DNA from: Blattabacterium cuenoti
Lineage (GTDB): Bacteria > Bacteroidota > Bacteroidia > Flavobacteriales > Blattabacteriaceae
Assembly (NCBI RefSeq): GCF_014251815.1
Contig: NZ_CP059202.1
Location: forward strand, 62,001 to 126,000
Direction: 5' to 3'
DNA: 64,000 nucleotides
Below the pieces are notes generated by a model that saw only the letters and a list, made by a program, of their open reading frames with translations, was not told the DNA's origin and ran no database searches. The number at the start of each line of letters is the position of its first letter. Within the stretch, counting starts at the first letter, position 1. A program made the position numbers and the translations under genes. Shown here piece after piece: positions 1 to 64,000 of the stretch.

Positions 1-853
1 ACATTTCACTAGCTGATCCTGGTGTATTAGGTAATAAAATCAAATTAGTGTTTCCACTTTCTCCCATAGATTGAAGAGTATCATAATGTTGTGTGACAAC
101 AATCAAAGCGGAAGCTTCTTGTGAATTAATTCCTACATTATTTAATACTTCTACTGATTCTAAAATTCCTCTAGCTATCTCCCTACGTTGATCTGCTGTT
201 CCTTTTCCTTGCAATTTTTTACTTTCAGCTTCTGCTTTAGCTTTAGCTACAATTTTTATCCTATCAGCTTCTGCTTGATATTCAGCCGCAACTTTCTCTC
301 TTTCAGCTGTATTAATGCGATTCATAGCTTGTTTTACTTGTTCATCTGGATCAATGTCTGTAACTAATGCTTTAATTATAGAATATCCATAATCTAACAT
401 AGACCCTTCCAATTCTCCTTTAACTGCTAAAGCTATATGATCTTTTCGTTCAAAAACATCATCCAAACGCATTTTTGGAACTTCAGCTCTTACCACATCA
501 AATACATAAGAAGTGATTTGAGCATGAGAATTATCCAATTTATAAAAAGCTTCATATACTTTATCCTTAATTACTTTAAATTGAACTGATACTTTCACTT
601 TAACAAAAACATTATCTTTTGTTTTTGTATCTACTAACACTTCCAATTGCTGAATTTTTAATGTAAGTTTTCCTACTATATTATCTACAATGGGGATCTT
701 AAAATTTAATCCAGCATAGCGAATGCTGTGAAATTTTCCCATTCTTTCAAGAATTGCTGCTGTTTCTTGATTCACTATAAAAATAAAACTAGAAAAAAAA
801 GATAAAATTAAAAGAGCTAATATTCCATAAAATAGTAAACCGAAAATACTCAT
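1..853 (-). CDS. SPFH/Band 7 (stomatin-like) membrane protein, C-terminus cut by window edge
   Basis: The reading frame opens at an ATG at 851-853 and runs leftward off the window without a stop, so about 284 residues are seen. A single hydrophobic N-terminal segment (FYGILALLILSFFSSFIFIV) is followed by a PHB/SPFH domain (NQETAAILERMGKFHSIRYAG and onward) and an alanine/glutamate-rich helical stretch (ERVAAEYQAEADRIK-like), the usual slipin/stomatin layout. Family knowledge: such proteins form oligomeric scaffolds in the membrane, sometimes with proteases. It is the last gene of a minus-strand run after the DUF59 gene. The exact cellular role cannot be told from sequence. Confidence 0.85.
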   Translation of the reverse strand, partial: MSIFGLLFYGILALLILSFFSSFIFIVNQETAAILERMGKFHSIRYAGLNFKIPIVDNIVGKLTLKIQQLEVLVDTKTKDNVFVKVKVSVQFKVIKDKVYEAFYKLDNSHAQITSYVFDVVRAEVPKMRLDDVFERKDHIALAVKGELEGSMLDYGYSIIKALVTDIDPDEQVKQAMNRINTAEREKVAAEYQAEADRIKIVAKAKAEAESKKLQGKGTADQRREIARGILESVEVLNNVGINSQEASALIVVTQHYDTLQSMGESGNTNLILLPNTPGSASEM

Positions 854-866
854 ATATTAAAAATTT

Positions 867-1181
867 TTATAAAAATCCTAGTTCTAAACGAGCTTCCTCG
901 CTCATAAATTCCCTACTCCAAGGTGGATCAAATGTTAAAACTACATTTACTTCTTTTATTTCTCGTATAGATTCAACTTTTTTTTTTACTTCTAAAGGTA
1001 AACTTTCTACTACTGGACAATTAGGCGTAGTTAAAGTCATTGTTATTTTCACTTTTTTTCCGTAAACTTGAATATCGTAAATTAAACCTAACTCATAAAT
1101 GTCTACTGGAATTTCAGGATCATATATACTTTTTAACACAGAAATAATACGATCTTCTAAAGGAAAATTTTCATTATTCAT
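867..1181 (-). CDS. DUF59/MIP18-family Fe-S assembly factor (SufT/PaaD-like)
   Basis: This 104-residue protein has the DUF59 pattern: an N-terminal helix, then VYDPEIPVDIYELGLIYDI-like core (here IYDPEIPVDIYELGLIYDI at about residues 19-37), a TLTTPNCPVVESLP loop carrying the conserved cysteine, and a VVLTFDPPWSREFMSEEARLELG end. In Bacteroidota such genes usually sit in or near suf operons and are thought to help Fe-S cluster assembly or delivery. No other suf gene lies in the window on this side, so the link is from the family only. It starts 4 bases after the upstream M16 gene ends, so it is probably cotranscribed with it. Confidence 0.85.
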   Translation of the reverse strand: MNNENFPLEDRIISVLKSIYDPEIPVDIYELGLIYDIQVYGKKVKITMTLTTPNCPVVESLPLEVKKKVESIREIKEVNVVLTFDPPWSREFMSEEARLELGFL

Positions 1182-1185
1182 TTTT

Positions 1186-2652
1186 TTATTTCTTTATTAA
1201 AGCTCCAAATTGATCAAAATAGCGAATAGGATAACCTAATTTTTTAATCCCAGGTAATATATCATTCGCTTTTCCAACAATTATAATCCTTCCATTTTTT
1301 GTTAAGAAAAACTTACGGCATGATTGATATATATCATCTATAGTAACTGATTCTATTTTATTCAAATAATTTTTGTAAAATCCATTTGGAAGATTATTTT
1401 TTAATTCACATATAAAAAGATCACTAATCCTATTAGGATCTTCGAAATCAAGAATAAACTGACCACTCAGTTCTTTTTTTTTGATATTTAATTCCTCCAA
1501 AGGAATTTTTTTTTCTGTTATTTTCACAATTTCTTTTATGATATCCTTTATAGCATTTTCTGTTACTTTACTTCTTACTTGAGTGTAAACTGAAAAATAA
1601 CCAATATTTTTATCAGATTTTAAAATAGAATATGCTCCATATGTATAAGCCTTTTTTTCTCTAAGATTTATAAATAAACGACTTTGAGCTCCTCCTCCTA
1701 AAATTCCATTTGCCAACATAGAAGAAAAATATTCAGGATCATTTTTCTTTAAGCAAATTGGACCACCAAAACAAATAGAAGATTGCGTTAAAGAAGGAAT
1801 ATCTACTATATCTATTTCTATCTTAGATGGAAGAAAATATTCTTTTGGAACAGGGCTATCTATGTATGACTTTTTTTTCCATTTAGAAAAATAAATAGAA
1901 CATAATTTTTCTACTTCTTTTTTAGAAATATCTCCTATGAAAGAAAGATAGAATATATTCGGGATATAATATTTTTCGTATAATTTTTTTAAATCATGAA
2001 GAGTAATATTTTTAATTGTATCATGAGTTTCGTATTCTCCATAAGGGTGATTTTTTCCAAAATATAAAACATTTCTAACCCTTTGTAAAATAGCATTTGG
2101 ATCCTTTTCTGAAAGACTAATATCTGTAATTCTTTGTTTAATTATTTTATCTAATTCTTTGGAATTATCAAATTTACTATTCATAAAAATATCACTTATT
2201 ATAGATACAGATTTATCTATATATTTTTTCATAGTAAAAATAGATGTTTCAGAAAAAGAAGTATATAAATTACACCCCATATAATCAATAATATCGTCTA
2301 ATTCTTCTTTCGTGTAATTTTTTGTTCCAGAACGAAGCATGTGACCAAAAACTTTTTTAATTCCAGCCTTATCTTTTTCCAAAAATGGTTTACAGTCTAA
2401 TTCTAATCCAACCCGAACTAAAGGAAGTTTATGGTTTTCAACAATCAGAACTTTTAACCCATTTTTCATTTGAAAAAACTGAGGTTTTTCAATATTTATA
2501 GTAGTTTTTCTTTTGAGAGATTGAGGGGGGGTATTACGATTAAATGTATGAGAAAACATAATTATTGTATGAAAAAAAATTATTATAGCAAAGATAATTT
2601 TTACAAAAAATTTATTGAATTTATTGATTTTTGTTATTATTATTTGGAACAT
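1186..2652 (-). CDS. M16-family peptidase-like protein lacking the zinc motif (partner subunit)
   Basis: The 488-residue product has an N-terminal hydrophobic stretch suggesting export and the two-lobed M16 fold. The zinc motif HxxEH is absent: the matching place reads VFGHMLRSG. The C-terminal lobe keeps the substrate-binding R/Y signature (GGGAQSRLFINLREKKAYTYG split over residues around 318-338). This is the known pattern of bacterial M16 pairs, in which one subunit supplies the zinc site and the other the R/Y site. Its start overlaps the catalytic partner's end by 32 bases, so the two are probably translationally coupled. An internal methionine (MFSHTF) is an alternative start but would remove the signal-like segment. 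Confidence 0.85.
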   Translation of the reverse strand: MFQIIITKINKFNKFFVKIIFAIIIFFHTIIMFSHTFNRNTPPQSLKRKTTINIEKPQFFQMKNGLKVLIVENHKLPLVRVGLELDCKPFLEKDKAGIKKVFGHMLRSGTKNYTKEELDDIIDYMGCNLYTSFSETSIFTMKKYIDKSVSIISDIFMNSKFDNSKELDKIIKQRITDISLSEKDPNAILQRVRNVLYFGKNHPYGEYETHDTIKNITLHDLKKLYEKYYIPNIFYLSFIGDISKKEVEKLCSIYFSKWKKKSYIDSPVPKEYFLPSKIEIDIVDIPSLTQSSICFGGPICLKKNDPEYFSSMLANGILGGGAQSRLFINLREKKAYTYGAYSILKSDKNIGYFSVYTQVRSKVTENAIKDIIKEIVKITEKKIPLEELNIKKKELSGQFILDFEDPNRISDLFICELKNNLPNGFYKNYLNKIESVTIDDIYQSCRKFFLTKNGRIIIVGKANDILPGIKKLGYPIRYFDQFGALIKK

Positions 2653-3982
2653 TATATAAACGAACTCTATTATTTTTATTAAAATATTTATTAGAAACTC
2701 TTTTTATATCTTCTATAGTTATTTTTCTATATTTTTCTATATCAGTATTAATTAAATTAGCGTTATGATAATACAAATGATAATGAGATAAATTGGCGGT
2801 TATTCCACTCATAGAATAATTGTCAGAAATAAACTTTTTCTCAAAATAATTTATTTGTTTCTCCAATTCATATTGTGTTATTCCTTTTTCCTTTAAAACA
2901 TTTATTTCTTCATCTATCCCCTTTGTTAATTCATCTAATGTAACTCCTGGATTTATTAATCCATATATAATGAAAATACCATAATCTTCCATGGAATCTA
3001 AAAATGAACCAGCATAAGAAGCTATTTGTTTTGTATTTACAATATTTTTCATAATACGAGAACTTTCTCCAGAAGACAATACATGATCAATAATTTTTAA
3101 TACATAAGAGTCTTTATCTGTAAGTTTGGGGACTCTATATGATAAGAACACTCCAGGGACTTTGGTATTTTTATCTATATAAGTATGAAATATTTCTTTT
3201 TTTATTGGTTCTTCTTCTATTTTTAGAATACCAAAATTCATTTTTCCTTTAGGAATAGATTCGAAATATTTTTTTATCAACATTCTAGCTTCATTCATAT
3301 TAAAATCTCCTGATACAACTAAAACAGCATTGTTTGGAACGTAATAAGTTTTGTAAAATTCTTTATAATCTTTTTCTGTTGCGGTATCTAAGTCTTCATC
3401 GAAACCAATAACTGGATATTTGTATGGATGTTTTTTGAATAATAAAGAAGGAATAATTTCCGTAATCGATTTTACATATGGCTGATTTTCCACACGCATT
3501 TTTTTCTCTTCTTTTACTACTTCTCTTTGTACATTAATGCTTTCCTCATCAACTTTGGCATGAAGCATTCTTTCAGACTCTAACCATAGAGCTAGTGGAA
3601 GCCGATCAGATGGTAATATCTCGTAATAACAAGTCTCATCATGATTTGTATAAGCATTATTTTTTCCTCCATTAGAAGCTATATACTTAAAATATTCTCC
3701 TTTTTTAATATTTTTAGATCCTTCGAACATAAGATGTTCAAAAAAATGAGCAAAACCAGATCTACCAGGGGATTCATTTTTACTTCCTACATGATACAAA
3801 ACAGAAATAGAAACTAAAGGGTTCGTATTATCTTGGTGTAAAATAACATGTAGTCCATTTGACAGTTTTTCTTCGAAAAACTTAATTTTATATAATTCCT
3901 GGTTATAGTTTAAGTTCTTGGAATATAAATGATTCAATAACATAATTGATGATATTAAGAAAAATAGGGAAATCCTGTTCAT
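2621..3982 (-). CDS. M16-family zinc peptidase, catalytic subunit
   Basis: The 453-residue protein begins with a signal peptide (MNRISLFFLISSIMLLNHLY) and carries the inverted zinc motif HFFEH at residues 79-83, with the third zinc ligand glutamate about 75 residues later in VVKEEKK. These are the hallmarks of pitrilysin/MPP-type peptidases that degrade small peptides, here probably in the periplasm or envelope. It heads a minus-strand run followed directly by a zinc-less M16 partner, an arrangement common in Bacteroidota. A product of this length is one M16B unit, not the double-length insulinase form. Confidence 0.9.
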   Translation of the reverse strand: MNRISLFFLISSIMLLNHLYSKNLNYNQELYKIKFFEEKLSNGLHVILHQDNTNPLVSISVLYHVGSKNESPGRSGFAHFFEHLMFEGSKNIKKGEYFKYIASNGGKNNAYTNHDETCYYEILPSDRLPLALWLESERMLHAKVDEESINVQREVVKEEKKMRVENQPYVKSITEIIPSLLFKKHPYKYPVIGFDEDLDTATEKDYKEFYKTYYVPNNAVLVVSGDFNMNEARMLIKKYFESIPKGKMNFGILKIEEEPIKKEIFHTYIDKNTKVPGVFLSYRVPKLTDKDSYVLKIIDHVLSSGESSRIMKNIVNTKQIASYAGSFLDSMEDYGIFIIYGLINPGVTLDELTKGIDEEINVLKEKGITQYELEKQINYFEKKFISDNYSMSGITANLSHYHLYYHNANLINTDIEKYRKITIEDIKRVSNKYFNKNNRVRLYNVPNNNNKNQ

Positions 3983-4052
3983 GAAACAAAGTTAAAAAAA
4001 AAGAAATTTACGAATTTTTTTATCCAAAAAATGGAATTTTTTCCTTTTATTT

Positions 4053-4060
4053 TATTTTTG
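4053..4060 (+). promoter_or_regulatory. Candidate Bacteroidota -7 element for the act operon
   Basis: TATTTTTG matches the phylum's TAnnTTTG -7 consensus and lies 39 bases before the ATG chosen for actA, in the gap between the divergent M16 and act genes. A convincing -33 TTTG is not visible. In AT-rich DNA such matches arise by chance, so this is tentative. It overlaps a GTG that could otherwise be taken as the actA start, which argues against that start. Confidence 0.35.
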
Positions 4061-4098
4061 TGGTATATATTAATTCATTATGGATTATGATTGATAGT

Positions 4099-5430
4099 AT
4101 GAGAAGAATTTTGTTTTTTATTTTTATTTTTTCTTTTTTTTTGGTAGGGGAAGGAAAAGGAGAAGCAGAATTAAAGAGTGACATAATAAAAGGAGATATT
4201 AATAATGGAGTTGAACTTTTTAAAAAAAATTGCACAGCATGCCATTCCATAGATTTAGAAAAAAAAATGATAGGTCCGGCTTTACATGGGGTCACTGAAA
4301 AAAGAAATCGTAAATGGTTACAACAATGGATTAAAGATAATAAGTCTTTAAGAGAAAGCGGGGATAAAGAAGCTTTGGCTATTTATAAGGAATATGAAAA
4401 TGTAGAAATGAATTCATTTCCTCAATTATCAGAAAAACAGATAGATGATATATTATATTTTATAAAAAATCCGGATTTAATAAAAAAAAAAGAAAATGAA
4501 ACACACGAAGTAAATCATGATGAAATAGATGATTCTGAAAAAGAAGAAAAAAAATTTTTAGTAAAACTCATTATTTTTTGTTTTTCTATTTTATCTTTAA
4601 TTCTAATTTGGATTTTATATAAAATCCAAATTCTCGTAAAATTAATCAATGAAGGAGAACGAAAGGCTTCTGCTTTTAGTAGAAGAAATTTTATAATCAA
4701 TTTTCTTTACGAAAAGATATTAGGAAATAACAAGAACAAATGGTATTTGTTTTCTTGTTTTACGGGTTTTTTTTTGTTGTTGGGGTTATATGAGATTTGG
4801 AGTTCTCTAATGAAAATAGATGTAAATAAAGGATACAAACCTGAGCAACCTATTCATTTTTCTCATAAAATTCATTCTGAAATTAATAAAATTGATTGTC
4901 AATATTGCCACTCTTCTGCAAAGTATGGTAAAGTATCTGGAATCCCTTCAGTTAATGTTTGTATGAATTGTCATATTACTATTAGTGAATATAATGGAGA
5001 TTATTTGGAAAAGGAAAAAAGTAGAGAAGAATATAATCAAGAAATACAAAAAATATATCAAGCTGTAGGATGGGATCCTGAAACAAGAAAATATTCTAAA
5101 AAAACTTATCCCGTTAAATGGATCCGTGTTCATAATATGCCAGATTTTGTCTATTTTGATCATTCTCAACATATCATAACAGGAGAAAAAACAATAAAAA
5201 AATTTAAAAAAGTAAATTTAGTTTGTAACGCTTGTCATGGAGAAGTACAAAAAATGGATACAGTGGAAATGTTTAATGATTTCACTATGGAATGGTGTAT
5301 TTCTTGTCATAGAAACGTAGAAATAGATAATAATAATCAATATTATAAAAAATATTTTCCTAATGAAAAAAAAGATAAAATAACTGTTGACATGGTAGGA
5401 GGCACAGAATGCGCTAAATGTCATTACTGA
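4099..5430 (+). CDS. actA: Alternative complex III subunit ActA, six-haem c-type cytochrome
   Basis: The protein carries six CxxCH haem-binding motifs: CTACH near residue 45 in an N-terminal monohaem domain, then after a transmembrane stretch (residues about 140-165) CQYCH (267), CMNCH (288), CNACH (376), CISCH (400) and CAKCH (438). The C-terminal five match the pentahaem core of ActA. ACIII oxidises quinol and passes electrons to a cytochrome oxidase or carrier. The ATG at 4099 gives a clean signal peptide beginning MRRILFFIFIF; an ATG at 4087 or a GTG at 4060 are less likely. It leads the actABCDEF operon. A 28-base perfect palindrome lies inside the membrane-segment codons (4605-4632). 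Confidence 0.92.
   Translation: MRRILFFIFIFSFFLVGEGKGEAELKSDIIKGDINNGVELFKKNCTACHSIDLEKKMIGPALHGVTEKRNRKWLQQWIKDNKSLRESGDKEALAIYKEYENVEMNSFPQLSEKQIDDILYFIKNPDLIKKKENETHEVNHDEIDDSEKEEKKFLVKLIIFCFSILSLILIWILYKIQILVKLINEGERKASAFSRRNFIINFLYEKILGNNKNKWYLFSCFTGFFLLLGLYEIWSSLMKIDVNKGYKPEQPIHFSHKIHSEINKIDCQYCHSSAKYGKVSGIPSVNVCMNCHITISEYNGDYLEKEKSREEYNQEIQKIYQAVGWDPETRKYSKKTYPVKWIRVHNMPDFVYFDHSQHIITGEKTIKKFKKVNLVCNACHGEVQKMDTVEMFNDFTMEWCISCHRNVEIDNNNQYYKKYFPNEKKDKITVDMVGGTECAKCHY
4605..4632. repeat. 28-base perfect palindrome inside actA
   Basis: The half-site AATTTGGATTTTAT is followed with no spacer by its exact reverse complement. Because it is a perfect palindrome, both strands encode the same peptide WILYKIQI in one frame, which explains a spurious antisense reading frame. 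It lies in codons of a transmembrane segment. Whether it forms a cruciform or mRNA hairpin is unknown. Confidence 0.9.
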
Positions 5431-5468
5431 AATAAAATGAAAGCGATTAATAAAATTATTTATTTATT

Positions 5469-8459
5469 ATGAAATCAAACAAAAAAGGAAAAATATTTGA
5501 ATATAATCCCATCAAAAATATTCTTAAAGGAGAAACATCTAGACGTGATTTTCTTAAATGGTTGGGATTTAGTACTGCTTCAGTTACTTTATCCGCTTGT
5601 AAAGGTCCAGTAATTAAATCGATTCCTTATGTTGTAAAACCAGATAATATAACTCCAGGTGTTCCGAATTATTATGCATCAACTATGATCGACTCTTTCG
5701 ATATAGGAAGTGTTTTGGTAAAAACGAGAGAAGGTCGTCCTATAAAAATAGAACCGAATTTTGATTCGGAATACTTCAATACAACTTCTGCAAGAATACA
5801 ATCTTCTTTGTTGTCTCTTTATGATGAAGAAAGATTAAAAAATCCTTTTTTAAAAGGAAAAGAAAGTACTTGGAAAAAAATAGATAATTATGTGATTCGG
5901 CATTTAAAGCATTTATCTAAAACAAAAAAAGATATAATTTTTCTTTCTCATTCTTTTCCAAGTTTTTCCACAAAAAAATTAATTCAAGATTTTAAGAAAA
6001 AATATCCCGATACTAAATGGATTACTTATGATCCTATTTCGTATTCTAAAGCTCTAGATGCTTCAAAAGAAATATTTGGAGTCCGCGGCTTTCCTGTCTT
6101 TAATTTGAATAAATCAGAATTAATAATTTCATTTGATGCTGATTTTTTAGGAGATTGGAGTCCAGAAAATATGGCGAAATCTTATGTTCATAATAGGACC
6201 CCCAAAAAAAATATGATGCAACATATTCAAATAGAAAGCAACATGACAATAACTGGAGCAAATGCAGATATTCGTTTGGCGAGAAAGCCTTCTGATATAA
6301 AAAAAATGTTGTTTGAAATTTTTCAAAAAATTTTTTTTGGAAAGAATTCTAATGATAAAAATGTGGATAAAATAGCATCATTAATAAATAAAATGGGGTC
6401 TAAAAGCGTTATTTTTGCCGATGGAGATCAAGAATCTTATGAATTATCTTTTTTGATTAATAGGAAAATTAATAGTCTTGCATTACAAGAAAATAAGTAC
6501 TTCTTTTCGAAAGAAAGTAATGATGATGAATTCGATAATTTTTTAAAAAATTTAGAGACAGGAAATATTGGAGGTTTATTTATTCACAATGTAAATCCTA
6601 TTTATAGTCTTCCATTATCTATTTATGAACAAGTAAAAAAATTTATAAAAAAAATACCTTTAACAGTTTCTTTTTCTATAAACAAAGATGAAACCAATGA
6701 AGTTATGGATGTGTTAGCTCCTGTTCCTCATTGGTTAGAAAGTTGGGGGGATACTTATCCTGTAAGTAATATTTATACATTGATTCAACCTACTATTCAA
6801 CGCATTTTTAATACAAGACAATTTCAAGATTCTTTAATTATTTGGGGAGAAATGAAAGAAAAAAATTTTTATGAATATTTAAAGAAAACTTGGATAAAAA
6901 ATATTGTACCTAAATCTAATGTTTCTTCTTTTAATGAAGCTTTATTTCATGGAGTCGTAAAAATTATAAATCATAATAAAATTTCAAATAATTATTCGAA
7001 TAACAATAAGATAAAGATACAAGAATATGAAAGAAAAAGAGTAAACAAAAAAATAGAAACAAACTTTGAACTCAGATTATACACTAAAATTAGTATGGGG
7101 GATGGTTATCAGCATAATAATCCTTGGTTACAAGAACTTCCAGACCCTATTACACGTAGTACATGGGATAATTATTTAACTATATCATATTTTGATGCAA
7201 ATAAAATGGGATTGAAGAATTGGAACTCCGGTGATGGTTCTTTAAATGGAAACTGTGTAGATTTAATTAAAAACAACAGAACAATAATTCAAAATATTCC
7301 TGTTTTGATTCAACCCGGACAGGCTATAGGATCCATAGGTTTAGCTTTTGGTTATGGGCAAAAAAAAGGAAAATTATCTAAAATCGTTAATGGGAAAAAT
7401 GCTTACAGAAGCTATGAAAATTTTATGAATGTACAAAATAATATACAGATCAAAAAAATAGATAAAGTACATAAATTTGCTTGTGTACAACTACATCACA
7501 CAACAGTAGGAAGAAATTTAGTTAGGGAAACCGATTTAGAGAAATTTTTGAACACACCAAAAGAAGTTTGGAATGAAAAAGAGAAAATTTTAACTCACGA
7601 AGGAATGGTTTCTCCAGAAAAAATTTCTATTTGGAGGCAAAATCACAACAAAAATAATAATAAAAGTAAAGAGAAAAAGAATGGACATCATTTCAATTTA
7701 TCTATAGATTTAAATGCTTGTATTGGATGTGGAGCTTGCATAATTGCATGTCATTCTGAAAATAATGTTCCTGTCGTAGGAAAAGAGGAAATAGAAAAAT
7801 CTAGAGATATGCATTGGTTACGTATAGATAGATATTATTTTCCGGATCAAGAAGAGAACAATAATAATAATGAAGAAAATCTTTATCAAAATCCAAAAGT
7901 ATCTTTTCAACCTATTATGTGTCAACATTGTGATCATGCCCCTTGTGAGACAGTATGTCCAGTTGGAGCAACTATTCATGGTAAACAAGGTCAGAATATG
8001 ATGGTTTATAATCGTTGTGTGGGGACTCGTTATTGTGCAAATAATTGTCCTTATAAAGTTAGACGATTTAACTGGTTTAATTATGTTAATAATCAAAAAT
8101 TTGATTTTAATATGAATAATTCTCTAGGAAAGATGGGGTTAAATCCAGATGTTGTGGTTAGAACTAGAGGGGTAATGGAAAAATGTTCTTTATGTATACA
8201 AAGAACACAGTACGTTATAGGAGTAGCAAAAAAAGAAAATAGAGAAATTAAAGATAAAGAATTTGAAACTGCTTGCAGTATTTCTTGCCCTACCAAAGCT
8301 ATAACTTTTGGAGATACTAACGATTCTACAAGTCTTATTTCTGAGAAAATAAAAAATTCTAGATCTTACAAATTATTAGATTTTATAGGAGTAAGACCCA
8401 ATGTATCTTATCAATTGAAAATTAGGAACAAAAAAAATGAAATAGATAAAATGAAATAG
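5469..8459 (+). CDS. actB: Alternative complex III subunit ActB, molybdopterin-oxidoreductase-like/Fe-S fusion
   Basis: At 996 residues this has the ActB layout. A twin-arginine signal (SRRDFLKWLGF, residues about 24-34) ends at a cysteine in TLSACKG. A long molybdopterin-oxidoreductase-like region follows, which in this family is known to bind no molybdenum. The C-terminal ferredoxin region has clustered cysteines: CIGCGACIIACH near residue 752, CQHCDHAPCETVCP near 818, CVGTRYCANNCPY near 849, CSLC near 906 and CSISCP near 937, enough for four Fe-S clusters. It relays electrons from quinol to the ActA haems. Two Asn/Lys-rich insertions encoded by AAT-type microsatellites flank the Fe-S region. 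The stop lies in a 14-base tandem duplication. Confidence 0.95.
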   Translation: MKSNKKGKIFEYNPIKNILKGETSRRDFLKWLGFSTASVTLSACKGPVIKSIPYVVKPDNITPGVPNYYASTMIDSFDIGSVLVKTREGRPIKIEPNFDSEYFNTTSARIQSSLLSLYDEERLKNPFLKGKESTWKKIDNYVIRHLKHLSKTKKDIIFLSHSFPSFSTKKLIQDFKKKYPDTKWITYDPISYSKALDASKEIFGVRGFPVFNLNKSELIISFDADFLGDWSPENMAKSYVHNRTPKKNMMQHIQIESNMTITGANADIRLARKPSDIKKMLFEIFQKIFFGKNSNDKNVDKIASLINKMGSKSVIFADGDQESYELSFLINRKINSLALQENKYFFSKESNDDEFDNFLKNLETGNIGGLFIHNVNPIYSLPLSIYEQVKKFIKKIPLTVSFSINKDETNEVMDVLAPVPHWLESWGDTYPVSNIYTLIQPTIQRIFNTRQFQDSLIIWGEMKEKNFYEYLKKTWIKNIVPKSNVSSFNEALFHGVVKIINHNKISNNYSNNNKIKIQEYERKRVNKKIETNFELRLYTKISMGDGYQHNNPWLQELPDPITRSTWDNYLTISYFDANKMGLKNWNSGDGSLNGNCVDLIKNNRTIIQNIPVLIQPGQAIGSIGLAFGYGQKKGKLSKIVNGKNAYRSYENFMNVQNNIQIKKIDKVHKFACVQLHHTTVGRNLVRETDLEKFLNTPKEVWNEKEKILTHEGMVSPEKISIWRQNHNKNNNKSKEKKNGHHFNLSIDLNACIGCGACIIACHSENNVPVVGKEEIEKSRDMHWLRIDRYYFPDQEENNNNNEENLYQNPKVSFQPIMCQHCDHAPCETVCPVGATIHGKQGQNMMVYNRCVGTRYCANNCPYKVRRFNWFNYVNNQKFDFNMNNSLGKMGLNPDVVVRTRGVMEKCSLCIQRTQYVIGVAKKENREIKDKEFETACSISCPTKAITFGDTNDSTSLISEKIKNSRSYKLLDFIGVRPNVSYQLKIRNKKNEIDKMK

Positions 8460-8466
8460 ATAAAAT
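8439..8466. repeat. 14-base tandem duplication at the actB/actC junction
   Basis: GAAATAGATAAAAT occurs twice in perfect tandem (8439-8452 and 8453-8466). Fourteen is not a multiple of three, so the two copies are read in different frames and the actB stop TAG is supplied by the second copy. The actC ATG follows two bases later (8468). It probably arose by replication slippage. Confidence 0.9.
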
Positions 8467-8467
8467 T

Positions 8468-9838
8468 ATGTTAAATCATAACAAATCTTCTATAAGAAAA
8501 CCTTTGATTTTAGGGAAAAAAACATATAAAAATATATCCGATGACATATTAAATCCTATAAAGAATAAAGCTGGAAATTTATGGTGGATATCTTTATTGA
8601 TTTCTATTTTAGCTTTTTTGTGGGGATTGGGATGTATTTTTTATACAATTGGAACAGGTATAGGTGTGTGGGGCTTAAATAGAACAATTAATTGGGCTTG
8701 GGATATTACCAATTTTGTTTGGTGGGTTGGAATTGGTCATGCTGGGACTTTGATTTCAGCTGTTTTATTATTATTTCGACAAAAATGGCGTTTATCTATT
8801 AATCGTTCAGCAGAAGCAATGACAATTTTTGCAGTAATCCAAGCTGGATTATTTCCTATAATTCATATGGGAAGACCATGGAATGCACATTGGGTATTAC
8901 CTATTCCTAATCAATTTGGAACTTTATGGCCTAATTTTAATTCTCCTTTATTATGGGATGTGTTTGCAATTAGTACTTATTTTTCTGTTTCTACAGTTTT
9001 TTGGTTTATGGGATTAATTCCTGACTTTGCAATGATACGAGACCGTGTTTCAGATCCTTTTCAAAAAAGAATATATAGCATTCTTAGTTTTGGATGGGGA
9101 GGGACATCAAAAGATTGGCAAAGGTTTGAAGAGGTCTCTTTAATTTTAGCTGGTCTATGCACTCCATTGGTTTTTTCTGTGCATACCATAGTTTCTTTTG
9201 ACTTTTCAACTTCTGTAATCAAAGGTTGGCATAGTACAATATTTCCTCCTTATTTTGTTGCAGGAGCTATATTTTCAGGGTTTGCTATGGTCCAAACTTT
9301 ATTAGGTGTTGCAAGAAAAGTTCTTTCTCTAGAAAATTATATTACCAGAAATCATATAGAATATATGAATATGATTATTTTACTAACGGGGGGGATTGTA
9401 TTACTGGCTTATATTTCAGAATTTATTCTTGCTTGGTATTCAGGAAATCCTTTTGAAAAATTCATTTATTTTTCTGTAGAAGCATCTAAAGGTCCTTTTT
9501 GGTGGGCTTTTTGGGCTTTGATTATTTGTAATGTTATTATCCCGCAATTTTTATGGATTAAATCTGTACGAAGAAGTTTTTTTTGGTCTTATTTTATAGC
9601 CATTATTATAAATGTTGGAATGTGGTTTGAAAGATTTGATATTATTGTCCTAAATCTTAGTCATGATTATCTTCCTTCTTCTTGGACTGGTTTTGTCCCT
9701 TCATTTGTAGATGTAGGGATTTTTATAGGAACTATTGGTTTATTTTTTATCCTTTATTTATTATATATACGTGTTTTTCCTGTGATTTCACAATCGGAAT
9801 TAAAAACAATATTAAAATCAGATCATGATAAAAAATAA
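8468..9838 (+). CDS. actC: Alternative complex III subunit ActC, NrfD-like membrane protein
   Basis: The 456-residue product is very hydrophobic with roughly ten predicted transmembrane helices and NrfD/PsrC features such as WAWDITNFVWWVGIGHAGT and FPIIHMGRPW, which form the quinol site region in ACIII. Its size fits ActC. It starts 8 bases after actB and overlaps actD by 14 bases, so it is tightly coupled in the operon. A seven-base G run (9388-9394) encodes a Gly-Gly within a membrane segment (LTGGIV). Confidence 0.95.
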   Translation: MLNHNKSSIRKPLILGKKTYKNISDDILNPIKNKAGNLWWISLLISILAFLWGLGCIFYTIGTGIGVWGLNRTINWAWDITNFVWWVGIGHAGTLISAVLLLFRQKWRLSINRSAEAMTIFAVIQAGLFPIIHMGRPWNAHWVLPIPNQFGTLWPNFNSPLLWDVFAISTYFSVSTVFWFMGLIPDFAMIRDRVSDPFQKRIYSILSFGWGGTSKDWQRFEEVSLILAGLCTPLVFSVHTIVSFDFSTSVIKGWHSTIFPPYFVAGAIFSGFAMVQTLLGVARKVLSLENYITRNHIEYMNMIILLTGGIVLLAYISEFILAWYSGNPFEKFIYFSVEASKGPFWWAFWALIICNVIIPQFLWIKSVRRSFFWSYFIAIIINVGMWFERFDIIVLNLSHDYLPSSWTGFVPSFVDVGIFIGTIGLFFILYLLYIRVFPVISQSELKTILKSDHDKK

Positions 9839-10367
9839 TGAAATGAATAATACATATGCATATGTACATGCATTATATGATGATGATCATACTCTTATAA
9901 AAAGTATAAAAATTATACAATATCATAATTATGATATACATGAAGTTTATTCTCCTTTTCCTATTCATAATTTGACTAAAGTGTTAAAATTAAAAAAAAC
10001 AAATTTATCTTTTTTGTCTTTTATATATGGATTATTAGGTTTTTGTATGGCTTGTGCGTTAACTTGGTATACTATGATCTGGGATTGGCCTCAAAATATT
10101 GGAGGAAAGCCCTCTTTTTCTTGGATAAGAAACTTGCCTTCTTTTATTCCTGTTATATTTGAATTATCAATCTTTTTTTCTGCACATTTTATGTGTATTA
10201 CTTATCTGATTCAATGCAAATTATTTCCAGGACGTGTATCAAAAAATCCGGATCCCAGAACTACTGATAATATGTTTTTGGTAGAAATTTATACGGAGAA
10301 AAATGACAATAAATTAGTAGATCTACTAAAAGAAAATGGAGCAATAGAAGTAATTATAAAAAAATAA
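9825..10367 (+). CDS. actD: Alternative complex III subunit ActD (DUF3341)
   Basis: The 180-residue protein has the DUF3341 form: a soluble N-terminal ferredoxin-like fold (HALYDDDHTLIKSIKIIQ, then VYSPFPIHNL), two transmembrane helices (GLLGFCMACALTWYT and VIFELSIFFSAHFMCI) and a short C-terminal cytoplasmic part ending in ENGAIEVIIKK. In ACIII, ActD anchors the complex in the membrane. It begins inside the end of actC; an ATG at 9843 would remove the overlap and is equally possible. Confidence 0.92.
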   Translation: MIKNNEMNNTYAYVHALYDDDHTLIKSIKIIQYHNYDIHEVYSPFPIHNLTKVLKLKKTNLSFLSFIYGLLGFCMACALTWYTMIWDWPQNIGGKPSFSWIRNLPSFIPVIFELSIFFSAHFMCITYLIQCKLFPGRVSKNPDPRTTDNMFLVEIYTEKNDNKLVDLLKENGAIEVIIKK

Positions 10368-10379
10368 ATAAGTTGAGTT

Positions 10380-10988
10380 ATGAATAAATATTTTTATAAA
10401 TTTATTACCTTAAACATAATTTCATCAGTATTTTTTTTAGAATCTTGTTGGTTTGATAAAACTAAACCCAACGTGGTGTATATGCCAGATATGTATTATT
10501 CAGAAGCATATGAACCTTATTCTGATCCTGATTTTAATAATCAGAATAATAAAAAAATAAAAATTCCTTTATTTAAAGAAAAAACTTCTTCATTATTTCC
10601 AGTAAAAGGAACTATTGCTAGAAATTATTCGTTTTATAATTTGACAGATTTTGAAAATAAAGGATTAAATGATTCAAAGGGTATCATTAAAAATCCATTG
10701 AAAAACAATCATTTAGAAAAAATGGAAGATTTAATAAAAGAAGGAAAAAAATTATATCAAATTAATTGTTCTATATGTCACGGAAAAAATGGAGATGGAC
10801 AAGGAGAATTGGTAAAAAACGAAAAAATTTTAGGAGTTCCTAATTATAAAGATAGAGATATGACCATTGGAAGTATTTATTATGTTATTACATATGGAAA
10901 AAACAATATGAGTTCTTATGCTTCACAATTAAATGAAATAGATAGATGGAGAGTATCAGAATATGTTATGTTTTTAAAAAAAAAATAA
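10380..10988 (+). CDS. actE: Alternative complex III subunit ActE, monohaem cytochrome c lipoprotein
   Basis: The 202-residue protein has a lipoprotein signal ending at a cysteine (FLESCW, Cys about residue 23), a conserved MPDMYYSEAYEPY segment typical of ActE, and one haem motif CSICHG near residue 135 with a downstream methionine (NNMSSYA) as likely axial ligand. In ACIII it is the peripheral electron-exit cytochrome. It lies between actD and actF, in the order known from Flavobacterium. Confidence 0.92.
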   Translation: MNKYFYKFITLNIISSVFFLESCWFDKTKPNVVYMPDMYYSEAYEPYSDPDFNNQNNKKIKIPLFKEKTSSLFPVKGTIARNYSFYNLTDFENKGLNDSKGIIKNPLKNNHLEKMEDLIKEGKKLYQINCSICHGKNGDGQGELVKNEKILGVPNYKDRDMTIGSIYYVITYGKNNMSSYASQLNEIDRWRVSEYVMFLKKK

Positions 10989-10994
10989 ATAAGT

Positions 10995-12245
10995 ATGATG
11001 CATCAGTTTCATAAAATGAATAGAAAAATTCTTATTCTTATTATAATGGGTTTTGTTTTTATTTCTTTAGATAAAGTATTTATCATGAATGATAAAAAAA
11101 TTTCATCTTTCACAGGAATAAAAAAAAAATATTCTCTTACAAAAGATCATGAACATAGACCTGAAACAACATTATATATTTCTATTTTTTACTTTACCTC
11201 TATATCTTTAGGAGCATTATTTTTTTTGGGGATACAAAATGTATCACAATCAGGTTGGTCCATTGTTATTCATCCTATTATGGAGGAAATTTCATCTTTC
11301 ATTCCATATGGTTCCGGATTAATTTTTATTATTTTATTATTAAATACAATGGACATTGTGCACATATTTCATTGGATGAATTCTGATTTATACAATCCTA
11401 CTTCTTTAAAGTATGATAAAATTATTGTAAATAAAAAGTTATTTCTTAATATCCCATTCTTTTTAGTAAGAAGTATAATTTATGTGTTGGGGTGTAGTTT
11501 TTTTTGCTTAAATATAAAAAAAATATCTTATGCATTATATATGTCGTATTCTTTGAATGATTATAGGAAATTATATTTTAAATCTATTATTTTCATTATA
11601 TTTTTTTCTATAATTTCTATATTCATGACATGGGATTGGGTTATGTCTTTAAATCCACATTGGTTCAGTACTTTATTTAGCTGGTACGTTTTAAGTGGTT
11701 TTATTATAACAGGTATAAGTACTATCACAATAATATCTATTTATCTTAATAAAAAAGGATACTTACCATTTTTTAACAAAAGTCATTTACATGATCTAAG
11801 TAAATACTTATTTTCTGGTAGCTTATTATGGACATATCTTTGGTTCTCACAATTTTTGCTTTATTGGTATGGAAATGTTCCAGAAGAAATCATATATTTT
11901 ATAAAAAGAGAAGATATTTATCATTCCATACATTTTTGGATGCTTATTCCTAATTTTTTAATTCCTTTTTTTGGATTAATTAGTAGTAAAAATAAATCAA
12001 ATTATAAAATAGCATCTTCAATATCTATGATATTACTGATTGGGCATTACATAGATATATACAATTTAATAGCTCCAGATATTAAAGAAGGAATAAAGTT
12101 TTGCCTATTTGAAATAATAGGTTCTATATTAATGATAGGAGGATTTTTTATTTATGTTTTATTTTCAAATTTTATCAAAAGAAAATCTCTTTCTTCTGAA
12201 GGAAATCCTTTTTTTCAGGAAAGCAAAAACCACAAATATCCTTAA
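10995..12245 (+). CDS. actF: Alternative complex III subunit ActF, second NrfD-like membrane protein
   Basis: The 416-residue protein is highly hydrophobic with about ten membrane helices and ActF-like motifs such as WDWVMSLNPHWFSTLFSWY. It is the paralogue of ActC and completes the six-gene set. It is the last gene of the operon. In many Bacteroidota cytochrome oxidase genes follow here, but in this window the next gene is a convergent trkA, so the partner oxidase must be encoded elsewhere. Confidence 0.93.
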   Translation: MMHQFHKMNRKILILIIMGFVFISLDKVFIMNDKKISSFTGIKKKYSLTKDHEHRPETTLYISIFYFTSISLGALFFLGIQNVSQSGWSIVIHPIMEEISSFIPYGSGLIFIILLLNTMDIVHIFHWMNSDLYNPTSLKYDKIIVNKKLFLNIPFFLVRSIIYVLGCSFFCLNIKKISYALYMSYSLNDYRKLYFKSIIFIIFFSIISIFMTWDWVMSLNPHWFSTLFSWYVLSGFIITGISTITIISIYLNKKGYLPFFNKSHLHDLSKYLFSGSLLWTYLWFSQFLLYWYGNVPEEIIYFIKREDIYHSIHFWMLIPNFLIPFFGLISSKNKSNYKIASSISMILLIGHYIDIYNLIAPDIKEGIKFCLFEIIGSILMIGGFFIYVLFSNFIKRKSLSSEGNPFFQESKNHKYP

Positions 12246-12289
12246 AAAAAATAAATATTATAAAATAAAAAAATAATTCAATTATATTC

Positions 12290-12988
12290 TTATTTTATAT
12301 CCTTTTTTTTATCCTTTACGAAATTCATAATAGATTTATTAGACCCAAAAAGGGTTAATATGTCGCCCTCTTGTAAAAGAGTATCACCTGTAACTAGTCC
12401 TATGACTTTTCTTGTTGAAGTTCCTTTAGAAGACATTGGGTTATTGATATCTCGTATTACAGTAATTAAAGATACTGAATATTTTTGTGTTAATTTTAAA
12501 CTTTTAACAGATTTTCCACTAAAAGAACATGGAGAAAATACTTCTGCTATAGAATGCTTATTGTCTATTCTAAAATAATCTAAAGCGTAATTAAAAGATA
12601 TTTGTTTGGTCAATCGAAATGCAGCATCTTGTTCTGGATGAACAACATCATTAATCCCCATAGCTTCTAATATTGTATCATGTATTTTAGACAAAGATCG
12701 ACTAACAATTCTTAAATGTTTGTATTTTTTTAGTATAGCTGTAGTCACTATTGATGAACCTTCATTTTCTCCAATAGCTACAATCCCTAAATCTGCTTGT
12801 TGAATTGGCAACACTTTATAAGCCGCTTCGTTATTTGCGTCCATACATACTACATTTGCTATATGATCTTTTAATAAATCTACTTTTTCCATTTTATGAT
12901 CTATACCAAATACTTCATGTCCATTATCAGTTAAATTAAGAGCCAAAGATCTTCCAAAATTACCTAACCCAATAATTATAATCTTCAT
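12290..12988 (-). CDS. trkA: TrkA/KtrA potassium-uptake regulatory subunit
   Basis: The 232-residue protein starts with a Rossmann nucleotide-binding motif (IIIGLGNFGRSLA), has RCK-N features (VVCMDANNEAAYK, VAIGENEGSS), and ends in an RCK-C/TrkA-C domain (LVTGDTLLQEGDILTLFG). A single RCK unit of this length is the KtrA type, which binds ATP/NAD and gates the KtrB/TrkH channel encoded just upstream. Separated by 40 bases from trkH, it is presumably in the same transcript. Confidence 0.93.
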   Translation of the reverse strand: MKIIIIGLGNFGRSLALNLTDNGHEVFGIDHKMEKVDLLKDHIANVVCMDANNEAAYKVLPIQQADLGIVAIGENEGSSIVTTAILKKYKHLRIVSRSLSKIHDTILEAMGINDVVHPEQDAAFRLTKQISFNYALDYFRIDNKHSIAEVFSPCSFSGKSVKSLKLTQKYSVSLITVIRDINNPMSSKGTSTRKVIGLVTGDTLLQEGDILTLFGSNKSIMNFVKDKKKDIK

Positions 12989-13028
12989 ATTTTTTTGTGT
13001 TTACTGAATTTTATTACTTACTTATCAA

Positions 13029-14777
13029 TTAATTAATAAGAATATTTCCTTTAGGATATCTGTAATAATGATGAGAATCCATTTTATTTTTCCTTAATAA
13101 ACCAATCATGACATTAAAAACACCTATTCTTCCTAACAACATTAAAAGTATTAAAATTAATTTACTTCCACTGGATAAATTTGAAGTAATACCTAAAGAT
13201 AATCCTGCTGTAGAAAAAGCTGAAACTACTTCAAAAGAAATAGACAGTATATTTTTTTCTGGATCCAAAAAAATTATAATTAAAGTGCTTATGTATATCA
13301 CTATTATAGATAACATAATAATTGAAAAAGATAATCGAATAGATTCAGGAGATATTTCTCTTCTCTGTATTTCTAATCTATTTTTTCCTCTAGACAAAGA
13401 AATAATATTCATTAATGATAATGCAAAAGTGCTTGTTTTAATCCCTCCCCCAGTAGAAGCTGGAGAAGCCCCTATCCACATCAATAAAATAGTTACAAAA
13501 ATAGTAACCGGGGTTAAGGAATTCATATTTAATACATGAAAACCCGCTGTTCTAGATGTAGCTGAAGAAAAGAAAGAAGCGATCCATTTTCCATAAAATG
13601 AAGTATGTTCGGAAAGAGAAAAATGGTATTCACTAATGTAATAAAAAATGGTTCCAAAAAAAAGGAGAAAAAAAGTTGTTAGTATAACAATTTGTGTATT
13701 TAAAGTTACCACATGTGCAGGGAATCGTAGATCTTCATCTTTAAAAATTTTTAAAAAATATTTTTTTATAATTAACCATATATATGTAAAAAAATTAAAT
13801 AAGATATTGAAACCTATACCTCCTAATATTAATAAAAAAGCAATAATAAGTTGAAATAAATAATTTAATCTTACAGATTTTGAATATAAACCTTGACTTA
13901 AGGTAGAAAACCCACTATTACAAAAAGCGGATATAGAATGAAAAATAGAAAAAAAGAATAAGCTATCAGATTCTATAGTATTTTTATCTTTAACGGAAAA
14001 ATAAATTAATAAAGCCCCTATAAATTCCACTGTTAGAGTGAACATAACGACTTTTACCGCTAAACTAAGAACGTTATTTGTTGTTTTTGTATTTAAAAAA
14101 TTACTAACAAAAATAGCTTCTTTAAAAGAAAACCCATCTCTAAAAAAATAACTGAAAAAAGAAGTTATAGTTAAAATACCTAATCCTCCCAATTCTATTA
14201 ATATAAGTATAAAAATTTTTCCTAAATATGTAAAATCCTTGGCTGTATCTAATACTACCAATCCTGTCACACAGACAGCACTAGTAGAAGTAAATAAAGC
14301 ATCTATAAATGATATTTTTTTTACTGTAGATGCAGGTAACATTAATAAAATAGAACCCAAAAAAGATAAAAAAACAAAACTTGTAATAAATATGAAAACA
14401 GGATTATGTATTTTTACATATACTATTCGCATAAAATAAGTAACACGAATCAATATGTATAGAATTAAACTAATAAGCGCGGATATTTTTATATCCGAAG
14501 TCATTCTTCCATTATAAGAAAATAAAATTTTTACAAAAGAAAAAATAAGAGAAATAATCAACATAAAAAAGGATAAAAAAATCATGGACCTGTAACCTTT
14601 TTCAAGGTTTTTATCAAAAAGAATAAAAAAGTGTAAAATACTTATTATTGATACTAACCCTAAAATAATTTCTACATTAAAAAATTGAAAAGTGTTCCAT
14701 CCTAAAGAAAGAATTATATAAACAAATATAATTGGAGTAAACATATCCAAAAAATTCTGTAATCTAATTGGCATCAT
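13029..14777 (-). CDS. trkH: TrkH/KtrB-family potassium channel subunit
   Basis: The 582-residue membrane protein shows four pore loops of the Trk/Ktr/HKT family: SAVCVTGLVV, SAFCNSGFST, SRTAGFHVLN and SAFSTAGLSLG, each with the filter glycine. About 130 residues of extra membrane helices precede the first pore domain, as is usual in Bacteroidota. The partner TrkA gene follows directly. The pair takes up K+ across the inner membrane. Confidence 0.92.
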   Translation of the reverse strand: MMPIRLQNFLDMFTPIIFVYIILSLGWNTFQFFNVEIILGLVSIISILHFFILFDKNLEKGYRSMIFLSFFMLIISLIFSFVKILFSYNGRMTSDIKISALISLILYILIRVTYFMRIVYVKIHNPVFIFITSFVFLSFLGSILLMLPASTVKKISFIDALFTSTSAVCVTGLVVLDTAKDFTYLGKIFILILIELGGLGILTITSFFSYFFRDGFSFKEAIFVSNFLNTKTTNNVLSLAVKVVMFTLTVEFIGALLIYFSVKDKNTIESDSLFFFSIFHSISAFCNSGFSTLSQGLYSKSVRLNYLFQLIIAFLLILGGIGFNILFNFFTYIWLIIKKYFLKIFKDEDLRFPAHVVTLNTQIVILTTFFLLFFGTIFYYISEYHFSLSEHTSFYGKWIASFFSSATSRTAGFHVLNMNSLTPVTIFVTILLMWIGASPASTGGGIKTSTFALSLMNIISLSRGKNRLEIQRREISPESIRLSFSIIMLSIIVIYISTLIIIFLDPEKNILSISFEVVSAFSTAGLSLGITSNLSSGSKLILILLMLLGRIGVFNVMIGLLRKNKMDSHHYYRYPKGNILIN

Positions 14778-14814
14778 AATTTTTATGAAATACTTTTTAA
14801 TTTTATATAATTAA

Positions 14815-15450
14815 TTATAAATAAAAAGGAATAAATTTTTCTATATCATGAAATTTTTTTTCGGAAAATTTTTTGTAAGATATGTAAGACATGTCCATTG
14901 CAGATGGAGTTTTGTATAAAAATTCATTTTTTCCTAAAAAAATTTTTCTATTATTAATAGGAATATTTCCTACAAAATATACTTTATTATATCTTGAAAA
15001 AGATTCAAAAAAATTATCGTCTAATTTTTTTATCCTAATAGGATTCAATCTTTCTTTTGATTCATTAAATAACGAAATATAGAAAAAATTAGATTTAGCA
15101 TGTATCATGGGGATTAAAAATCCTTTTTTTATGTTTATTTTGTAACTCATTACAGTTAATGAATCGACAGATAACAAAGGAATATTTAAAGCCGAACATA
15201 ATCCTCTAGCAGAGGATGCTCCTATTCTCAAAGAAGTATAAGATCCAGGCCCTTTGCTGACACAAATAGATTTCAAATCCTTAATATGAATGCCGGAAAT
15301 ATTTATAGCATATTGTATGAATGTATGCAATTTTTCTGAATGAATATATTCCTCAGAATTTTCTTCTACACAAGTTAGACATGTTCCATTTTTAGCAATA
15401 CACACTGAACAATTTTTTGTAGAAGTTTCTAAATTTAGAATTAAAGACAT
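14815..15450 (-). CDS. tsaB: tRNA threonylcarbamoyladenosine biosynthesis protein TsaB
   Basis: The 211-residue protein begins ILNLETSTKNCSVCIA and contains the signature ICVSKGPGSYTSLRIGASSARG, with later SVDSLTVMSY, matching TsaB (YeaZ). TsaB is the ASKHA-fold partner needed by TsaD for t6A37 formation on ANN-decoding tRNAs. It is divergent from nadE with only 21 bases between the start codons, so promoters for one or both must lie inside coding sequence. Confidence 0.93.
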   Translation of the reverse strand: MSLILNLETSTKNCSVCIAKNGTCLTCVEENSEEYIHSEKLHTFIQYAINISGIHIKDLKSICVSKGPGSYTSLRIGASSARGLCSALNIPLLSVDSLTVMSYKINIKKGFLIPMIHAKSNFFYISLFNESKERLNPIRIKKLDDNFFESFSRYNKVYFVGNIPINNRKIFLGKNEFLYKTPSAMDMSYISYKKFSEKKFHDIEKFIPFYL

Positions 15451-15471
15451 TATTAAAATTTTTTAAATTTT

Positions 15472-16251
15472 ATGATAAAAGCAGAAAAAGTAATTAAATA
15501 TATTGTTTCCTGGTTAAAAGAATATATTAAAAAATCTGAATCTAATGGTTTTATTATTGGGATATCTGGAGGAATAGATTCTTCAGTGACATCTTTTTTA
15601 GTAGCTTTAACAAGATTTCCTACTCTGATGCTAGAAATGCCTATTTTAGAGAAAAAAAATTTTTTACCTATAAAACATGCCAAATTTTTGACAAAAAAAT
15701 TTTCTAATGTTTCTTATCTTAAAAAAGATTTATCTATTTTATTCAAAACTTTTTGTCATGTAACTAATGGAATTGATAGTGCAAAACTATCTTTAGCATT
15801 AGCTAATGTAAAATCCCGTATTCGTATGTTAACTTTATACTATTATGCAAATGTTAAAAATTATCTTGTTGTTGGAACTGGAAACAAAGTGGAAGATTTT
15901 GGAGTCGGTTTTTTTACAAAATATGGAGACGGAGGAGTAGATTTACACCCTATAGCTGATTTAACTAAAAGTGAAGTTCGTTTTATAGCTAAAAAATTAA
16001 ATATCATTAATGAAATTCAAAAAGCAGAACCAACGGATGGGCTTTGGGAAGATCATCGATCAGACGAAGATCAATTAGGAGCTACTTATGAGGAGTTAGA
16101 ATGGGCAATGGAAATTATGAAAAAAAAAGACCACACTTTTTCTGAAATAGAACATAAAATTTTAAAAAAATATCAAATTTTACATAAAAAAAATTTACAT
16201 AAGATGATTCCTATTCCTGTGTGCAAAATACCTGATGAAATAAAAAAATGA
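15472..16251 (+). CDS. nadE: NH3-dependent NAD+ synthetase
   Basis: The 259-residue protein has the N-type ATP pyrophosphatase P-loop SGGIDSS (residues 32-38), a VVGTGNKVEDFGVGFFTKYGDG-type substrate segment and KAEPTDGLWEDHRSDEDQLG. There is no glutaminase domain, so it should use ammonia to amidate nicotinic acid adenine dinucleotide. Ammonia dependence would suit a nitrogen-recycling symbiont, though that is only inference. It is followed by folE after an 80-base gap containing a candidate promoter. Confidence 0.95.
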   Translation: MIKAEKVIKYIVSWLKEYIKKSESNGFIIGISGGIDSSVTSFLVALTRFPTLMLEMPILEKKNFLPIKHAKFLTKKFSNVSYLKKDLSILFKTFCHVTNGIDSAKLSLALANVKSRIRMLTLYYYANVKNYLVVGTGNKVEDFGVGFFTKYGDGGVDLHPIADLTKSEVRFIAKKLNIINEIQKAEPTDGLWEDHRSDEDQLGATYEELEWAMEIMKKKDHTFSEIEHKILKKYQILHKKNLHKMIPIPVCKIPDEIKK

Positions 16252-16298
16252 AAATTCTATTTCTTTTTTTTAAAGAATCTCATACAGAATCGTTTTCG

Positions 16299-16306
16299 TA
16301 ACTTTG
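16299..16306 (+). promoter_or_regulatory. Candidate Bacteroidota -7 element before folE
   Basis: TAACTTTG is an exact match to TAnnTTTG and lies 25 bases before the first folE ATG in the nadE-folE gap. No clear -33 TTTG is seen at the expected distance, so support is modest. Confidence 0.35.
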
Positions 16307-16330
16307 TTTTTCAGGGACTAAGTTCATTTT

Positions 16331-17011
16331 ATGATGGAAGAAAAACATAAAAAAAATTTAAGAAAAGAAAAACTGAATTGTATTTTCAATCATTCAATCA
16401 ATACAGATCGTTTCTTACATAAGAATGTTAGTTTTATGAGTGATGAAGATAAAATTGAAAGAATCGAAAAACATTTTTTTCAAATTATGAAAATTTTAGG
16501 TTTAGATATGAATGATGATAGTTTGCGAAAAACACCTAAACGGGTAGCAAAAATGTTTATACAAGAGATATTTAGCGGTCTAAATTCAAAAAATATACCC
16601 AATTTTTCAATTTTCGAAAATAAATATAAATACAATCAGATGTTAATAGAAAAAAATATAACAGTTTATTCTACTTGTGAACATCATTTCCTTCCTATAG
16701 TAGGAAAAGCTCATGTAGGTTATATTTCTAACGGAAAAGTAGTAGGTCTTTCTAAAATCAATAGAATTGTAAATTTTTATGCAAAAAGACCACAAGTTCA
16801 AGAACGTTTGACAATGCAAATTGTACAATCTTTGCAAAAAATGTTAGAGACACAAGATGTTGCTTGTGTTATAGAGGCGAAACATTTATGCGTAAATTCT
16901 CGTGGAATTAAGGATATAGATAGTAGCACTGTCACTACTGAATTAATAGGAGCTTTCAAAAAAAATTTGGAAATCCGAAAGGAATTTTTGCATTATATTG
17001 GAATTTCTTAA
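16331..17011 (+). CDS. folE: GTP cyclohydrolase I
   Basis: The 226-residue enzyme converts GTP to dihydroneopterin triphosphate, the first step of folate synthesis. It has the zinc site CEHHFLP (Cys116, His119) and third ligand Cys187 in AKHLCVNSRG, the active-site stretch VVGLSKINRIV and RPQVQERLT. The start is ATG-ATG; either methionine may be used. The first 35 residues are a low-complexity Lys-rich extension. It ends 3 bases before cysS and is likely coupled to it. Confidence 0.95.
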   Translation: MMEEKHKKNLRKEKLNCIFNHSINTDRFLHKNVSFMSDEDKIERIEKHFFQIMKILGLDMNDDSLRKTPKRVAKMFIQEIFSGLNSKNIPNFSIFENKYKYNQMLIEKNITVYSTCEHHFLPIVGKAHVGYISNGKVVGLSKINRIVNFYAKRPQVQERLTMQIVQSLQKMLETQDVACVIEAKHLCVNSRGIKDIDSSTVTTELIGAFKKNLEIRKEFLHYIGIS

Positions 17012-17014
17012 AAA

Positions 17015-18517
17015 ATGGAGGAAAAAGATTATTCATATAAAAATCGAAATTATCTAAAAATATATAATTCTTTAACAGAAAAAAAAGAATTGTTTCATCC
17101 TATTCACAAAGAATATGTTGGAATTTATGTATGTGGACCAACAGTTTATAATCACTTGCATTTAGGGAATTGCAGAACTTTTATATCGTTTGATATTGTC
17201 TTTCGTTATCTTAAACATTTGGGATACAAAGTTCGTTATGTTAGAAACATTACTGATGTTGGACATTTAGAGAATGAAAATTATGACGCAGAAGACAAAA
17301 TTTATAAAAAATCTCGTATAGAAGGGTTGGAACCTATGGAGGTGGTTCAAAAATATACTCTTTCTTTTCACAATTTATTGAATATTTTAAATGTATTACC
17401 TCCAAGTATAGAACCTACAGCAACAGGACATATTATAGAACAAATAGATATGATTCAAAAGTTAATTAAAAAAAAATTAGCATACGAAATAAATGGGTCT
17501 GTGTATTTCGATTTAAAAGAATATAGAAAGTCATATCCTTATGGTGTGATTAGTAAAAATAAAATTGATCGACTTTATCATAAAAAATTAAAATTTTTAA
17601 AAGAAAAGCGTGGATTTCACGATTTTTCTTTATGGAAAAAAGCTGATTCTCGTCACATTATGAATTGGAATTCTCCATGGGGAAAAGGATTCCCAGGTTG
17701 GCATATAGAATGCACTGCTATGAGTATAAAATATTTAGGAGAAACTTTTGATATACATGGAGGAGGAATCGATCTAAAATTTCCTCATCACGAATGCGAA
17801 TTAGCACAAGCTATAGGAATTTATAATAAAAGCAATTTTGCGCATTATTGGATGCATGCTAACATGTTCACTTTGAATGGAAAAAAAATGAGCAAATCTA
17901 CAGGAAACTTTTTGGAAATAAAAGATATTATTTATGATAAATATGATAAAAAAATCTGTGGAAAAGCTTTTTCTCCTAACATTTTTAGATTTTATATTCT
18001 ATTATCTCATTATAGAAACGTTATGGATTTTTCTTATAAGGGGCTTATAGATGCGGAAAAAGGATATCATAGAATTATGAACGCTGTAAATGTGTTAAGA
18101 AATTTTGAACCAAAAACATCAAAAGATATATTAAAGAATCACAATATTTTCAATGTTAATCATTGGATAAATATTTGTTATCAAGCTATTAATGATGATT
18201 TTAATACTCCTTTATTAATAGCTCACTTATTTCAAGCTTCTATTCATATTATGAATCATAATTCTCTTCAAAATATAGATCATGTTAATTTATTTTTATT
18301 AAAAAAGTATATGATTCATTTTGTGTTTGATATTTTAGGTATTCAAGAAATCAATCATCATGAAGAAAACTCTAGAAAATTAAAAATACTTATTAAAAGA
18401 CTAATAAAATTTCGTACAGAAGAAAGAAACCAAAAAAATTGGATTATTTCAGATAAAATTCGTAAAGAGTTGTCTTATATAGGCGTTTTATTACATGATA
18501 AAAAATTGTTACAATGA
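17015..18517 (+). CDS. cysS: Cysteinyl-tRNA synthetase
   Basis: The 500-residue class I synthetase has the zinc-binding cysteine in [18 protein letters not shown] (HLGN being the HIGH-type motif, residues 48-51), [10 protein letters not shown] and HHECELAQ zinc ligands, and the KMSKSTGN loop. The C-terminal DALR-like helical domain is present but short. It charges tRNA-Cys. Its last 9 bases overlap the end of the convergent trans-sulfuration gene. Confidence 0.96.
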
Positions 18518-19654
18518 TTTTAAGGCTTGATCGATATCTTCTATAAGATCTTCTACATTTTCTATTCCCATAGATAAACGTATGAGTGAATCTTGTATTC
18601 CTGCATGAATTCTAGCTTCTACAGGAGTAGATTTATGAGTCATAGTTGCTGGTTGACAAATCAAACTTTTTGTCCCCCCCAAGCTTTCTGCTAACTTAAA
18701 TAATTTTGTAGAGGTGACTACTTTTTTTGCTGACTCTATTGTGTCTTTTTTAAGACTAAAAGAAACAATTCCTCCGAAATATCGTTGTTGTTTTAATGCT
18801 ATAAAATGATTTTTATGATGCGATAATCCAGGGTAATAGATTTTATCTATTTTATCATTCTTTTTTAAGAAAGAAGCAATTTGAAATGCATTTTTAGATT
18901 GTTTTTTTATACGTAAATATAATGTTTGACTTCCTCTTATTGTCAACCAACAATCAATAGGGGAGAGAACGCCTCCAGTTGCATTTTGAATATATTTTAA
19001 TTTTTCATATAAGTCAGTGTCTTTCACTGTAATTAATCCCGCTAATACATCTGAATGTCCTGCTAAATATTTTGTCGCACTATGAACTACTATATCTGAT
19101 CCTAATTTCAAAGGATTTTGAATAGCAGGAGAAGAAAAAGTATTATCTACAACAACTAAAATTTGTTGATTTTTCTTTTTGGATTTTTTGCTAATATATT
19201 CTATATCAGAAATTTTTAAAGTAGGATTGGTTGGAGATTCCAACCAAATTAATTTAGTATTATCGGAAATAGAATTAATAGTTTTTTCTGCGTCTGTTGT
19301 GTCTACAAATTTAGTGTTAATTCCTAATTTTTTATACAGATTCAGTAAACGGAATGTTCCTCCATAAATATCATCTATAGCTACTATTTCATCCCCATAT
19401 TTTAGCAATTTTAATACAGCATCCACAGATGCTAATCCAGAAGAAAACGCGAGACTAGCATAACCGTATTCCAATTTAGTTATTAAATCTTCCAATATTT
19501 TTCTTGTAGGGTTATTAGTTCTACTATAGTCGAATCCTTTATGAACACCAGGAGATTCCTGTACATAAGTTGATGTTTGATATATTGGTGTGGATATTGC
19601 GCCTGTAAGAGGATCAGACAAAATATTTTGAATAAGCCTTGTTTCTTCCTTCAT
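18509..19654 (-). CDS. metB: Cys/Met-metabolism PLP enzyme (cystathionine gamma-synthase/lyase type)
   Basis: The 381-residue protein has the family signature around the PLP lysine (HSATKYLAGHSDV), PTNPTLKISDI, QTSTYVQESPGVHKGFDYSR and LAESLGGTKSLICQPATMTH. The length and motifs fit the gamma-synthase/gamma-lyase group of trans-sulfuration. Sequence alone does not separate synthase (methionine direction) from lyase (cysteine direction), so the symbol is a best guess. It is a lone minus-strand gene, divergent from the atp operon. Confidence 0.82.
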   Translation of the reverse strand: MKEETRLIQNILSDPLTGAISTPIYQTSTYVQESPGVHKGFDYSRTNNPTRKILEDLITKLEYGYASLAFSSGLASVDAVLKLLKYGDEIVAIDDIYGGTFRLLNLYKKLGINTKFVDTTDAEKTINSISDNTKLIWLESPTNPTLKISDIEYISKKSKKKNQQILVVVDNTFSSPAIQNPLKLGSDIVVHSATKYLAGHSDVLAGLITVKDTDLYEKLKYIQNATGGVLSPIDCWLTIRGSQTLYLRIKKQSKNAFQIASFLKKNDKIDKIYYPGLSHHKNHFIALKQQRYFGGIVSFSLKKDTIESAKKVVTSTKLFKLAESLGGTKSLICQPATMTHKSTPVEARIHAGIQDSLIRLSMGIENVEDLIEDIDQALKSL

Positions 19655-19695
19655 CGTTAATGTTAATAAAATTTCATCAATTGAATCATTGAATG

Positions 19696-19703
19696 CAAAT
19701 GTA
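19696..19703 (-). promoter_or_regulatory. Candidate -7 element for the trans-sulfuration gene
   Basis: On the minus strand the octamer reads TACATTTG, an exact TAnnTTTG match 42 bases before the ATG at 19654. It lies in the 143-base divergent gap shared with the atp operon. Without a -33 element or transcript data this remains tentative. Confidence 0.35.
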
Positions 19704-19768
19704 CTTAAAATGAAAATAGAATCTTTATTAGAAAACGATTTTTTCTACAAAATAAAAGGAAAAAAATA

Positions 19769-19776
19769 TAAATTTG
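19769..19776 (+). promoter_or_regulatory. Candidate -7 element for the atp operon
   Basis: TAAATTTG is an exact TAnnTTTG match 22 bases before the atpB ATG at 19798. It overlaps an in-frame TTG that could be mistaken for the start. No good -33 TTTG is visible at about 19 bases upstream. Confidence 0.35.
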
Positions 19777-19797
19777 TTTTCTATTTTTTCATTAGAG

Positions 19798-20874
19798 ATG
19801 ATTTCGAAAAAAATAATACATTCGTTTTTTTCTTTTTTGTTTTTATTTTTGTTTGTTGAATGCGCTAATAAAAATCATAATGAAGATAAAAAAAAAGATG
19901 ATGTAGATATCGCCAATATTATTTTTGATCATGTAGGTGACTCTCATGAATGGCACGTTGTAGGGACTCATAATCATGGAATTACTTTTTCTTTACCAAT
20001 TATTTTATGGAATAGGAACAAAGGATTAGATATTTTTTCTTCATCAAAATTTTCATGTAAAAATGTAGTAAAAGGAAAATATGGATATTATAAAATGTTT
20101 AAGGGGATAATATATAACACGAATTATTTGGGATCGTTATATATGGATTCGAAAGGAGTTCCTAAAAATGATAAACCTTGGGATTTTTCTATTACAAAAA
20201 ATGTGGTATCTATTTTTATGTCTTCTTTTTTGTTATCTTATATTTTTATTCGAATGAAACGGAATTATAAAAATTATCAACTTAAATGGAGTTTAGGTAT
20301 TTTTTTAGAATTTTTAATTTTGTTTATACGGGATGAAATAGCTATTCCTAATATTGGAAGCAGAAAATATAAAATTTTTCTTCCTTTTTTGTTAACATCC
20401 TTTTTTTTTATATTAATTAATAATTTGATAGGCCTTATTCCAGGATTTCCAAATGTAACAGGGAACATAAGTATCACATTAGTATTATCTGTTATGACTT
20501 TTATTGTTAGCAATATAAATTCAAATGTAAGTTATTGGAAACATATTTTTTGGATGCCAGAAGTTCCAATAGGAATTAGATTATTATTAGCACCTATCGA
20601 ATTTATCGGAATTTTTATTCGTCCATTAACTTTGTGTATTCGATTATTTGCTAATATTACTGCTGGACATATAATTATTTTAAGTTTTATTTGTCTCATT
20701 TTTATTTTTAAAAATTTTTTTATAGCTGGGTTTTCCATAATTTTCGGTTTTTTTATTTCTATGTTAGAAATTATGGTTTCTTTTCTACAAGCTTTTATTT
20801 TTACAACTTTGTCTGCTTTACTTATAGGAATGTCCGTTAAAAATTATGATCATGATAGTAGTAAAACACATTAA
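19798..20874 (+). CDS. atpB: F1Fo ATP synthase subunit a, with long exported N-terminus
   Basis: The 358-residue protein has a signal/lipoprotein-like start (FLFLFLFVECAN), a roughly 110-residue non-membrane domain with His/Asp-rich text (HVGDSHEWHVVGTHNHG), then the usual helices. The essential arginine is in PLTLCIRLFANITAGH, and PNVTGNIS is conserved. Long N-terminal extensions are typical of Bacteroidota AtpB. The ATG at 19798 was chosen because the earlier TTG would add eight residues before a good signal peptide. It starts atpBEFHAG. Confidence 0.94.
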   Translation: MISKKIIHSFFSFLFLFLFVECANKNHNEDKKKDDVDIANIIFDHVGDSHEWHVVGTHNHGITFSLPIILWNRNKGLDIFSSSKFSCKNVVKGKYGYYKMFKGIIYNTNYLGSLYMDSKGVPKNDKPWDFSITKNVVSIFMSSFLLSYIFIRMKRNYKNYQLKWSLGIFLEFLILFIRDEIAIPNIGSRKYKIFLPFLLTSFFFILINNLIGLIPGFPNVTGNISITLVLSVMTFIVSNINSNVSYWKHIFWMPEVPIGIRLLLAPIEFIGIFIRPLTLCIRLFANITAGHIIILSFICLIFIFKNFFIAGFSIIFGFFISMLEIMVSFLQAFIFTTLSALLIGMSVKNYDHDSSKTH

Positions 20875-20888
20875 AAAATATTAATAAT

Positions 20889-21125
20889 ATGAATAATATG
20901 GATATAGATTTAACTTATTCAGGTTTAGCCGCTTTAGGATCCGGTCTTGCAGTAATAGGAGCAGGATTAGGAATTGGAAAAATTGGAAGCTCCGCAATGG
21001 ATGCTATTGCGAGACAACCTGAAGCTTCAAATAAAATACAAAATGCTATGATTATAGCGGCAGCATTAATTGAAGGGGCAGCATTGTTTGGGATTGTTAC
21101 TACATTATTAGCTGTATTTAAATAA
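20889..21125 (+). CDS. atpE: F1Fo ATP synthase subunit c
   Basis: This 78-residue hairpin has two membrane helices with the glycine-rich first helix (GSGLAVIGAGLGIGKIG), polar loop ARQPEAS, and the ion-carrying glutamate Glu62 in AALIEGAALFGIV. The Na+-specific Gln/Glu-Ser ligands are not seen, so the ring is probably proton-driven. It forms the rotor ring in the inner membrane. MNNMDID may start at either Met. Confidence 0.97.
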   Translation: MNNMDIDLTYSGLAALGSGLAVIGAGLGIGKIGSSAMDAIARQPEASNKIQNAMIIAAALIEGAALFGIVTTLLAVFK

Positions 21126-21135
21126 TAAAATACCA

Positions 21136-21621
21136 ATGGATTTAGTCACTCCTTCTATTGGATTAATTGTTTGGCATACAATAATATTTGTAATACTTAT
21201 GCTTTTTCTTTCGAAATTTGCTTGGAAACCCATAATAAATTTTATTGATCAAAGAGAGGAAAAAATTAAACTATCTATTGAAAAAGCAGATAAAATGAGA
21301 GAACAATTGAAACATATAGAAGATAAGAAAAATAAAATTTTAAAGGAAATTCGTATAAAAAGAGATATGATTTTGAAGGAAGCCATTCAAATCAAAGAAA
21401 AAATAAAATCAAAAGCTATAGAAGAAGGTACGATAGAAAAGAAAAAAATTATAGAAGAAACAAAAAAGAATATTCAAATAGAAAAAAAAGTTGCAATTCA
21501 TAAATTAAAAAATGAAATAGGATATATTTCTATACAAATAGCAGAAAAAATATTAAAAAAAGAGCTAGATCAAAACGATAAACAAGATAAATTTATAAAA
21601 GAATTAGTAGATCAATACTAA
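21136..21621 (+). CDS. atpF: F1Fo ATP synthase subunit b
   Basis: The 161-residue protein has one N-terminal membrane helix (GLIVWHTIIFVILMLFL) and the conserved FAWKPI just after it, followed by a long charged coiled coil rich in Lys/Glu/Ile. That is the peripheral stalk subunit b. The extreme Lys/Ile content reflects the base composition of the genome. It starts 10 bases after atpE. Confidence 0.96.
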   Translation: MDLVTPSIGLIVWHTIIFVILMLFLSKFAWKPIINFIDQREEKIKLSIEKADKMREQLKHIEDKKNKILKEIRIKRDMILKEAIQIKEKIKSKAIEEGTIEKKKIIEETKKNIQIEKKVAIHKLKNEIGYISIQIAEKILKKELDQNDKQDKFIKELVDQY

Positions 21622-21655
21622 CTAATAATAAACTAATTTTATTGAAATATTCGAA

Positions 21656-22195
21656 ATGTTTTCAAATAAAAAAATAATTCAACATTACGCTAAAGTTTTT
21701 TTAGAATATTCTCTTATTAATAAAAATAGCGATATTACTTATGAGAAAATGAAAGAAATATCTTTTTTTTTAAATAAAAACACAGAAATATGTATGATTC
21801 TCCATACTTCCATGTTGGGTTATGAAAAAAAAATCAAAATTTTAAAAAAAATATTTTATAATTTTGATTTTTTACTTTTTCAATTTATTAAACTTTTAAC
21901 TATAAGAAAAAGAGAATCTCTTTTAAAAGAAATTTTTTTAGAATACCAAAAAATATACGAAGAAAATCAAAAAGGATTTGTGGAATCTATTATGATTTCT
22001 GCCTTTCCTTTGAGAAAGGATATACAAAAAACAATTGCACATAAAATAGTATCTAATAAAAAAAGATTTCATATCATAAATAGAATTGATAAATCTATTA
22101 TTGGAGGTTTTATATTCCGTGTAGGATATAAAGAATGGAATTTTAGTATTCAAGAACAATTGTCTTATATTAAAAACATATTTCAAAATTACTAA
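21656..22195 (+). CDS. atpH: F1Fo ATP synthase subunit delta
   Basis: The 179-residue protein aligns in outline with OSCP/delta: an N-terminal helical bundle beginning YAKVFLEYSLINKN, and a C-terminal motif IDKSIIGGFIFRVGYKEWNFSIQEQL, close to the family's D-x-SLIGGF-x-LRIGD pattern. It joins the stator stalk to F1. The position between atpF and atpA supports the call although overall conservation is weak. Confidence 0.92.
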   Translation: MFSNKKIIQHYAKVFLEYSLINKNSDITYEKMKEISFFLNKNTEICMILHTSMLGYEKKIKILKKIFYNFDFLLFQFIKLLTIRKRESLLKEIFLEYQKIYEENQKGFVESIMISAFPLRKDIQKTIAHKIVSNKKRFHIINRIDKSIIGGFIFRVGYKEWNFSIQEQLSYIKNIFQNY

Positions 22196-22216
22196 ATATA
22201 AAGATTTTATTTTCAT

Positions 22217-23794
22217 ATGTCAGATTTAAAATATTCTGAAATTTCATCAATTCTTAAGAAGGAATTATCAAATTTTCAATTTGAAACAAAATTATCCGAA
22301 TTTGGGGTGATTGTTCAAATAGGGGATGGAGTTGTTAGATCTTTTGGCCTTAATTCCGCTTTTTATGGAGAATTAGTTGAATTTCATGATGGAACAAAAG
22401 GAATGGTTTTGAATCTAGAAGAAGATCATGTAAGTATAGTTTTACTTAGTCCCCCAAAAAATTTGAAAGAAGGAGACATAGTAAAAAGAACTAAAAAAAT
22501 TTTTTCAATCAAAGTAGGGGAAAATATGTTAGGTCGTATTGTAAATGTATTAGGAGATCCTATAGATGGAAAAGGTTCTATAGAAGGAGACCTATTTGAA
22601 ATGCCGTTAGAAAGAAAGGCTCCAGGTGTTATTTACAGAGAACCTGTTAAAGAACCACTTCAAACAGGTATAAAATTTATAGATTCTATGATTCCCATAG
22701 GAAAAGGACAAAGAGAATTAATTATTGGTGATAGACAAACTGGAAAAACAACTATAGCTATTGATACAATTATTAATCAAAAAAGATTTTTTGAACAAAA
22801 TAAACCTGTTTATTGCATTTATGTAGCTATTAGTCAAAAGGGTTCTACAATAGCGAGAATTGCAAAAATTTTACAAGAAAAAGGAGCAATGTCTTACACA
22901 ATTATAGTTTCTGCGACTTCTTCTGATCCAGTTTCTATGCAAGTTTTTGCTCCATTTTCTGGAACTGCTATAGGTGAATATTTTAGGGACACAGGTCGCT
23001 CTTCCTTAGTCGTATACGATGATCTTTCAAAACAAGCGGTTTCTTATAGGGAAATATCCTTATTATTACGACGTCCTCCTGGTAGAGAAGCTTATCCCGG
23101 AGATGTCTTTTATTTACATTCTCGTCTTTTAGAACGATCAGCTAAAATTATAAAAGATCAAAAAATGGCTGAAAATATGAATGATATTCCATTTTCTATT
23201 ATAAAAAAAATCAAAGGGGGAGGATCTTTAACTGCATTACCTATTATTGAAACTCAGTCTGGAGACATATCTTCTTATATTCCTACGAATGTTATTTCTA
23301 TTACAGATGGACAAATTTTTTTAGAAAAAGATTTATTTCATTCTGGAGTGCGTCCTGCAATTAATGAAAGTATATCTGTTTCTCGTGTAGGAGGATCTGC
23401 ACAAATTAAATCTATGAGAGAAATATCTGGAACTTTAAAATTAGATCAAGCTCAATTTAGAGAATTAGAATCTTTTTCTAAATTTGGTTCAGAATTGGAT
23501 TCATACACTATGAATATCCTAAAAAAAGGAAGAATTAATATAGAAATATTAAAACAACCTTCTCATACTCCTTATGATATAGCAGATCAGATAGCTATTA
23601 TTTATGCTGGAACTAAAAATTTACTTCATAAGATTCCCATTGATAGAATTTCAGATTTTGAAAAAGAATATCTTTTTTATCTAAAAGAGAAACATGAAAA
23701 TATTTTAACTTCTTTAAGAAGTGGAATTTTAAACGAAGAAATATCAAATATTTTAGAAACAGTAGTTTTAGAATTAAGTGATAAATATGTCTAA
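22217..23794 (+). CDS. atpA: F1Fo ATP synthase subunit alpha
   Basis: The 525-residue protein has the P-loop GDRQTGKT at residues 171-178, [20 protein letters not shown]-type Walker B region, the arginine-finger segment [12 protein letters not shown] and the [20 protein letters not shown] signature. It is the non-catalytic nucleotide-binding subunit of F1. The stop overlaps the start of atpG by 8 bases. Confidence 0.98.
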
Positions 23795-24659
23795 TCTCAA
23801 AGAAATCAAAAGAAGAATACTGTCTGTAGAATCAGTTATAAAAACTACAGAAGCAATGAAAATGATTTCTGTAGTAAAATTACGAAAAACAAAAGATTTA
23901 CTTCTCCAATCCAAAATTTATTTGGATTATATAGAAATGATTCTTTTAGATATTTTGTTAATAGAAAACAAAAAAATTACTGAAAAAAATAAATATTTTT
24001 TAGAAAAAAAAGGAAAAATACAATTATTTATTGTATTTACTTCTGATCGTGGTTTATGTGGCTCTTTTAATTCTTCTATTTTTGAAAAAATTCATGATAT
24101 TTTTCAAAAAAAAGGAAATTTACATAATGAATGTATGTTTTTATCTATTGGAAAAAAAGGATTTGATTTTTTGTGTAAAAACAGGAAATATGTGATATAT
24201 AATAAGAATTGTATCGAAAGCAATTTATCGAATCAAAAAATTATATCTTTAGTATCAGAGTTGATTTTGGGTTTTTTCAAAAATAAATTTTCTTCTATTT
24301 ATTTAATATATAACCATTTAAAAAATTCCTTATTTCAAGAAACAATTGTAGAAAAATTTCTTCCAATTACTGCTAAAGATTTAAAAAAAAAAATACTAGA
24401 AATTTCCTATATTTTAGAACCTTCTCAAAAAAAAATATTCAATTTTTTGATTCCAAAATTTTTAAACGCTAAATTATTGAAAATTTTTTGGGAATCTACT
24501 ACAGCAGAATATACAGCTCGTATGATATCTATGCATAAAGCTACAGAAAATGCATATGATATTAAACATGATTTGATATTAAATTACAATAAAGAAAGAC
24601 AAACTACAATAACTAAAGAAATACTTGAAATTATCAGTGGATTAGAATCTATGAAATAA
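23787..24659 (+). CDS. atpG: F1Fo ATP synthase subunit gamma
   Basis: The 290-residue protein has the N-terminal coiled-coil start [29 protein letters not shown], the [12 protein letters not shown] signature and the C-terminal helix with [18 protein letters not shown]. It is the central rotor shaft. The ATG at 23787 is preferred to an in-frame GTG nine bases earlier. It ends this cluster; atpD and atpC are absent from the window, a split that occurs in Bacteroidota. Confidence 0.96.
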
Positions 24660-24722
24660 AAAAAAATAATAAAAATTCCAATTATCCATTTTTTTACAAA
24701 TTTTTACAAAAAAAATATAATT

Positions 24723-25721
24723 ATGGAAAATATGTTAACAGGAATTAGAAGTACAGGGTCTCCTCATTTAGGAAATATTTTAGGTGTTATTATTCCGTCT
24801 GTATCCATGGCTAATAAAAACATAAAACATTCCTCATTTATATTTATAGCAGATTTACATTCTATGGTTCAAATGAATCATATAAATATAAAAGCAATAA
24901 AAAATAATACTTATCAAATTGCAGCTGCATGGTTAGCTTTTGGGTTAAATGTTGATAATTGTTTATTTTATAGACAATCCGATGTTTCATTGGTAACTGA
25001 ATTAGCTTGGTATTTCAATTGTTTGTATCCATACAAAAGACTTGCATTATCTCATGCTTTCAAAAAAGAAATGAAAAAAATAGATCAAAGCAAAATAAGC
25101 GCCGGTTTATTTACTTATCCTATTTTAATGGCTGCCGATATTTTACTTTATAATGCAAAAATTGTTCCAGTAGGAATGGATCAATTACAACATATAGAAA
25201 TAGCTCGTCGTATAGCTAATTATTTTAATAAAAAAATAGGAAAAAAATTATTTGTGTTACCTAATGCATTTTTACAAAAAAAAAGTATGTTCGTGTTAGG
25301 AACAGATGGAAAAAAAATGAGTAAATCTCAAAAAAATTGTATTGATATTTTTTCTTCTGATGAAATTTTGAAGAAACAAATTATGAGTATTCGCACAGAT
25401 AGTAAATCCGTAGAAGAAAAGAAAAAACCTGAAAATGATTATATTATGTCTTTATACAGTTTACTAGCTTCTGTGGAAGAAATAGATATTATGAAAAAAA
25501 AATATATCAAAGGAGGATATGGATATTATGAAGCAAAAATTGCATTATATGAACATATCATTCATAAATTCTCGTCGGAGAGAAAGAAATTTTTTTCTTT
25601 TATGAAAAATAAATCTTTATTAGATCATATTTTATTTCTAGGAGCTAAAAAAGCAAAAAGTATAGCTCACGAAAGATTAAATTTTATTAGAAAATATTTG
25701 AATTTCAATTCTATAATTTGA
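24723..25721 (+). CDS. trpS: Tryptophanyl-tRNA synthetase
   Basis: The 332-residue class I synthetase has TGIRSTGSPHLGN (HIGH-type motif at residues 15-18), FIADLHSMVQ, AADILLYNAKIVPVGMDQLQH and the KMSKSQ loop in GTDGKKMSKSQKN. Length and motifs are standard for bacterial TrpRS. It charges tRNA-Trp. It is 60 bases after atpG and stands alone before the grpE-dnaJ promoter region. Confidence 0.96.
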   Translation: MENMLTGIRSTGSPHLGNILGVIIPSVSMANKNIKHSSFIFIADLHSMVQMNHINIKAIKNNTYQIAAAWLAFGLNVDNCLFYRQSDVSLVTELAWYFNCLYPYKRLALSHAFKKEMKKIDQSKISAGLFTYPILMAADILLYNAKIVPVGMDQLQHIEIARRIANYFNKKIGKKLFVLPNAFLQKKSMFVLGTDGKKMSKSQKNCIDIFSSDEILKKQIMSIRTDSKSVEEKKKPENDYIMSLYSLLASVEEIDIMKKKYIKGGYGYYEAKIALYEHIIHKFSSERKKFFSFMKNKSLLDHILFLGAKKAKSIAHERLNFIRKYLNFNSII

Positions 25722-25730
25722 TTAATTTAG

Positions 25731-25743
25731 TGTCATTATGACA
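25731..25743. promoter_or_regulatory. 13-base palindrome upstream of grpE
   Basis: TGTCAT-T-ATGACA is a perfect inverted repeat just after the trpS stop and 70 bases before grpE. It could be a protein-binding site for the heat-shock genes or a weak hairpin ending trpS; T-rich sequence follows but no strong terminator. It does not resemble a CIRCE element. Function is unassigned. Confidence 0.35.
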
Positions 25744-25765
25744 TAATTTTAATTTTTGGCAAATC

Positions 25766-25796
25766 TTTTGCTCCTAAGTCCATAGAATTAATATTG
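25766..25796 (+). promoter_or_regulatory. Candidate grpE-dnaJ promoter
   Basis: A TTTTG (25766-25770) is followed after 18 bases by TAATATTG (25789-25796), one mismatch from the Bacteroidota -7 consensus TAnnTTTG. Spacing near 19 is what the phylum's sigma-A promoters use. The -7 element ends 17 bases before the grpE ATG. This is the best-spaced promoter candidate I see in the window. Confidence 0.42.
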
Positions 25797-25813
25797 AAAA
25801 TATTTTTTATATT

Positions 25814-26413
25814 ATGGATATCACTCAAAAAAATACTGAGAAAAATACTGAGAAAAATACTGAGAAAAATACTGAGAAAAATACTGAGAAAAATACTGAG
25901 AAACGATCAAAATCATATAATGAAACAGATGAAAAAACATCTGATTCCTCTTATTATTACAAAAAAGAAATTAAATTTCTTAAAAAGGAATTAGAAAAAG
26001 AAAAAGATAAATTTTTACGTCTTTTTGCAGAATTTGAAAACTATAAAAAACGTATTCAAAAAGAAAGGGTTGATATTTTTAGAGATGTTCATGAACAAAT
26101 TATTATAGATTTAATTCCAATTTTAGATGATTTTGAAAGAGGAATTAAAGAATTAAGAAAATATCAAGATGAACATCTTGTAAAAGGAGTATTTTTGATA
26201 CAGGAAAAATTTATTAAAATTTTAAAAGAAAAAGGATTAAGTAAAATAAAAATAAAAAAAGGAGATGATTTTAACACAGATTTTCATGAAGCGATAACAC
26301 AAATTCCAGCTATTACAGAAAATTTAAAAGGAAAAATCATAGAAATTATAGAAGCTGGATATCTTCTAAAAGAAAAAGTTATACGACATGCTAAAGTCAT
26401 TACCGGAAAATAA
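25814..26413 (+). CDS. grpE: Nucleotide exchange factor GrpE with NTEK repeat tail
   Basis: The 199-residue protein has the GrpE coiled coil (EKDKFLRLFAEFENYKKRIQKER) and C-terminal beta domain (DDFNTDFHEAITQIP, GYLLKEKVIRHAKVI). It is the ADP/ATP exchange factor for DnaK. Residues 7-30 are six exact copies of NTEK encoded by a 12-base tandem repeat. The tail is disordered in this family, so copy number is probably tolerated. dnaJ follows after 18 bases; dnaK is not in the window. Confidence 0.95.
   Translation: MDITQKNTEKNTEKNTEKNTEKNTEKNTEKRSKSYNETDEKTSDSSYYYKKEIKFLKKELEKEKDKFLRLFAEFENYKKRIQKERVDIFRDVHEQIIIDLIPILDDFERGIKELRKYQDEHLVKGVFLIQEKFIKILKEKGLSKIKIKKGDDFNTDFHEAITQIPAITENLKGKIIEIIEAGYLLKEKVIRHAKVITGK
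25832..25903 (+). repeat. 12-base tandem repeat, six perfect copies, in grpE
   Basis: The unit AATACTGAGAAA occurs six times without a mismatch, in frame, encoding Asn-Thr-Glu-Lys each time. The perfection suggests recent slippage and likely length variation between strains. A second reading frame through it gives a false overlapping open frame (KILR repeats). Confidence 0.95.
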
Positions 26414-26431
26414 TTAACAATTTTTGTCTTC

Positions 26432-27550
26432 ATGATGAAAAAAGATTATTACGAAGTATTAGGAGTTTCTAGAGAAGCTCCTCCAGAAGAAATTAAAAAA
26501 GCTTATCGAAAATTAGCAATAAAATATCATCCAGATAAGAATTTAGATAATAAAAAGAAAGCCGAAGAAAAATTTAAAGAAGCTGCTGAAGCTTATGAAG
26601 TTTTAAGTAATCCAGAAAAAAGGCAACGTTACGATAAATTTGGACATTCTGGAATAAAAGGAACTGGTTCTAGTTCAGGAATGAATATGGAAGATATTTT
26701 CGCAAATTTTGGTGATATCTTTGCTGACGCATTTGGAGAGGGGTTTTCCAGTTTCGGTTTTGGAAGATCAACTAGACATAAAACTATTAAAGGGAGTGAT
26801 TTAAGAATCAGAGTAAAACTTTTATTAGAAGAAATAGCTAATGGGGTAGAAAAAAAAGTTAAAGTTAAGAGGCTTAAAGTTGCTAAAGGGATCAAATTTA
26901 AAAATTGTATATCTTGTAATGGTAGCGGTCAAATTACACGAGTTACCAATACTATTTTGGGAAGAATGCAAACCACTTCTCAATGCAATATATGTTATGG
27001 AACTGGAAAAATCATTGAAAATATTCCTTATGGAGCTAATAAACATGGATTAATTAAAGAAGAAGAATTAGTCAATATTAAAATTCCAGCAGGTCTTACA
27101 GAAGGAATTCAATTAAAAGTTTCTGAAAAAGGAAATGAAGCACCATTTGGTGGAATTCCTGGGGATTTGATTGTATTAATTGAGGAGATTCCTCATCCAC
27201 AATTAAAAAGAGAAGGGAACAATCTTCATTATGATTTGTATATATCGTTTCCAGATGCAATATTAGGAGCGTTAAAAGAAGTTCCTACTATTAATGGAAA
27301 AGCAAGAATCAAAATAGATCCAGGAACACAATCCGGAAAAACTCTTAGATTGAAAAACAAAGGATTGCCTAATCTTGAAGGATATGGGCATGGAAGTCTT
27401 TTGATTCATGTGAATGTTTGGACTCCAAAAAAAATTAATGAAGAACAAAGAAAATTTTTTGAAAAAATGAGAAAAAGTGAAAATTTTCTTCCTCATCCAG
27501 GAAATTCAGAAAAATCGTTTTTTGATCGTGTAAGAGAAATGTTTTCTTAA
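26432..27550 (+). CDS. dnaJ: Chaperone DnaJ, form with a single zinc centre
   Basis: The 372-residue protein has a J domain with HPD at residues 33-35, a Gly/Phe linker, and a C-terminal substrate-binding domain. The zinc region has only two CxxCxGxG motifs (CISCNGSG at 159 and CNICYGTG at 185) where canonical DnaJ has four. The stretch after the second, [18 protein letters not shown], replaces the fourth motif, so one zinc site instead of two is expected. I believe this form is common in Flavobacteriia but cannot check that here. It works with DnaK and GrpE. Confidence 0.95.
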
Positions 27551-27617
27551 ATCAAAAAAAAACTCAAAATTTACTAGGTTATTATTTTTACTGTTTTATT
27601 TTTATAGTTTATATAAC

Positions 27618-28859
27618 ATGCAAAAAGTAATAGTTGGGCTATCAGGGGGTGTCGATTCAAGTGTTGCTGCATTAATTCTTAAAAAAAAAGGTTATAAAGT
27701 TATTGGTTTATTTATGCATAATTGGGAAGAGGAAGATTCTAATAATAAATGTCATTGGAAAGAAGATAGCATTGACGCTATGTTAGTTGCTAAACAATTA
27801 GATATTCCTTTTCAAATAATTGAAATGAAAAATGAATATAAAAAATACGTTATAAATTATATGTTCAATGAATATAGATTAGGAAAAACTCCTAATCCAG
27901 ATATTTTGTGTAATCGAGAAATAAAATTTAACGTTTTTTTGAAAAAATCCCTTGATTTAGGGGCTGATTTTATTGCCACAGGACATTATGTAAATAAAAA
28001 AAAAATTGTAAAAAATAAGAAAATAATTTATCGTCTTTTAATTGGAGAAGATTTTAATAAAGATCAGTCATATTTTTTATGTCAATTAACACAATATCAA
28101 TTGGAAAAATCTTTATTTCCATTAGGTTTATTAACTAAAAATCAAGTAAGGAAAATTGCGGTGAAATATAAATTACGGAATGCTCACAAAAAAGAATCAC
28201 AAGGTTTATGTTTTGTAGGAAAAGTGAATTTTCCCAATTTTCTTAAAAAAAGAATTATTCCCAAAAAAGGAGAAATAATCTGTATTAATTCTAATGCTTC
28301 ATTATATAATGAAAAAAAAATCTTCTTTTCTAAAGAAGAAGAATTATTTTTTTTATCTAGAAAAATAAAATACAGAAAATCTGATGGAAAAATAATTGGA
28401 TATCATCAAGGAGCTTATTATTTTACGAAAGGACAACGTAAAGGAATAGCATTAGGGGGTTATAAAAAGCCTCTTTTTGTCATAGATACTGATGTAAAAG
28501 AAAATATTGTTTATATAGGAATGGGGAAAGAACATCCAGGATTATATAGAAAATCTTTATTTATTCAGGAAGAAAATATTCATTGGATCCGGAAAGATCT
28601 AACTCTTTTAGATGGAGAAAAAATGGATGTATTTTGTAGAATTCGTTATAGACAACCATTACAAAAATCAAAATTATATAAAATAAAAAAAGGAATGTTT
28701 ATTGAGTTTGATCGAATGCAATGTTCCATAACCGAAGGACAATTTGCTGTCTGGTATCTTGGAAAAGAGTTGATAGGGTCAGGAATCATTTCTATTATTT
28801 TATATTTTATTTTTTTAATAAAATTGAATATATTTTGTATATATAAATTTATTTTTTAA
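27618..28859 (+). CDS. mnmA: tRNA-specific 2-thiouridylase MnmA with hydrophobic C-terminal tail
   Basis: The 413-residue enzyme has the PP-loop SGGVDSS (residues 9-15), catalytic Cys98 in NPDILCN and Cys198 in QGLCFVGK. It thiolates U34 of Lys, Glu and Gln tRNAs. The family core ends near GKELIGSGII at about residue 391; a further 21 residues rich in Ile, Phe and Leu follow, encoded by AT-rich DNA that looks intergenic. This suggests a lost ancestral stop codon. Together with mnmG in this window it would give mnm5s2U-type modification. Confidence 0.95.
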   Translation: MQKVIVGLSGGVDSSVAALILKKKGYKVIGLFMHNWEEEDSNNKCHWKEDSIDAMLVAKQLDIPFQIIEMKNEYKKYVINYMFNEYRLGKTPNPDILCNREIKFNVFLKKSLDLGADFIATGHYVNKKKIVKNKKIIYRLLIGEDFNKDQSYFLCQLTQYQLEKSLFPLGLLTKNQVRKIAVKYKLRNAHKKESQGLCFVGKVNFPNFLKKRIIPKKGEIICINSNASLYNEKKIFFSKEEELFFLSRKIKYRKSDGKIIGYHQGAYYFTKGQRKGIALGGYKKPLFVIDTDVKENIVYIGMGKEHPGLYRKSLFIQEENIHWIRKDLTLLDGEKMDVFCRIRYRQPLQKSKLYKIKKGMFIEFDRMQCSITEGQFAVWYLGKELIGSGIISIILYFIFLIKLNIFCIYKFIF

Positions 28860-29055
28860 TAAAAATTAAAAAAAATTAATATTTTTTTCAAAAAAATAAA
28901 AATGTACTGTATAAATAATACTTCATTGCAAACTTTATAATATATTCATTAATAAATCAAAAAATAATAATTTTTTAAAAATAAACACCTAAAAACTGCT
29001 TTTATATAATATATTTTTTTCATATTTTTGCATATTATATAATTCAATATTTTGT

Positions 29056-29076
29056 ATAGTTTTTTCATAAAACTAT
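29056..29076 (+). promoter_or_regulatory. Upstream hairpin in the ilv leader
   Basis: ATAGTTTT and AAAACTAT form a perfect 8-base-pair stem with a 5-base loop. It lies 23 bases before the terminator-like hairpin. It is AT-rich and could be chance, but as a pair with the next hairpin it resembles an attenuator layout. Confidence 0.35.
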
Positions 29077-29098
29077 TCAAGTTTGGTGTTTTTTTTAT

Positions 29099-29127
29099 CC
29101 CTACTTGATAGATAAGTAGGGCTTTTT
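29099..29127 (+). terminator. Rho-independent terminator-like hairpin before ilvD
   Basis: CCCTACTT and AAGTAGGG pair perfectly (8 base pairs, four of them G-C) around a 7-base loop and are followed by CTTTTT. Such GC-rich stems are rare here. It lies only 18 bases before the ilvD ATG and 240 bases after mnmA, so it is either a distant mnmA terminator or an attenuator for the ilv operon. Confidence 0.65.
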
Positions 29128-29145
29128 GATTTATTAAAATGTTTC

Positions 29146-30825
29146 ATGAAAAAAATAATTAACGATTTTAGTAGAAAAATCACGAAAGAACCTAATTTAC
29201 CAGCGGCACATGCTATGTTGTATGCTACAGGAATGAAAGACTCAGATTTTTGTAAAGCTCAAATAGGAATAGTTAGCAACTGGTATGAAGGGAATCCTTG
29301 TAATATGCATTTAGATAAATTGGCTAAAAAAATAAAGTCATCAGTCACAAATAGGAATTTAATAGGATTTCAATTTACCACTATTGGTGTAAGTGATGGA
29401 ATTACCATGGGAACATTAGGAATGAGATATTCACTTCCTTCTAGAGAATTAATAGCAGATAGTATAGAAACTGTAGTAGATTCTCATCATTATGATGGAA
29501 TAATATCTATACCTGGATGTGATAAAAATCTACCAGGAGTTATGATCGCTTTATTAAGATTGAATAGACCGTCTATAATTGTATATGGAGGGAGCATTTC
29601 TTCCGGTTATTATAATGGAAAAAAATTAGATGTTGTTTCTTCTTTTGAAGCCTTAGGAAAAAAAAATACCTGTCAAATTACTGAAAATGAATACAAAAAT
29701 ATAGTAAAAAATTCCTGTCCTGGACCAGGAGCTTGTGGAGGGATGTATACTGCAAATACTATGGCTTCTGCTTTAGAAGCTATGGGGATGATGCTTCCTT
29801 ATTCCTCCTCTTCTCCTTCAACAAGTAAAAATAAAAAAATAGAATGCGAAGAAGTTTCCGTGTATATTGAAAATCTATTAAAAAAAGGGATAAAACCAAA
29901 AGATATTGTAACAAAAACATCTATAGAAAATGGGGTAAAATTAGCTATATGTTTGGGGGGATCTACTAATTTAGTTTTACATTTTTTGGCAATCGCTAAG
30001 TCAGCAAATATTAATTTTTCTTTAAAAGATTTTCAAAAAATTAGCAATCAAGTCCCTATCATTGGAAATCTTAAACCCAGTGGAATTTTCTTAATGGAAG
30101 ATATACATATGTATATAGGAGGAATGCCTGTTATTACAAAATATTTGTTAAATGAAGGGATATTATCAGGAGATTGTTTAACTGTTACTGGAAAAACATT
30201 ATCTGAAAATATGAAAAATATTCCAGATATAACTTTTAATCAAAAAATTATTTATCCTATAGATAACCCCATCAAAAAAAACGGACACATTAGAATTTTA
30301 TATGGAAATTTATCCCCTCAAGGATCTGTAGCTAAAATTACTGGAAAAGAGGGAACGATTTTTAGGGGGGTCGCTAATGTTTTTGATTCTGAAGAAGAAG
30401 CGAATCAAGCTATTTTGAATAATAAAATTTTACCTGGATCCGTCATTGTTATTCGATATGTAGGGCCAATAGGGGGACCAGGAATGCCAGAAATGTTAAA
30501 ACCAACATCTTATATCATGGGATCTGGATTAGGAAAAAAAGTAGCTCTTATTACAGATGGTAGATTTTCAGGAGGATCACATGGTTTTGTTGTCGGACAT
30601 ATAACTCCAGAAGCACAATCTGGAGGATTGATTGCTTTAGTGCAAAACAATGATTTTATTAAAATAGATACAGAAAATAACACCATTATTCTTGAAGTAG
30701 AGGATGAAGAAATACAAAAAAGAAGAAAATTATGGACCCCTCCTTTATTAAAAGTTCAAAAAGGATATCTACACAAATATACAAAAATGGTATCTCCAGC
30801 TTCCACTGGATGCATCACAGATTAA
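29146..30825 (+). CDS. ilvD: Dihydroxy-acid dehydratase
   Basis: The 559-residue Fe-S enzyme dehydrates dihydroxyisovalerate and dihydroxymethylvalerate, the step before transamination to valine and isoleucine. Cluster-ligand motifs are visible: IPGCDKNLPG and SCPGPGACGGMYTANTMASA, plus GPIGGPGMPEML and TDGRFSGGSHGFVVGH near the C-terminus. The length is typical. It opens the ilvD-B-N-C-A operon, directly after a terminator-like hairpin. Confidence 0.97.
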   Translation: MKKIINDFSRKITKEPNLPAAHAMLYATGMKDSDFCKAQIGIVSNWYEGNPCNMHLDKLAKKIKSSVTNRNLIGFQFTTIGVSDGITMGTLGMRYSLPSRELIADSIETVVDSHHYDGIISIPGCDKNLPGVMIALLRLNRPSIIVYGGSISSGYYNGKKLDVVSSFEALGKKNTCQITENEYKNIVKNSCPGPGACGGMYTANTMASALEAMGMMLPYSSSSPSTSKNKKIECEEVSVYIENLLKKGIKPKDIVTKTSIENGVKLAICLGGSTNLVLHFLAIAKSANINFSLKDFQKISNQVPIIGNLKPSGIFLMEDIHMYIGGMPVITKYLLNEGILSGDCLTVTGKTLSENMKNIPDITFNQKIIYPIDNPIKKNGHIRILYGNLSPQGSVAKITGKEGTIFRGVANVFDSEEEANQAILNNKILPGSVIVIRYVGPIGGPGMPEMLKPTSYIMGSGLGKKVALITDGRFSGGSHGFVVGHITPEAQSGGLIALVQNNDFIKIDTENNTIILEVEDEEIQKRRKLWTPPLLKVQKGYLHKYTKMVSPASTGCITD

Positions 30826-30849
30826 TTTTAGTATATAATATATGGATAT

Positions 30850-32544
30850 ATGGAAAAAAAGTTATTCTATGGTTCAGAAATAGTAATAAAAGCACTCTTA
30901 TATGAAGAGGTAGAATATATATTTGGATATCCAGGTGGGGCTATTATGCCTATATACGATTCTTTACACGATTACTTAAATTCTATTTCGCATATTCTCA
31001 TGCGTCATGAACAAGGATCTATTCATGCAGCGCAAGGATATGCTAGATCCACTGGAAAAATAGGAGTGTGTTTTACTACATCAGGGCCAGGTGCTACTAA
31101 TTTAATTACTGGATTAGCAGATGCTTTGATAGATAGCACCCCTATCGTTTGTATTACTGGACAAGTGTCTTCTCATTTATTGGGAACTGATGCTTTTCAA
31201 GAAACAAATATCATAGATATTTCTATACCTGTAACAAAGTGGAATATTCAAGTTTTAAAAGCTAAAGATATTTGTGAATCGATTCAAAAAGGATTTTTTA
31301 TAGCTAAAAAAGGAAGACCAGGGCCGGTATTAATAGATATCACTAAAGATGCTCAGTTTCAAAAAACTGTATTTCATTATACACGTTGTAAATATATAAA
31401 AAATTTTCATCCGTATCCTTGTATAGAGGACGAAAAAATAATAGAAGCAGCAAATATAATAAATTCGGCTAAAAAGCCCTTGATTCTTGTAGGTCAAGGG
31501 GTAATTTTAGCTGAAGCAGAAGATGAATTTAAAAAATTTGTTGAAAAAACTGGAATTCCTGTAGCTAGTACTCTATTAGGGTTAGGAGCGTTAAATAGTG
31601 ATCACCATTTACATGTTGGGATGTTAGGGATGCATGGAAATTATGCTCCTAATATTTTAACTAATCAATGTGATATTCTTATTGCAATAGGAATGCGGTT
31701 TGACGATCGTGTGACTGGAGATGTTAAAAAGTATGCAAAACAAGCTATAATTATTCATTTGGAAATAGATTCTTCTGAAATTAATAAAAATATTTTATGT
31801 CATATTCCTATTTTGGGGGATTGTAAAACGTCTTTAAAAAAATTAATTTATTATGTAAATGAATCTATTCATCAAAAATGGATAGATAAATTTATTCATA
31901 TTAAAGAGAAAGAAAAAATAACAGTTATACAAAGAGATCTTAATCCAAAAAAAGAAGGGATTACTATGGGAGAAGTAATCAAGTGGATTAATCAATATAA
32001 GCAAAAAAATGCAATTCTTGTAACTGACGTAGGACAACATCAAATGATAGCTTCAAGATATTTCAATTTTACTTGCAAGAAAAGTCAAATAACTTCTGGA
32101 GGATTAGGGACGATGGGGTTCGCTTTACCAGCTTCTATAGGGGCACAATTAGGTGATAAAAGCAGACAAGTTCTTTGTGTAGTAGGAGACGGAGGAATTC
32201 AAATGACAATACAAGAAATGGGGACTATTTTACAGAATAAGATTCCCGTTAAAATTATACTATTAAATAATAATTTCTTGGGAATGGTCCGTCAATGGCA
32301 ACAGCTTTTTTTTGATAAACGTTATTCGTGCACAGAATTAGTTAATCCAGACTTTATAAAATTAGCTAATGCTTATAATATCAAAGCAAAAAAAGTGAGT
32401 AAAAGAGAAGAATTAGAAGAATCAGTAAAAAAAGCATTAAATCATGAAAAAGCTTTTTTGCTAGAAGTTGTAATAGAAAAAGAAGACAATGTTTTTCCTA
32501 TGATTCCTGCAGGAGCATCTGTAGATGAAATTCGTTTAACATAA
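30850..32544 (+). CDS. ilvB: Acetolactate synthase large (catalytic) subunit
   Basis: The 564-residue TPP enzyme condenses pyruvate with pyruvate or 2-oxobutyrate. The TPP-activating glutamate is in MRHEQGSIHAAQGYAR, the FAD/quinone-type middle domain contains GMRFDDRVTGD, and the TPP motif runs from VVGDGGIQMTIQEM to LNNNFLGMVRQWQ. Everything needed for catalysis is present. It is 24 bases after ilvD and 15 before its small subunit gene. Confidence 0.96.
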   Translation: MEKKLFYGSEIVIKALLYEEVEYIFGYPGGAIMPIYDSLHDYLNSISHILMRHEQGSIHAAQGYARSTGKIGVCFTTSGPGATNLITGLADALIDSTPIVCITGQVSSHLLGTDAFQETNIIDISIPVTKWNIQVLKAKDICESIQKGFFIAKKGRPGPVLIDITKDAQFQKTVFHYTRCKYIKNFHPYPCIEDEKIIEAANIINSAKKPLILVGQGVILAEAEDEFKKFVEKTGIPVASTLLGLGALNSDHHLHVGMLGMHGNYAPNILTNQCDILIAIGMRFDDRVTGDVKKYAKQAIIIHLEIDSSEINKNILCHIPILGDCKTSLKKLIYYVNESIHQKWIDKFIHIKEKEKITVIQRDLNPKKEGITMGEVIKWINQYKQKNAILVTDVGQHQMIASRYFNFTCKKSQITSGGLGTMGFALPASIGAQLGDKSRQVLCVVGDGGIQMTIQEMGTILQNKIPVKIILLNNNFLGMVRQWQQLFFDKRYSCTELVNPDFIKLANAYNIKAKKVSKREELEESVKKALNHEKAFLLEVVIEKEDNVFPMIPAGASVDEIRLT

Positions 32545-32559
32545 AAAAATATAAACATT

Positions 32560-32874
32560 ATGAAGCATCAATTCAGAATAATAATTTCAGGAGAAAAAGA
32601 AACAAGATTATTGAGTAGAATTCTTATTATATTAAACAGAAGAAATTTAAAAACTAATCATATTAATGCGTATAACAATAATGAAAAAAAAACAATTAAT
32701 TATGATGTTCAATATGTTGTTGATTTAGAATGCGAAGAAGAACAATTATTTAAAATCAAAAAGTTAATTGAAAAATTAATTGGAATCATTCATGTTTACT
32801 ATTACAAATTAGAAGATAAAAATTCTAGAAAAAATTTATGTAAAAAAATGGATTTCCCATTAGTAACATATTAA
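32560..32874 (+). CDS. ilvN: Acetolactate synthase small subunit, ACT domain only
   Basis: At 104 residues this retains just the N-terminal ACT domain (FRIIISGEKETRLLSRILIILNRR onward) and lacks the second domain that brings usual IlvH/IlvN proteins to about 160-190 residues. The glycine-rich start of the ACT fold is weak. Family role: activates IlvB and confers valine feedback inhibition. Minimal ACT-only small subunits (as IlvM) exist, so it could still stimulate IlvB. Position between ilvB and ilvC supports the identity. Confidence 0.85.
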   Translation: MKHQFRIIISGEKETRLLSRILIILNRRNLKTNHINAYNNNEKKTINYDVQYVVDLECEEEQLFKIKKLIEKLIGIIHVYYYKLEDKNSRKNLCKKMDFPLVTY

Positions 32875-32907
32875 ATTATTTAAATAAATTAAAATTAATT
32901 AAAAATT

Positions 32908-33960
32908 ATGAAAATAAAATTTGGATCTGTAGAAGAAACCATTATTACAAGAGACGAATTTCCATTATCTAAAGCTAGAAAAATTTTAAAAAAAGAAACT
33001 ATTTCTGTTTTAGGCTACGGAATTCAAGGACCTGGACAATCTTTAAACTTAAGAGATAATGGATTTGAAGTAATAGTAGGACAAAGAAAACATTCTTATT
33101 CTTGGGATAAAGCGTTAAAAGATGGATGGATCGAAGGTAAAAATCTTTTTTCTTTGGAAGAAGCATCTGAAAGAGGAACTATAATCATGTATTTATTATC
33201 AGATGCAGGTCAAATTTCGTTTTGGCCTACTCTTAGTAAATATTTAATTAAAGGAAAATCTTTATATTTTTCACATGGATTTGGATTAACTTTTTGCCAT
33301 CAAACAAAAATATCTCCTTCTAAAAATATAGATATTTTTTTAGTAGCCCCTAAAGGATCAGGAACTAGTTTGAGAAGACTTTTCAAACAAGGAAAAGGGA
33401 TTAATTCTAGTTATGCTATTTATCAGGATTATAGTGGAAATAGCTTGGAAAAAACTTTATCAATTGGAATTGGAATAGGATCTGGATATTTATTTGAGAC
33501 GAATTTTAAAAATGAAGTCTATTCTGATTTAGTAGGAGAAAGAGGAACTTTGATGGGGGCTATACAAGGAATTTTTGCTGCACAATATCAAATTTTGAGA
33601 GAAAAAGGACATTCTCCTTCAGAATCTTTTAACGAAACCGTAGAAGAATTAACTCAAAGTTTGATGCCATTAGTATCCGAAAAAGGAATGGATTGGATGT
33701 ATGCTAATTGTTCTACAACCGCACAAAGAGGCGCTTTAGATTGGTGGAAAAAATTTAGAGATGCTACTTTTCCAGTATTTCAAGAATTATATCATGAAGT
33801 TTATTCTGGAAACGAAGCGAAAAGAATCATTAAAGCTAATAGTGATATAAATTATAGAAATAAATTACAAAAAGAATTACAAGACATGAGACAAAGTGAA
33901 TTGTGGAAAGTAGGATCCATAATTCGTAATCTTAGACCGAAAAAAAAAGATCATAATTAG
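32908..33960 (+). CDS. ilvC: Ketol-acid reductoisomerase
   Basis: The 350-residue enzyme converts acetolactate or acetohydroxybutyrate to the dihydroxy acids using NADPH. The Rossmann motif is GYGIQGPGQSLNLRDNG (about residues 37-53), followed by APKGSGTSLRRLF and, in the knotted domain, DLVGERGTLMGAIQGIFAA and ANCSTTAQRGALDW. The arginine after the glycine motif (VGQRKHS) is compatible with NADPH. It sits between ilvN and ilvA. Confidence 0.96.
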   Translation: MKIKFGSVEETIITRDEFPLSKARKILKKETISVLGYGIQGPGQSLNLRDNGFEVIVGQRKHSYSWDKALKDGWIEGKNLFSLEEASERGTIIMYLLSDAGQISFWPTLSKYLIKGKSLYFSHGFGLTFCHQTKISPSKNIDIFLVAPKGSGTSLRRLFKQGKGINSSYAIYQDYSGNSLEKTLSIGIGIGSGYLFETNFKNEVYSDLVGERGTLMGAIQGIFAAQYQILREKGHSPSESFNETVEELTQSLMPLVSEKGMDWMYANCSTTAQRGALDWWKKFRDATFPVFQELYHEVYSGNEAKRIIKANSDINYRNKLQKELQDMRQSELWKVGSIIRNLRPKKKDHN

Positions 33961-33983
33961 AGTTCATTTTTATTTTTAAAAGA

Positions 33984-35249
33984 TTGAATAATAAGTTAAA
34001 AGGATATTTTCCTTCTTATAAAGAAATAGTTAAAGCCAAAAATGTTTTAAAAGATATTATTTATGAAACTCCATTACAAAAAAATTATCTTTTATCAGAA
34101 AAATATGAAGCTAATATTTTTCTAAAAAGAGAAGATTTACAAATTATACGTTCATATAAAATTAGAGGAGCTTATAATAAAATTATAAGTTTATCTAATA
34201 CAGAACTCAAAAAAGGAGTTATTTGTGCTAGTGCAGGAAATCACGCACAAGGAGTCGCTTATTCCTGTAACATATTAAAAATCCCTGGAAAAATTTACAT
34301 GCCGAGCACTACTCCAAAACAAAAAGTAGAAAGAGTTAAAATGTTTGGAAAAGAGTACGTCGAAATTCTTCTTATCGGAGACACTTTTGATGCAGTTAGT
34401 TTTGAAGCAATGAAAGATTGTAAAAAAAATTCCAAAATTTTTATTCATCCTTTTGATGACATTAAAATTATTGAAGGACAAGCTACTGTTGGGGTCGAGA
34501 TTTTGCAACAATCCATTTCTGACATAGATTATATTTTTATTCCTATTGGTGGAGGAGGATTAGCTTCGGGAGTCGGAAGTCATTTCCATGAATTTAGTCC
34601 TAAAACTAAAATTATAGGGGTAGAGCCTGAAGGAGCTCCTTCTATGAGTATTTCTCTAAAAAAAGGAAAAATCATATCATTAAAAATGATAGATAGATTT
34701 ATTGATGGAGCTTCAGTAAAAAAAGTAGGAGAATTGAATTTCAATATATGCAATCAAACATTATTTGATATCATAACTGTTCCAGAAGGAAAAGTTTGCA
34801 CAACGATTTTGGACTTATACAACTTAGAAGCTATCGTAGCAGAACCAGCTGGAGCTCTTTCAATTGCTGCTTTAGATTTTTATTCTAATAAAATAAAAGG
34901 AAAAACTATTGTTTGTATTTTAAGTGGTGGAAATAATGATATTACTAGAACGGAAGAAATAAGAGAAAGATCCCTTTTGTATGAAGAAAAAAAACATTAT
35001 TTTATTGTAAAATTCCCTCAAAGGGCGGGTGCTTTAAAAGAATTTGTGAATAATATTTTAGGACCCAAAGATGATATTGCCTATTTTGAATATTCTAAAA
35101 AAACTTCTAAAGAAGAAGGCCCAGCAGTGATAGGAATAGAATTATCAGATAAAAATGAATTTTCTGGATTGCTAGGAAAAATGAAGAAACATAAAGTTCA
35201 TTTTGAATATTTAAATAAAAATCCAGATTTATTCAGAATTCTTATATAA
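33984..35249 (+). CDS. ilvA: Threonine ammonia-lyase (threonine deaminase)
   Basis: The 421-residue PLP enzyme makes 2-oxobutyrate from threonine, feeding isoleucine synthesis. The PLP lysine is in RSYKIRGAYN, and CASAGNHAQGVA and PIGGGGLASGVG are conserved PLP-phosphate contacts. The C-terminal regulatory part is about 90 residues, one ACT-like unit, as in the short Bacillus type. No ATG is in place; the frame starts at a TTG (33984) 23 bases after ilvC. It ends the operon; a tRNA lies convergently beyond. Confidence 0.94.
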   Translation: MNNKLKGYFPSYKEIVKAKNVLKDIIYETPLQKNYLLSEKYEANIFLKREDLQIIRSYKIRGAYNKIISLSNTELKKGVICASAGNHAQGVAYSCNILKIPGKIYMPSTTPKQKVERVKMFGKEYVEILLIGDTFDAVSFEAMKDCKKNSKIFIHPFDDIKIIEGQATVGVEILQQSISDIDYIFIPIGGGGLASGVGSHFHEFSPKTKIIGVEPEGAPSMSISLKKGKIISLKMIDRFIDGASVKKVGELNFNICNQTLFDIITVPEGKVCTTILDLYNLEAIVAEPAGALSIAALDFYSNKIKGKTIVCILSGGNNDITRTEEIRERSLLYEEKKHYFIVKFPQRAGALKEFVNNILGPKDDIAYFEYSKKTSKEEGPAVIGIELSDKNEFSGLLGKMKKHKVHFEYLNKNPDLFRILI

Positions 35250-35266
35250 ATAAAAAAATAAAGTTG

Positions 35267-35352
35267 TACCCACGACTGGATTTGAACCAGCACATCCTAA
35301 TCGGATACCACCCCCTCAAGGTGGCGTGTCTTCCTATTTTCACCACGTGGGC
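35267..35352 (-). tRNA. tRNA-Leu (anticodon GAG)
   Basis: On the minus strand an 86-base class II tRNA folds: acceptor GCCCACG with CGTGGGT, D stem GTG/CAC, anticodon stem CCACC/GGTGG with loop TTGAGGG, a long variable arm and T arm GCTGG-TTCAAAT-CCAGT (one G-U pair). Discriminator is A, fitting leucine. CCA is not encoded. It decodes CUU/CUC. Confidence 0.95.
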
Positions 35353-35469
35353 ATTATGTTATAGATCTTTGTTCAAAGATAGAATTAATTTATTGATTTC
35401 TCGTCAAAAAAAAATATGAGGTATCTTTGAATGGATTCTATTTCAATCAAAAATAAAGAATAAAAAAAT

Positions 35470-36189
35470 ATGAATATAGCAATAATAGGATATGGAAAAA
35501 TGGGAAAAGCTATAGAAAAAATAGCTAAAATTAGAAATCATAAAATTTCATTATGCTATGATGGGACTCCCTCTGCCCATTTATTGAATGATTCAAATTC
35601 AGATGTAGCAATAGAATTTAGTCAACCCCATTCTGCATTTAACAATATTAAAATTTGTATAGAAAATAATATTCCTATAGTAAGTGGAACTACAGGCTGG
35701 TTGGAAAAATTTGAAGTTATTAAAAAAATATGCAAAGAAAAAAATGGATCTTTTTTATATTCTTCCAACTTTAGTATTGGGATGAATATTTTTTTTGAGA
35801 TTAATAAAAAATTATCTAAACTGTTACATTTATATTCTGAAGATTATGAAGTGACAATAGAAGAAATTCATCACAAAGAAAAAGTAGATAAACCAAGCGG
35901 AACGGCTCTTTCCTTAGCAAAGGATATTGTGAAGAATAAAATGAAAAAAACATGGATTTTATACGAAAAAAAAATAATAGATAAAGATAAAATTTTGATC
36001 CTCTCAAAAAGATACAATAATGTACCAGGAATACACGTTGTAAAATATGAATCTAAAATAGAGGATATCAAAATACAGCATAAAGCTCATAGTAGAGAAG
36101 GATTTGCTTTGGGTGCTGTTATTGCAGCAGAATGGATACAAAATAGAAAAGGTATTTTTTCTATGAAAGAGGTTTTAGATATATTATAG
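35470..36189 (+). CDS. dapB: 4-hydroxy-tetrahydrodipicolinate reductase
   Basis: The 239-residue enzyme has the NAD(P)-binding motif IIGYGKMGKAI at residues 4-14, VSGTTGW, the SSNFSIGMNIFFEI segment and the catalytic EIHHKEKVDKPSGTA signature. It serves the diaminopimelate/lysine pathway needed for peptidoglycan. It lies 118 bases after the minus-strand tRNA-Leu and 15 bases before lepB, with which it is probably cotranscribed. Confidence 0.95.
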   Translation: MNIAIIGYGKMGKAIEKIAKIRNHKISLCYDGTPSAHLLNDSNSDVAIEFSQPHSAFNNIKICIENNIPIVSGTTGWLEKFEVIKKICKEKNGSFLYSSNFSIGMNIFFEINKKLSKLLHLYSEDYEVTIEEIHHKEKVDKPSGTALSLAKDIVKNKMKKTWILYEKKIIDKDKILILSKRYNNVPGIHVVKYESKIEDIKIQHKAHSREGFALGAVIAAEWIQNRKGIFSMKEVLDIL

Positions 36190-36204
36190 TATAAAATATC
36201 TTTT

Positions 36205-37677
36205 ATGTTCCAATATTTTATTTTTAGTGGTATTTTTTTATTTTTTGAACATGTAATTCATATTCTAGGAACATGGAGGTTATATAAAAAATTGGGGATA
36301 AAATCTTGGAAAATTTTAATTCCTGTATATAATATTTTTGTTCTTTTAAAAATTTATAGAAGATCTATATGGTGGATTTTTCTATTGTTTATTCCATTAA
36401 CTAGTATCATGTTGATTTTCATTTTGTGGATGGATTTGATTTTCAATTTTTTAAAAAAAACGAAAAAAAATATTGTTTTATTTTTTTTATCTGCAGGATT
36501 ATATATTTATTACATAAATTTTTTTAAAAAAATTCAAATCCAAAAAACTGATAACATAAGAAAAAAAAAAGAAGATAATATAGGAATTTTATTAGCATTT
36601 ATTTTTTCTTTTATAACTCATACTTATGTAGTTCAACCTTTTGTCATTCCCACCTCTTCTATGGAAAGAACTTTATTGGTCGGAGATTTTATACTAGTCA
36701 GTAAAATTCATTATGGGTTACGAATGCCTATATCACCTATTTCTATACCTTTTACACACAATAATATTCTGGGAAATATAAAATCTTATATTTCTATTTT
36801 TAAATGGCCTTATTTTCGTTTTCCTTCCATTCAATCTGTGCAAAGAAACGATATAGTCGTTTTTAATTTTCCTAAAGATTCTAATCATAAGATAATAGAT
36901 AGAAAAGATCATTATATTAAACGTTGTATAGGATTACCAGGAGATTTAGTCTATATTAGAAAAGGTATTTTATTTGTGAATCATAAAAAAGAAAGACCTT
37001 TTTTAGAAAAGCAACAATCTTATTTGATTAAAACGGTAAATGTTCCTTTAAATATAGAATACCTGAAAGATAAAATGGATGTAAAAGATATTGAATATGT
37101 AGGAGAACAAAATGATGAATATTTCTATCAAATAATGTTAAATGAAGAAAAAGCAAATCAAATAAAAAATTTATTTGAAAATATGGTTTTTATAAAAAAA
37201 AATATTCTTCCTATTTATTTTAAAGAACATTGTATATTTCACACTGATTGGAATAGAGATTTTTTTGGCCCATTGCATATACCTAAAAAAGGCGAATTTT
37301 TGAAATTAGATAGAAAAAATATTCATATTTATGATGAAATTTTTACTTATGAAAAAGTTAAAAAATTCGATATAATTTCAAAAAAATTTTATAAGATAAA
37401 AAACAATTATTATTTTATGATGGGGGACAATAGACATAACTCATTTGATTCTCGTTATTGGGGTTTTGTTCCAGAAGATCATATAGTAGGAAAACCTATA
37501 TTTATATGGATGAGTATTGATTGGAATAGAGAAAATCCTTTAAATATATTAAACTGGAAATTTCGTGGGGATCGCATAATGAGAACAATAGATGGAAAAC
37601 ATTCTTATTTATCTTTATTTTTTTTATTTTCATTTGCATATTTAATTTATTTTTTGTTTCAAAACGATAAGTCATAA
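36205..37677 (+). CDS. lepB: Signal peptidase I (Bacteroidota long form)
   Basis: The 490-residue protease has three or four N-terminal membrane segments, the catalytic serine in [11 protein letters not shown] (Ser152), the lysine region [11 protein letters not shown] and the C-terminal box [16 protein letters not shown] then [11 protein letters not shown]. Between these is an insertion of well over 100 residues, giving the long form typical of Bacteroidota. It removes signal peptides from exported proteins at the inner membrane. It converges with the rhomboid gene, 2 bases apart. Confidence 0.94.
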
Positions 37678-37679
37678 AA

Positions 37680-38378
37680 TCAATAAAAAGTTTCATTTCT
37701 CATAAAAATACTTCCTATTAAATATCCAGATAAAATTCCCCCAATATGAGCAAAATGTGCAACACCAGGAGCCAAATTGAGAACAGCAGAAATCAAGCTT
37801 CCCAAAATAAAAATAATCAAAGCTTTTCTAACTGCTATTGGAAAAGGAAAAGGTAAAATAAAAATTTTATGTTCCGGAAAGAATTTAGCAAAAGCCCCTA
37901 CGATTCCACTTATAGCTCCAGAAGCCCCCATCATAGGAGAATACATAGAACTATAAAGATTTATTTTTTGTTCTTCGTTTAAATAATCTAACATTTTTTT
38001 TGCTTGTGAAAAATCTAAAGTTTGAACAAAGTAATATAAAACACTAGTATTAAAAATAATTTGAAATAATGCAGCTAAAATACCTGATGAAAAATATATA
38101 ATCATAAATTTTTTGACTCCTAACAGGGTTTCAATTTGTCCTCCAAACATGAATAAAGCCAACATATTAAAAATTATATGCAAAAAAAGTCGTTGAGAAT
38201 GTACAAACATATGAGTCAAAATTTGATACAATTCAAATCGTTCGTCTAAAGGATGGTATAAAGAAAGAATACTTTCTATTTTATATTGTGAAAAAACAAA
38301 AGTAGCTGTATATACAAGTATATTAATACTAATTAAATGTTTGACAGCATCTGAATTGAAATTTGTATAAAAATTCAC
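37680..38378 (-). CDS. Rhomboid-family intramembrane serine protease
   Basis: The 232-residue membrane protein has about six helices with the catalytic serine in GASGAISG (Ser153) and histidine in HFAHIGG (His211), plus HIIFNMLALFMFG, the conserved His-Asn helix. It is a GlpG-type protease that cleaves within membranes; its substrate is unknown. It follows mutL by 3 bases on the minus strand. Confidence 0.93.
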   Translation of the reverse strand: MNFYTNFNSDAVKHLISINILVYTATFVFSQYKIESILSLYHPLDERFELYQILTHMFVHSQRLFLHIIFNMLALFMFGGQIETLLGVKKFMIIYFSSGILAALFQIIFNTSVLYYFVQTLDFSQAKKMLDYLNEEQKINLYSSMYSPMMGASGAISGIVGAFAKFFPEHKIFILPFPFPIAVRKALIIFILGSLISAVLNLAPGVAHFAHIGGILSGYLIGSIFMRNETFY

Positions 38379-38381
38379 TTT

Positions 38382-40109
38382 TTAAAAAATATTTTTGCTC
38401 AATACAAAAAATATGGGATCTCCTGAATAGGTATAATTTGGATTATGACAAGAAAATAAATCTTTAATTATACATTCCATTTTTTCAGGATATAATTTTG
38501 TTCCGTATTTTACAGATGCGGATTTAGATATAATATGAATAAGTTTTTTTTTATTATTTTTTTCTCCTTTGATAAAATTATATGTTACAATATTTTGAAT
38601 AATTCTAACTAACATATTTTTTTGTATATTTTCAGGGACAGAATATAAATAAACGAATTCATTACAAATATATAAATGAAATCCAAAATTGATCAAATCA
38701 TTTTTGATATTATTCAAAGAAATAGATTCTTCTTCAAAAAGTTTTACCTTTAAAGGAAAAAGAAATTGTTGACTAACAAAACTTTTTTTTCTTAGAAAAA
38801 ATTCAAATAATATGTTTTGATGCGCTCTATGTTGATCAACCAGTATTATATATTCATTATTGAACCCAAAAATTATATATTTTCTATTAATTTGTAGTGT
38901 TTTTATTTTTTTTTGATGAGAAACATAATGATAGAACTCATTTGTTAATTGAAAATTAGTATCATAATCAAATTCATTGATTTTATTTTGAATAATTTTT
39001 TCTTGATTAGCTTTATTAGTATTAGAAAGTTTATCATATAAATTATTTAATAAAAAACTTTTTTCAAATGATTTTCCAGATGAAAAAATATCATAGGTTT
39101 TCAATTCTTTGTTTATTACTTTATATTGATAAAATAACACGTTTTTAATTTCTTGTTGAATTATTTCACCAATAATTTTTTCTTCATCTAGCTTAACCTC
39201 TTTTTTTGTTGGATGGACGTTCCAATTTACTAAACTATAATCTAGGAAAATAAAAATAAAATAAGAAGCCGTCTTAAAATCTTTCAAAAAACCATCATAA
39301 GCATGAATAATTTTTTTATGCAAAAATAAATGCGTGACACAACGTTGATTCACCCATAAAAATTGATCTCCTTTTTTTGTAGAAACATCTGGAACGCTAA
39401 CAAATCCTTTTACAAGAATTTTATTTTTTTTAATAAAAATGGGAACTAAATTTTTCCTTTTATTATTAATAAATACATCCTTTATTCTTTCTATTAAAGA
39501 AGCCTTTTTAAAATAAAAAATAATTTTATTGTTATGATAAAAACGATACGTTATGTTTCTATGTGCCAATACAATTTTATAGAATTCATAAATAATATGT
39601 TGAAATTCTATACGAGAAGATCTTAAAAATTGTCTTCTCACAGGAAGTTTATAAAAAATATTTTTTACAGAAATTCTTGTGCCTTTCAGCATATTTATAG
39701 GGATTTCTTTTTTTATTTTTCCTTCTTCTATAAAAAGATGAATTCCTACTGAACTTTCTCTATTTTTAGTTTGAATTTCTAATTGAGAAATATGCGCTAT
39801 AGAAGCTAAAGCTTCTCCTCTAAATCCTTTTGTTTTAATTCTGAAAATATCATCATTTTTTTTAATTTTAGAAGTAGTATGTCTTTGAATACTCATTTTA
39901 GCATCATCAATACTCATTCCTATTCCATCATCCATTAATTGGATCAACGTTTTTCCTGAATCTTTGATAAAGATGTCAATGATTTTTGCATTTGCATCTA
40001 TTGCATTTTCCAAAAGCTCTCTTAAAACAGAAGAAGGACGTTGTATTACCTCTCCTGCAGCTATTTGCTGAATAACTTTTTCAGGCAAAAATTGAATAAT
40101 ATTTTTCAT
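38382..40109 (-). CDS. mutL: DNA mismatch repair protein MutL
   Basis: The 575-residue protein has the GHKL ATPase motifs ENAIDANA, DDGIGM and TKGFRGEALASIAHI, and the conserved IAAGEVIQRPSSV start. The C-terminal dimerisation domain is short. Where endonuclease-type MutL proteins carry DQHA-x2-E-x4-E this one reads DQHRAHQNILFE, with glutamine in place of the first motif glutamate, so nicking activity is uncertain. Its start overlaps ribH by 4 bases (ATGA). mutS is not in the window. Confidence 0.95.
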   Translation of the reverse strand: MKNIIQFLPEKVIQQIAAGEVIQRPSSVLRELLENAIDANAKIIDIFIKDSGKTLIQLMDDGIGMSIDDAKMSIQRHTTSKIKKNDDIFRIKTKGFRGEALASIAHISQLEIQTKNRESSVGIHLFIEEGKIKKEIPINMLKGTRISVKNIFYKLPVRRQFLRSSRIEFQHIIYEFYKIVLAHRNITYRFYHNNKIIFYFKKASLIERIKDVFINNKRKNLVPIFIKKNKILVKGFVSVPDVSTKKGDQFLWVNQRCVTHLFLHKKIIHAYDGFLKDFKTASYFIFIFLDYSLVNWNVHPTKKEVKLDEEKIIGEIIQQEIKNVLFYQYKVINKELKTYDIFSSGKSFEKSFLLNNLYDKLSNTNKANQEKIIQNKINEFDYDTNFQLTNEFYHYVSHQKKIKTLQINRKYIIFGFNNEYIILVDQHRAHQNILFEFFLRKKSFVSQQFLFPLKVKLFEEESISLNNIKNDLINFGFHLYICNEFVYLYSVPENIQKNMLVRIIQNIVTYNFIKGEKNNKKKLIHIISKSASVKYGTKLYPEKMECIIKDLFSCHNPNYTYSGDPIFFVLSKNIF

Positions 40110-40594
40110 TTTATAGATTTTCTAAATAAAGACATATATATAGCTGCTTTAGCACATTCTATTCCCTTATTTCCATTTTTTCCACCTGATCGATCAAAAG
40201 ATTGTTGTTGATTCCTATCAGAAAGAACACAAAATATAACAGGGACATCATATATTATATTAATATCTTTAATTCCATGCGAAATCGCTTGACATAAATA
40301 CTTAAAATGATGAGTTTCTCCTTGTATTAGAGAGCCTATTGCAATGATTGAATCAAAATTGCAACTATGAGCTATTTTTTTAGAAGAATAAATTAATTCA
40401 TAACTTCCAGGAACTTCCCAAGTTTTTATTTTTTCTTTTACAACCCCTAATTCAATTAAAGTATCATAAGCTCCTTTATATAACCTATTTGTAATTTCCC
40501 TATTCCATAAAGAAACAATAATAGCAAATTTCAAATTTGCATTTTTTATTTTTTTTTTATCGAATGAATAAACAGAATCTGTTTTCATAAACAT
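40106..40594 (-). CDS. ribH: 6,7-dimethyl-8-ribityllumazine synthase
   Basis: The 162-residue protein has the lumazine-synthase pattern: SLWNREI near the N-terminus, WEVPGSYELI, AIGSLIQGETHHFKYLC with the catalytic histidine, and the VPVIFCVLSDRNQQQ segment. It makes the last intermediate before riboflavin and assembles into icosahedral or pentameric shells in this family. It overlaps mutL by 4 bases and follows the TPR gene by 3. Confidence 0.95.
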   Translation of the reverse strand: MFMKTDSVYSFDKKKIKNANLKFAIIVSLWNREITNRLYKGAYDTLIELGVVKEKIKTWEVPGSYELIYSSKKIAHSCNFDSIIAIGSLIQGETHHFKYLCQAISHGIKDINIIYDVPVIFCVLSDRNQQQSFDRSGGKNGNKGIECAKAAIYMSLFRKSIK

Positions 40595-40597
40595 AAT

Positions 40598-41209
40598 TTA
40601 TAATTTATTATCAATAAACATAAGATACTTTTCTACGTTTTTTTTATACAAAAAAAAAGGATACTTCTTTTCTATTTTTTCTAGAAAATGTTTAGAATCT
40701 TTATATTTTCCTATATAAAAATTTAATAATGCTGCTTTATAATAATAAAGAGGAGTCGTAATTTCATTTTCTCTTATATTTGCTGCTATAATATAATTTT
40801 TTAAGGCTTCCTTTTCATTTTTTATTTGAGTGAAAGCGTCTCCTATTATACCGTATTTTATAGAAGATATAATTTTATCTTTTGCTGAAAAACTTTTCAT
40901 CATTTTTATGGATTCTTTATAATCACCCAGTTTATAATAGCAAATTCCAGCATAAAACTTAGATATATTTCCTGCTTTAGTAAAATAAAATTTAGAAGCT
41001 ACTCCCAAAAATCCTAAATAATTTCTTTTATTATTTTTTCTATTTAAGGCTTTCTCTATAAATCCTTGATATAAAAACTGTTGAGCTTTATTCAATTCTT
41101 TCCCCGCTTTTATTTCTGATGGATATAAAAAAAGTATCTTTAATAAAAAAAACGCGATAAATATTATGATTATAAATATGATAGAAAAAAAAATTGTATT
41201 TCTTTTCAT
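40598..41209 (-). CDS. Membrane-anchored TPR-like protein
   Basis: The 203-residue protein has one N-terminal membrane helix (IFFSIIFIIIIFIAFFLL) and then TPR-like helical pairs (YAGICYYKLGDYKESIKMM, AALLNFYIGKYKDSKHFL). It resembles the YfgM-type tetratricopeptide proteins that Bacteroidota encode near ribH. The function is not known from sequence; chaperone-like or complex-assembly roles at the membrane are usual for this architecture. Confidence 0.75.
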   Translation of the reverse strand: MKRNTIFFSIIFIIIIFIAFFLLKILFLYPSEIKAGKELNKAQQFLYQGFIEKALNRKNNKRNYLGFLGVASKFYFTKAGNISKFYAGICYYKLGDYKESIKMMKSFSAKDKIISSIKYGIIGDAFTQIKNEKEALKNYIIAANIRENEITTPLYYYKAALLNFYIGKYKDSKHFLEKIEKKYPFFLYKKNVEKYLMFIDNKL

Positions 41210-41272
41210 GTCATGAATTTCAATTATATATTATTATAAATTTAATTTTTTTCACTTTAACATACATCATCT

Positions 41273-42601
41273 TCATTTTTTTCTTATGACTTCTATAGTT
41301 TTTATTCTTTTATGATTTATGCTTTTTATAATAAATGAATAATTTGAGAAATTTATTTTTTGTTTTCTTTTGGGAAATTCTTTATTTATTTCCATAATAA
41401 ACCCTCCTAAAGTATCTGCATCTCCTTTTTGATTTTCAAAAAAAACCTCCTCTTCTTCTTTAAGATCCATAATACGATAGAAATTAATTAAAGATGTTTT
41501 TCCATCAAATAAATAATCATTTTGGTTTAATTTGGAATAGGACATGTCTTCTTCATCAAATTCATCAATAATGTCTCCTACTATTTCTTCAATTACATCT
41601 TCAAGGGTTACTAATCCAGACGTACCTCCATACTCATCCACCACAATAGCTAAATGTATTTTTCTTTTTTTAAAATCGCTTAAAAGATCATCTATCTTTT
41701 TTTTTTCTGGAACAAAAAAAGGACTATGAATCAATCTATTCCATTTAAAATTCTTGTCATAAAGAAACGGAAGTAGGTCTTTAGCAAAAAGAACCCCTTC
41801 TATGTCATCAATACTATCTTTATATATAGGAATCCTAGAATATCCTTGATTACGAACCAATTCTAATACATCATGATAATTAATATTGCTATTTAAAGCG
41901 AACATATCTATTCTAGGGGTCATAATCTGATGTGTTTCTGTATTTCCAAAATCAACAATTCTTTGCAAAAACTGACGTTCTTTAATATTTTTATGATTTG
42001 AAGACGTAATTTTTAAAGCTTTTGAAAGCTGATCTACAGAAATGTAATTTTTCTTTTTTATTATGATTTTTTCTATAAATTTTGAAATAAAAATTATGAT
42101 TTTACTGATGGGATCTAATATTTTGCTAAGAATCATTAATGATTTTGCCATAAAAAAAGCAAAACGTAAATTATTTTTACTAGCATATATTTTAGGTATA
42201 ATTTCCCCAAATAAAAGTAAAATAAAAGTAAGAACTACTACCTCTAAAAAAAAATCAATGGGAATATGAATTTTTTTATAAAAAATAAAATATTTGTTTT
42301 GCAAAAATTCTGTTATCAAATAAGAGCTTAATATGATAATTCCAATATTAGAAAAGTTATTAGATATTAATATTGTTGCCAATAGCTTTTTTTTTTCTTT
42401 TAGGATTTTAAACACAATATTCCCTTTATAAGAGTTTTTTTTTCTCTCTTTGTCAAGAGTTTTTTTTTCAATACAAAAAAAAGCAGTTTCTGATCCAGAT
42501 ATTAGTGCAGAAAATAATAATAGTATTATTATTAGTGCAAAATAAAAAACTAAATAGAAGGTTTTTTCTAAAAAAACATTCGTCGAAGATTCTTTTTCCA
42601 A
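41273..42601 (-). CDS. gldE: DUF21/CBS/CorC-domain membrane protein (GldE-like)
   Basis: The 442-residue protein has an N-terminal DUF21 membrane domain (LLLFSALISGSETAFFCIEKK is the hallmark, residues about 22-42), a CBS pair (ETHQIMTPRIDMF, GYSRIPIYKDSIDDIEGVLFAKDLLPF, and IHLAIVVDEYGGTSGLVTLEDVIEEIVGDI), and a CorC/HlyC C-terminal domain. That layout is shared by CNNM/CorB magnesium transporters and the gliding protein GldE. In Flavobacteriia the GldE name is customary, but in an immobile symbiont ion or envelope roles are more likely; gldE is a tentative symbol. Confidence 0.78.
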   Translation of the reverse strand: MEKESSTNVFLEKTFYLVFYFALIIILLLFSALISGSETAFFCIEKKTLDKERKKNSYKGNIVFKILKEKKKLLATILISNNFSNIGIIILSSYLITEFLQNKYFIFYKKIHIPIDFFLEVVVLTFILLLFGEIIPKIYASKNNLRFAFFMAKSLMILSKILDPISKIIIFISKFIEKIIIKKKNYISVDQLSKALKITSSNHKNIKERQFLQRIVDFGNTETHQIMTPRIDMFALNSNINYHDVLELVRNQGYSRIPIYKDSIDDIEGVLFAKDLLPFLYDKNFKWNRLIHSPFFVPEKKKIDDLLSDFKKRKIHLAIVVDEYGGTSGLVTLEDVIEEIVGDIIDEFDEEDMSYSKLNQNDYLFDGKTSLINFYRIMDLKEEEEVFFENQKGDADTLGGFIMEINKEFPKRKQKINFSNYSFIIKSINHKRIKTIEVIRKK

Positions 42602-42688
42602 TAGATTAAATTTTGATAATAATTTTTATAAAAAAAATGAAAAATTTATCGTCATAAAAAATGGATTTTAAATTCATGTTAGAGTTCA

Positions 42689-43741
42689 TCAAATCATTTT
42701 TTCATGTTTTAAAAATAAAATAATAGGACGTGGAAAAGGATACTCTACTATTTGATTAGGTTGGATAAAAAAAAAATTATCAAAAAATTTATTTTTCTTT
42801 AAATCTTGTAAAGTTTCACAACTAAGAAATCGAATTGATAAAACTTGATGGGTAAGTTTGTGTTCAATTTTATAAATTGAAGTATTATAAATTACTATTT
42901 GAAATATTTTACAAATTTTATCTATTATTTCATGAATTGAAAGATTTTTTTTTGATTCTATTAAAGGAAAATCATAAAGACCCTTCCATATATCTTTATT
43001 TAATCTTTTGCTTAAACAAATATTATTGTTACGATCACGTATGAAAATATAATAAAAAAATCTGTGTTTTATAAATTTTTTTATTTTTTTTACAGGTAAT
43101 TTATGTACAGTTCCATTTCGAAGGGAAAAACAAGAATTTTTAACTGGACATAATAAACATTTAGGGTTTTTTGGAATACATAAAATAGAACCTAAGTCCA
43201 TAATTGCTTGATTAAAAATTCCTGGACGTTCAAAATCCATGATTTTTGAAACAATAACCCGAAGCATATTTTTTGTAGTAGTAGATGTAATATCATTGGA
43301 TATTCCAAAATATCTGGAAAATACTCTACAAGCATTTCCATCAATAGCAGGTATAATTTCATGAAAACATATAGATGCAATAGCTGCTCCTGTATACGGT
43401 CCTATTCCTTTATATTTTATTAATTCTTGATATTTTACTGGAAAAAAATTTTTTCCATTTTTTAATTCTTTAGCAAAAGAATGTAAATATTTTGCTCTAG
43501 AATAATACCCCAATCCTTCCCACTTTTTTAACACATCTTTCTCCTCTGCTTGAGCTAGTTTTTCTAAGTTTGGAAATTTTCTTATAAAATTTAAATAAGA
43601 CTTTATTATGGTTTTTGAAACTCTTGTTTGTTGCAACATAAACTCTGAAACTAATATATAATATGGATTTTTAGTTTCTCTCCAAGGAAGTTTTCTATAG
43701 TTTTTCTTGTACCAATTTATTATTTTTTTTGAAAAACCCAT
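42689..43741 (-). CDS. mutY: A/G-specific adenine DNA glycosylase MutY
   Basis: The 350-residue enzyme has catalytic glutamate in SEFMLQQTRV, helix-hairpin-helix GIGPYTGAAIAS, catalytic aspartate in AIDGNACRVFSRYFG, and the 4Fe-4S ligands C-x6-C-x2-C-x5-C ending CLLCPVKNSC. A C-terminal NUDIX-like domain for 8-oxoG recognition follows. It removes adenine opposite 8-oxoguanine, limiting G-to-T change. It diverges from the HU gene. Confidence 0.95.
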   Translation of the reverse strand: MGFSKKIINWYKKNYRKLPWRETKNPYYILVSEFMLQQTRVSKTIIKSYLNFIRKFPNLEKLAQAEEKDVLKKWEGLGYYSRAKYLHSFAKELKNGKNFFPVKYQELIKYKGIGPYTGAAIASICFHEIIPAIDGNACRVFSRYFGISNDITSTTTKNMLRVIVSKIMDFERPGIFNQAIMDLGSILCIPKNPKCLLCPVKNSCFSLRNGTVHKLPVKKIKKFIKHRFFYYIFIRDRNNNICLSKRLNKDIWKGLYDFPLIESKKNLSIHEIIDKICKIFQIVIYNTSIYKIEHKLTHQVLSIRFLSCETLQDLKKNKFFDNFFFIQPNQIVEYPFPRPIILFLKHEKMI

Positions 43742-43804
43742 ATGTTTTTAATTTTAAAGCAATTTATGCCTATTTATAAAAAATTGGTATATTTAGGAAA
43801 CCGA

Positions 43805-43824
43805 ATCGAATTTTGTTATTCGAT
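43805..43824. promoter_or_regulatory. Inverted repeat upstream of the HU gene
   Basis: ATCGAAT and ATTCGAT form a perfect 7-base inverted repeat around TTTGTT, 13 bases before the HU ATG, in the gap shared with divergent mutY. It may be a regulator site or a 5' untranslated hairpin. Stems of this size are expected by chance in a window this large, so the case is weak. Confidence 0.25.
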
Positions 43825-43837
43825 ATAATGATTTAAC

Positions 43838-44131
43838 ATGACAAAAGCAGATATAATAACAGAAATCATATCAGAGACTGGATCTGAGAGAGTTGATACG
43901 CAGAAGGTGATAGAAACATTTATGAAAAAAATAAAACAAAGTTTAACGTCGGGGGAAAATGTTTATTTAAGAGGATTCGGATCATTTATTATTAAATATC
44001 GAGCGAAAAAACTGGGACGTCATATATCCAAAGATATGTCTATTGTAATTCCTGCGCATAATATACCGGCATTTAAACCTGCAAAATCTTTTACAGAACT
44101 AGTGAAAAAAAATGTTCCTATAAAGAAATAA
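43838..44131 (+). CDS. HU/IHF-family DNA-binding protein
   Basis: The 97-residue protein has the HU fold: TKADIITEIISETGSERVDTQKVIETFMKKIK, the GENVYLRGFGSFIIKYRAKKLGR beta region with arms, and the AHNIPAFKPAKSFTELVK C-terminus, including the conserved proline that intercalates in DNA. It compacts and bends DNA. Sequence does not decide between HU and IHF naming. Confidence 0.95.
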   Translation: MTKADIITEIISETGSERVDTQKVIETFMKKIKQSLTSGENVYLRGFGSFIIKYRAKKLGRHISKDMSIVIPAHNIPAFKPAKSFTELVKKNVPIKK

Positions 44132-44177
44132 ATAAAAACGGGAATATAATGAATCAAAAAATTACTAAATAAAAATT

Positions 44178-44267
44178 ATGCCAAACGGAAAAAAAAGAAA
44201 AAGACGTAAGATAGCAACTCATAAAAGAAAAAAAAGAAATAGGAAAAATAGGCATAAAAAGAAATAA
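44178..44267 (+). CDS. 29-residue highly basic peptide, possible small ribosomal protein
   Basis: An ATG at 44178 opens a 29-codon frame ending in TAA. The product begins MPNGKKRKRR and ends NRKNRHKKK; about two thirds of its residues are Lys, Arg or His. Its spacing of basic residues around a His-Lys (ATHKRKKR) resembles the mycobacterial bS22 and mitochondrial mS38 (COX24/AURKAIP1) tail. It lies between HU and rng in the same direction with an A-rich upstream. I believe equivalent tiny genes occur elsewhere in Bacteroidota but cannot check. The ribosomal role is inference. Confidence 0.7.
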   Translation: MPNGKKRKRRKIATHKRKKRNRKNRHKKK

Positions 44268-44332
44268 TAATTTTTTTTCAAAAAAATTAATCTATTGTAA
44301 TTTCTACAAACTTTTTTTCCTTGTTTTTGTGT

Positions 44333-45889
44333 ATGAATAAAGAATTAATTATAAATGCAGAAGAACAAAAAGTTAAAATAGCTCTTTTAGAAGAAGGAAA
44401 ATTATTAGAGCTTCATAGAGATGTTTTTAATAAAGAATTCTCTGTAGGAGATATTTATTTGGGTGTCGTTAAAAAAATTCTGCATGGATTAAATGCTGCT
44501 ATTATAGATATAGGGCATTCAAAAGGAGGTTTTTTGCATTATGATGATATTGGATTTCAAACTCATAAAATATTAGATTTGATATCAAATAATCATACAA
44601 AAAAAAAAGAAAAAAAATTGGTTTTGAATAATTTAAAAAACCAAGAAAATAAAAATTCTATATGTCATATATTGCATATTGGACAGAAAATATTAGTTCA
44701 AATTTCTAAAGAACCTATTTCTAATAAAGGACTAAAACTTACTACAAAAATTTGTATTCCAGGGAGAAATATAATACTCATCCCTTTCTCAGAAAAAATT
44801 TCTATATCCAAAAAAATAAAAGACATAAAAGAAATAAATAGATTGATTTCTTACATAAAAAAAATAACCCCAAATTCATTTGGGATTATTATTCGTACAG
44901 CTGCTAATAACGAAAGAGAAGAGGTTTTGAATGAAGAACTGATTTTTTTAGTAAAAAAATGGAAAAAAACATCAAATAATTTAATGAAACTCCCCCCCCC
45001 AGTTCGGGTGTTAAATGAAAGTAGTAAAACTTATTGTTTATTAAGAGATATATTCAATGATGATTTTAAATCTATTTGTTGTAATAACAATTTTATATGC
45101 CAAGAAATTCATTCATATTTATCTTTAATTTCTCCAAAAAAAACTAACATAATTAGATATTACAAAGGTAATATACCCATATTTGAAAAATATGGTATAG
45201 AAAAACAAATACAAATTTTTTTAGGAAAAAATGTTCCTCTTGAAAATGGAGCTTATCTTATTATAGAGCACACTGAAGCTTTACATGTTATAGATGTTAA
45301 TAGTGGGATGATCAATCATATGATGAAAAATTGCACGGAATCAGAAAGAATGAATAACATATTAAAAATAAATTTGTTAGCAGCAACGGAAATAGCTAGA
45401 CAATTAAGATTGAGAGATATGGGGGGTATTATCGTAGTGGATTTTATAGATATGTCTGATTCTATACAAAAAAAACAACTATATGAACATTTAAAAGAAA
45501 AGATGAAAAACGATAGAGCAAAACATCAAATATTACCACCCAATAAATTTGGGTTAGTTCAGTTTACTCGTCATAGGGTAAGACCTGAATTAAAAAAAAT
45601 GAATATAAATAATAAACATTCCAAAAATTCTCCTGAAAATTATATTTATCACTTAGAATTTGTTATAGAATCTATTATAAAAAATAAAAATCATAAAAAA
45701 ATACAATTACATATTCATTCTTTTGTTTCGGCTTATTTAAAAAAAGGATTTCCTTCTATTCAACAAAAATGGTTGTTGAAATATAAAAAATGGATTCGAA
45801 TAATTCCAAGAGATTCATTCGAATACACAGAATATAAAATTCTGAATAAAAATCGTGAAATTGTATCATCTTCTTTTTCTTTTCATTAA
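44333..45889 (+). CDS. rng: Ribonuclease G/E family endoribonuclease
   Basis: The 518-residue protein has an S1-like domain (GDIYLGVVKKILHGLNAAIIDIGHSKGGFLHYDDI), then the RNase E/G catalytic core with VIDVNSGM and GGIIVVDFIDM aspartates. The C-terminal scaffold of RNase E is missing, so it is the RNase G form. The zinc-link CPxCxG is not seen. The ATG at 44333 gives the family's usual start; an earlier TTG is less likely. Nine Cs in a row (44992-45000) encode Pro-Pro-Pro. Confidence 0.94.
   Translation: MNKELIINAEEQKVKIALLEEGKLLELHRDVFNKEFSVGDIYLGVVKKILHGLNAAIIDIGHSKGGFLHYDDIGFQTHKILDLISNNHTKKKEKKLVLNNLKNQENKNSICHILHIGQKILVQISKEPISNKGLKLTTKICIPGRNIILIPFSEKISISKKIKDIKEINRLISYIKKITPNSFGIIIRTAANNEREEVLNEELIFLVKKWKKTSNNLMKLPPPVRVLNESSKTYCLLRDIFNDDFKSICCNNNFICQEIHSYLSLISPKKTNIIRYYKGNIPIFEKYGIEKQIQIFLGKNVPLENGAYLIIEHTEALHVIDVNSGMINHMMKNCTESERMNNILKINLLAATEIARQLRLRDMGGIIVVDFIDMSDSIQKKQLYEHLKEKMKNDRAKHQILPPNKFGLVQFTRHRVRPELKKMNINNKHSKNSPENYIYHLEFVIESIIKNKNHKKIQLHIHSFVSAYLKKGFPSIQQKWLLKYKKWIRIIPRDSFEYTEYKILNKNREIVSSSFSFH
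44863..44890. repeat. Near-perfect inverted repeat inside rng
   Basis: AATAACCCCAAAT and ATTTGGGATTATT are inverted with a two-base centre; 12 of 13 positions pair. It lies in codons for TPNSFGIII. Comparable to the longer palindromes in actA and fumC. Confidence 0.7.
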
Positions 45890-45914
45890 AATTTATTATA
45901 AATTTCCAAATCAA

Positions 45915-45997
45915 GTGGGCGTGGTGGAACAGGTATACACGTCAGAATTAGGATCTGATGCCTATTAGGCGTAAGGGTTCGAATCCCTTCGCCCACA
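45915..45997 (+). tRNA. tRNA-Leu (anticodon TAG)
   Basis: An 83-base class II tRNA: acceptor GTGGGCG with CGCCCAC, D stem GTG/CAC, anticodon stem TCAGA/TCTGA with loop ATTAGGA, variable arm TGCCTATTAGGCGT and T arm AAGGG-TTCGAAT-CCCTT. Discriminator A fits leucine. CCA is not encoded. It decodes CUA and probably other CUN codons by wobble. Confidence 0.96.
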
Positions 45998-46005
45998 CTA
46001 TACAC

Positions 46006-47256
46006 TTATTTTTGTATATTTCGCTTTTTGTATCCTATATAAATTTGTCTGGGTCTTCCTATGGGATCTTTATTATTTTTCATCTCTTTCCAATGAGCCA
46101 TCCATCCCGGTAATCTTCCTAAAGCAAACATAACAGTAAACATATATTTTGGAATACCTATAGCTTGATAAATAATTCCGGAATAAAAATCAATATTAGG
46201 ATAGAGTTTTTTTTCTACAAAATAAGGATCTTGAAGAGCCTCTTTTTCAAGATTTTTTGCCAATTCCAATATTGGATCAGAAATTCCTAATTTTTGAATC
46301 ATATTTTCTGCTACTTTTTTAGCTATTTTAGCTCTAGGATCAAAATTTTTATAAATTCTGTGCCCGAACCCCATGAGTCGAAATGGATCTTTTTTATTTT
46401 TTGCTTTTTCTATCCATTTTTTTATATTTCCTCCACTTCGTAAAATATCTTCTAACATTTCAATTACAGCTTGATTCGCTCCCCCATGCAATCTACCCCA
46501 AAGAGCACTCATTCCTGCAGATATAGATGAAAACAATCCAGTATCAGCAGAACCTAATAAACGAACAGTAGTTGTGGAACAATTTTGCTCATGATCGGCA
46601 TGTAATATTAATATCTTATTCAAAGCGTCTGTAATAATAGGATTTTGTTCATAAGATTTATTGGGAATAGAAAAAAACATTTCTAACAAATTAGATGTAT
46701 AATCAAGATGAGGATTAACATGAGGAGGAGGTAATCCTACTTTTTTTCTGTAAATTAAAGCGGCTAAAATAGGTAATTTAGCTAATAAATGAAGATACAT
46801 ATCTTCTTTCTGTAAAGAATTTATAAATGTATCTAAAATATAGGTTAAAGAAGACAAAATCCCCATTGGATGATAAAAATTAGGAATATGGTCAAATATT
46901 TTGTTTATTTCTTTATGAAGATGATTAAATTTTTTTATTTTTTCAGAAAAAGATTTTAATTGTGCAGTATTAGGGAGCTCTCCATTTAAAATAAGATAAC
47001 TCGTTTCAATAAACGAGCATTTATTGATAATTTGTTCTATGGGATATCCTCTATATAAAAGTTCTCCCTTTTCCCCATCTATAAAACTAATGGAACTTTT
47101 TGTGATTCCTGTGTTTTTAAATCCTGGATCAAATGTAATAAAACCTGTACTGTCTCTTAACTGAGAAATATTAATGGCTTTCTCATAAAAAGTCCCATAA
47201 ACTACAGGTAGTTTGTAATGATATCCATTGATATTAAAATTCACGACACTGCACAT
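46006..47256 (-). CDS. gltA: Citrate synthase
   Basis: The 416-residue enzyme has the citrate-synthase landmarks: ELLYRGYPIEQI, ILHADHEQNCSTTTVRL with active-site histidine, ARLHGGANQAVIEML-type segment (WGRLHGGANQ), MGFGHRIYKNFDPRA and the C-terminal GRLPGWMAHW. The type II hexameric-family N-terminal beta domain is present (FITFDPGFKNTG). It brings acetyl-CoA into the TCA cycle. It ends 8 bases after the convergent tRNA-Leu. Confidence 0.96.
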   Translation of the reverse strand: MCSVVNFNINGYHYKLPVVYGTFYEKAINISQLRDSTGFITFDPGFKNTGITKSSISFIDGEKGELLYRGYPIEQIINKCSFIETSYLILNGELPNTAQLKSFSEKIKKFNHLHKEINKIFDHIPNFYHPMGILSSLTYILDTFINSLQKEDMYLHLLAKLPILAALIYRKKVGLPPPHVNPHLDYTSNLLEMFFSIPNKSYEQNPIITDALNKILILHADHEQNCSTTTVRLLGSADTGLFSSISAGMSALWGRLHGGANQAVIEMLEDILRSGGNIKKWIEKAKNKKDPFRLMGFGHRIYKNFDPRAKIAKKVAENMIQKLGISDPILELAKNLEKEALQDPYFVEKKLYPNIDFYSGIIYQAIGIPKYMFTVMFALGRLPGWMAHWKEMKNNKDPIGRPRQIYIGYKKRNIQK

Positions 47257-47311
47257 AATAAATTAATATTTAATATTTTTAAATATATATAATATAAATA
47301 AAATGTGACTT

Positions 47312-48247
47312 TTATATTTTAAAAATCATTTCATCAAATGAAATAAGGGTATCAAAACCCTTTTCAGAAAAATAGTTTTTCATTCCTTTTCTAGAACTTA
47401 TTAAAACAAAATCCCCACCCCAAGCACCTAAACTCTTTACTATACCCAGATAGTCCGGAAAATATATTTCTTTAATAGTAGGGACGTTTAATATCTTTGA
47501 TATAATATTTTCATGTTTTAACAATAATTCTTCAAATTCTTTTAATGTCTTACAAAAAGGAATTCTATAAGTTATAGAAGATATGGAGTCAATGTTTTCA
47601 TTAGATATATGAGATATATTAGAACGAAAATATCGTATTTCATCACAAGTATTTTGTTTTTTATTAAGATGCAGAAAAAAAAGTTGATCTTTAAATGGGG
47701 GATTAAATTCTATAGGAATAATATGAGGTTTTTGATTCCAAAGTTGATAAATTATGGGTTTTGAAATTGAAACGCAAGCTATATCATAACCACTACCTGG
47801 AAAATTGTTTCCTAATAACATGTAAGGATCTATTTTTGCCCATTTTGCTATGTTATTAATTAAAGTAGAGCTACTACCTAACCCCCAATTTCTTGGAAAT
47901 TCCAGTTGTGTTTTTACATATATTCCTAATGAATCAGGAAGAAAATCTTTTTTAATTCTTTTAGATTTTAATAATAAATCTCTTAGTTTAATAGCCGTAT
48001 TTTTTTCTGTTTCGTAACAAATATCTAGAGTAGGAAGTTTAAACACTCCTTCAAACCAAGGTTGGTTGATTTCATCATAGCTTTTCCAATGTAGAACAGA
48101 AGATAAATTGTGTATAAAGATAGCTAACGATTGTCCTTTAATTGTAGGAAGAGCTAATCCACAGGCTCCATACAAAATGAAATATTCTCCTGTTAATAAC
48201 AGTTTTCCATGACTATAAAAAAAACGTTTATATCTATGTCGATGCAT
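47312..48247 (-). CDS. GYDIA-family GHMP kinase-like protein
   Basis: The 311-residue protein opens with GKLLLTGEYFILYGACGLALP, a mevalonate/GHMP-kinase start, and has the ATP-binding loop GLGSSS at residues 122-127 and the motif GYDIAC at 153-158 that names a Bacteroidota family. The usual GHMP motif 2 (P-x3-GLGSS) is present as NWGLGSSST. The substrate is not known to me. It lies between fabD and gltA on the minus strand; no mevalonate-pathway gene is nearby. Confidence 0.8.
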   Translation of the reverse strand: MHRHRYKRFFYSHGKLLLTGEYFILYGACGLALPTIKGQSLAIFIHNLSSVLHWKSYDEINQPWFEGVFKLPTLDICYETEKNTAIKLRDLLLKSKRIKKDFLPDSLGIYVKTQLEFPRNWGLGSSSTLINNIAKWAKIDPYMLLGNNFPGSGYDIACVSISKPIIYQLWNQKPHIIPIEFNPPFKDQLFFLHLNKKQNTCDEIRYFRSNISHISNENIDSISSITYRIPFCKTLKEFEELLLKHENIISKILNVPTIKEIYFPDYLGIVKSLGAWGGDFVLISSRKGMKNYFSEKGFDTLISFDEMIFKI

Positions 48248-48264
48248 TATGGATTGATATTTTT

Positions 48265-49125
48265 TTATACAGAATTCTTTAAAATTTTTTTAATTAAACC
48301 TTGTAAAATATTACCTGGGCCTATTTCTGTAAATGAAACAGCTCCATGAGATATCATATTTTTTATAGATTGTTTCCATTTAACTGGATAAGTCAGTTGT
48401 TTGACAATATTATTTTTTATATCATAAGATTTTGTGACAGGTAGTGCAGTTACATTTTGATATATTGGGTATTTAGAGTCTTTAAAATAAATTTTATTTA
48501 CAATTTTTTGAAATTTATTTTGGGCTGGTTCCATTATTGGAGAGTGAAAAGCCCCATGAACAGGAAGAACAAATATTTTTTTAGCTCCTATTTTTTTTAG
48601 GATAATACAAACCCTTTTTAAGGCTTGTATTTCTCCAGAAATTACTAGTTGTTCAGGGCTGTTATAATTGGATGGGACGACAATCCCCGGGTCGTTTTTA
48701 CAAACGTCTTCTATAATAGAATCTTTTAAACCCACTATTACAGACATTCCCCCATGAGTTGATTCACAAATATTTTGCATAATTGATGCTCTTTTATTCA
48801 CTAATTTTAATCCATCTTCGAAGGAAAATACATCAACTGCAGCTAAAGCAGAAAATTCGCCCAGAGAATGTCCCGCTACCATATCGGGATTAAAATTATT
48901 CGATATTTTTGCCTTGATAACTGAATATATATAAATTGATAATTGTGTATATTTTGTATTTTTTAAAGTATCCATAGATCCTTCAAACATTACAGATGTC
49001 ATTCGAAAACCTAAAATTTCATCAGATAATTGAAATAATTTCTTCGCTAAATGAGACTTTTTGTATAAGTCTTTTCCCATTCCTACAAATTGAGATCCTT
49101 GACCAGGAAATAGATAAGCTTTCAT
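48265..49125 (-). CDS. fabD: Malonyl-CoA:ACP transacylase
   Basis: The 286-residue protein has FPGQGSQFVGMG at the N-terminus, the nucleophile serine in GHSLGEFSAL, VISGEIQAL and the catalytic histidine in LPVHGAFHSPIM. It loads malonyl groups on acyl carrier protein for fatty-acid synthesis. It is the first of a minus-strand run with the GYDIA kinase and gltA. Confidence 0.96.
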   Translation of the reverse strand: MKAYLFPGQGSQFVGMGKDLYKKSHLAKKLFQLSDEILGFRMTSVMFEGSMDTLKNTKYTQLSIYIYSVIKAKISNNFNPDMVAGHSLGEFSALAAVDVFSFEDGLKLVNKRASIMQNICESTHGGMSVIVGLKDSIIEDVCKNDPGIVVPSNYNSPEQLVISGEIQALKRVCIILKKIGAKKIFVLPVHGAFHSPIMEPAQNKFQKIVNKIYFKDSKYPIYQNVTALPVTKSYDIKNNIVKQLTYPVKWKQSIKNMISHGAVSFTEIGPGNILQGLIKKILKNSV

Positions 49126-49166
49126 AAAATATTTTGATTCAAAAAAAATTAAAAATTAATTATTAC

Positions 49167-49937
49167 ATGAAAATAACCGATACCCATACTCATTTATATA
49201 TGAGAGAATTTGATGAAGATATTAATTTTGTAATTAAAAAAGCCTTTCATAAAGGTATCAATAGATTTTTACTCCCTTCTATAGATAGTTCTACTATACC
49301 TAGTATATTAAAATTAGAAAAAAAATATCCGAATATATGCTTTCCTATGGTGGGATTGCATCCCAATAAAGTTGATCCATACAATTTAGAAAAAGAATTA
49401 CAAAATATTAAAACATGGTTATATAAACATTCTTTCATTTCTATAGGAGAAATTGGAATGGATCTACATTTAGAAACAAAATTTGTATCTGAACAAGAAT
49501 ATGCTTTTCAAACTCAAATACAATGGGCTAAACAAAAAAAACTACCCGTAGTTATACATTGTAGAAAAGCTTTTGATCAAGTTTTTCATATTTTATCAAA
49601 AGAGAAAAATCCCTTTCTTAAGGGAGTTTTACATTGTTTTTCAGGAACTTTGGAACAAGCTAAAAAAATTATTGATATTGGAATAAAATTAGGCATTGGA
49701 GGAATAATCACTTTTAAAAATAATCATGTTAGTCAATTTTTACATAAAATAAATTTGAATCATATAGTATTGGAAACTGATTCTCCTTACCTTTCTCCAC
49801 ATCCTTTTAGAGGAAAAAGAAATGAACCAGAAAATTTAAGAATAATTTTAGAAAAATTATCGCAGATTTATTCTACATCAGAAGAAAAAATATCCGATAT
49901 TATTCATTTAAATGTGGAAAATTTATTTTTTAAATAA
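49167..49937 (+). CDS. tatD: TatD-family metal-dependent hydrolase
   Basis: The 256-residue protein has the TIM-barrel metallohydrolase motifs: TDTHTHLYM (metal histidines), AMVGLHPNKV-like PMVGLHPNKV, SIGEIGMDL, VIHCRKAFDQVF, LHCFSGT and LETDSPYLSPHP. TatD proteins are Mg2+-dependent 3'-5' exonucleases or D-aminoacyl hydrolases. The ATG at 49167 is chosen because it begins the conserved strand; a TTG 33 bases earlier is less likely. It converges with fumC. Confidence 0.92.
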   Translation: MKITDTHTHLYMREFDEDINFVIKKAFHKGINRFLLPSIDSSTIPSILKLEKKYPNICFPMVGLHPNKVDPYNLEKELQNIKTWLYKHSFISIGEIGMDLHLETKFVSEQEYAFQTQIQWAKQKKLPVVIHCRKAFDQVFHILSKEKNPFLKGVLHCFSGTLEQAKKIIDIGIKLGIGGIITFKNNHVSQFLHKINLNHIVLETDSPYLSPHPFRGKRNEPENLRIILEKLSQIYSTSEEKISDIIHLNVENLFFK

Positions 49938-49946
49938 TATTTTGAT

Positions 49947-51332
49947 TCACACCATTTTGGATGGATTAACAAAATTTTCAAATTCATCAACAGTTAAGTA
50001 TCCTAATCGAATTGCTTCTTCTTTTAATGTAGTATTATTTTCATAAGCATATTTTGCTATTTTTTCCGATTTTTCGTATCCAATATGAGTATTAAGCGCT
50101 GTAACCAACATCAAAGATTTTTCTAAAAATTCTTTAATTCTTCGATAGTTTGGTTTTATTCCTTTTACGCAAAAAGAAGAAAAAGAAAAACAAGCATCTG
50201 AAAGAAGTTGAGAAGATTGTAAGAAGTTATACGCCATTAATGGTTTATATACATTTAATTCATAATTTCCTGAAGATCCAGCCACAGAAATAGCCATGTC
50301 ATTTCCTATAATTTGAGTACAAACCATAATAATAGCTTCACATTGAGTAGGATTTATTTTACCAGGCATAATAGAAGATCCAGGTTCGTTTTTAGGAATA
50401 TAAATTTCTCCAATACCTGAACGTGGTCCAGAAGATAAAAAACGAATGTCATTTGATATTTTAATTAAAGAAATAGCTATTTGTTTAATAGCTCCATGAG
50501 ATTCTACTATAGCATCATGAGATGCTATTGCTTCAAACTTATTTTTTGCTACTTTAAAAGGCAACCGAGTATATTCACAAATATACTCGGTTACTTTTTT
50601 ATCATATCCTTTAGGAGCATTCAATCCTGTTCCTACAGCCGTTCCTCCTATAGCCAATTCAGAAAGATGATCTAGAGATCTTTTTAGTGCATTTAATCCA
50701 TGATCAATTTGAGAAACATATCCAGAAAATTCTTGTCCTAAAGTAATGGGAGTTGCGTCCATAAGATGAGTCCTTCCTATTTTTATAACATTATTAAATG
50801 ATTTTGATTTTTCTTCCAGCGTTTTTTTTATTACTTGAATAGAAGGAATAGTTTTTTTTACTAATTTCTGATAAGAGGCTATATGCATTGCTGTAGGAAA
50901 AGTATCGTTAGATGATTGAGACATATTCACATCATCATTAGGATGGATAAAAGATTGGGAACTTCCTAATTTACCTCCCATTAAAACATGAGCTCTATTA
51001 GAAATGACTTCATTGATATTCATATTAGTATGAGTTCCTGATCCTGTTTGCCATATAACTAAAGGAAATTGATCATTTAGCTTTCCTTCTATAATTTCAT
51101 CACAAACTAAAGATATCATATCTTTCTTTTTTTTGGATAGAATACCTAATTCAAAATTAGCATGAGCAGCAGCTTTTTTTAAAAAACCAAACGCATGAAT
51201 AATTTCTATAGGCATAGAAGCTTCTGATCCAATTCTAAAATTATTTCTAGATCTTTCTGTTTGTGCTCCCCAATATTTATTTGCAGGTACTTTCACGGAT
51301 CCTAAAGTGTCTTTTTCTATTCTATATGTCAT
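49947..51332 (-). CDS. fumC: Class II fumarate hydratase
   Basis: The 461-residue enzyme has the superfamily signature [16 protein letters not shown]-terminal [34 protein letters not shown] and the [20 protein letters not shown]-site segment. It interconverts fumarate and malate. A 30-base hairpin lies inside its codons for TEYICEYTR. It is divergent from a small reading frame and the divisome gene. Confidence 0.96.
50563..50592. repeat. Perfect 13-base-pair inverted repeat inside fumC
   Basis: AACCGAGTATATT, loop CACA, then AATATACTCGGTT. All 13 pairs match. On the plus strand it is followed at once by ACTTTTTTATC, so antisense RNA would see a terminator-like structure; on the sense strand it would be a strong mRNA hairpin. 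Five consecutive pairs are CCGAG/CTCGG, unusual for this composition. Confidence 0.9.
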
Positions 51333-51386
51333 TCTCCTATTTTTTTACGAAATTATATATATAAAATATAAAATAATAATTTATCT

Positions 51387-51551
51387 ATGATTATTAAATT
51401 TATAGGATTTTTGTTTTTTTTATTTATAACTATATCTGGCTTTTGGTGTTTACTTTTCTTATCTTCTTTTATTATTTATTGGATAATGAGTGTATTCATT
51501 TTTATAATCCGTTCTAAGTATGTTAAAAGAAAAAAAATACAGGATCCTTAA
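51387..51551 (+). CDS. Possible 54-residue small membrane protein
   Basis: An ATG at 51387 opens a 54-codon frame with about two hydrophobic segments (FIGFLFFLFITISGFW and SFIIYWIMSVFIFII) and a basic tail RSKYVKRKK. It overlaps the start of the next gene by 32 bases. It is 54 bases from divergent fumC. I do not recognise a family; it may be a genuine small membrane protein or the remains of a larger gene. Hydrophobic frames also arise by chance in AT-rich DNA. Confidence 0.35.
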   Translation: MIIKFIGFLFFLFITISGFWCLLFLSSFIIYWIMSVFIFIIRSKYVKRKKIQDP

Positions 51552-51813
51552 AAATAAATATTTTTGGATTAGCGTTTTTTTCTTCATATGGATATCTTTT
51601 TTTGACTCTAATTCTTTAATGTTACATTATAAGTTTAAAAAAAATATTCATGAAATGACATATAACAGAGATTTTCTGAAAAAAAAGATTTCATTAGAAG
51701 GAGTCAAACTAGAAAAATTAACCACAGACCCTAAATATCTTGAAAAATTGGCAAGAGAAAAATTTTACATGAAAAAAGAAGATGAAGATTTATTTGTTGT
51801 AAATAAACAATAG
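51520..51813 (+). CDS. FtsB/DivIC-family septum formation initiator
   Basis: The 97-residue protein has one N-terminal membrane helix (YFWISVFFFIWISFF), a coiled coil, and the closing motif DPKYLEKLAREKFYMKKEDEDLF, the standard FtsB/DivIC ending. It is a small bitopic divisome protein. It has the right size for the family. The 5' overlap with the small upstream frame may mean coupling, if that frame is real. Confidence 0.88.
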   Translation: MLKEKKYRILKNKYFWISVFFFIWISFFDSNSLMLHYKFKKNIHEMTYNRDFLKKKISLEGVKLEKLTTDPKYLEKLAREKFYMKKEDEDLFVVNKQ

Positions 51814-51850
51814 GAAATGAAATAATAATATAACAAACACTAACTAACGA

Positions 51851-53725
51851 TTAACGCCCCATATGAATGAGTAAAACACTTAAATCTGAAGGGGAAATTC
51901 CACTAATTCTTGAAGCTTGAGCTAATGATATTGGTCGATAATAATCTAATTTCTCCTTTGCTTCTAAAGAAAGAGATTTAATTGATTTGTAATCAAAATT
52001 ATTTGGAATTTTAATATTTTCTAATTTCAATAATTTTTTTGCATTTTCTTTTTCTCTATCTATGTATCCTTTATATTTTATTCTGATAGAAACTTGTTCC
52101 AATATTTCCTGAGAAAAATTATTTTTTTTAATTTCCTCTGTTAAAAATGGAATGGGAACAATGTCTTGTACATCAATCTCAGAACGAGATAAAATGGTTT
52201 CTATTTTTTTTTCATGATATATTTTAGTAGAATTTTTAGCCATCAATATAGGATTTATAGTCTTTGGATCAAAATTTTTATTTTGGAATAAATACATACA
52301 TTTTTTTATTTTATATTGTTTTTGATCTAATCTCGACATTTGTTCCTTTGAAATTAAGCCTATATTGTATCCCATAGGGGTTAATCTTTCATCCGCATTG
52401 TCTTGTCTTAATAGCATTCTATACTCAGCTCTTGACGTAAACATTCTATAAGGTTCTTTTGTCCCTTTTGTAATCAAATCATCTATTAAAACACCAATAT
52501 AAGCTTGATTTCTTTTGAGAATAAATGGTTCTTTTTGGTGAATTTTTAAATGAACATTGATTCCAGCCATTAATCCTTGCGCCGCAGCTTCTTCATATCC
52601 AGTCGTCCCATTGATTTGTCCGGCAAAAAAAAGATTTTCTAGAATTTTGCTTTCTAAAGTAGCTTTTAATTGTTCTGGTGGAAAATAATCGTATTCAATA
52701 GCATAGCCAGGTTTCAATATTTTTACTTTTTCAAAACCTGAAATTTGTTTTAAGGATTGAAATTGTATTTCTTCTGAAAAGGATGTTGAGAAACCATTCA
52801 CATATACTTCTACAGTATCCCATCCTTCTGGTTCAACAAAAATAGTATGTTCTTCTTTATCATAAAACCGTAAAACCTTTTCTTCTATGGAAGGACAATA
52901 TCTAGGACTAACACCTTGAATCAACCCTGTATAAATTGGAGAATTGATAAAATTATTACGTATAAAATCATGTAGTTTTTTATTGGTGTAAGTAATGTAA
53001 CATTTTCTTTGTTTTTTCAATTTTTTGGGATTGTAAAAAAAAGAAAATTTTCTTGGATTTATGTCTCCATTTTGAGGCCTCATCTTATCATAATTTAAAG
53101 AACGGCCATCTACTCTTGGTGATGTTCCTGTTTTCATTCTTCCAAACCTAAATCCAAAATTTTTAGTTAATTGTTCCGTAATACCTGTTACTTCTTTTTC
53201 TTCTATTCTTCCTCCATTTATTTTTTTACCCCCAATATGTATTTTTCCATTTAAAAAAGTACCATTTGTAAGTATCACTGATTTACCTTTAATTTTCAAT
53301 CCAAAATAAGTTTGAACTCCTTTTACTTTATATTGTTCTATTATTAAAGATGTTACTGTATCTTGGTATAGATCTAATCTAGCGTTTTTTTCTAGAAAAA
53401 ACCTCCAATAATGAGAAAATAATTTTCTATCACATTGAGCTCTAGGACTCCACATAGCAGGCCCTTTAGATTTATTAAGCATCCTAAACTGAATCGTACT
53501 AGAATCTGCAACTATTCCAGAATAACCCCCTAAAGCGTCTATTTCCCTAATAATCTGCCCTTTAGCAATTCCTCCTATAGCTGGATTACATGACATTTGA
53601 CCTATAGTTTGCAAATTAGTAGTGATAAGTAAAGTTTTGGATCCCATCTTAGAAGAAGCAGAAGCAGCTTCTATGCCTGCATGGCCTCCCCCAACCACAA
53701 TAACATCATATATATCTAAAAACAT
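51851..53725 (-). CDS. mnmG: tRNA uridine-5-carboxymethylaminomethyl modification enzyme MnmG
   Basis: The 624-residue FAD protein has the dinucleotide motif VVGGGHAGIEAASASSKMG, SCNPAIGGIAKG, LVTGTFLNGKIHIG-type LTNGTFLNGKIHIG, MKTGTSPRVDGRS and ATLESKILENLFFAGQINGTTGYEEAAAQG, plus the C-terminal helical domain. With MnmE it modifies wobble uridine; MnmA, also in this window, adds the thio group. It follows ybeY's promoter side: ybeY is next on the minus strand with an 8-base gap. Confidence 0.97.
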   Translation of the reverse strand: MFLDIYDVIVVGGGHAGIEAASASSKMGSKTLLITTNLQTIGQMSCNPAIGGIAKGQIIREIDALGGYSGIVADSSTIQFRMLNKSKGPAMWSPRAQCDRKLFSHYWRFFLEKNARLDLYQDTVTSLIIEQYKVKGVQTYFGLKIKGKSVILTNGTFLNGKIHIGGKKINGGRIEEKEVTGITEQLTKNFGFRFGRMKTGTSPRVDGRSLNYDKMRPQNGDINPRKFSFFYNPKKLKKQRKCYITYTNKKLHDFIRNNFINSPIYTGLIQGVSPRYCPSIEEKVLRFYDKEEHTIFVEPEGWDTVEVYVNGFSTSFSEEIQFQSLKQISGFEKVKILKPGYAIEYDYFPPEQLKATLESKILENLFFAGQINGTTGYEEAAAQGLMAGINVHLKIHQKEPFILKRNQAYIGVLIDDLITKGTKEPYRMFTSRAEYRMLLRQDNADERLTPMGYNIGLISKEQMSRLDQKQYKIKKCMYLFQNKNFDPKTINPILMAKNSTKIYHEKKIETILSRSEIDVQDIVPIPFLTEEIKKNNFSQEILEQVSIRIKYKGYIDREKENAKKLLKLENIKIPNNFDYKSIKSLSLEAKEKLDYYRPISLAQASRISGISPSDLSVLLIHMGR

Positions 53726-53733
53726 GATTTATT

Positions 53734-54147
53734 TTATTGAAATAAATTTAAATAAAATTCTTCTTTTTTTTTCATAATTTCTTTATCTATATGATGATGA
53801 TCATCGTATCCTAAAAAATGTAATACAGCATGTATCATGACACGTTTCAATTCATACATAAAAAACTGGTCCCATTTTTTAGAATTCTCACTAACTCGAT
53901 CTACACTAATAAATATATCTCCTGATATATATTTATTGATAGAATAATCAAACGCAAGCACATCTGTATAAAAATTTTTTCCCAAATGTTTTTGATTCAT
54001 ATTTAAAAGAAAATTATCATTACAAAAAATATAATTAATATTTCCAATATACATACCTTCATTATTTAACAAAATACAAATTTCATTAATTAATGAAGAC
54101 CCTTTTTTAATATGAAAATCAGGGATTTCATAAAAAAAATTAATCAT
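53734..54147 (-). CDS. ybeY: Endoribonuclease YbeY
   Basis: The 137-residue protein has the zinc motif HAVLHFLGYDDHH (H-x3-H-x5-H type) and the DVLAFDYS segment that precedes it. It matures 16S rRNA 3' ends and takes part in ribosome quality control. It lies upstream of mnmG on the minus strand and diverges from pssA by 31 bases. Confidence 0.94.
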   Translation of the reverse strand: MINFFYEIPDFHIKKGSSLINEICILLNNEGMYIGNINYIFCNDNFLLNMNQKHLGKNFYTDVLAFDYSINKYISGDIFISVDRVSENSKKWDQFFMYELKRVMIHAVLHFLGYDDHHHIDKEIMKKKEEFYLNLFQ

Positions 54148-54178
54148 TAATAATATTTATTTATTTTTATGAATATTT

Positions 54179-54889
54179 TTGCATGTTTTGATAAAAATAA
54201 TTCCTAATATATTTACTTCATTAAATTTATTTTTTGGGTGCATATCTATAATATTTTTACAATCGAAAAATTTTAATTATTCTGCTATTGCTACTTTGTG
54301 TTCAATAATTTTTGATTTTTTGGATGGTTTTTTTTCTAGATTGATAAAAAATAAAAACCTGTTTGGGAAAGAATTAGATTCTTTAGCAGATATGATTTCT
54401 TTCGGTATGGTTCCATCTATAACAGTTTTTCTTTTGTTAGAAAAAAAAACCCCAATTCCATTTATTGAGTATTCCGCTTTTTGTATTTCTATTGTATCCG
54501 CATATCGTCTAGCTAGATTTAATATTTCTACTTATTGTAAAAATCATATTATAGGACTAACAACACCCGTAAACACTCTATTTTTTTCTTCTTTATCTAT
54601 CATTATTACAAATAATAATATTCCTTTTTTCAAAAAAAAAATTATATATCTTATTACAATGCTTTTTATAATATTCTTCTCCTGTTATCTTTTAGTATCT
54701 CATATTCCAATGTTTTCTTTTAATTTTGAAAACTTTTCTTGGAAAAAGAATAAAATACGTTATATTTTTTTATTAATTAGTACATTTCTTTTATTAACTT
54801 TACATGTTAGGGGTATTCCATGTATTATTATTTATTATATAATAATTTCAATCTATTTTCATAGATCAAAACAAAAAATTCATAATTAA
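54179..54889 (+). CDS. pssA: CDP-diacylglycerol-serine O-phosphatidyltransferase, non-ATG start
   Basis: The protein of about 236 residues has six or so membrane helices and the CDP-alcohol motif DG-x2-SR-x8-G-x3-D-x3-D (Ala replaced by Ser). The N-terminus IPNIFTSLNLFFGCISI matches bacterial PssA, so phosphatidylserine synthesis from CDP-DAG and serine is the expected job. No in-frame ATG exists: a stop precedes at 54170-54172 and the first start-like codons are TTG at 54179 and 54188. An out-of-frame ATG at 54169 with a T5 run close behind could mean slippage or an indel. Confidence 0.85.
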   Translation: MHVLIKIIPNIFTSLNLFFGCISIIFLQSKNFNYSAIATLCSIIFDFLDGFFSRLIKNKNLFGKELDSLADMISFGMVPSITVFLLLEKKTPIPFIEYSAFCISIVSAYRLARFNISTYCKNHIIGLTTPVNTLFFSSLSIIITNNNIPFFKKKIIYLITMLFIIFFSCYLLVSHIPMFSFNFENFSWKKNKIRYIFLLISTFLLLTLHVRGIPCIIIYYIIISIYFHRSKQKIHN

Positions 54890-54894
54890 AAAAT

Positions 54895-55662
54895 ATGAAA
54901 TTAAAACTTCATCGTCCTATTTGTTTTTTTGATATAGAGGCAACAGGAATTAATATAGGAAAAGATAGAATCATAGAAATATCTATATTAAAAATATTTC
55001 CGAATGGTGGACAAGAAGATCAAACTTGGTTGATTTGTCCTGGAATTCCTATTCCTCCACAATCAACAGCTATTCATGGCATTAAAGATGAAGATGTGGC
55101 AGGAAAACTGAAATTCAAAGATGTAGCTTGTTCTATTTTTAGAATGATTGAAAATACAGATTTAGCAGGATATAATTCGAACAGATTTGATATCCCAATT
55201 TTAGCAGAGGAAATGCTTCGCGCAGGAATATCTTTTGATATTAAAAAATATAAAACAATAGATGTACAAGTCATTTTTCACAAAATGGAACCAAGAACTC
55301 TTTCTGCTGCTTATAAATATTATTGTAGTAAAAATCTTATGAAAGCCCATAGTTCTAGAGCTGACACATTTGCTACATATGAAATATTATTAGCGCAATT
55401 AGAAAAATATGAAAATTTAAAAAGAGATGTAAAAAGTCTAAATCAGTTTTCTCATCAAAAAAACATTGCAGATCTTGCTGGGTTTATAAAAATAGATGAA
55501 AAGGGAAATGAAATATTTAATTTTGGAAAATATAAAGGGAAAAAAGTTTTCGAAATCTTTGAAAAAGATCCTAATTATTATGGTTGGATACAGAATTCAG
55601 ATTTTCCATTATATACAAAGAAAATATTAACAGGGATTAAATTAAAAAAATTTAATAAATAA
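54895..55662 (+). CDS. DEDDh 3'-5' exonuclease (DnaQ-like)
   Basis: The 255-residue protein has the exonuclease motifs: FFDIEATG (Asp13, Glu15), AGYNSNRFDIPIL (second Asp) and HSSRADTFATYEI (His and last Asp), the DnaQ/DEDDh order. A C-terminal domain FNFGKYKGKKVFEIF-DPNYYGWI is found in a group of Bacteroidota exonucleases. It may be proofreading or repair; nothing ties it to DNA polymerase III here. It starts 5 bases after pssA and converges with htpG. Confidence 0.88.
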   Translation: MKLKLHRPICFFDIEATGINIGKDRIIEISILKIFPNGGQEDQTWLICPGIPIPPQSTAIHGIKDEDVAGKLKFKDVACSIFRMIENTDLAGYNSNRFDIPILAEEMLRAGISFDIKKYKTIDVQVIFHKMEPRTLSAAYKYYCSKNLMKAHSSRADTFATYEILLAQLEKYENLKRDVKSLNQFSHQKNIADLAGFIKIDEKGNEIFNFGKYKGKKVFEIFEKDPNYYGWIQNSDFPLYTKKILTGIKLKKFNK

Positions 55663-55673
55663 ATATCAATAAT

Positions 55674-57536
55674 TTATTCTTGTATAAGATCTTCTAATTT
55701 TTTCGATATAAAATTTGTAAGATTTTTTCCACATAATAAATCTTTGGATAACAAAGTTAAATTTAAAGCTTCTTGAATAATTTTTTTTCTTTTTTCTTCT
55801 GATATTTCTTTTAATATTTTTTTCATCAAAATATGATTTGCATTAACTATTAATTGATAATACTTGTCACCTTTTTCTTCTACGATATCTTTTCCTATAG
55901 TAGAATTCATTTCTTTTATTCTCCTTAAAAATTCTGGAATAATAATTAAAAAAGGATTATCCTCTTTGGATAAATCTTCTAATTTGATGGAAAATTTACA
56001 ATTTTCCATCAAATTATCTTGAATAATATTTTTTAAATCTTGTTTTTCCTTCTCAGAAAGTTCTGAATGAGGTTTATCTTCTTTTCTAGAATTAATTAAC
56101 TTATCGATATGATCTGAATCCACTCGCACAAAACAAATATCTTGATAAGAAAACTCTAATTTCTGTATTAAATGAACTGAAAGCGGACTATCCAAAATTA
56201 AAACTTCATAGCATCTATCTTTAGCTTCTTTTATAGAACTATATTGTTTTTCTTTATCTGAAGAATAAAGAAAAACAATCTTTCCTTCTTTATTTTTTTG
56301 AGTTTCTTTTATTTTTTCCTTAAATTCTTCTAACGTAAAATAATTTTTATCTGTAGTATAAAAAACAAAAAATTTGATAGCCTCATCAAAAAAATTTTGC
56401 GTACTAATCATTCCGTACTCTACTATGATTTTGATGTCTTTCCATTTTTTTTGAAAATCATCTCTGTTTTTTCTAAACATAGAATCTAACTTAGATGCTA
56501 CTTTTCTTATTATATATTTAGATATGTTTTTAACAGATGAATCAGATTGTAAATGAGAACGTGAAACATTAAGAGGGATATCTGGAGAATCTATAACTCC
56601 TTTTAACAAACTAAGAAAATCTGGAACTACTCCTTCTAAATTATCTGTAATATAAACTTGATTTTTATACAAATGAATTTTATCTTTTTGTAGATCTATT
56701 CTTTTATCTATTTTAGGAAAATATAAAACACCTGTTAAATGAAAAGGATGGTCTATATTTAAATGCACCCAAAATAAAGGATCATCTAATTGGTTTGGAT
56801 ATAATTCATGATAAAAATCCAAATAATTTTTATCGTTTAATTGAAGTGGATTTTGTTTCCAAGCAGGATTTGTATTATTGACGATAATTTCTTTTTCTTT
56901 ATCATCCTTTGATTTTGAGGATAAAGAAATAGTTATGGGCATGAATTTACAATATTTTTGTAATAGTTTTAAAATACGATCATAATCCAAAAATTCTTTT
57001 TTATTTTCATTAATAAATAAAACAATTTCTGTACCTCGATCCCTTTTTTCAATTTCTTTCATTACAAAACTAGGATCTCCTTCACAAGACCAGAATATAG
57101 ATGCAGCATTTGTTTTATAAGATTGCGTGAATATTACAACTTTATTTGCTACCATAAAAGAAGAATAAAACCCCAATCCAAAATGCCCAATAATATTGGA
57201 GTCCGTTGTAGATAAATTTTTATATTTTTTTACAAATTCTTCTGCTCCAGAAAAAGCGATTTGGTTGATATACTTATCTACTTCTTCTTTAGTCATGCCT
57301 ATCCCATTGTCTATAATATGAAGTGTATTATTTATTTTATCTATGATAATTTTGACTTTAAAATCATCAGTAATATCATCCAAATTTTCTAATTGTACTA
57401 GAGTTTTTAATTTTATAATAGCATCTATCGCATTAGAAACTAATTCACGTAAAAAAACTTCTTGATCTGAATAAAGAAATTTTTTAATAATAGGAAAAAT
57501 ATTATCTGAAGTAACATTAATTTTATTTTTTGCCAT
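55674..57536 (-). CDS. htpG: Molecular chaperone HtpG (Hsp90)
   Basis: The 620-residue protein has the GHKL ATPase motifs FLRELVSNAIDA, DNGIGMTKEEVD and GHFGLGFYSSFMVA, the middle-domain arginine in PLNVSRSHLQSD, and a shortened C-terminal dimerisation domain. It is a cytosolic ATP-driven chaperone. Length is close to the usual 610-630. It stands 75 bases downstream of ftsY on the minus strand. Confidence 0.96.
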   Translation of the reverse strand: MAKNKINVTSDNIFPIIKKFLYSDQEVFLRELVSNAIDAIIKLKTLVQLENLDDITDDFKVKIIIDKINNTLHIIDNGIGMTKEEVDKYINQIAFSGAEEFVKKYKNLSTTDSNIIGHFGLGFYSSFMVANKVVIFTQSYKTNAASIFWSCEGDPSFVMKEIEKRDRGTEIVLFINENKKEFLDYDRILKLLQKYCKFMPITISLSSKSKDDKEKEIIVNNTNPAWKQNPLQLNDKNYLDFYHELYPNQLDDPLFWVHLNIDHPFHLTGVLYFPKIDKRIDLQKDKIHLYKNQVYITDNLEGVVPDFLSLLKGVIDSPDIPLNVSRSHLQSDSSVKNISKYIIRKVASKLDSMFRKNRDDFQKKWKDIKIIVEYGMISTQNFFDEAIKFFVFYTTDKNYFTLEEFKEKIKETQKNKEGKIVFLYSSDKEKQYSSIKEAKDRCYEVLILDSPLSVHLIQKLEFSYQDICFVRVDSDHIDKLINSRKEDKPHSELSEKEKQDLKNIIQDNLMENCKFSIKLEDLSKEDNPFLIIIPEFLRRIKEMNSTIGKDIVEEKGDKYYQLIVNANHILMKKILKEISEEKRKKIIQEALNLTLLSKDLLCGKNLTNFISKKLEDLIQE

Positions 57537-57611
57537 AAATACTAATATTAAATGTTAAACAATTCCAGCAAAATTTAGACCATTATTTATGTAATAGACA
57601 AGATGTCAGTT

Positions 57612-58550
57612 TTATCTGTATTCAAAAAAATTATCGATAAATTTTTTTCCATCAAATACTTTTATATCTTGTAATTGCTCTCCTATTCCTAAGTATTGGA
57701 TAGGAATCTTAAATTGATCCATGATTCCTATTACTACTCCTCCTTTAGCTGTCCCTTCTATTTTCGTTAAAATAATAGAAGAAATTTTAACAAAAGAGGT
57801 AAATTTTTTTACCTGTTCAAAAGCATTTTGACCAGTTGTTGCATCTAAAATAAGGATAATTTCATGAGGGGAATCAGGAATTATTTTTTTCATGACTCTG
57901 CTTATTTTAGAAAGTTCTTCCATAAGACTAATTCGATTTTGTAATCGACCAGCAGTATCAATTAGCACTACATCTTTTTTTTTATATTTAGCAGATTGTA
58001 AAGTATCATACGCCACAGATGCTGGATCTGCATGTATATGTTGTTTTATTAAAGGAACTCCAGCTTTATTTGCCCATATTTCAAGTTGATCAATAGCCGC
58101 AGCTCTAAATGTATCTGCAGCTCCTATAACAGTATGAAACCCTTTTTTCTTTAAAAAAAAAGCCAATTTTCCAATAGTAGTTGTTTTTCCAACTCCATTA
58201 ACTCCTACTACCAGTATAACGTATGGTTTTTTATTACGTTTTTCTATTTTTTTTTCTAAACAAATATTTTCAACATCCAAAAAAATATTTCCAATTTCTT
58301 CTTTAAGAATATTATAAATTTCTTTGGAGTCTTTATATTTTTCTTTTCGAATTCTTGTTTCTAAGTTATTAATAATTTTTATAGTGGTTTTCGTCCCTAT
58401 ATCTGCAGATAATAACACTTCTTCAATATGATCGATCACATTGATATCTATTTTTGATTTTTTCAAAAAAAGATTTTTAATCTTGGAAAAGAAAGATTCT
58501 CTAGTTTTTTTTAATTCATGGTTTAATATTTTATCTTTTTTTAAAAACAT
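57612..58550 (-). CDS. ftsY: Signal recognition particle receptor FtsY
   Basis: The 312-residue GTPase has the NG domain: GVNGVGKTTTIGKLAFFL (P-loop), DTFRAAAIDQLEIWA, DTAGRLQN and TKIEGTAKGGVVIG. The acidic A domain of Enterobacteria is missing, leaving a short basic N-terminus, which is the usual minimal form. It receives SRP-ribosome complexes at the inner membrane. Confidence 0.96.
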   Translation of the reverse strand: MFLKKDKILNHELKKTRESFFSKIKNLFLKKSKIDINVIDHIEEVLLSADIGTKTTIKIINNLETRIRKEKYKDSKEIYNILKEEIGNIFLDVENICLEKKIEKRNKKPYVILVVGVNGVGKTTTIGKLAFFLKKKGFHTVIGAADTFRAAAIDQLEIWANKAGVPLIKQHIHADPASVAYDTLQSAKYKKKDVVLIDTAGRLQNRISLMEELSKISRVMKKIIPDSPHEIILILDATTGQNAFEQVKKFTSFVKISSIILTKIEGTAKGGVVIGIMDQFKIPIQYLGIGEQLQDIKVFDGKKFIDNFFEYR

Positions 58551-58559
58551 TATAATTCA

Positions 58560-58718
58560 TTACTTTTTTTCAAAAAAAACCTTGACATCTTTATCAGAGA
58601 TCATTTTACTTTCAAAAGTATAACAACCTGATTTTTTAGATTTAACTACTCTTATAGCTAAAGTCATTTTTTTTTGAAATCTTTTTTTTGGACTATTATC
58701 CACGCTTTTTTTAGGCAT
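58560..58718 (-). CDS. DUF4295 small protein
   Basis: A 52-codon frame starting at an ATG (58716-58718) encodes MPKKSVDNSPKKRFQKKMTL, then AIRVVKSKKSGCYTFESKMI and a Lys-rich end with FFEKK. This matches the DUF4295 family (KSPKSGAYTF-type core), which is restricted to Bacteroidota and sits next to L28/L33. Here it is also in that place, 11 bases after rpmG. A ribosome-associated role is inferred from linkage and charge. It ends 9 bases before ftsY. Confidence 0.9.
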   Translation of the reverse strand: MPKKSVDNSPKKRFQKKMTLAIRVVKSKKSGCYTFESKMISDKDVKVFFEKK

Positions 58719-58729
58719 TATTTTATTAT

Positions 58730-58912
58730 TTATTTAATTTCTTTATGAATCGTATATTTTCTTAATATAGGGTTATATTTCTTTAGTTCAATTCTGTTTG
58801 GAGTATTTTTCTTATTTTTTGTAGTCACATATCTAGAAATACCAGAAATTCCAATTTTTCTTTGTTCAATACATTCTAATATGACTTGTATTCTATTTCC
58901 TTTTTTTCCCAT
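58730..58912 (-). CDS. rpmG: 50S ribosomal protein L33
   Basis: The 60-residue protein has [36 protein letters not shown] and [11 protein letters not shown], the standard L33 pattern in the form without the zinc cysteines. Its start overlaps rpmB by 20 bases, so the two are translationally coupled. It is in the rpmB-rpmG-DUF4295-ftsY order typical of Bacteroidota. Confidence 0.96.
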
Positions 58913-59141
58913 TATTATTTTTATATTTAAAACGTTTTAAAACTTCTTCTATTCCTATTTTATTGATAAGTTTGATAATAGAAGTGCAAATTTTTAAAGT
59001 AATCCACTTTTTTTCTTTTACCAAAAAAAAACGTTTTTTGCATAAATTAATATTAAAACGACGTTTTTTTTTGTTATTTGCATGAGAAACCTTATTTCCT
59101 ATCATTACTTTTTTTCCTGTCAATACACAAACTTTTGACAT
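58893..59141 (-). CDS. rpmB: 50S ribosomal protein L28
   Basis: The 82-residue protein has the L28 start [28 protein letters not shown] and a [20 protein letters not shown]-terminal core. The last residues (NNNGKKRK) are encoded by sequence overlapping the rpmG start. It begins the minus-strand L28-L33 cluster, divergent from yebC. Confidence 0.96.
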
Positions 59142-59231
59142 AATAATTTTTTTGTTTTAACTTACCAAAATAATAAATATAATATATTATCTTAACATAT
59201 TAACATAAAGATAAAGATATAAAGATATTCC

Positions 59232-59948
59232 ATGTCAGGACACAGTAAATGGGCAAATATACAACATAGGAAATCAAATCAAGATTTTAAAAAATCTAAA
59301 ATATTTTCTAAACTTATAAAAGAAATCTCTACAGTTGTCAAAGAATCGGGCATCAATAATTATCGTTTAAAAAATGCAATTTTAAACGCAAGATCAGTTA
59401 ATATTCCTAAAAAGACTATAGAAAAAGCCATAAAAAAAGCTTTACAAATAAAAACAGATGATTACAAGAATTTAAATTTAGAAGGACTAATTCATGGAAT
59501 TAGTATAATTATAGAATGTATGACAAATAATAGCATTCGAACGACTTCTAGTATTAGAATCCTTTTTAATAAAAATGGAGGGAGGTTATGTAATAATGGA
59601 GAATTAAGCCATTTTTTTCATAGAATGGGTATTTTTTGTATAAAAAAAGAAGATATTCCTCATTCAATAGAGGATTTTCAACTTATGACTATAGATTTCG
59701 GAGCTCAAGATGTCGTGATAGATCGTTCTATGGTTTATTTACACACTAACTTTGAATATTTGGGAGTGATGAAAAACAATTTAGAAAAATTAAAAATATT
59801 TCATGAGTATAAAATCAAACGTATTCCAAAACAAATTAAGTATCTTTCAGAAGAAAAAAGAATCAAGGTTATAAATTTTATTGATAAACTTTACATGAAT
59901 GAAGACGTAAAAAATATTTACTCTAACCTAGATGAAAATAAAAAGTAA
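59232..59948 (+). CDS. yebC: YebC/PmpR-family protein
   Basis: The 238-residue protein begins with the family hallmark MSGHSKWANIQHRKSNQDFK and has the conserved SIIIECMTNNSIRTTSSIRILFNKNGG segment and the later KNNLEKLKIFHEYKIKRIPKQ. YebC/TACO1 proteins affect transcription or, in recent work, translation of proline stretches. Poly-proline is encoded in a nearby rng, but that is only a coincidence of view. Its stop overlaps the first stem of the RNase P RNA. Confidence 0.95.
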   Translation: MSGHSKWANIQHRKSNQDFKKSKIFSKLIKEISTVVKESGINNYRLKNAILNARSVNIPKKTIEKAIKKALQIKTDDYKNLNLEGLIHGISIIIECMTNNSIRTTSSIRILFNKNGGRLCNNGELSHFFHRMGIFCIKKEDIPHSIEDFQLMTIDFGAQDVVIDRSMVYLHTNFEYLGVMKNNLEKLKIFHEYKIKRIPKQIKYLSEEKRIKVINFIDKLYMNEDVKNIYSNLDENKK

Positions 59949-60240
59949 ATGTCCTATCGCGTTTTTTTTTACAAAAATGAGGAAAGTCCGGACACCGTAG
60001 AGCAACACAATGGGTAACACCCATCCATCGTGAGATGAGGAATAGTGCAACAGAAAGAATGTACAGAATTAGAATTAGCTGTAGTGAAATCATGTAAACT
60101 CTGTGTGGTGAAATGCCATGTATACCGGAAAACTAGCTCGGTTGAAACCGGGGGGTAGGCAGATTGAGATCATGGGTAACCTAGATCCTAGATAAATGAT
60201 AGGTATAGAAACAGAATCCGGCTTACAATTTTACTTTTTT
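59941..60240 (+). ncRNA. rnpB: RNase P RNA
   Basis: Conserved regions are clear: GAGGAAAGTCCGGAC at 59979-59993 (CR I) and ACAGAATCCGGCTTA at 60211-60225 (CR V), with an internal GAAACCGGGGGGTAGGC-type segment. The ends pair: AAAAGTAAA (59941-59949) with TTTACTTTT (60230-60238) as P1. About 300 bases is short against the usual 350-400, suggesting trimmed stems. It lies between yebC and tRNA-Ser, likely in one transcript; exact ends are estimates. Confidence 0.95.
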
Positions 60241-60244
60241 TTTG

Positions 60245-60329
60245 GGAGAGATGGCCGAGAGGATTAAGGCGCACGTCTGGAAAGCGTGTTCACAAAAAAG
60301 TGTCAAGGGTTCGAATCCCTTTCTCTCCG
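60245..60329 (+). tRNA. tRNA-Ser (anticodon GGA)
   Basis: An 85-base class II tRNA: acceptor GGAGAGA with TCTCTCC, D stem GCC/GGC, anticodon stem CACGT/GCGTG with loop CTGGAAA, variable arm TTCACAAAAAAGTGTC and T arm AAGGG-TTCGAAT-CCCTT. Discriminator G fits serine. CCA is not encoded. It starts a few bases after RNase P RNA. Confidence 0.95.
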
Positions 60330-60336
60330 CTCACTA

Positions 60337-61500
60337 TTATAAATTCTCTATATCTTTTAATTTCTTTTCTATCAAATTAGTTCTAACACCTAATAATCTG
60401 TCTATATCTTTGGAGGCTCCTTGTAATTTATCTTGGGCTTGATGAAGTAACAATCCAAATTTTTTGAATTCTTGTTTTACCATTTCCAAAATTTTCCAAA
60501 CTTCAGAACTTCTTTTTTGAATAGCTAAAGTTTTGAATCCAATTTGTAAACTATTTAATAGAGCGGCTAATGTAGACGGACCTGTAATTACTGTTTTGTA
60601 TTTTCTTAATAATTCTTCTAATAAACTAGAATTTCTTGCTATTTCAGCATATATACCTTCAAAAGGTAAAAAAAGAATAGCGAAATCAGTAGTATGTGGA
60701 GGGTCTATATATTTTTCTTGAATATCTTTGGACATTTTTTTAATCACAGATTCCATATTTTTTATAGCTATTTCTATATTTTTTTTTTCTCCATTACGAT
60801 AAGCTTTTTGTACTTTTTCATAAGTTTCTTTTGGAAACTTAACATCAATAGGCAACCATATCATATTTCCGTCTCCAAATCCTGGAAGTTTGATTGCAAA
60901 TTCTACAACAAAATTTGTATTAGATTTAGTTACAACATTACAAGCATATTGTTCCGGAGATAATATTTGTTGTAAAAGCATTGAAAGCTGTATTTCACTA
61001 AAACTTCCACATATTTTTACGTGATTTAACGTTCTTTTTAAAGAACTTACATCTTTTGCTAGTATTTTCATTTCTCCTAATCCCTCTTGTAAAAAAAATA
61101 ATTGATTTCCAATTATTTCGAATGATTTACCCAAATGTACATTTAAAGATGTTTGAAGTTTTTCATTAACATTTTCTCTGATTTCCTCAAGTTTATTTTC
61201 AATAAATTTAATAAACTTTTCTTGTGATGTATAAATTGAATCTAATTTTTTGTCTTGGGTTTCGATATAAAATTGAATTTTTTTATCAATAGAATCTTGA
61301 TATATTTTTACATTTTGTATCAAATCAACCTTCATTTCAGATAATGAATTATTTATTTCAATTCTACTATATTTATATAAATTTTGAATTTCATTTTTTT
61401 GATCTTGAAATTCTTTTCTAAAAAAAAATTCCAATTTTCTAAAGAAATACACGCATATAAATAAAATAAAAAAATTAAAAAATATGAATGAATAATACAT
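60337..61500 (-). CDS. rmuC: RmuC-family DNA recombination protein
   Basis: The 387-residue protein has an N-terminal membrane helix, a coiled coil of about 130 residues, and the RmuC nuclease-like domain with DFAILFLPFEGIYAEIA, GPSTLAALLNSLQIGFKTLAIQ and LPIDVKFPKETYEK. It limits recombination at inverted repeats in E. coli, which is noteworthy given the palindromes in this window, though no link is shown. It is convergent with tRNA-Ser. Confidence 0.93.
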   Translation of the reverse strand: MYYSFIFFNFFILFICVYFFRKLEFFFRKEFQDQKNEIQNLYKYSRIEINNSLSEMKVDLIQNVKIYQDSIDKKIQFYIETQDKKLDSIYTSQEKFIKFIENKLEEIRENVNEKLQTSLNVHLGKSFEIIGNQLFFLQEGLGEMKILAKDVSSLKRTLNHVKICGSFSEIQLSMLLQQILSPEQYACNVVTKSNTNFVVEFAIKLPGFGDGNMIWLPIDVKFPKETYEKVQKAYRNGEKKNIEIAIKNMESVIKKMSKDIQEKYIDPPHTTDFAILFLPFEGIYAEIARNSSLLEELLRKYKTVITGPSTLAALLNSLQIGFKTLAIQKRSSEVWKILEMVKQEFKKFGLLLHQAQDKLQGASKDIDRLLGVRTNLIEKKLKDIENL

Positions 61501-61512
61501 TTGAGGAAAAAA

Positions 61513-61585
<73 letters not shown>

Positions 61586-61644
61586 AATGTTATTTGTTAA
61601 TATAATGTTTTTCATCTAAAAAATCAAATATTAAAAAAATTTAT

Positions 61645-63234
61645 TTATCCATTCATAGATATTAAAAATTCCTCATTATTTTTAGTTCTAGATATTCTAG
61701 ATCTCAAAAATTCCATAGCTTCTACTGGATTCATATCAGAAAGATGTTTTCGTAAAATCCACATTCTTTGTAATGTGTTTGTATCAAGCAAAAGATCATC
61801 TTTTCTCGTACTAGAAGAAACAAGATCAATAGCTGGATAAATTCGTTTATTAGCTATTTTCCTATCTAATTGAAGTTCTTTATTTCCTGTTCCTTTAAAT
61901 TCTTCGAAAATTACTTCATCCATTTTTGATCCAGTATCGATCATAGCTGTAGCAATTATAGATAAAGATCCTCCATTTTCTATATTTCTAGCAGCCCCAA
62001 AAAATCTTTTGGGTTTATGTAGTGCATTTGCGTCTACTCCTCCTGATAATACCTTTCCAGATGCAGGAGCAACAGTATTATAAGCACGTGCTAAACGTGT
62101 AATAGAATCTAACAATATAACTACATCATGCGAACATTCTACCATTCTTTTTGCTTTTTGTAAAACAATGTTAGCGACTTTAACATGTCGATCTGCGGGT
62201 TCATCAAAAGTAGATGCAATTACTTCTCCTTTTACATTTCTCTGCATATCTGTGACCTCTTCTGGACGTTCATCAATCAACAATATAATTAAATAGACTT
62301 CAGGATGATTAGCCGCAATAGCATTAGCTATTTCTTTTAATAAAGTAGTTTTTCCTGTTTTAGGAGGAGCTACAATCATGCCTCTCTGCCCTTTTCCTAT
62401 AGGAGTAAAAAGATCTACAATTCTTGTAGAAAGAGTTGCATTTTTTTCAGCCAATTTGAATTTTTCATTTGGAAATAATGGAGTTAAATGCTCAAAAGAA
62501 TCTCTATCTCTGACAAAAGAGGGGGTTCTTCCATTAATTTCAATAATTTTAATGAGTGGAAAATATTTTTCTCCGTCTTTAGGGGGCCGCACTTCTCCTC
62601 TTATTGTGTCTCCTGTTTTCATACTAAAAAGTCTAATTTGAGATTGTGAAACATAAATATCATCAGGAGATGATAAATAATTAAAGTCGGAAGATCTTAA
62701 AAAACCATAATTTTCTGGCATAATTTCTAATACCCCTTCACTTATTATTATCCCTTCAAATTCATATTCAGGAGTACGATATTTATTTGTGGAAGAAACA
62801 GGAGATATTTTTTTTTGTGACCCTACTTCTATCCGATGAGATATGTTTTTAGCCTCAAATCTATTATTTCTATCACTTTTTTTCCAATTAGAAAAATTTT
62901 GATGTCTTTTTTGAAATTTTGTAGAAGACTCTTCCTCTAATTTAGAATTAGAAATTTTTAAATGTTCCTGAAATATTAATTTTTTTTTACCATTTATGCT
63001 CTTTTTTTCTGTAAATGAATTTTTAGATTCAGTATTTTTTATAATTTTAAATCCTTTTTTTAAAGGATTTTCCCTTTTTAAAGAGTCAGAAGTATTTTTA
63101 TTATTAAAAATGGAAATAATTTTTTCTAGGAGTTCGTTTTTTCGTAGTTGTGTACATTTTTTTAATCCTGATGAACGAGCAATCTCCTGTAATTCAAAAA
63201 GCTTCTTACTTTTTAATTCAGTAATATCAAACAT
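61645..63234 (-). CDS. rho: Transcription termination factor Rho
   Basis: The 529-residue protein has the Rho N-terminal domain ([18 protein letters not shown]), a Ser/Lys/Asn-rich linker insertion of about 120 residues, then RNA-binding [30 protein letters not shown], the Walker [26 protein letters not shown] and the Q/R loops. The linker makes it larger than E. coli Rho, as is normal in Bacteroidota. It is the main terminator here, since intrinsic terminators are few. A 9-base-pair inverted repeat lies in the linker codons (63049-63070). Confidence 0.97.
63049..63070. repeat. 9-base-pair inverted repeat in the rho linker
   Basis: AAATCCTTT, loop TTTT, AAAGGATTT pair perfectly. It encodes part of the low-complexity linker. 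A stem of this size in AT-rich DNA is plausible by chance. Confidence 0.6.
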
Positions 63235-63390
63235 AAAATGATTGGGTTTATATATGTATATGCTTGGTAAGTAATATACTTTTTATGTTATGAAAAATAA
63301 CTTAGAAACGATAAATACAATTATACGAAAAATTAATTTGAACTTAAATAACAAAACAAGAAATTATAAAGATAATTTAATTTTTACATT

Positions 63391-63774
63391 ATGTTATATA
63401 GAATACAAACATTATACTTACTTATTTCTATTTTTATTTATTCTATTTTTATATACTTTCTTAAAAGTATAACTGATTTTTATAATTTATATAGAAATAA
63501 AATGGTTTTAATTTTTCTGATTATATGTTTATTTCTATCTATTTTAAGTCTTATCTTTTTCAAGAAACAAAGATTACAAATTTTTTTTAATAAGATTAAT
63601 ATACTCGCTAACACTATTCATATATTCATCTTTTTCTTTTCATATTTTCAGTTAAATAAATACACATTTATTGTGTTTCTTTTTTTTATATTATGCATAT
63701 ATATTTTGTATTTAAGCAACAGAGCTATAAAAAAAGATATCGAATTAATCGATTCGATAAATCGAATACGATAA
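63391..63774 (+). CDS. DUF4293 membrane protein
   Basis: The 127-residue protein begins MLYRIQTLYLLISIFIY, has four hydrophobic helices, and ends NRAIKKDIELIDSINRIR, the DUF4293 hallmark tail. The family is a Bacteroidota membrane protein of unknown function found beside rho. It is divergent from rho here. The adjacent ATG-started frame at 63290 is not favoured. Confidence 0.88.
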   Translation: MLYRIQTLYLLISIFIYSIFIYFLKSITDFYNLYRNKMVLIFLIICLFLSILSLIFFKKQRLQIFFNKINILANTIHIFIFFFSYFQLNKYTFIVFLFFILCIYILYLSNRAIKKDIELIDSINRIR

Positions 63775-63807
63775 ACATTTACTTGCTAATAATAAAGATT
63801 TCATAAA

Positions 63808-64000
63808 ATGGAAAAAACTTTATTGATCCAAAAATTAGAAATTTATAAAAAAGAATTTTTTGAGATTTTAAAATTAATCACACAACCTGGGGGGGGGTAC
63901 GATCAAAAAAAATATAAGACATTATTAAATAAATACACGAAATTAGAAAAAATAGTTTCTCTTTATGAAGAATACAAAAAAAAATTGGCGTTATTTAAAG
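63808..64000 (+). CDS. prfA: Peptide chain release factor 1 (N-terminus, cut by window edge)
   Basis: The 64 visible residues (MEKTLLIQKLEIYKKEFFEI, then LITQPGGGYDQKKYKTLLNKYTKLEKIVSLYEEYKKK) fit the N-terminal domain of RF1, which ends translation at UAA/UAG. The GGQ domain lies outside the window, so RF2 cannot be excluded from sequence alone, but the short N-terminus favours RF1. Nine Gs in a row (63889-63897) encode Gly-Gly-Gly. Confidence 0.8.
   Translation, partial: MEKTLLIQKLEIYKKEFFEILKLITQPGGGYDQKKYKTLLNKYTKLEKIVSLYEEYKKKLALFK

Follow-up and report, generated by a model that had tools for sequence, protein, structure and literature searches.

A 29-codon gene between HU and rng in Blattabacterium cuenoti probably encodes the small ribosomal protein bS22

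A short open reading frame (ORF) of the Blattabacterium cuenoti genome, lying between the genes for an HU-family DNA-binding protein and an RNase E/G family protein (rng), very probably encodes the small 30S-subunit protein bS22, a reading to which we assign, from sequence comparison, a probability of about 0.95. Its coding frame is strongly constrained, its peptide resembles ribosomal chains from end to end, and the gene is retained in relatives where neither neighbour is matched. It lies in the window, by which we mean the whole 64,000-nucleotide stretch analysed (NZ_CP059202.1, positions 62,001 to 126,000), in a shrunken, symbiont-type genome of 624 kb, with the following features:

43838..44131, + strand: HU-family DNA-binding protein, 97 aa (PF00216, E 2.4e-23), the upstream neighbour
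44168..44177, + strand: start context of the putative bS22 gene, A/T-only
44178..44267, + strand: putative bS22 gene, ATG start, 29 codons, TAA stop; peptide MPNGKKRKRRKIATHKRKKRNRKNRHKKK
44333..45889, + strand, from its ATG: RNase E/G family gene, rng (PF10150, E 1.3e-86), the downstream neighbour
45915..45998, + strand: tRNA-Leu (anticodon TAG), after rng

The three protein genes share one strand, with 46 bases between the HU stop codon and the start of the ORF and 201 bases between HU and rng, for which a TTG at 44321 is an alternative possible start. The coordinates and the Pfam matches of the neighbours confirm the initial annotation, which had described a basic mini-gene of 29 codons at this site, about two thirds of it Lys, Arg and His. 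These three residues make up 20 of the 29 (0.69; Lys and Arg alone, 18/29), with 0.44 as the next-highest fraction among the 504 window ORFs of 20-60 aa, this ORF counted. As a control covering the window, first-order Markov simulation of its sequence was repeated 40 times and gave ORFs of 25-60 aa with fractions up to 0.48 and never as high as 0.65. No Shine-Dalgarno-like motif was seen in the start context (44168-44177), and position -3 is A, as in 60 of the 73 genomes compared. A promoter scan was uninformative, since shuffled versions carried 16.7 promoter-like sites on average and the actual sequence 14, and none of the three terminator-like sites found lies on the + strand between HU and rng.

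A PDB sequence search with the 29-aa peptide (E up to 10) returned three distinct chains, all matched end-to-end: 7jil_5 (E 2.4e-8), one sequence found in five PDB entries under the name S22 or L38, which we take to be Flavobacterium johnsoniae bS22; 9i5v_10 (E 3e-8), named as an AURKAIP1/COX24 domain-containing protein; and 8fmw_V (E 1.6e-6 over 28 residues), named bS22 and presumably that of Borrelia burgdorferi. With two of the three chains named S22 or bS22, the resemblance to bS22 proposed in the initial annotation held. A profile of 16 aligned rows, two of them identical, recovered the same three chains at E 9.9e-15, 1.1e-13 and 1.1e-12 and none beyond them at E up to 10, which is no independent test because all three were rows of the profile. 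At E up to 10 the 29-mer matched nothing in Pfam, COX24_C (PF08213) included, and 0 NCBIfam families. Across the 16 rows, the Borrelia chain among them, K6, K8, K11, T14, H15, R17, K18, K19, R25, H26 and K27 are invariant, and over 73 loci H26 is replaced once, by Q, with the other ten core residues unchanged. Length and basicity also fit bS22, for which the passages on this protein in PMC10618245 and PMC10085706 give about 28-33 residues with Lys and Arg above half. The peptide thus appears, on present comparisons, to be a bS22 of the Bacteroidota/spirochaete type, a family already known. The chains identical to 7jil_5 have been deposited under two names, '30S ribosomal protein S22' and '50S ribosomal protein L38'; bL38 is described in PMC10618245, in the part concerned, as a separate 50S protein near uL6 and uL14.

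Every one of the 60 relatives gave a match (E up to 10), partial in G003 and G058 and covering 28-29 residues in the remaining 58. Identity at the order level was 83-90% in 18 of 23 matches and 68-79% in the remaining five. In a phylum sample 376 of 395 genomes matched at E up to 1; among those of high quality (at least 90% complete, at most 5% contaminated) the count was 358/371, with 13/371 giving no match. Within the family, at any completeness, 63 of 68 genomes matched at E up to 10, including G003, G459 and G461 with partial or shifted copies, and in genus g192, with genomes of ~0.2 Mb, six of nine did. The frame is stop-free in 37/37 genus genomes examined, a subset of 49 that leaves aside G003 (truncated), G459 and G461 (shifted) and nine others, all of which match at the protein level over 29 residues without a stop. 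Neither a lack of conservation nor stop codons within the frame in relatives, which the initial annotation had named as the observations that would speak against it, was therefore seen.

Selection was gauged in 37 genus genomes, namely the window's own and 36 relatives, with G003 and 11 others, including G459 and G461, omitted. They hold 35 distinct DNA versions of the gene and nine protein versions, with a mean amino-acid identity of 97.3% compared to 90.4% for HU, and pS is 0.40 versus a pN of 0.020 (uncorrected). Broken down by codon position (first, second and third), the differences per site are 0.021, 0.021 and 0.215 for bS22, and 0.080, 0.038 and 0.238 for HU. All these figures are pairwise means over related sequences rather than independent events, and omission of the two shifted copies (G459 and G461) tilts them slightly in favour. 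The bS22 stretch is selected as protein, and more strictly than HU.

A-rich intergenic DNA yields many Lys codons and might give rise to such an ORF by chance, but its composition is reached by none of the window's 503 other short ORFs and in none of the 40 simulations, and the order-level identities given above would not be expected of a chance frame; we rejected this reading, whose probability is practically nil, on the K/R/H composition and on conservation in relatives and across the phylum. Alternatively, the conserved stretch could be an RNA element (a small RNA, or else an rng leader or attenuator) with an incidental ORF, and the short 201-base gap could house a leader. Its variation falls mostly at third codon positions (0.215 versus 0.021), and Rfam, at E up to 1, lists a PreQ1 element (E 0.68, sub-gathering score) and nothing else, and that match is located inside rng. 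The RNA element was rejected on these two results, and the persistence of the stretch in genomes with no RNase E/G match also tells against it, so that we hold it to be extremely improbable. An antisense ORF (44154-44255, - strand) was considered as a gene as well and set aside: its in-register frame is stop-free in 37/37 genomes, but this is a consequence of the codons of the sense strand and does not speak for a gene.

The peptide might instead be a basic DNA- or RNA-binding partner of HU or RNase G acting outside the ribosome, since all order-level loci with a full bS22 copy (22/22) have HU on its upstream side and rng on its downstream side. This count was scored by side within the ~2 kb fetched, not by strict adjacency, as HU distance varies; for G058, with its truncated copy, the HU side was set from the position of the peptide match. 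Over the 60 loci examined the HU query matches 60, with HU on the upstream side, and the rng query 53, the seven without rng comprising six from the genus and the short contig of G058, and from HU stop to bS22 ATG there are 4 to 133 bases across the genus set. Of 49 whole genus genomes, 41 gave RNase E/G in a profile search, and the remaining eight (G001, G007, G019, G023, G024, G025, G028 and G453; loci L004, L012, L015, L018, L026, L037, L038 and L082), which seem to do without RNase E/G, all keep bS22 at 93-100% identity with tRNA-Leu downstream; in G007 an rng remnant is recognisable by sequence (L012). In four family genomes of ~0.3 Mb (G464, G465, G467 and G468) a search at E up to 0.001 gave neither an HU-family nor an RNase E/G match, yet bS22 is kept there at 86-90% identity and tRNA-Leu follows it closely. 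Two of these genomes, G467 and G468, consist of one contig each, while G464 and G465 are in several, where a gap could hide a moved gene. As it is kept without HU and rng, the gene is retained for itself, and its retention is independent of both. Similar chains are, moreover, modelled in ribosomes, and a partnership with HU or RNase G is therefore very unlikely compared to a role as bS22.

Two genomes of the same family, G472 (183 kb) and G474 (189 kb), gave no copy by protein search, by inspection of 20 kb each or by a pattern scan, whose hits were near control level. Eleven of the 19 unmatched phylum genomes were followed up (seven from family f50 and four from genus g104, all among the 13 of high quality), and RNase E/G was present in 11/11, with no bS22-like ORF in the surrounding locus; two ORFs there reach 0.43 K/R/H (L097 and L106) and are unlike bS22, and the other nine loci all stay below 0.42. 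The f50 genomes without a match are G202, G250, G254, G364, G383, G399 and G443 (7/19). This f50 cluster points to lineage-wide loss or strong divergence, and any of the 19 genomes may hold a strongly diverged copy. Given G472, G474 and the 13/371 high-quality genomes without a match, bS22 seems dispensable in some ribosomes. The important role that the initial annotation had proposed has to be tempered by the few lineages that show no copy.

Disturbed frames form a separate group. The window's copy contains two runs of eight A, so that frame shifts or sequencing errors are to be expected there; differences in A-run length shift the frame in G459 (L063) and G461 (L064) of the same genus, and the frame of G479 is likewise shifted at an A-run, by either sequencing error or true slippage. 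In G471, bS22 is at its usual site but broken by a 118-A run (L085:2409-2526), and in G478 a run of 111 T (A on the coding strand; L083:2044-2154) ends the contig just upstream of rng, so that presence of bS22 is not scorable; these long runs are either real expansions or assembly artefacts. The genomes of G471 and G478 are of ~0.2-0.3 Mb, and locus L075 holds a 71-A run elsewhere. In G003 the frame meets N at L033:2110, which is read as an assembly join because the 5' part of rng is missing as well, and in G058 the match lies at a contig edge.

As bS22, the peptide would form a basic bent helix buried among 16S rRNA helices h2, h27, h44 and h45 and touch 23S rRNA (H67/H68) at the subunit interface; it could stiffen upper h44 beside the decoding centre and contribute an extra bridge between the subunits. 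The passages on bS22 in PMC10618245 and PMC10085706 describe such pocket and bridge contacts for the Borrelia and Cutibacterium proteins, with the Flavobacterium protein superposed. The Borrelia protein occupies a pocket of h2, h27, h44 and h45, the same one that holds bS22 in the ribosomes of mycobacteria and Bacteroidetes, and contacts H68 (PMC10618245, same passages), and the Cutibacterium protein is placed at h27, h44 and h45 with an additional contact to H67 (PMC10085706, likewise). By homology, we infer that in B. cuenoti the peptide is produced, occupies this pocket and influences translation through the contact. A more speculative thought, and one we consider rather doubtful, is that bS22 compensates for absent Shine-Dalgarno pairing: in lineages that initiate without it (Bacteroidota, mitochondria and actinobacteria rich in leaderless mRNAs), the decoding region would be held by a basic helix lying against h44/h45. 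If true, this would explain why bS22 is retained in ~0.3 Mb genomes without an HU or RNase G match, and the few lineages without bS22 should show some other 30S adjustment. A related idea has already been voiced for mS38 and mycobacterial bS22 in the part of PMC6582356 that deals with them.

A peptide so short can drop below gene-calling limits, and Pfam and NCBIfam are both silent on it; being short and unrecognised by either, bS22 may be omitted from minimal-ribosome counts. Our search of the open-licence literature on Blattabacterium, Sulcia and reduced genomes found no paper naming a bS22 gene in endosymbionts, and the main text of PMC9976891 contains none of the terms bS22, bL38, S22 and COX24. 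Retention without the neighbours, together with apparent absence in a few genomes, provides natural cases for probing the role of bS22.

Among known systems, the presumed F. johnsoniae chain (7jil_5) comes close to the window peptide, with 24 of 29 residues identical by eye and order-level relatives that share HU upstream and rng downstream; it differs in having 30 residues and at positions 3, 10, 12, 21 and 23. The Borrelia chain (8fmw_V) is likewise basic, has 28 residues and shares the THKRKK and RKNRHKK blocks; its naming is in line with PMC10618245, whose account of bS22 gives GUG as its start, in contrast to the ATG of the window gene. Actinobacterial bS22 (Mycobacterium, Cutibacterium) is, in the published accounts as far as they concern this protein, a basic helix in the h27/h44/h45 pocket, as is the Flavobacterium type; that of Cutibacterium acnes has 33 aa, compared to 29 here, and is 37% identical to that of F. 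johnsoniae (PMC10085706), and the Mycobacterium smegmatis protein is treated in part of PMC6133939.

The initial annotation had also likened the peptide to mycobacterial bS22 and to the C-terminal part of mS38. The likeness to mS38 agrees with the structural literature, PMC10618245 calling bS22 analogous to mS38 and eL41 in its discussion of the pocket, but our sequence comparisons fall short of establishing it: one of the 16 alignment rows reaches the COX24_C profile (E 0.26), and, judged by names, no mycobacterial, actinobacterial or mS38 chain is among the three PDB profile matches at E up to 10. At the sequence level the link to mS38 is accordingly weak, and sequence by itself does not firmly tie the peptide to mS38 or to mycobacterial bS22, the link being a structural one taken from those papers. 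The C-terminal part of mS38/COX24/AURKAIP1 is a Lys/Arg-rich bent helix running along h44 at the subunit interface, in a much longer protein (111 aa in yeast) that is reported to be required there to stabilise h44, to form the bridge and to initiate on COX1-3 mRNAs, and a convergent origin has been suggested for eL41 and mS38 (PMC6582356, in the portion on mS38). eL41 lies in the corresponding small-subunit pocket, as a single unbent helix of 24 aa (PMC10618245, in the same discussion). What our analysis adds to the known bS22 family is the retention of the gene without either of its neighbours.
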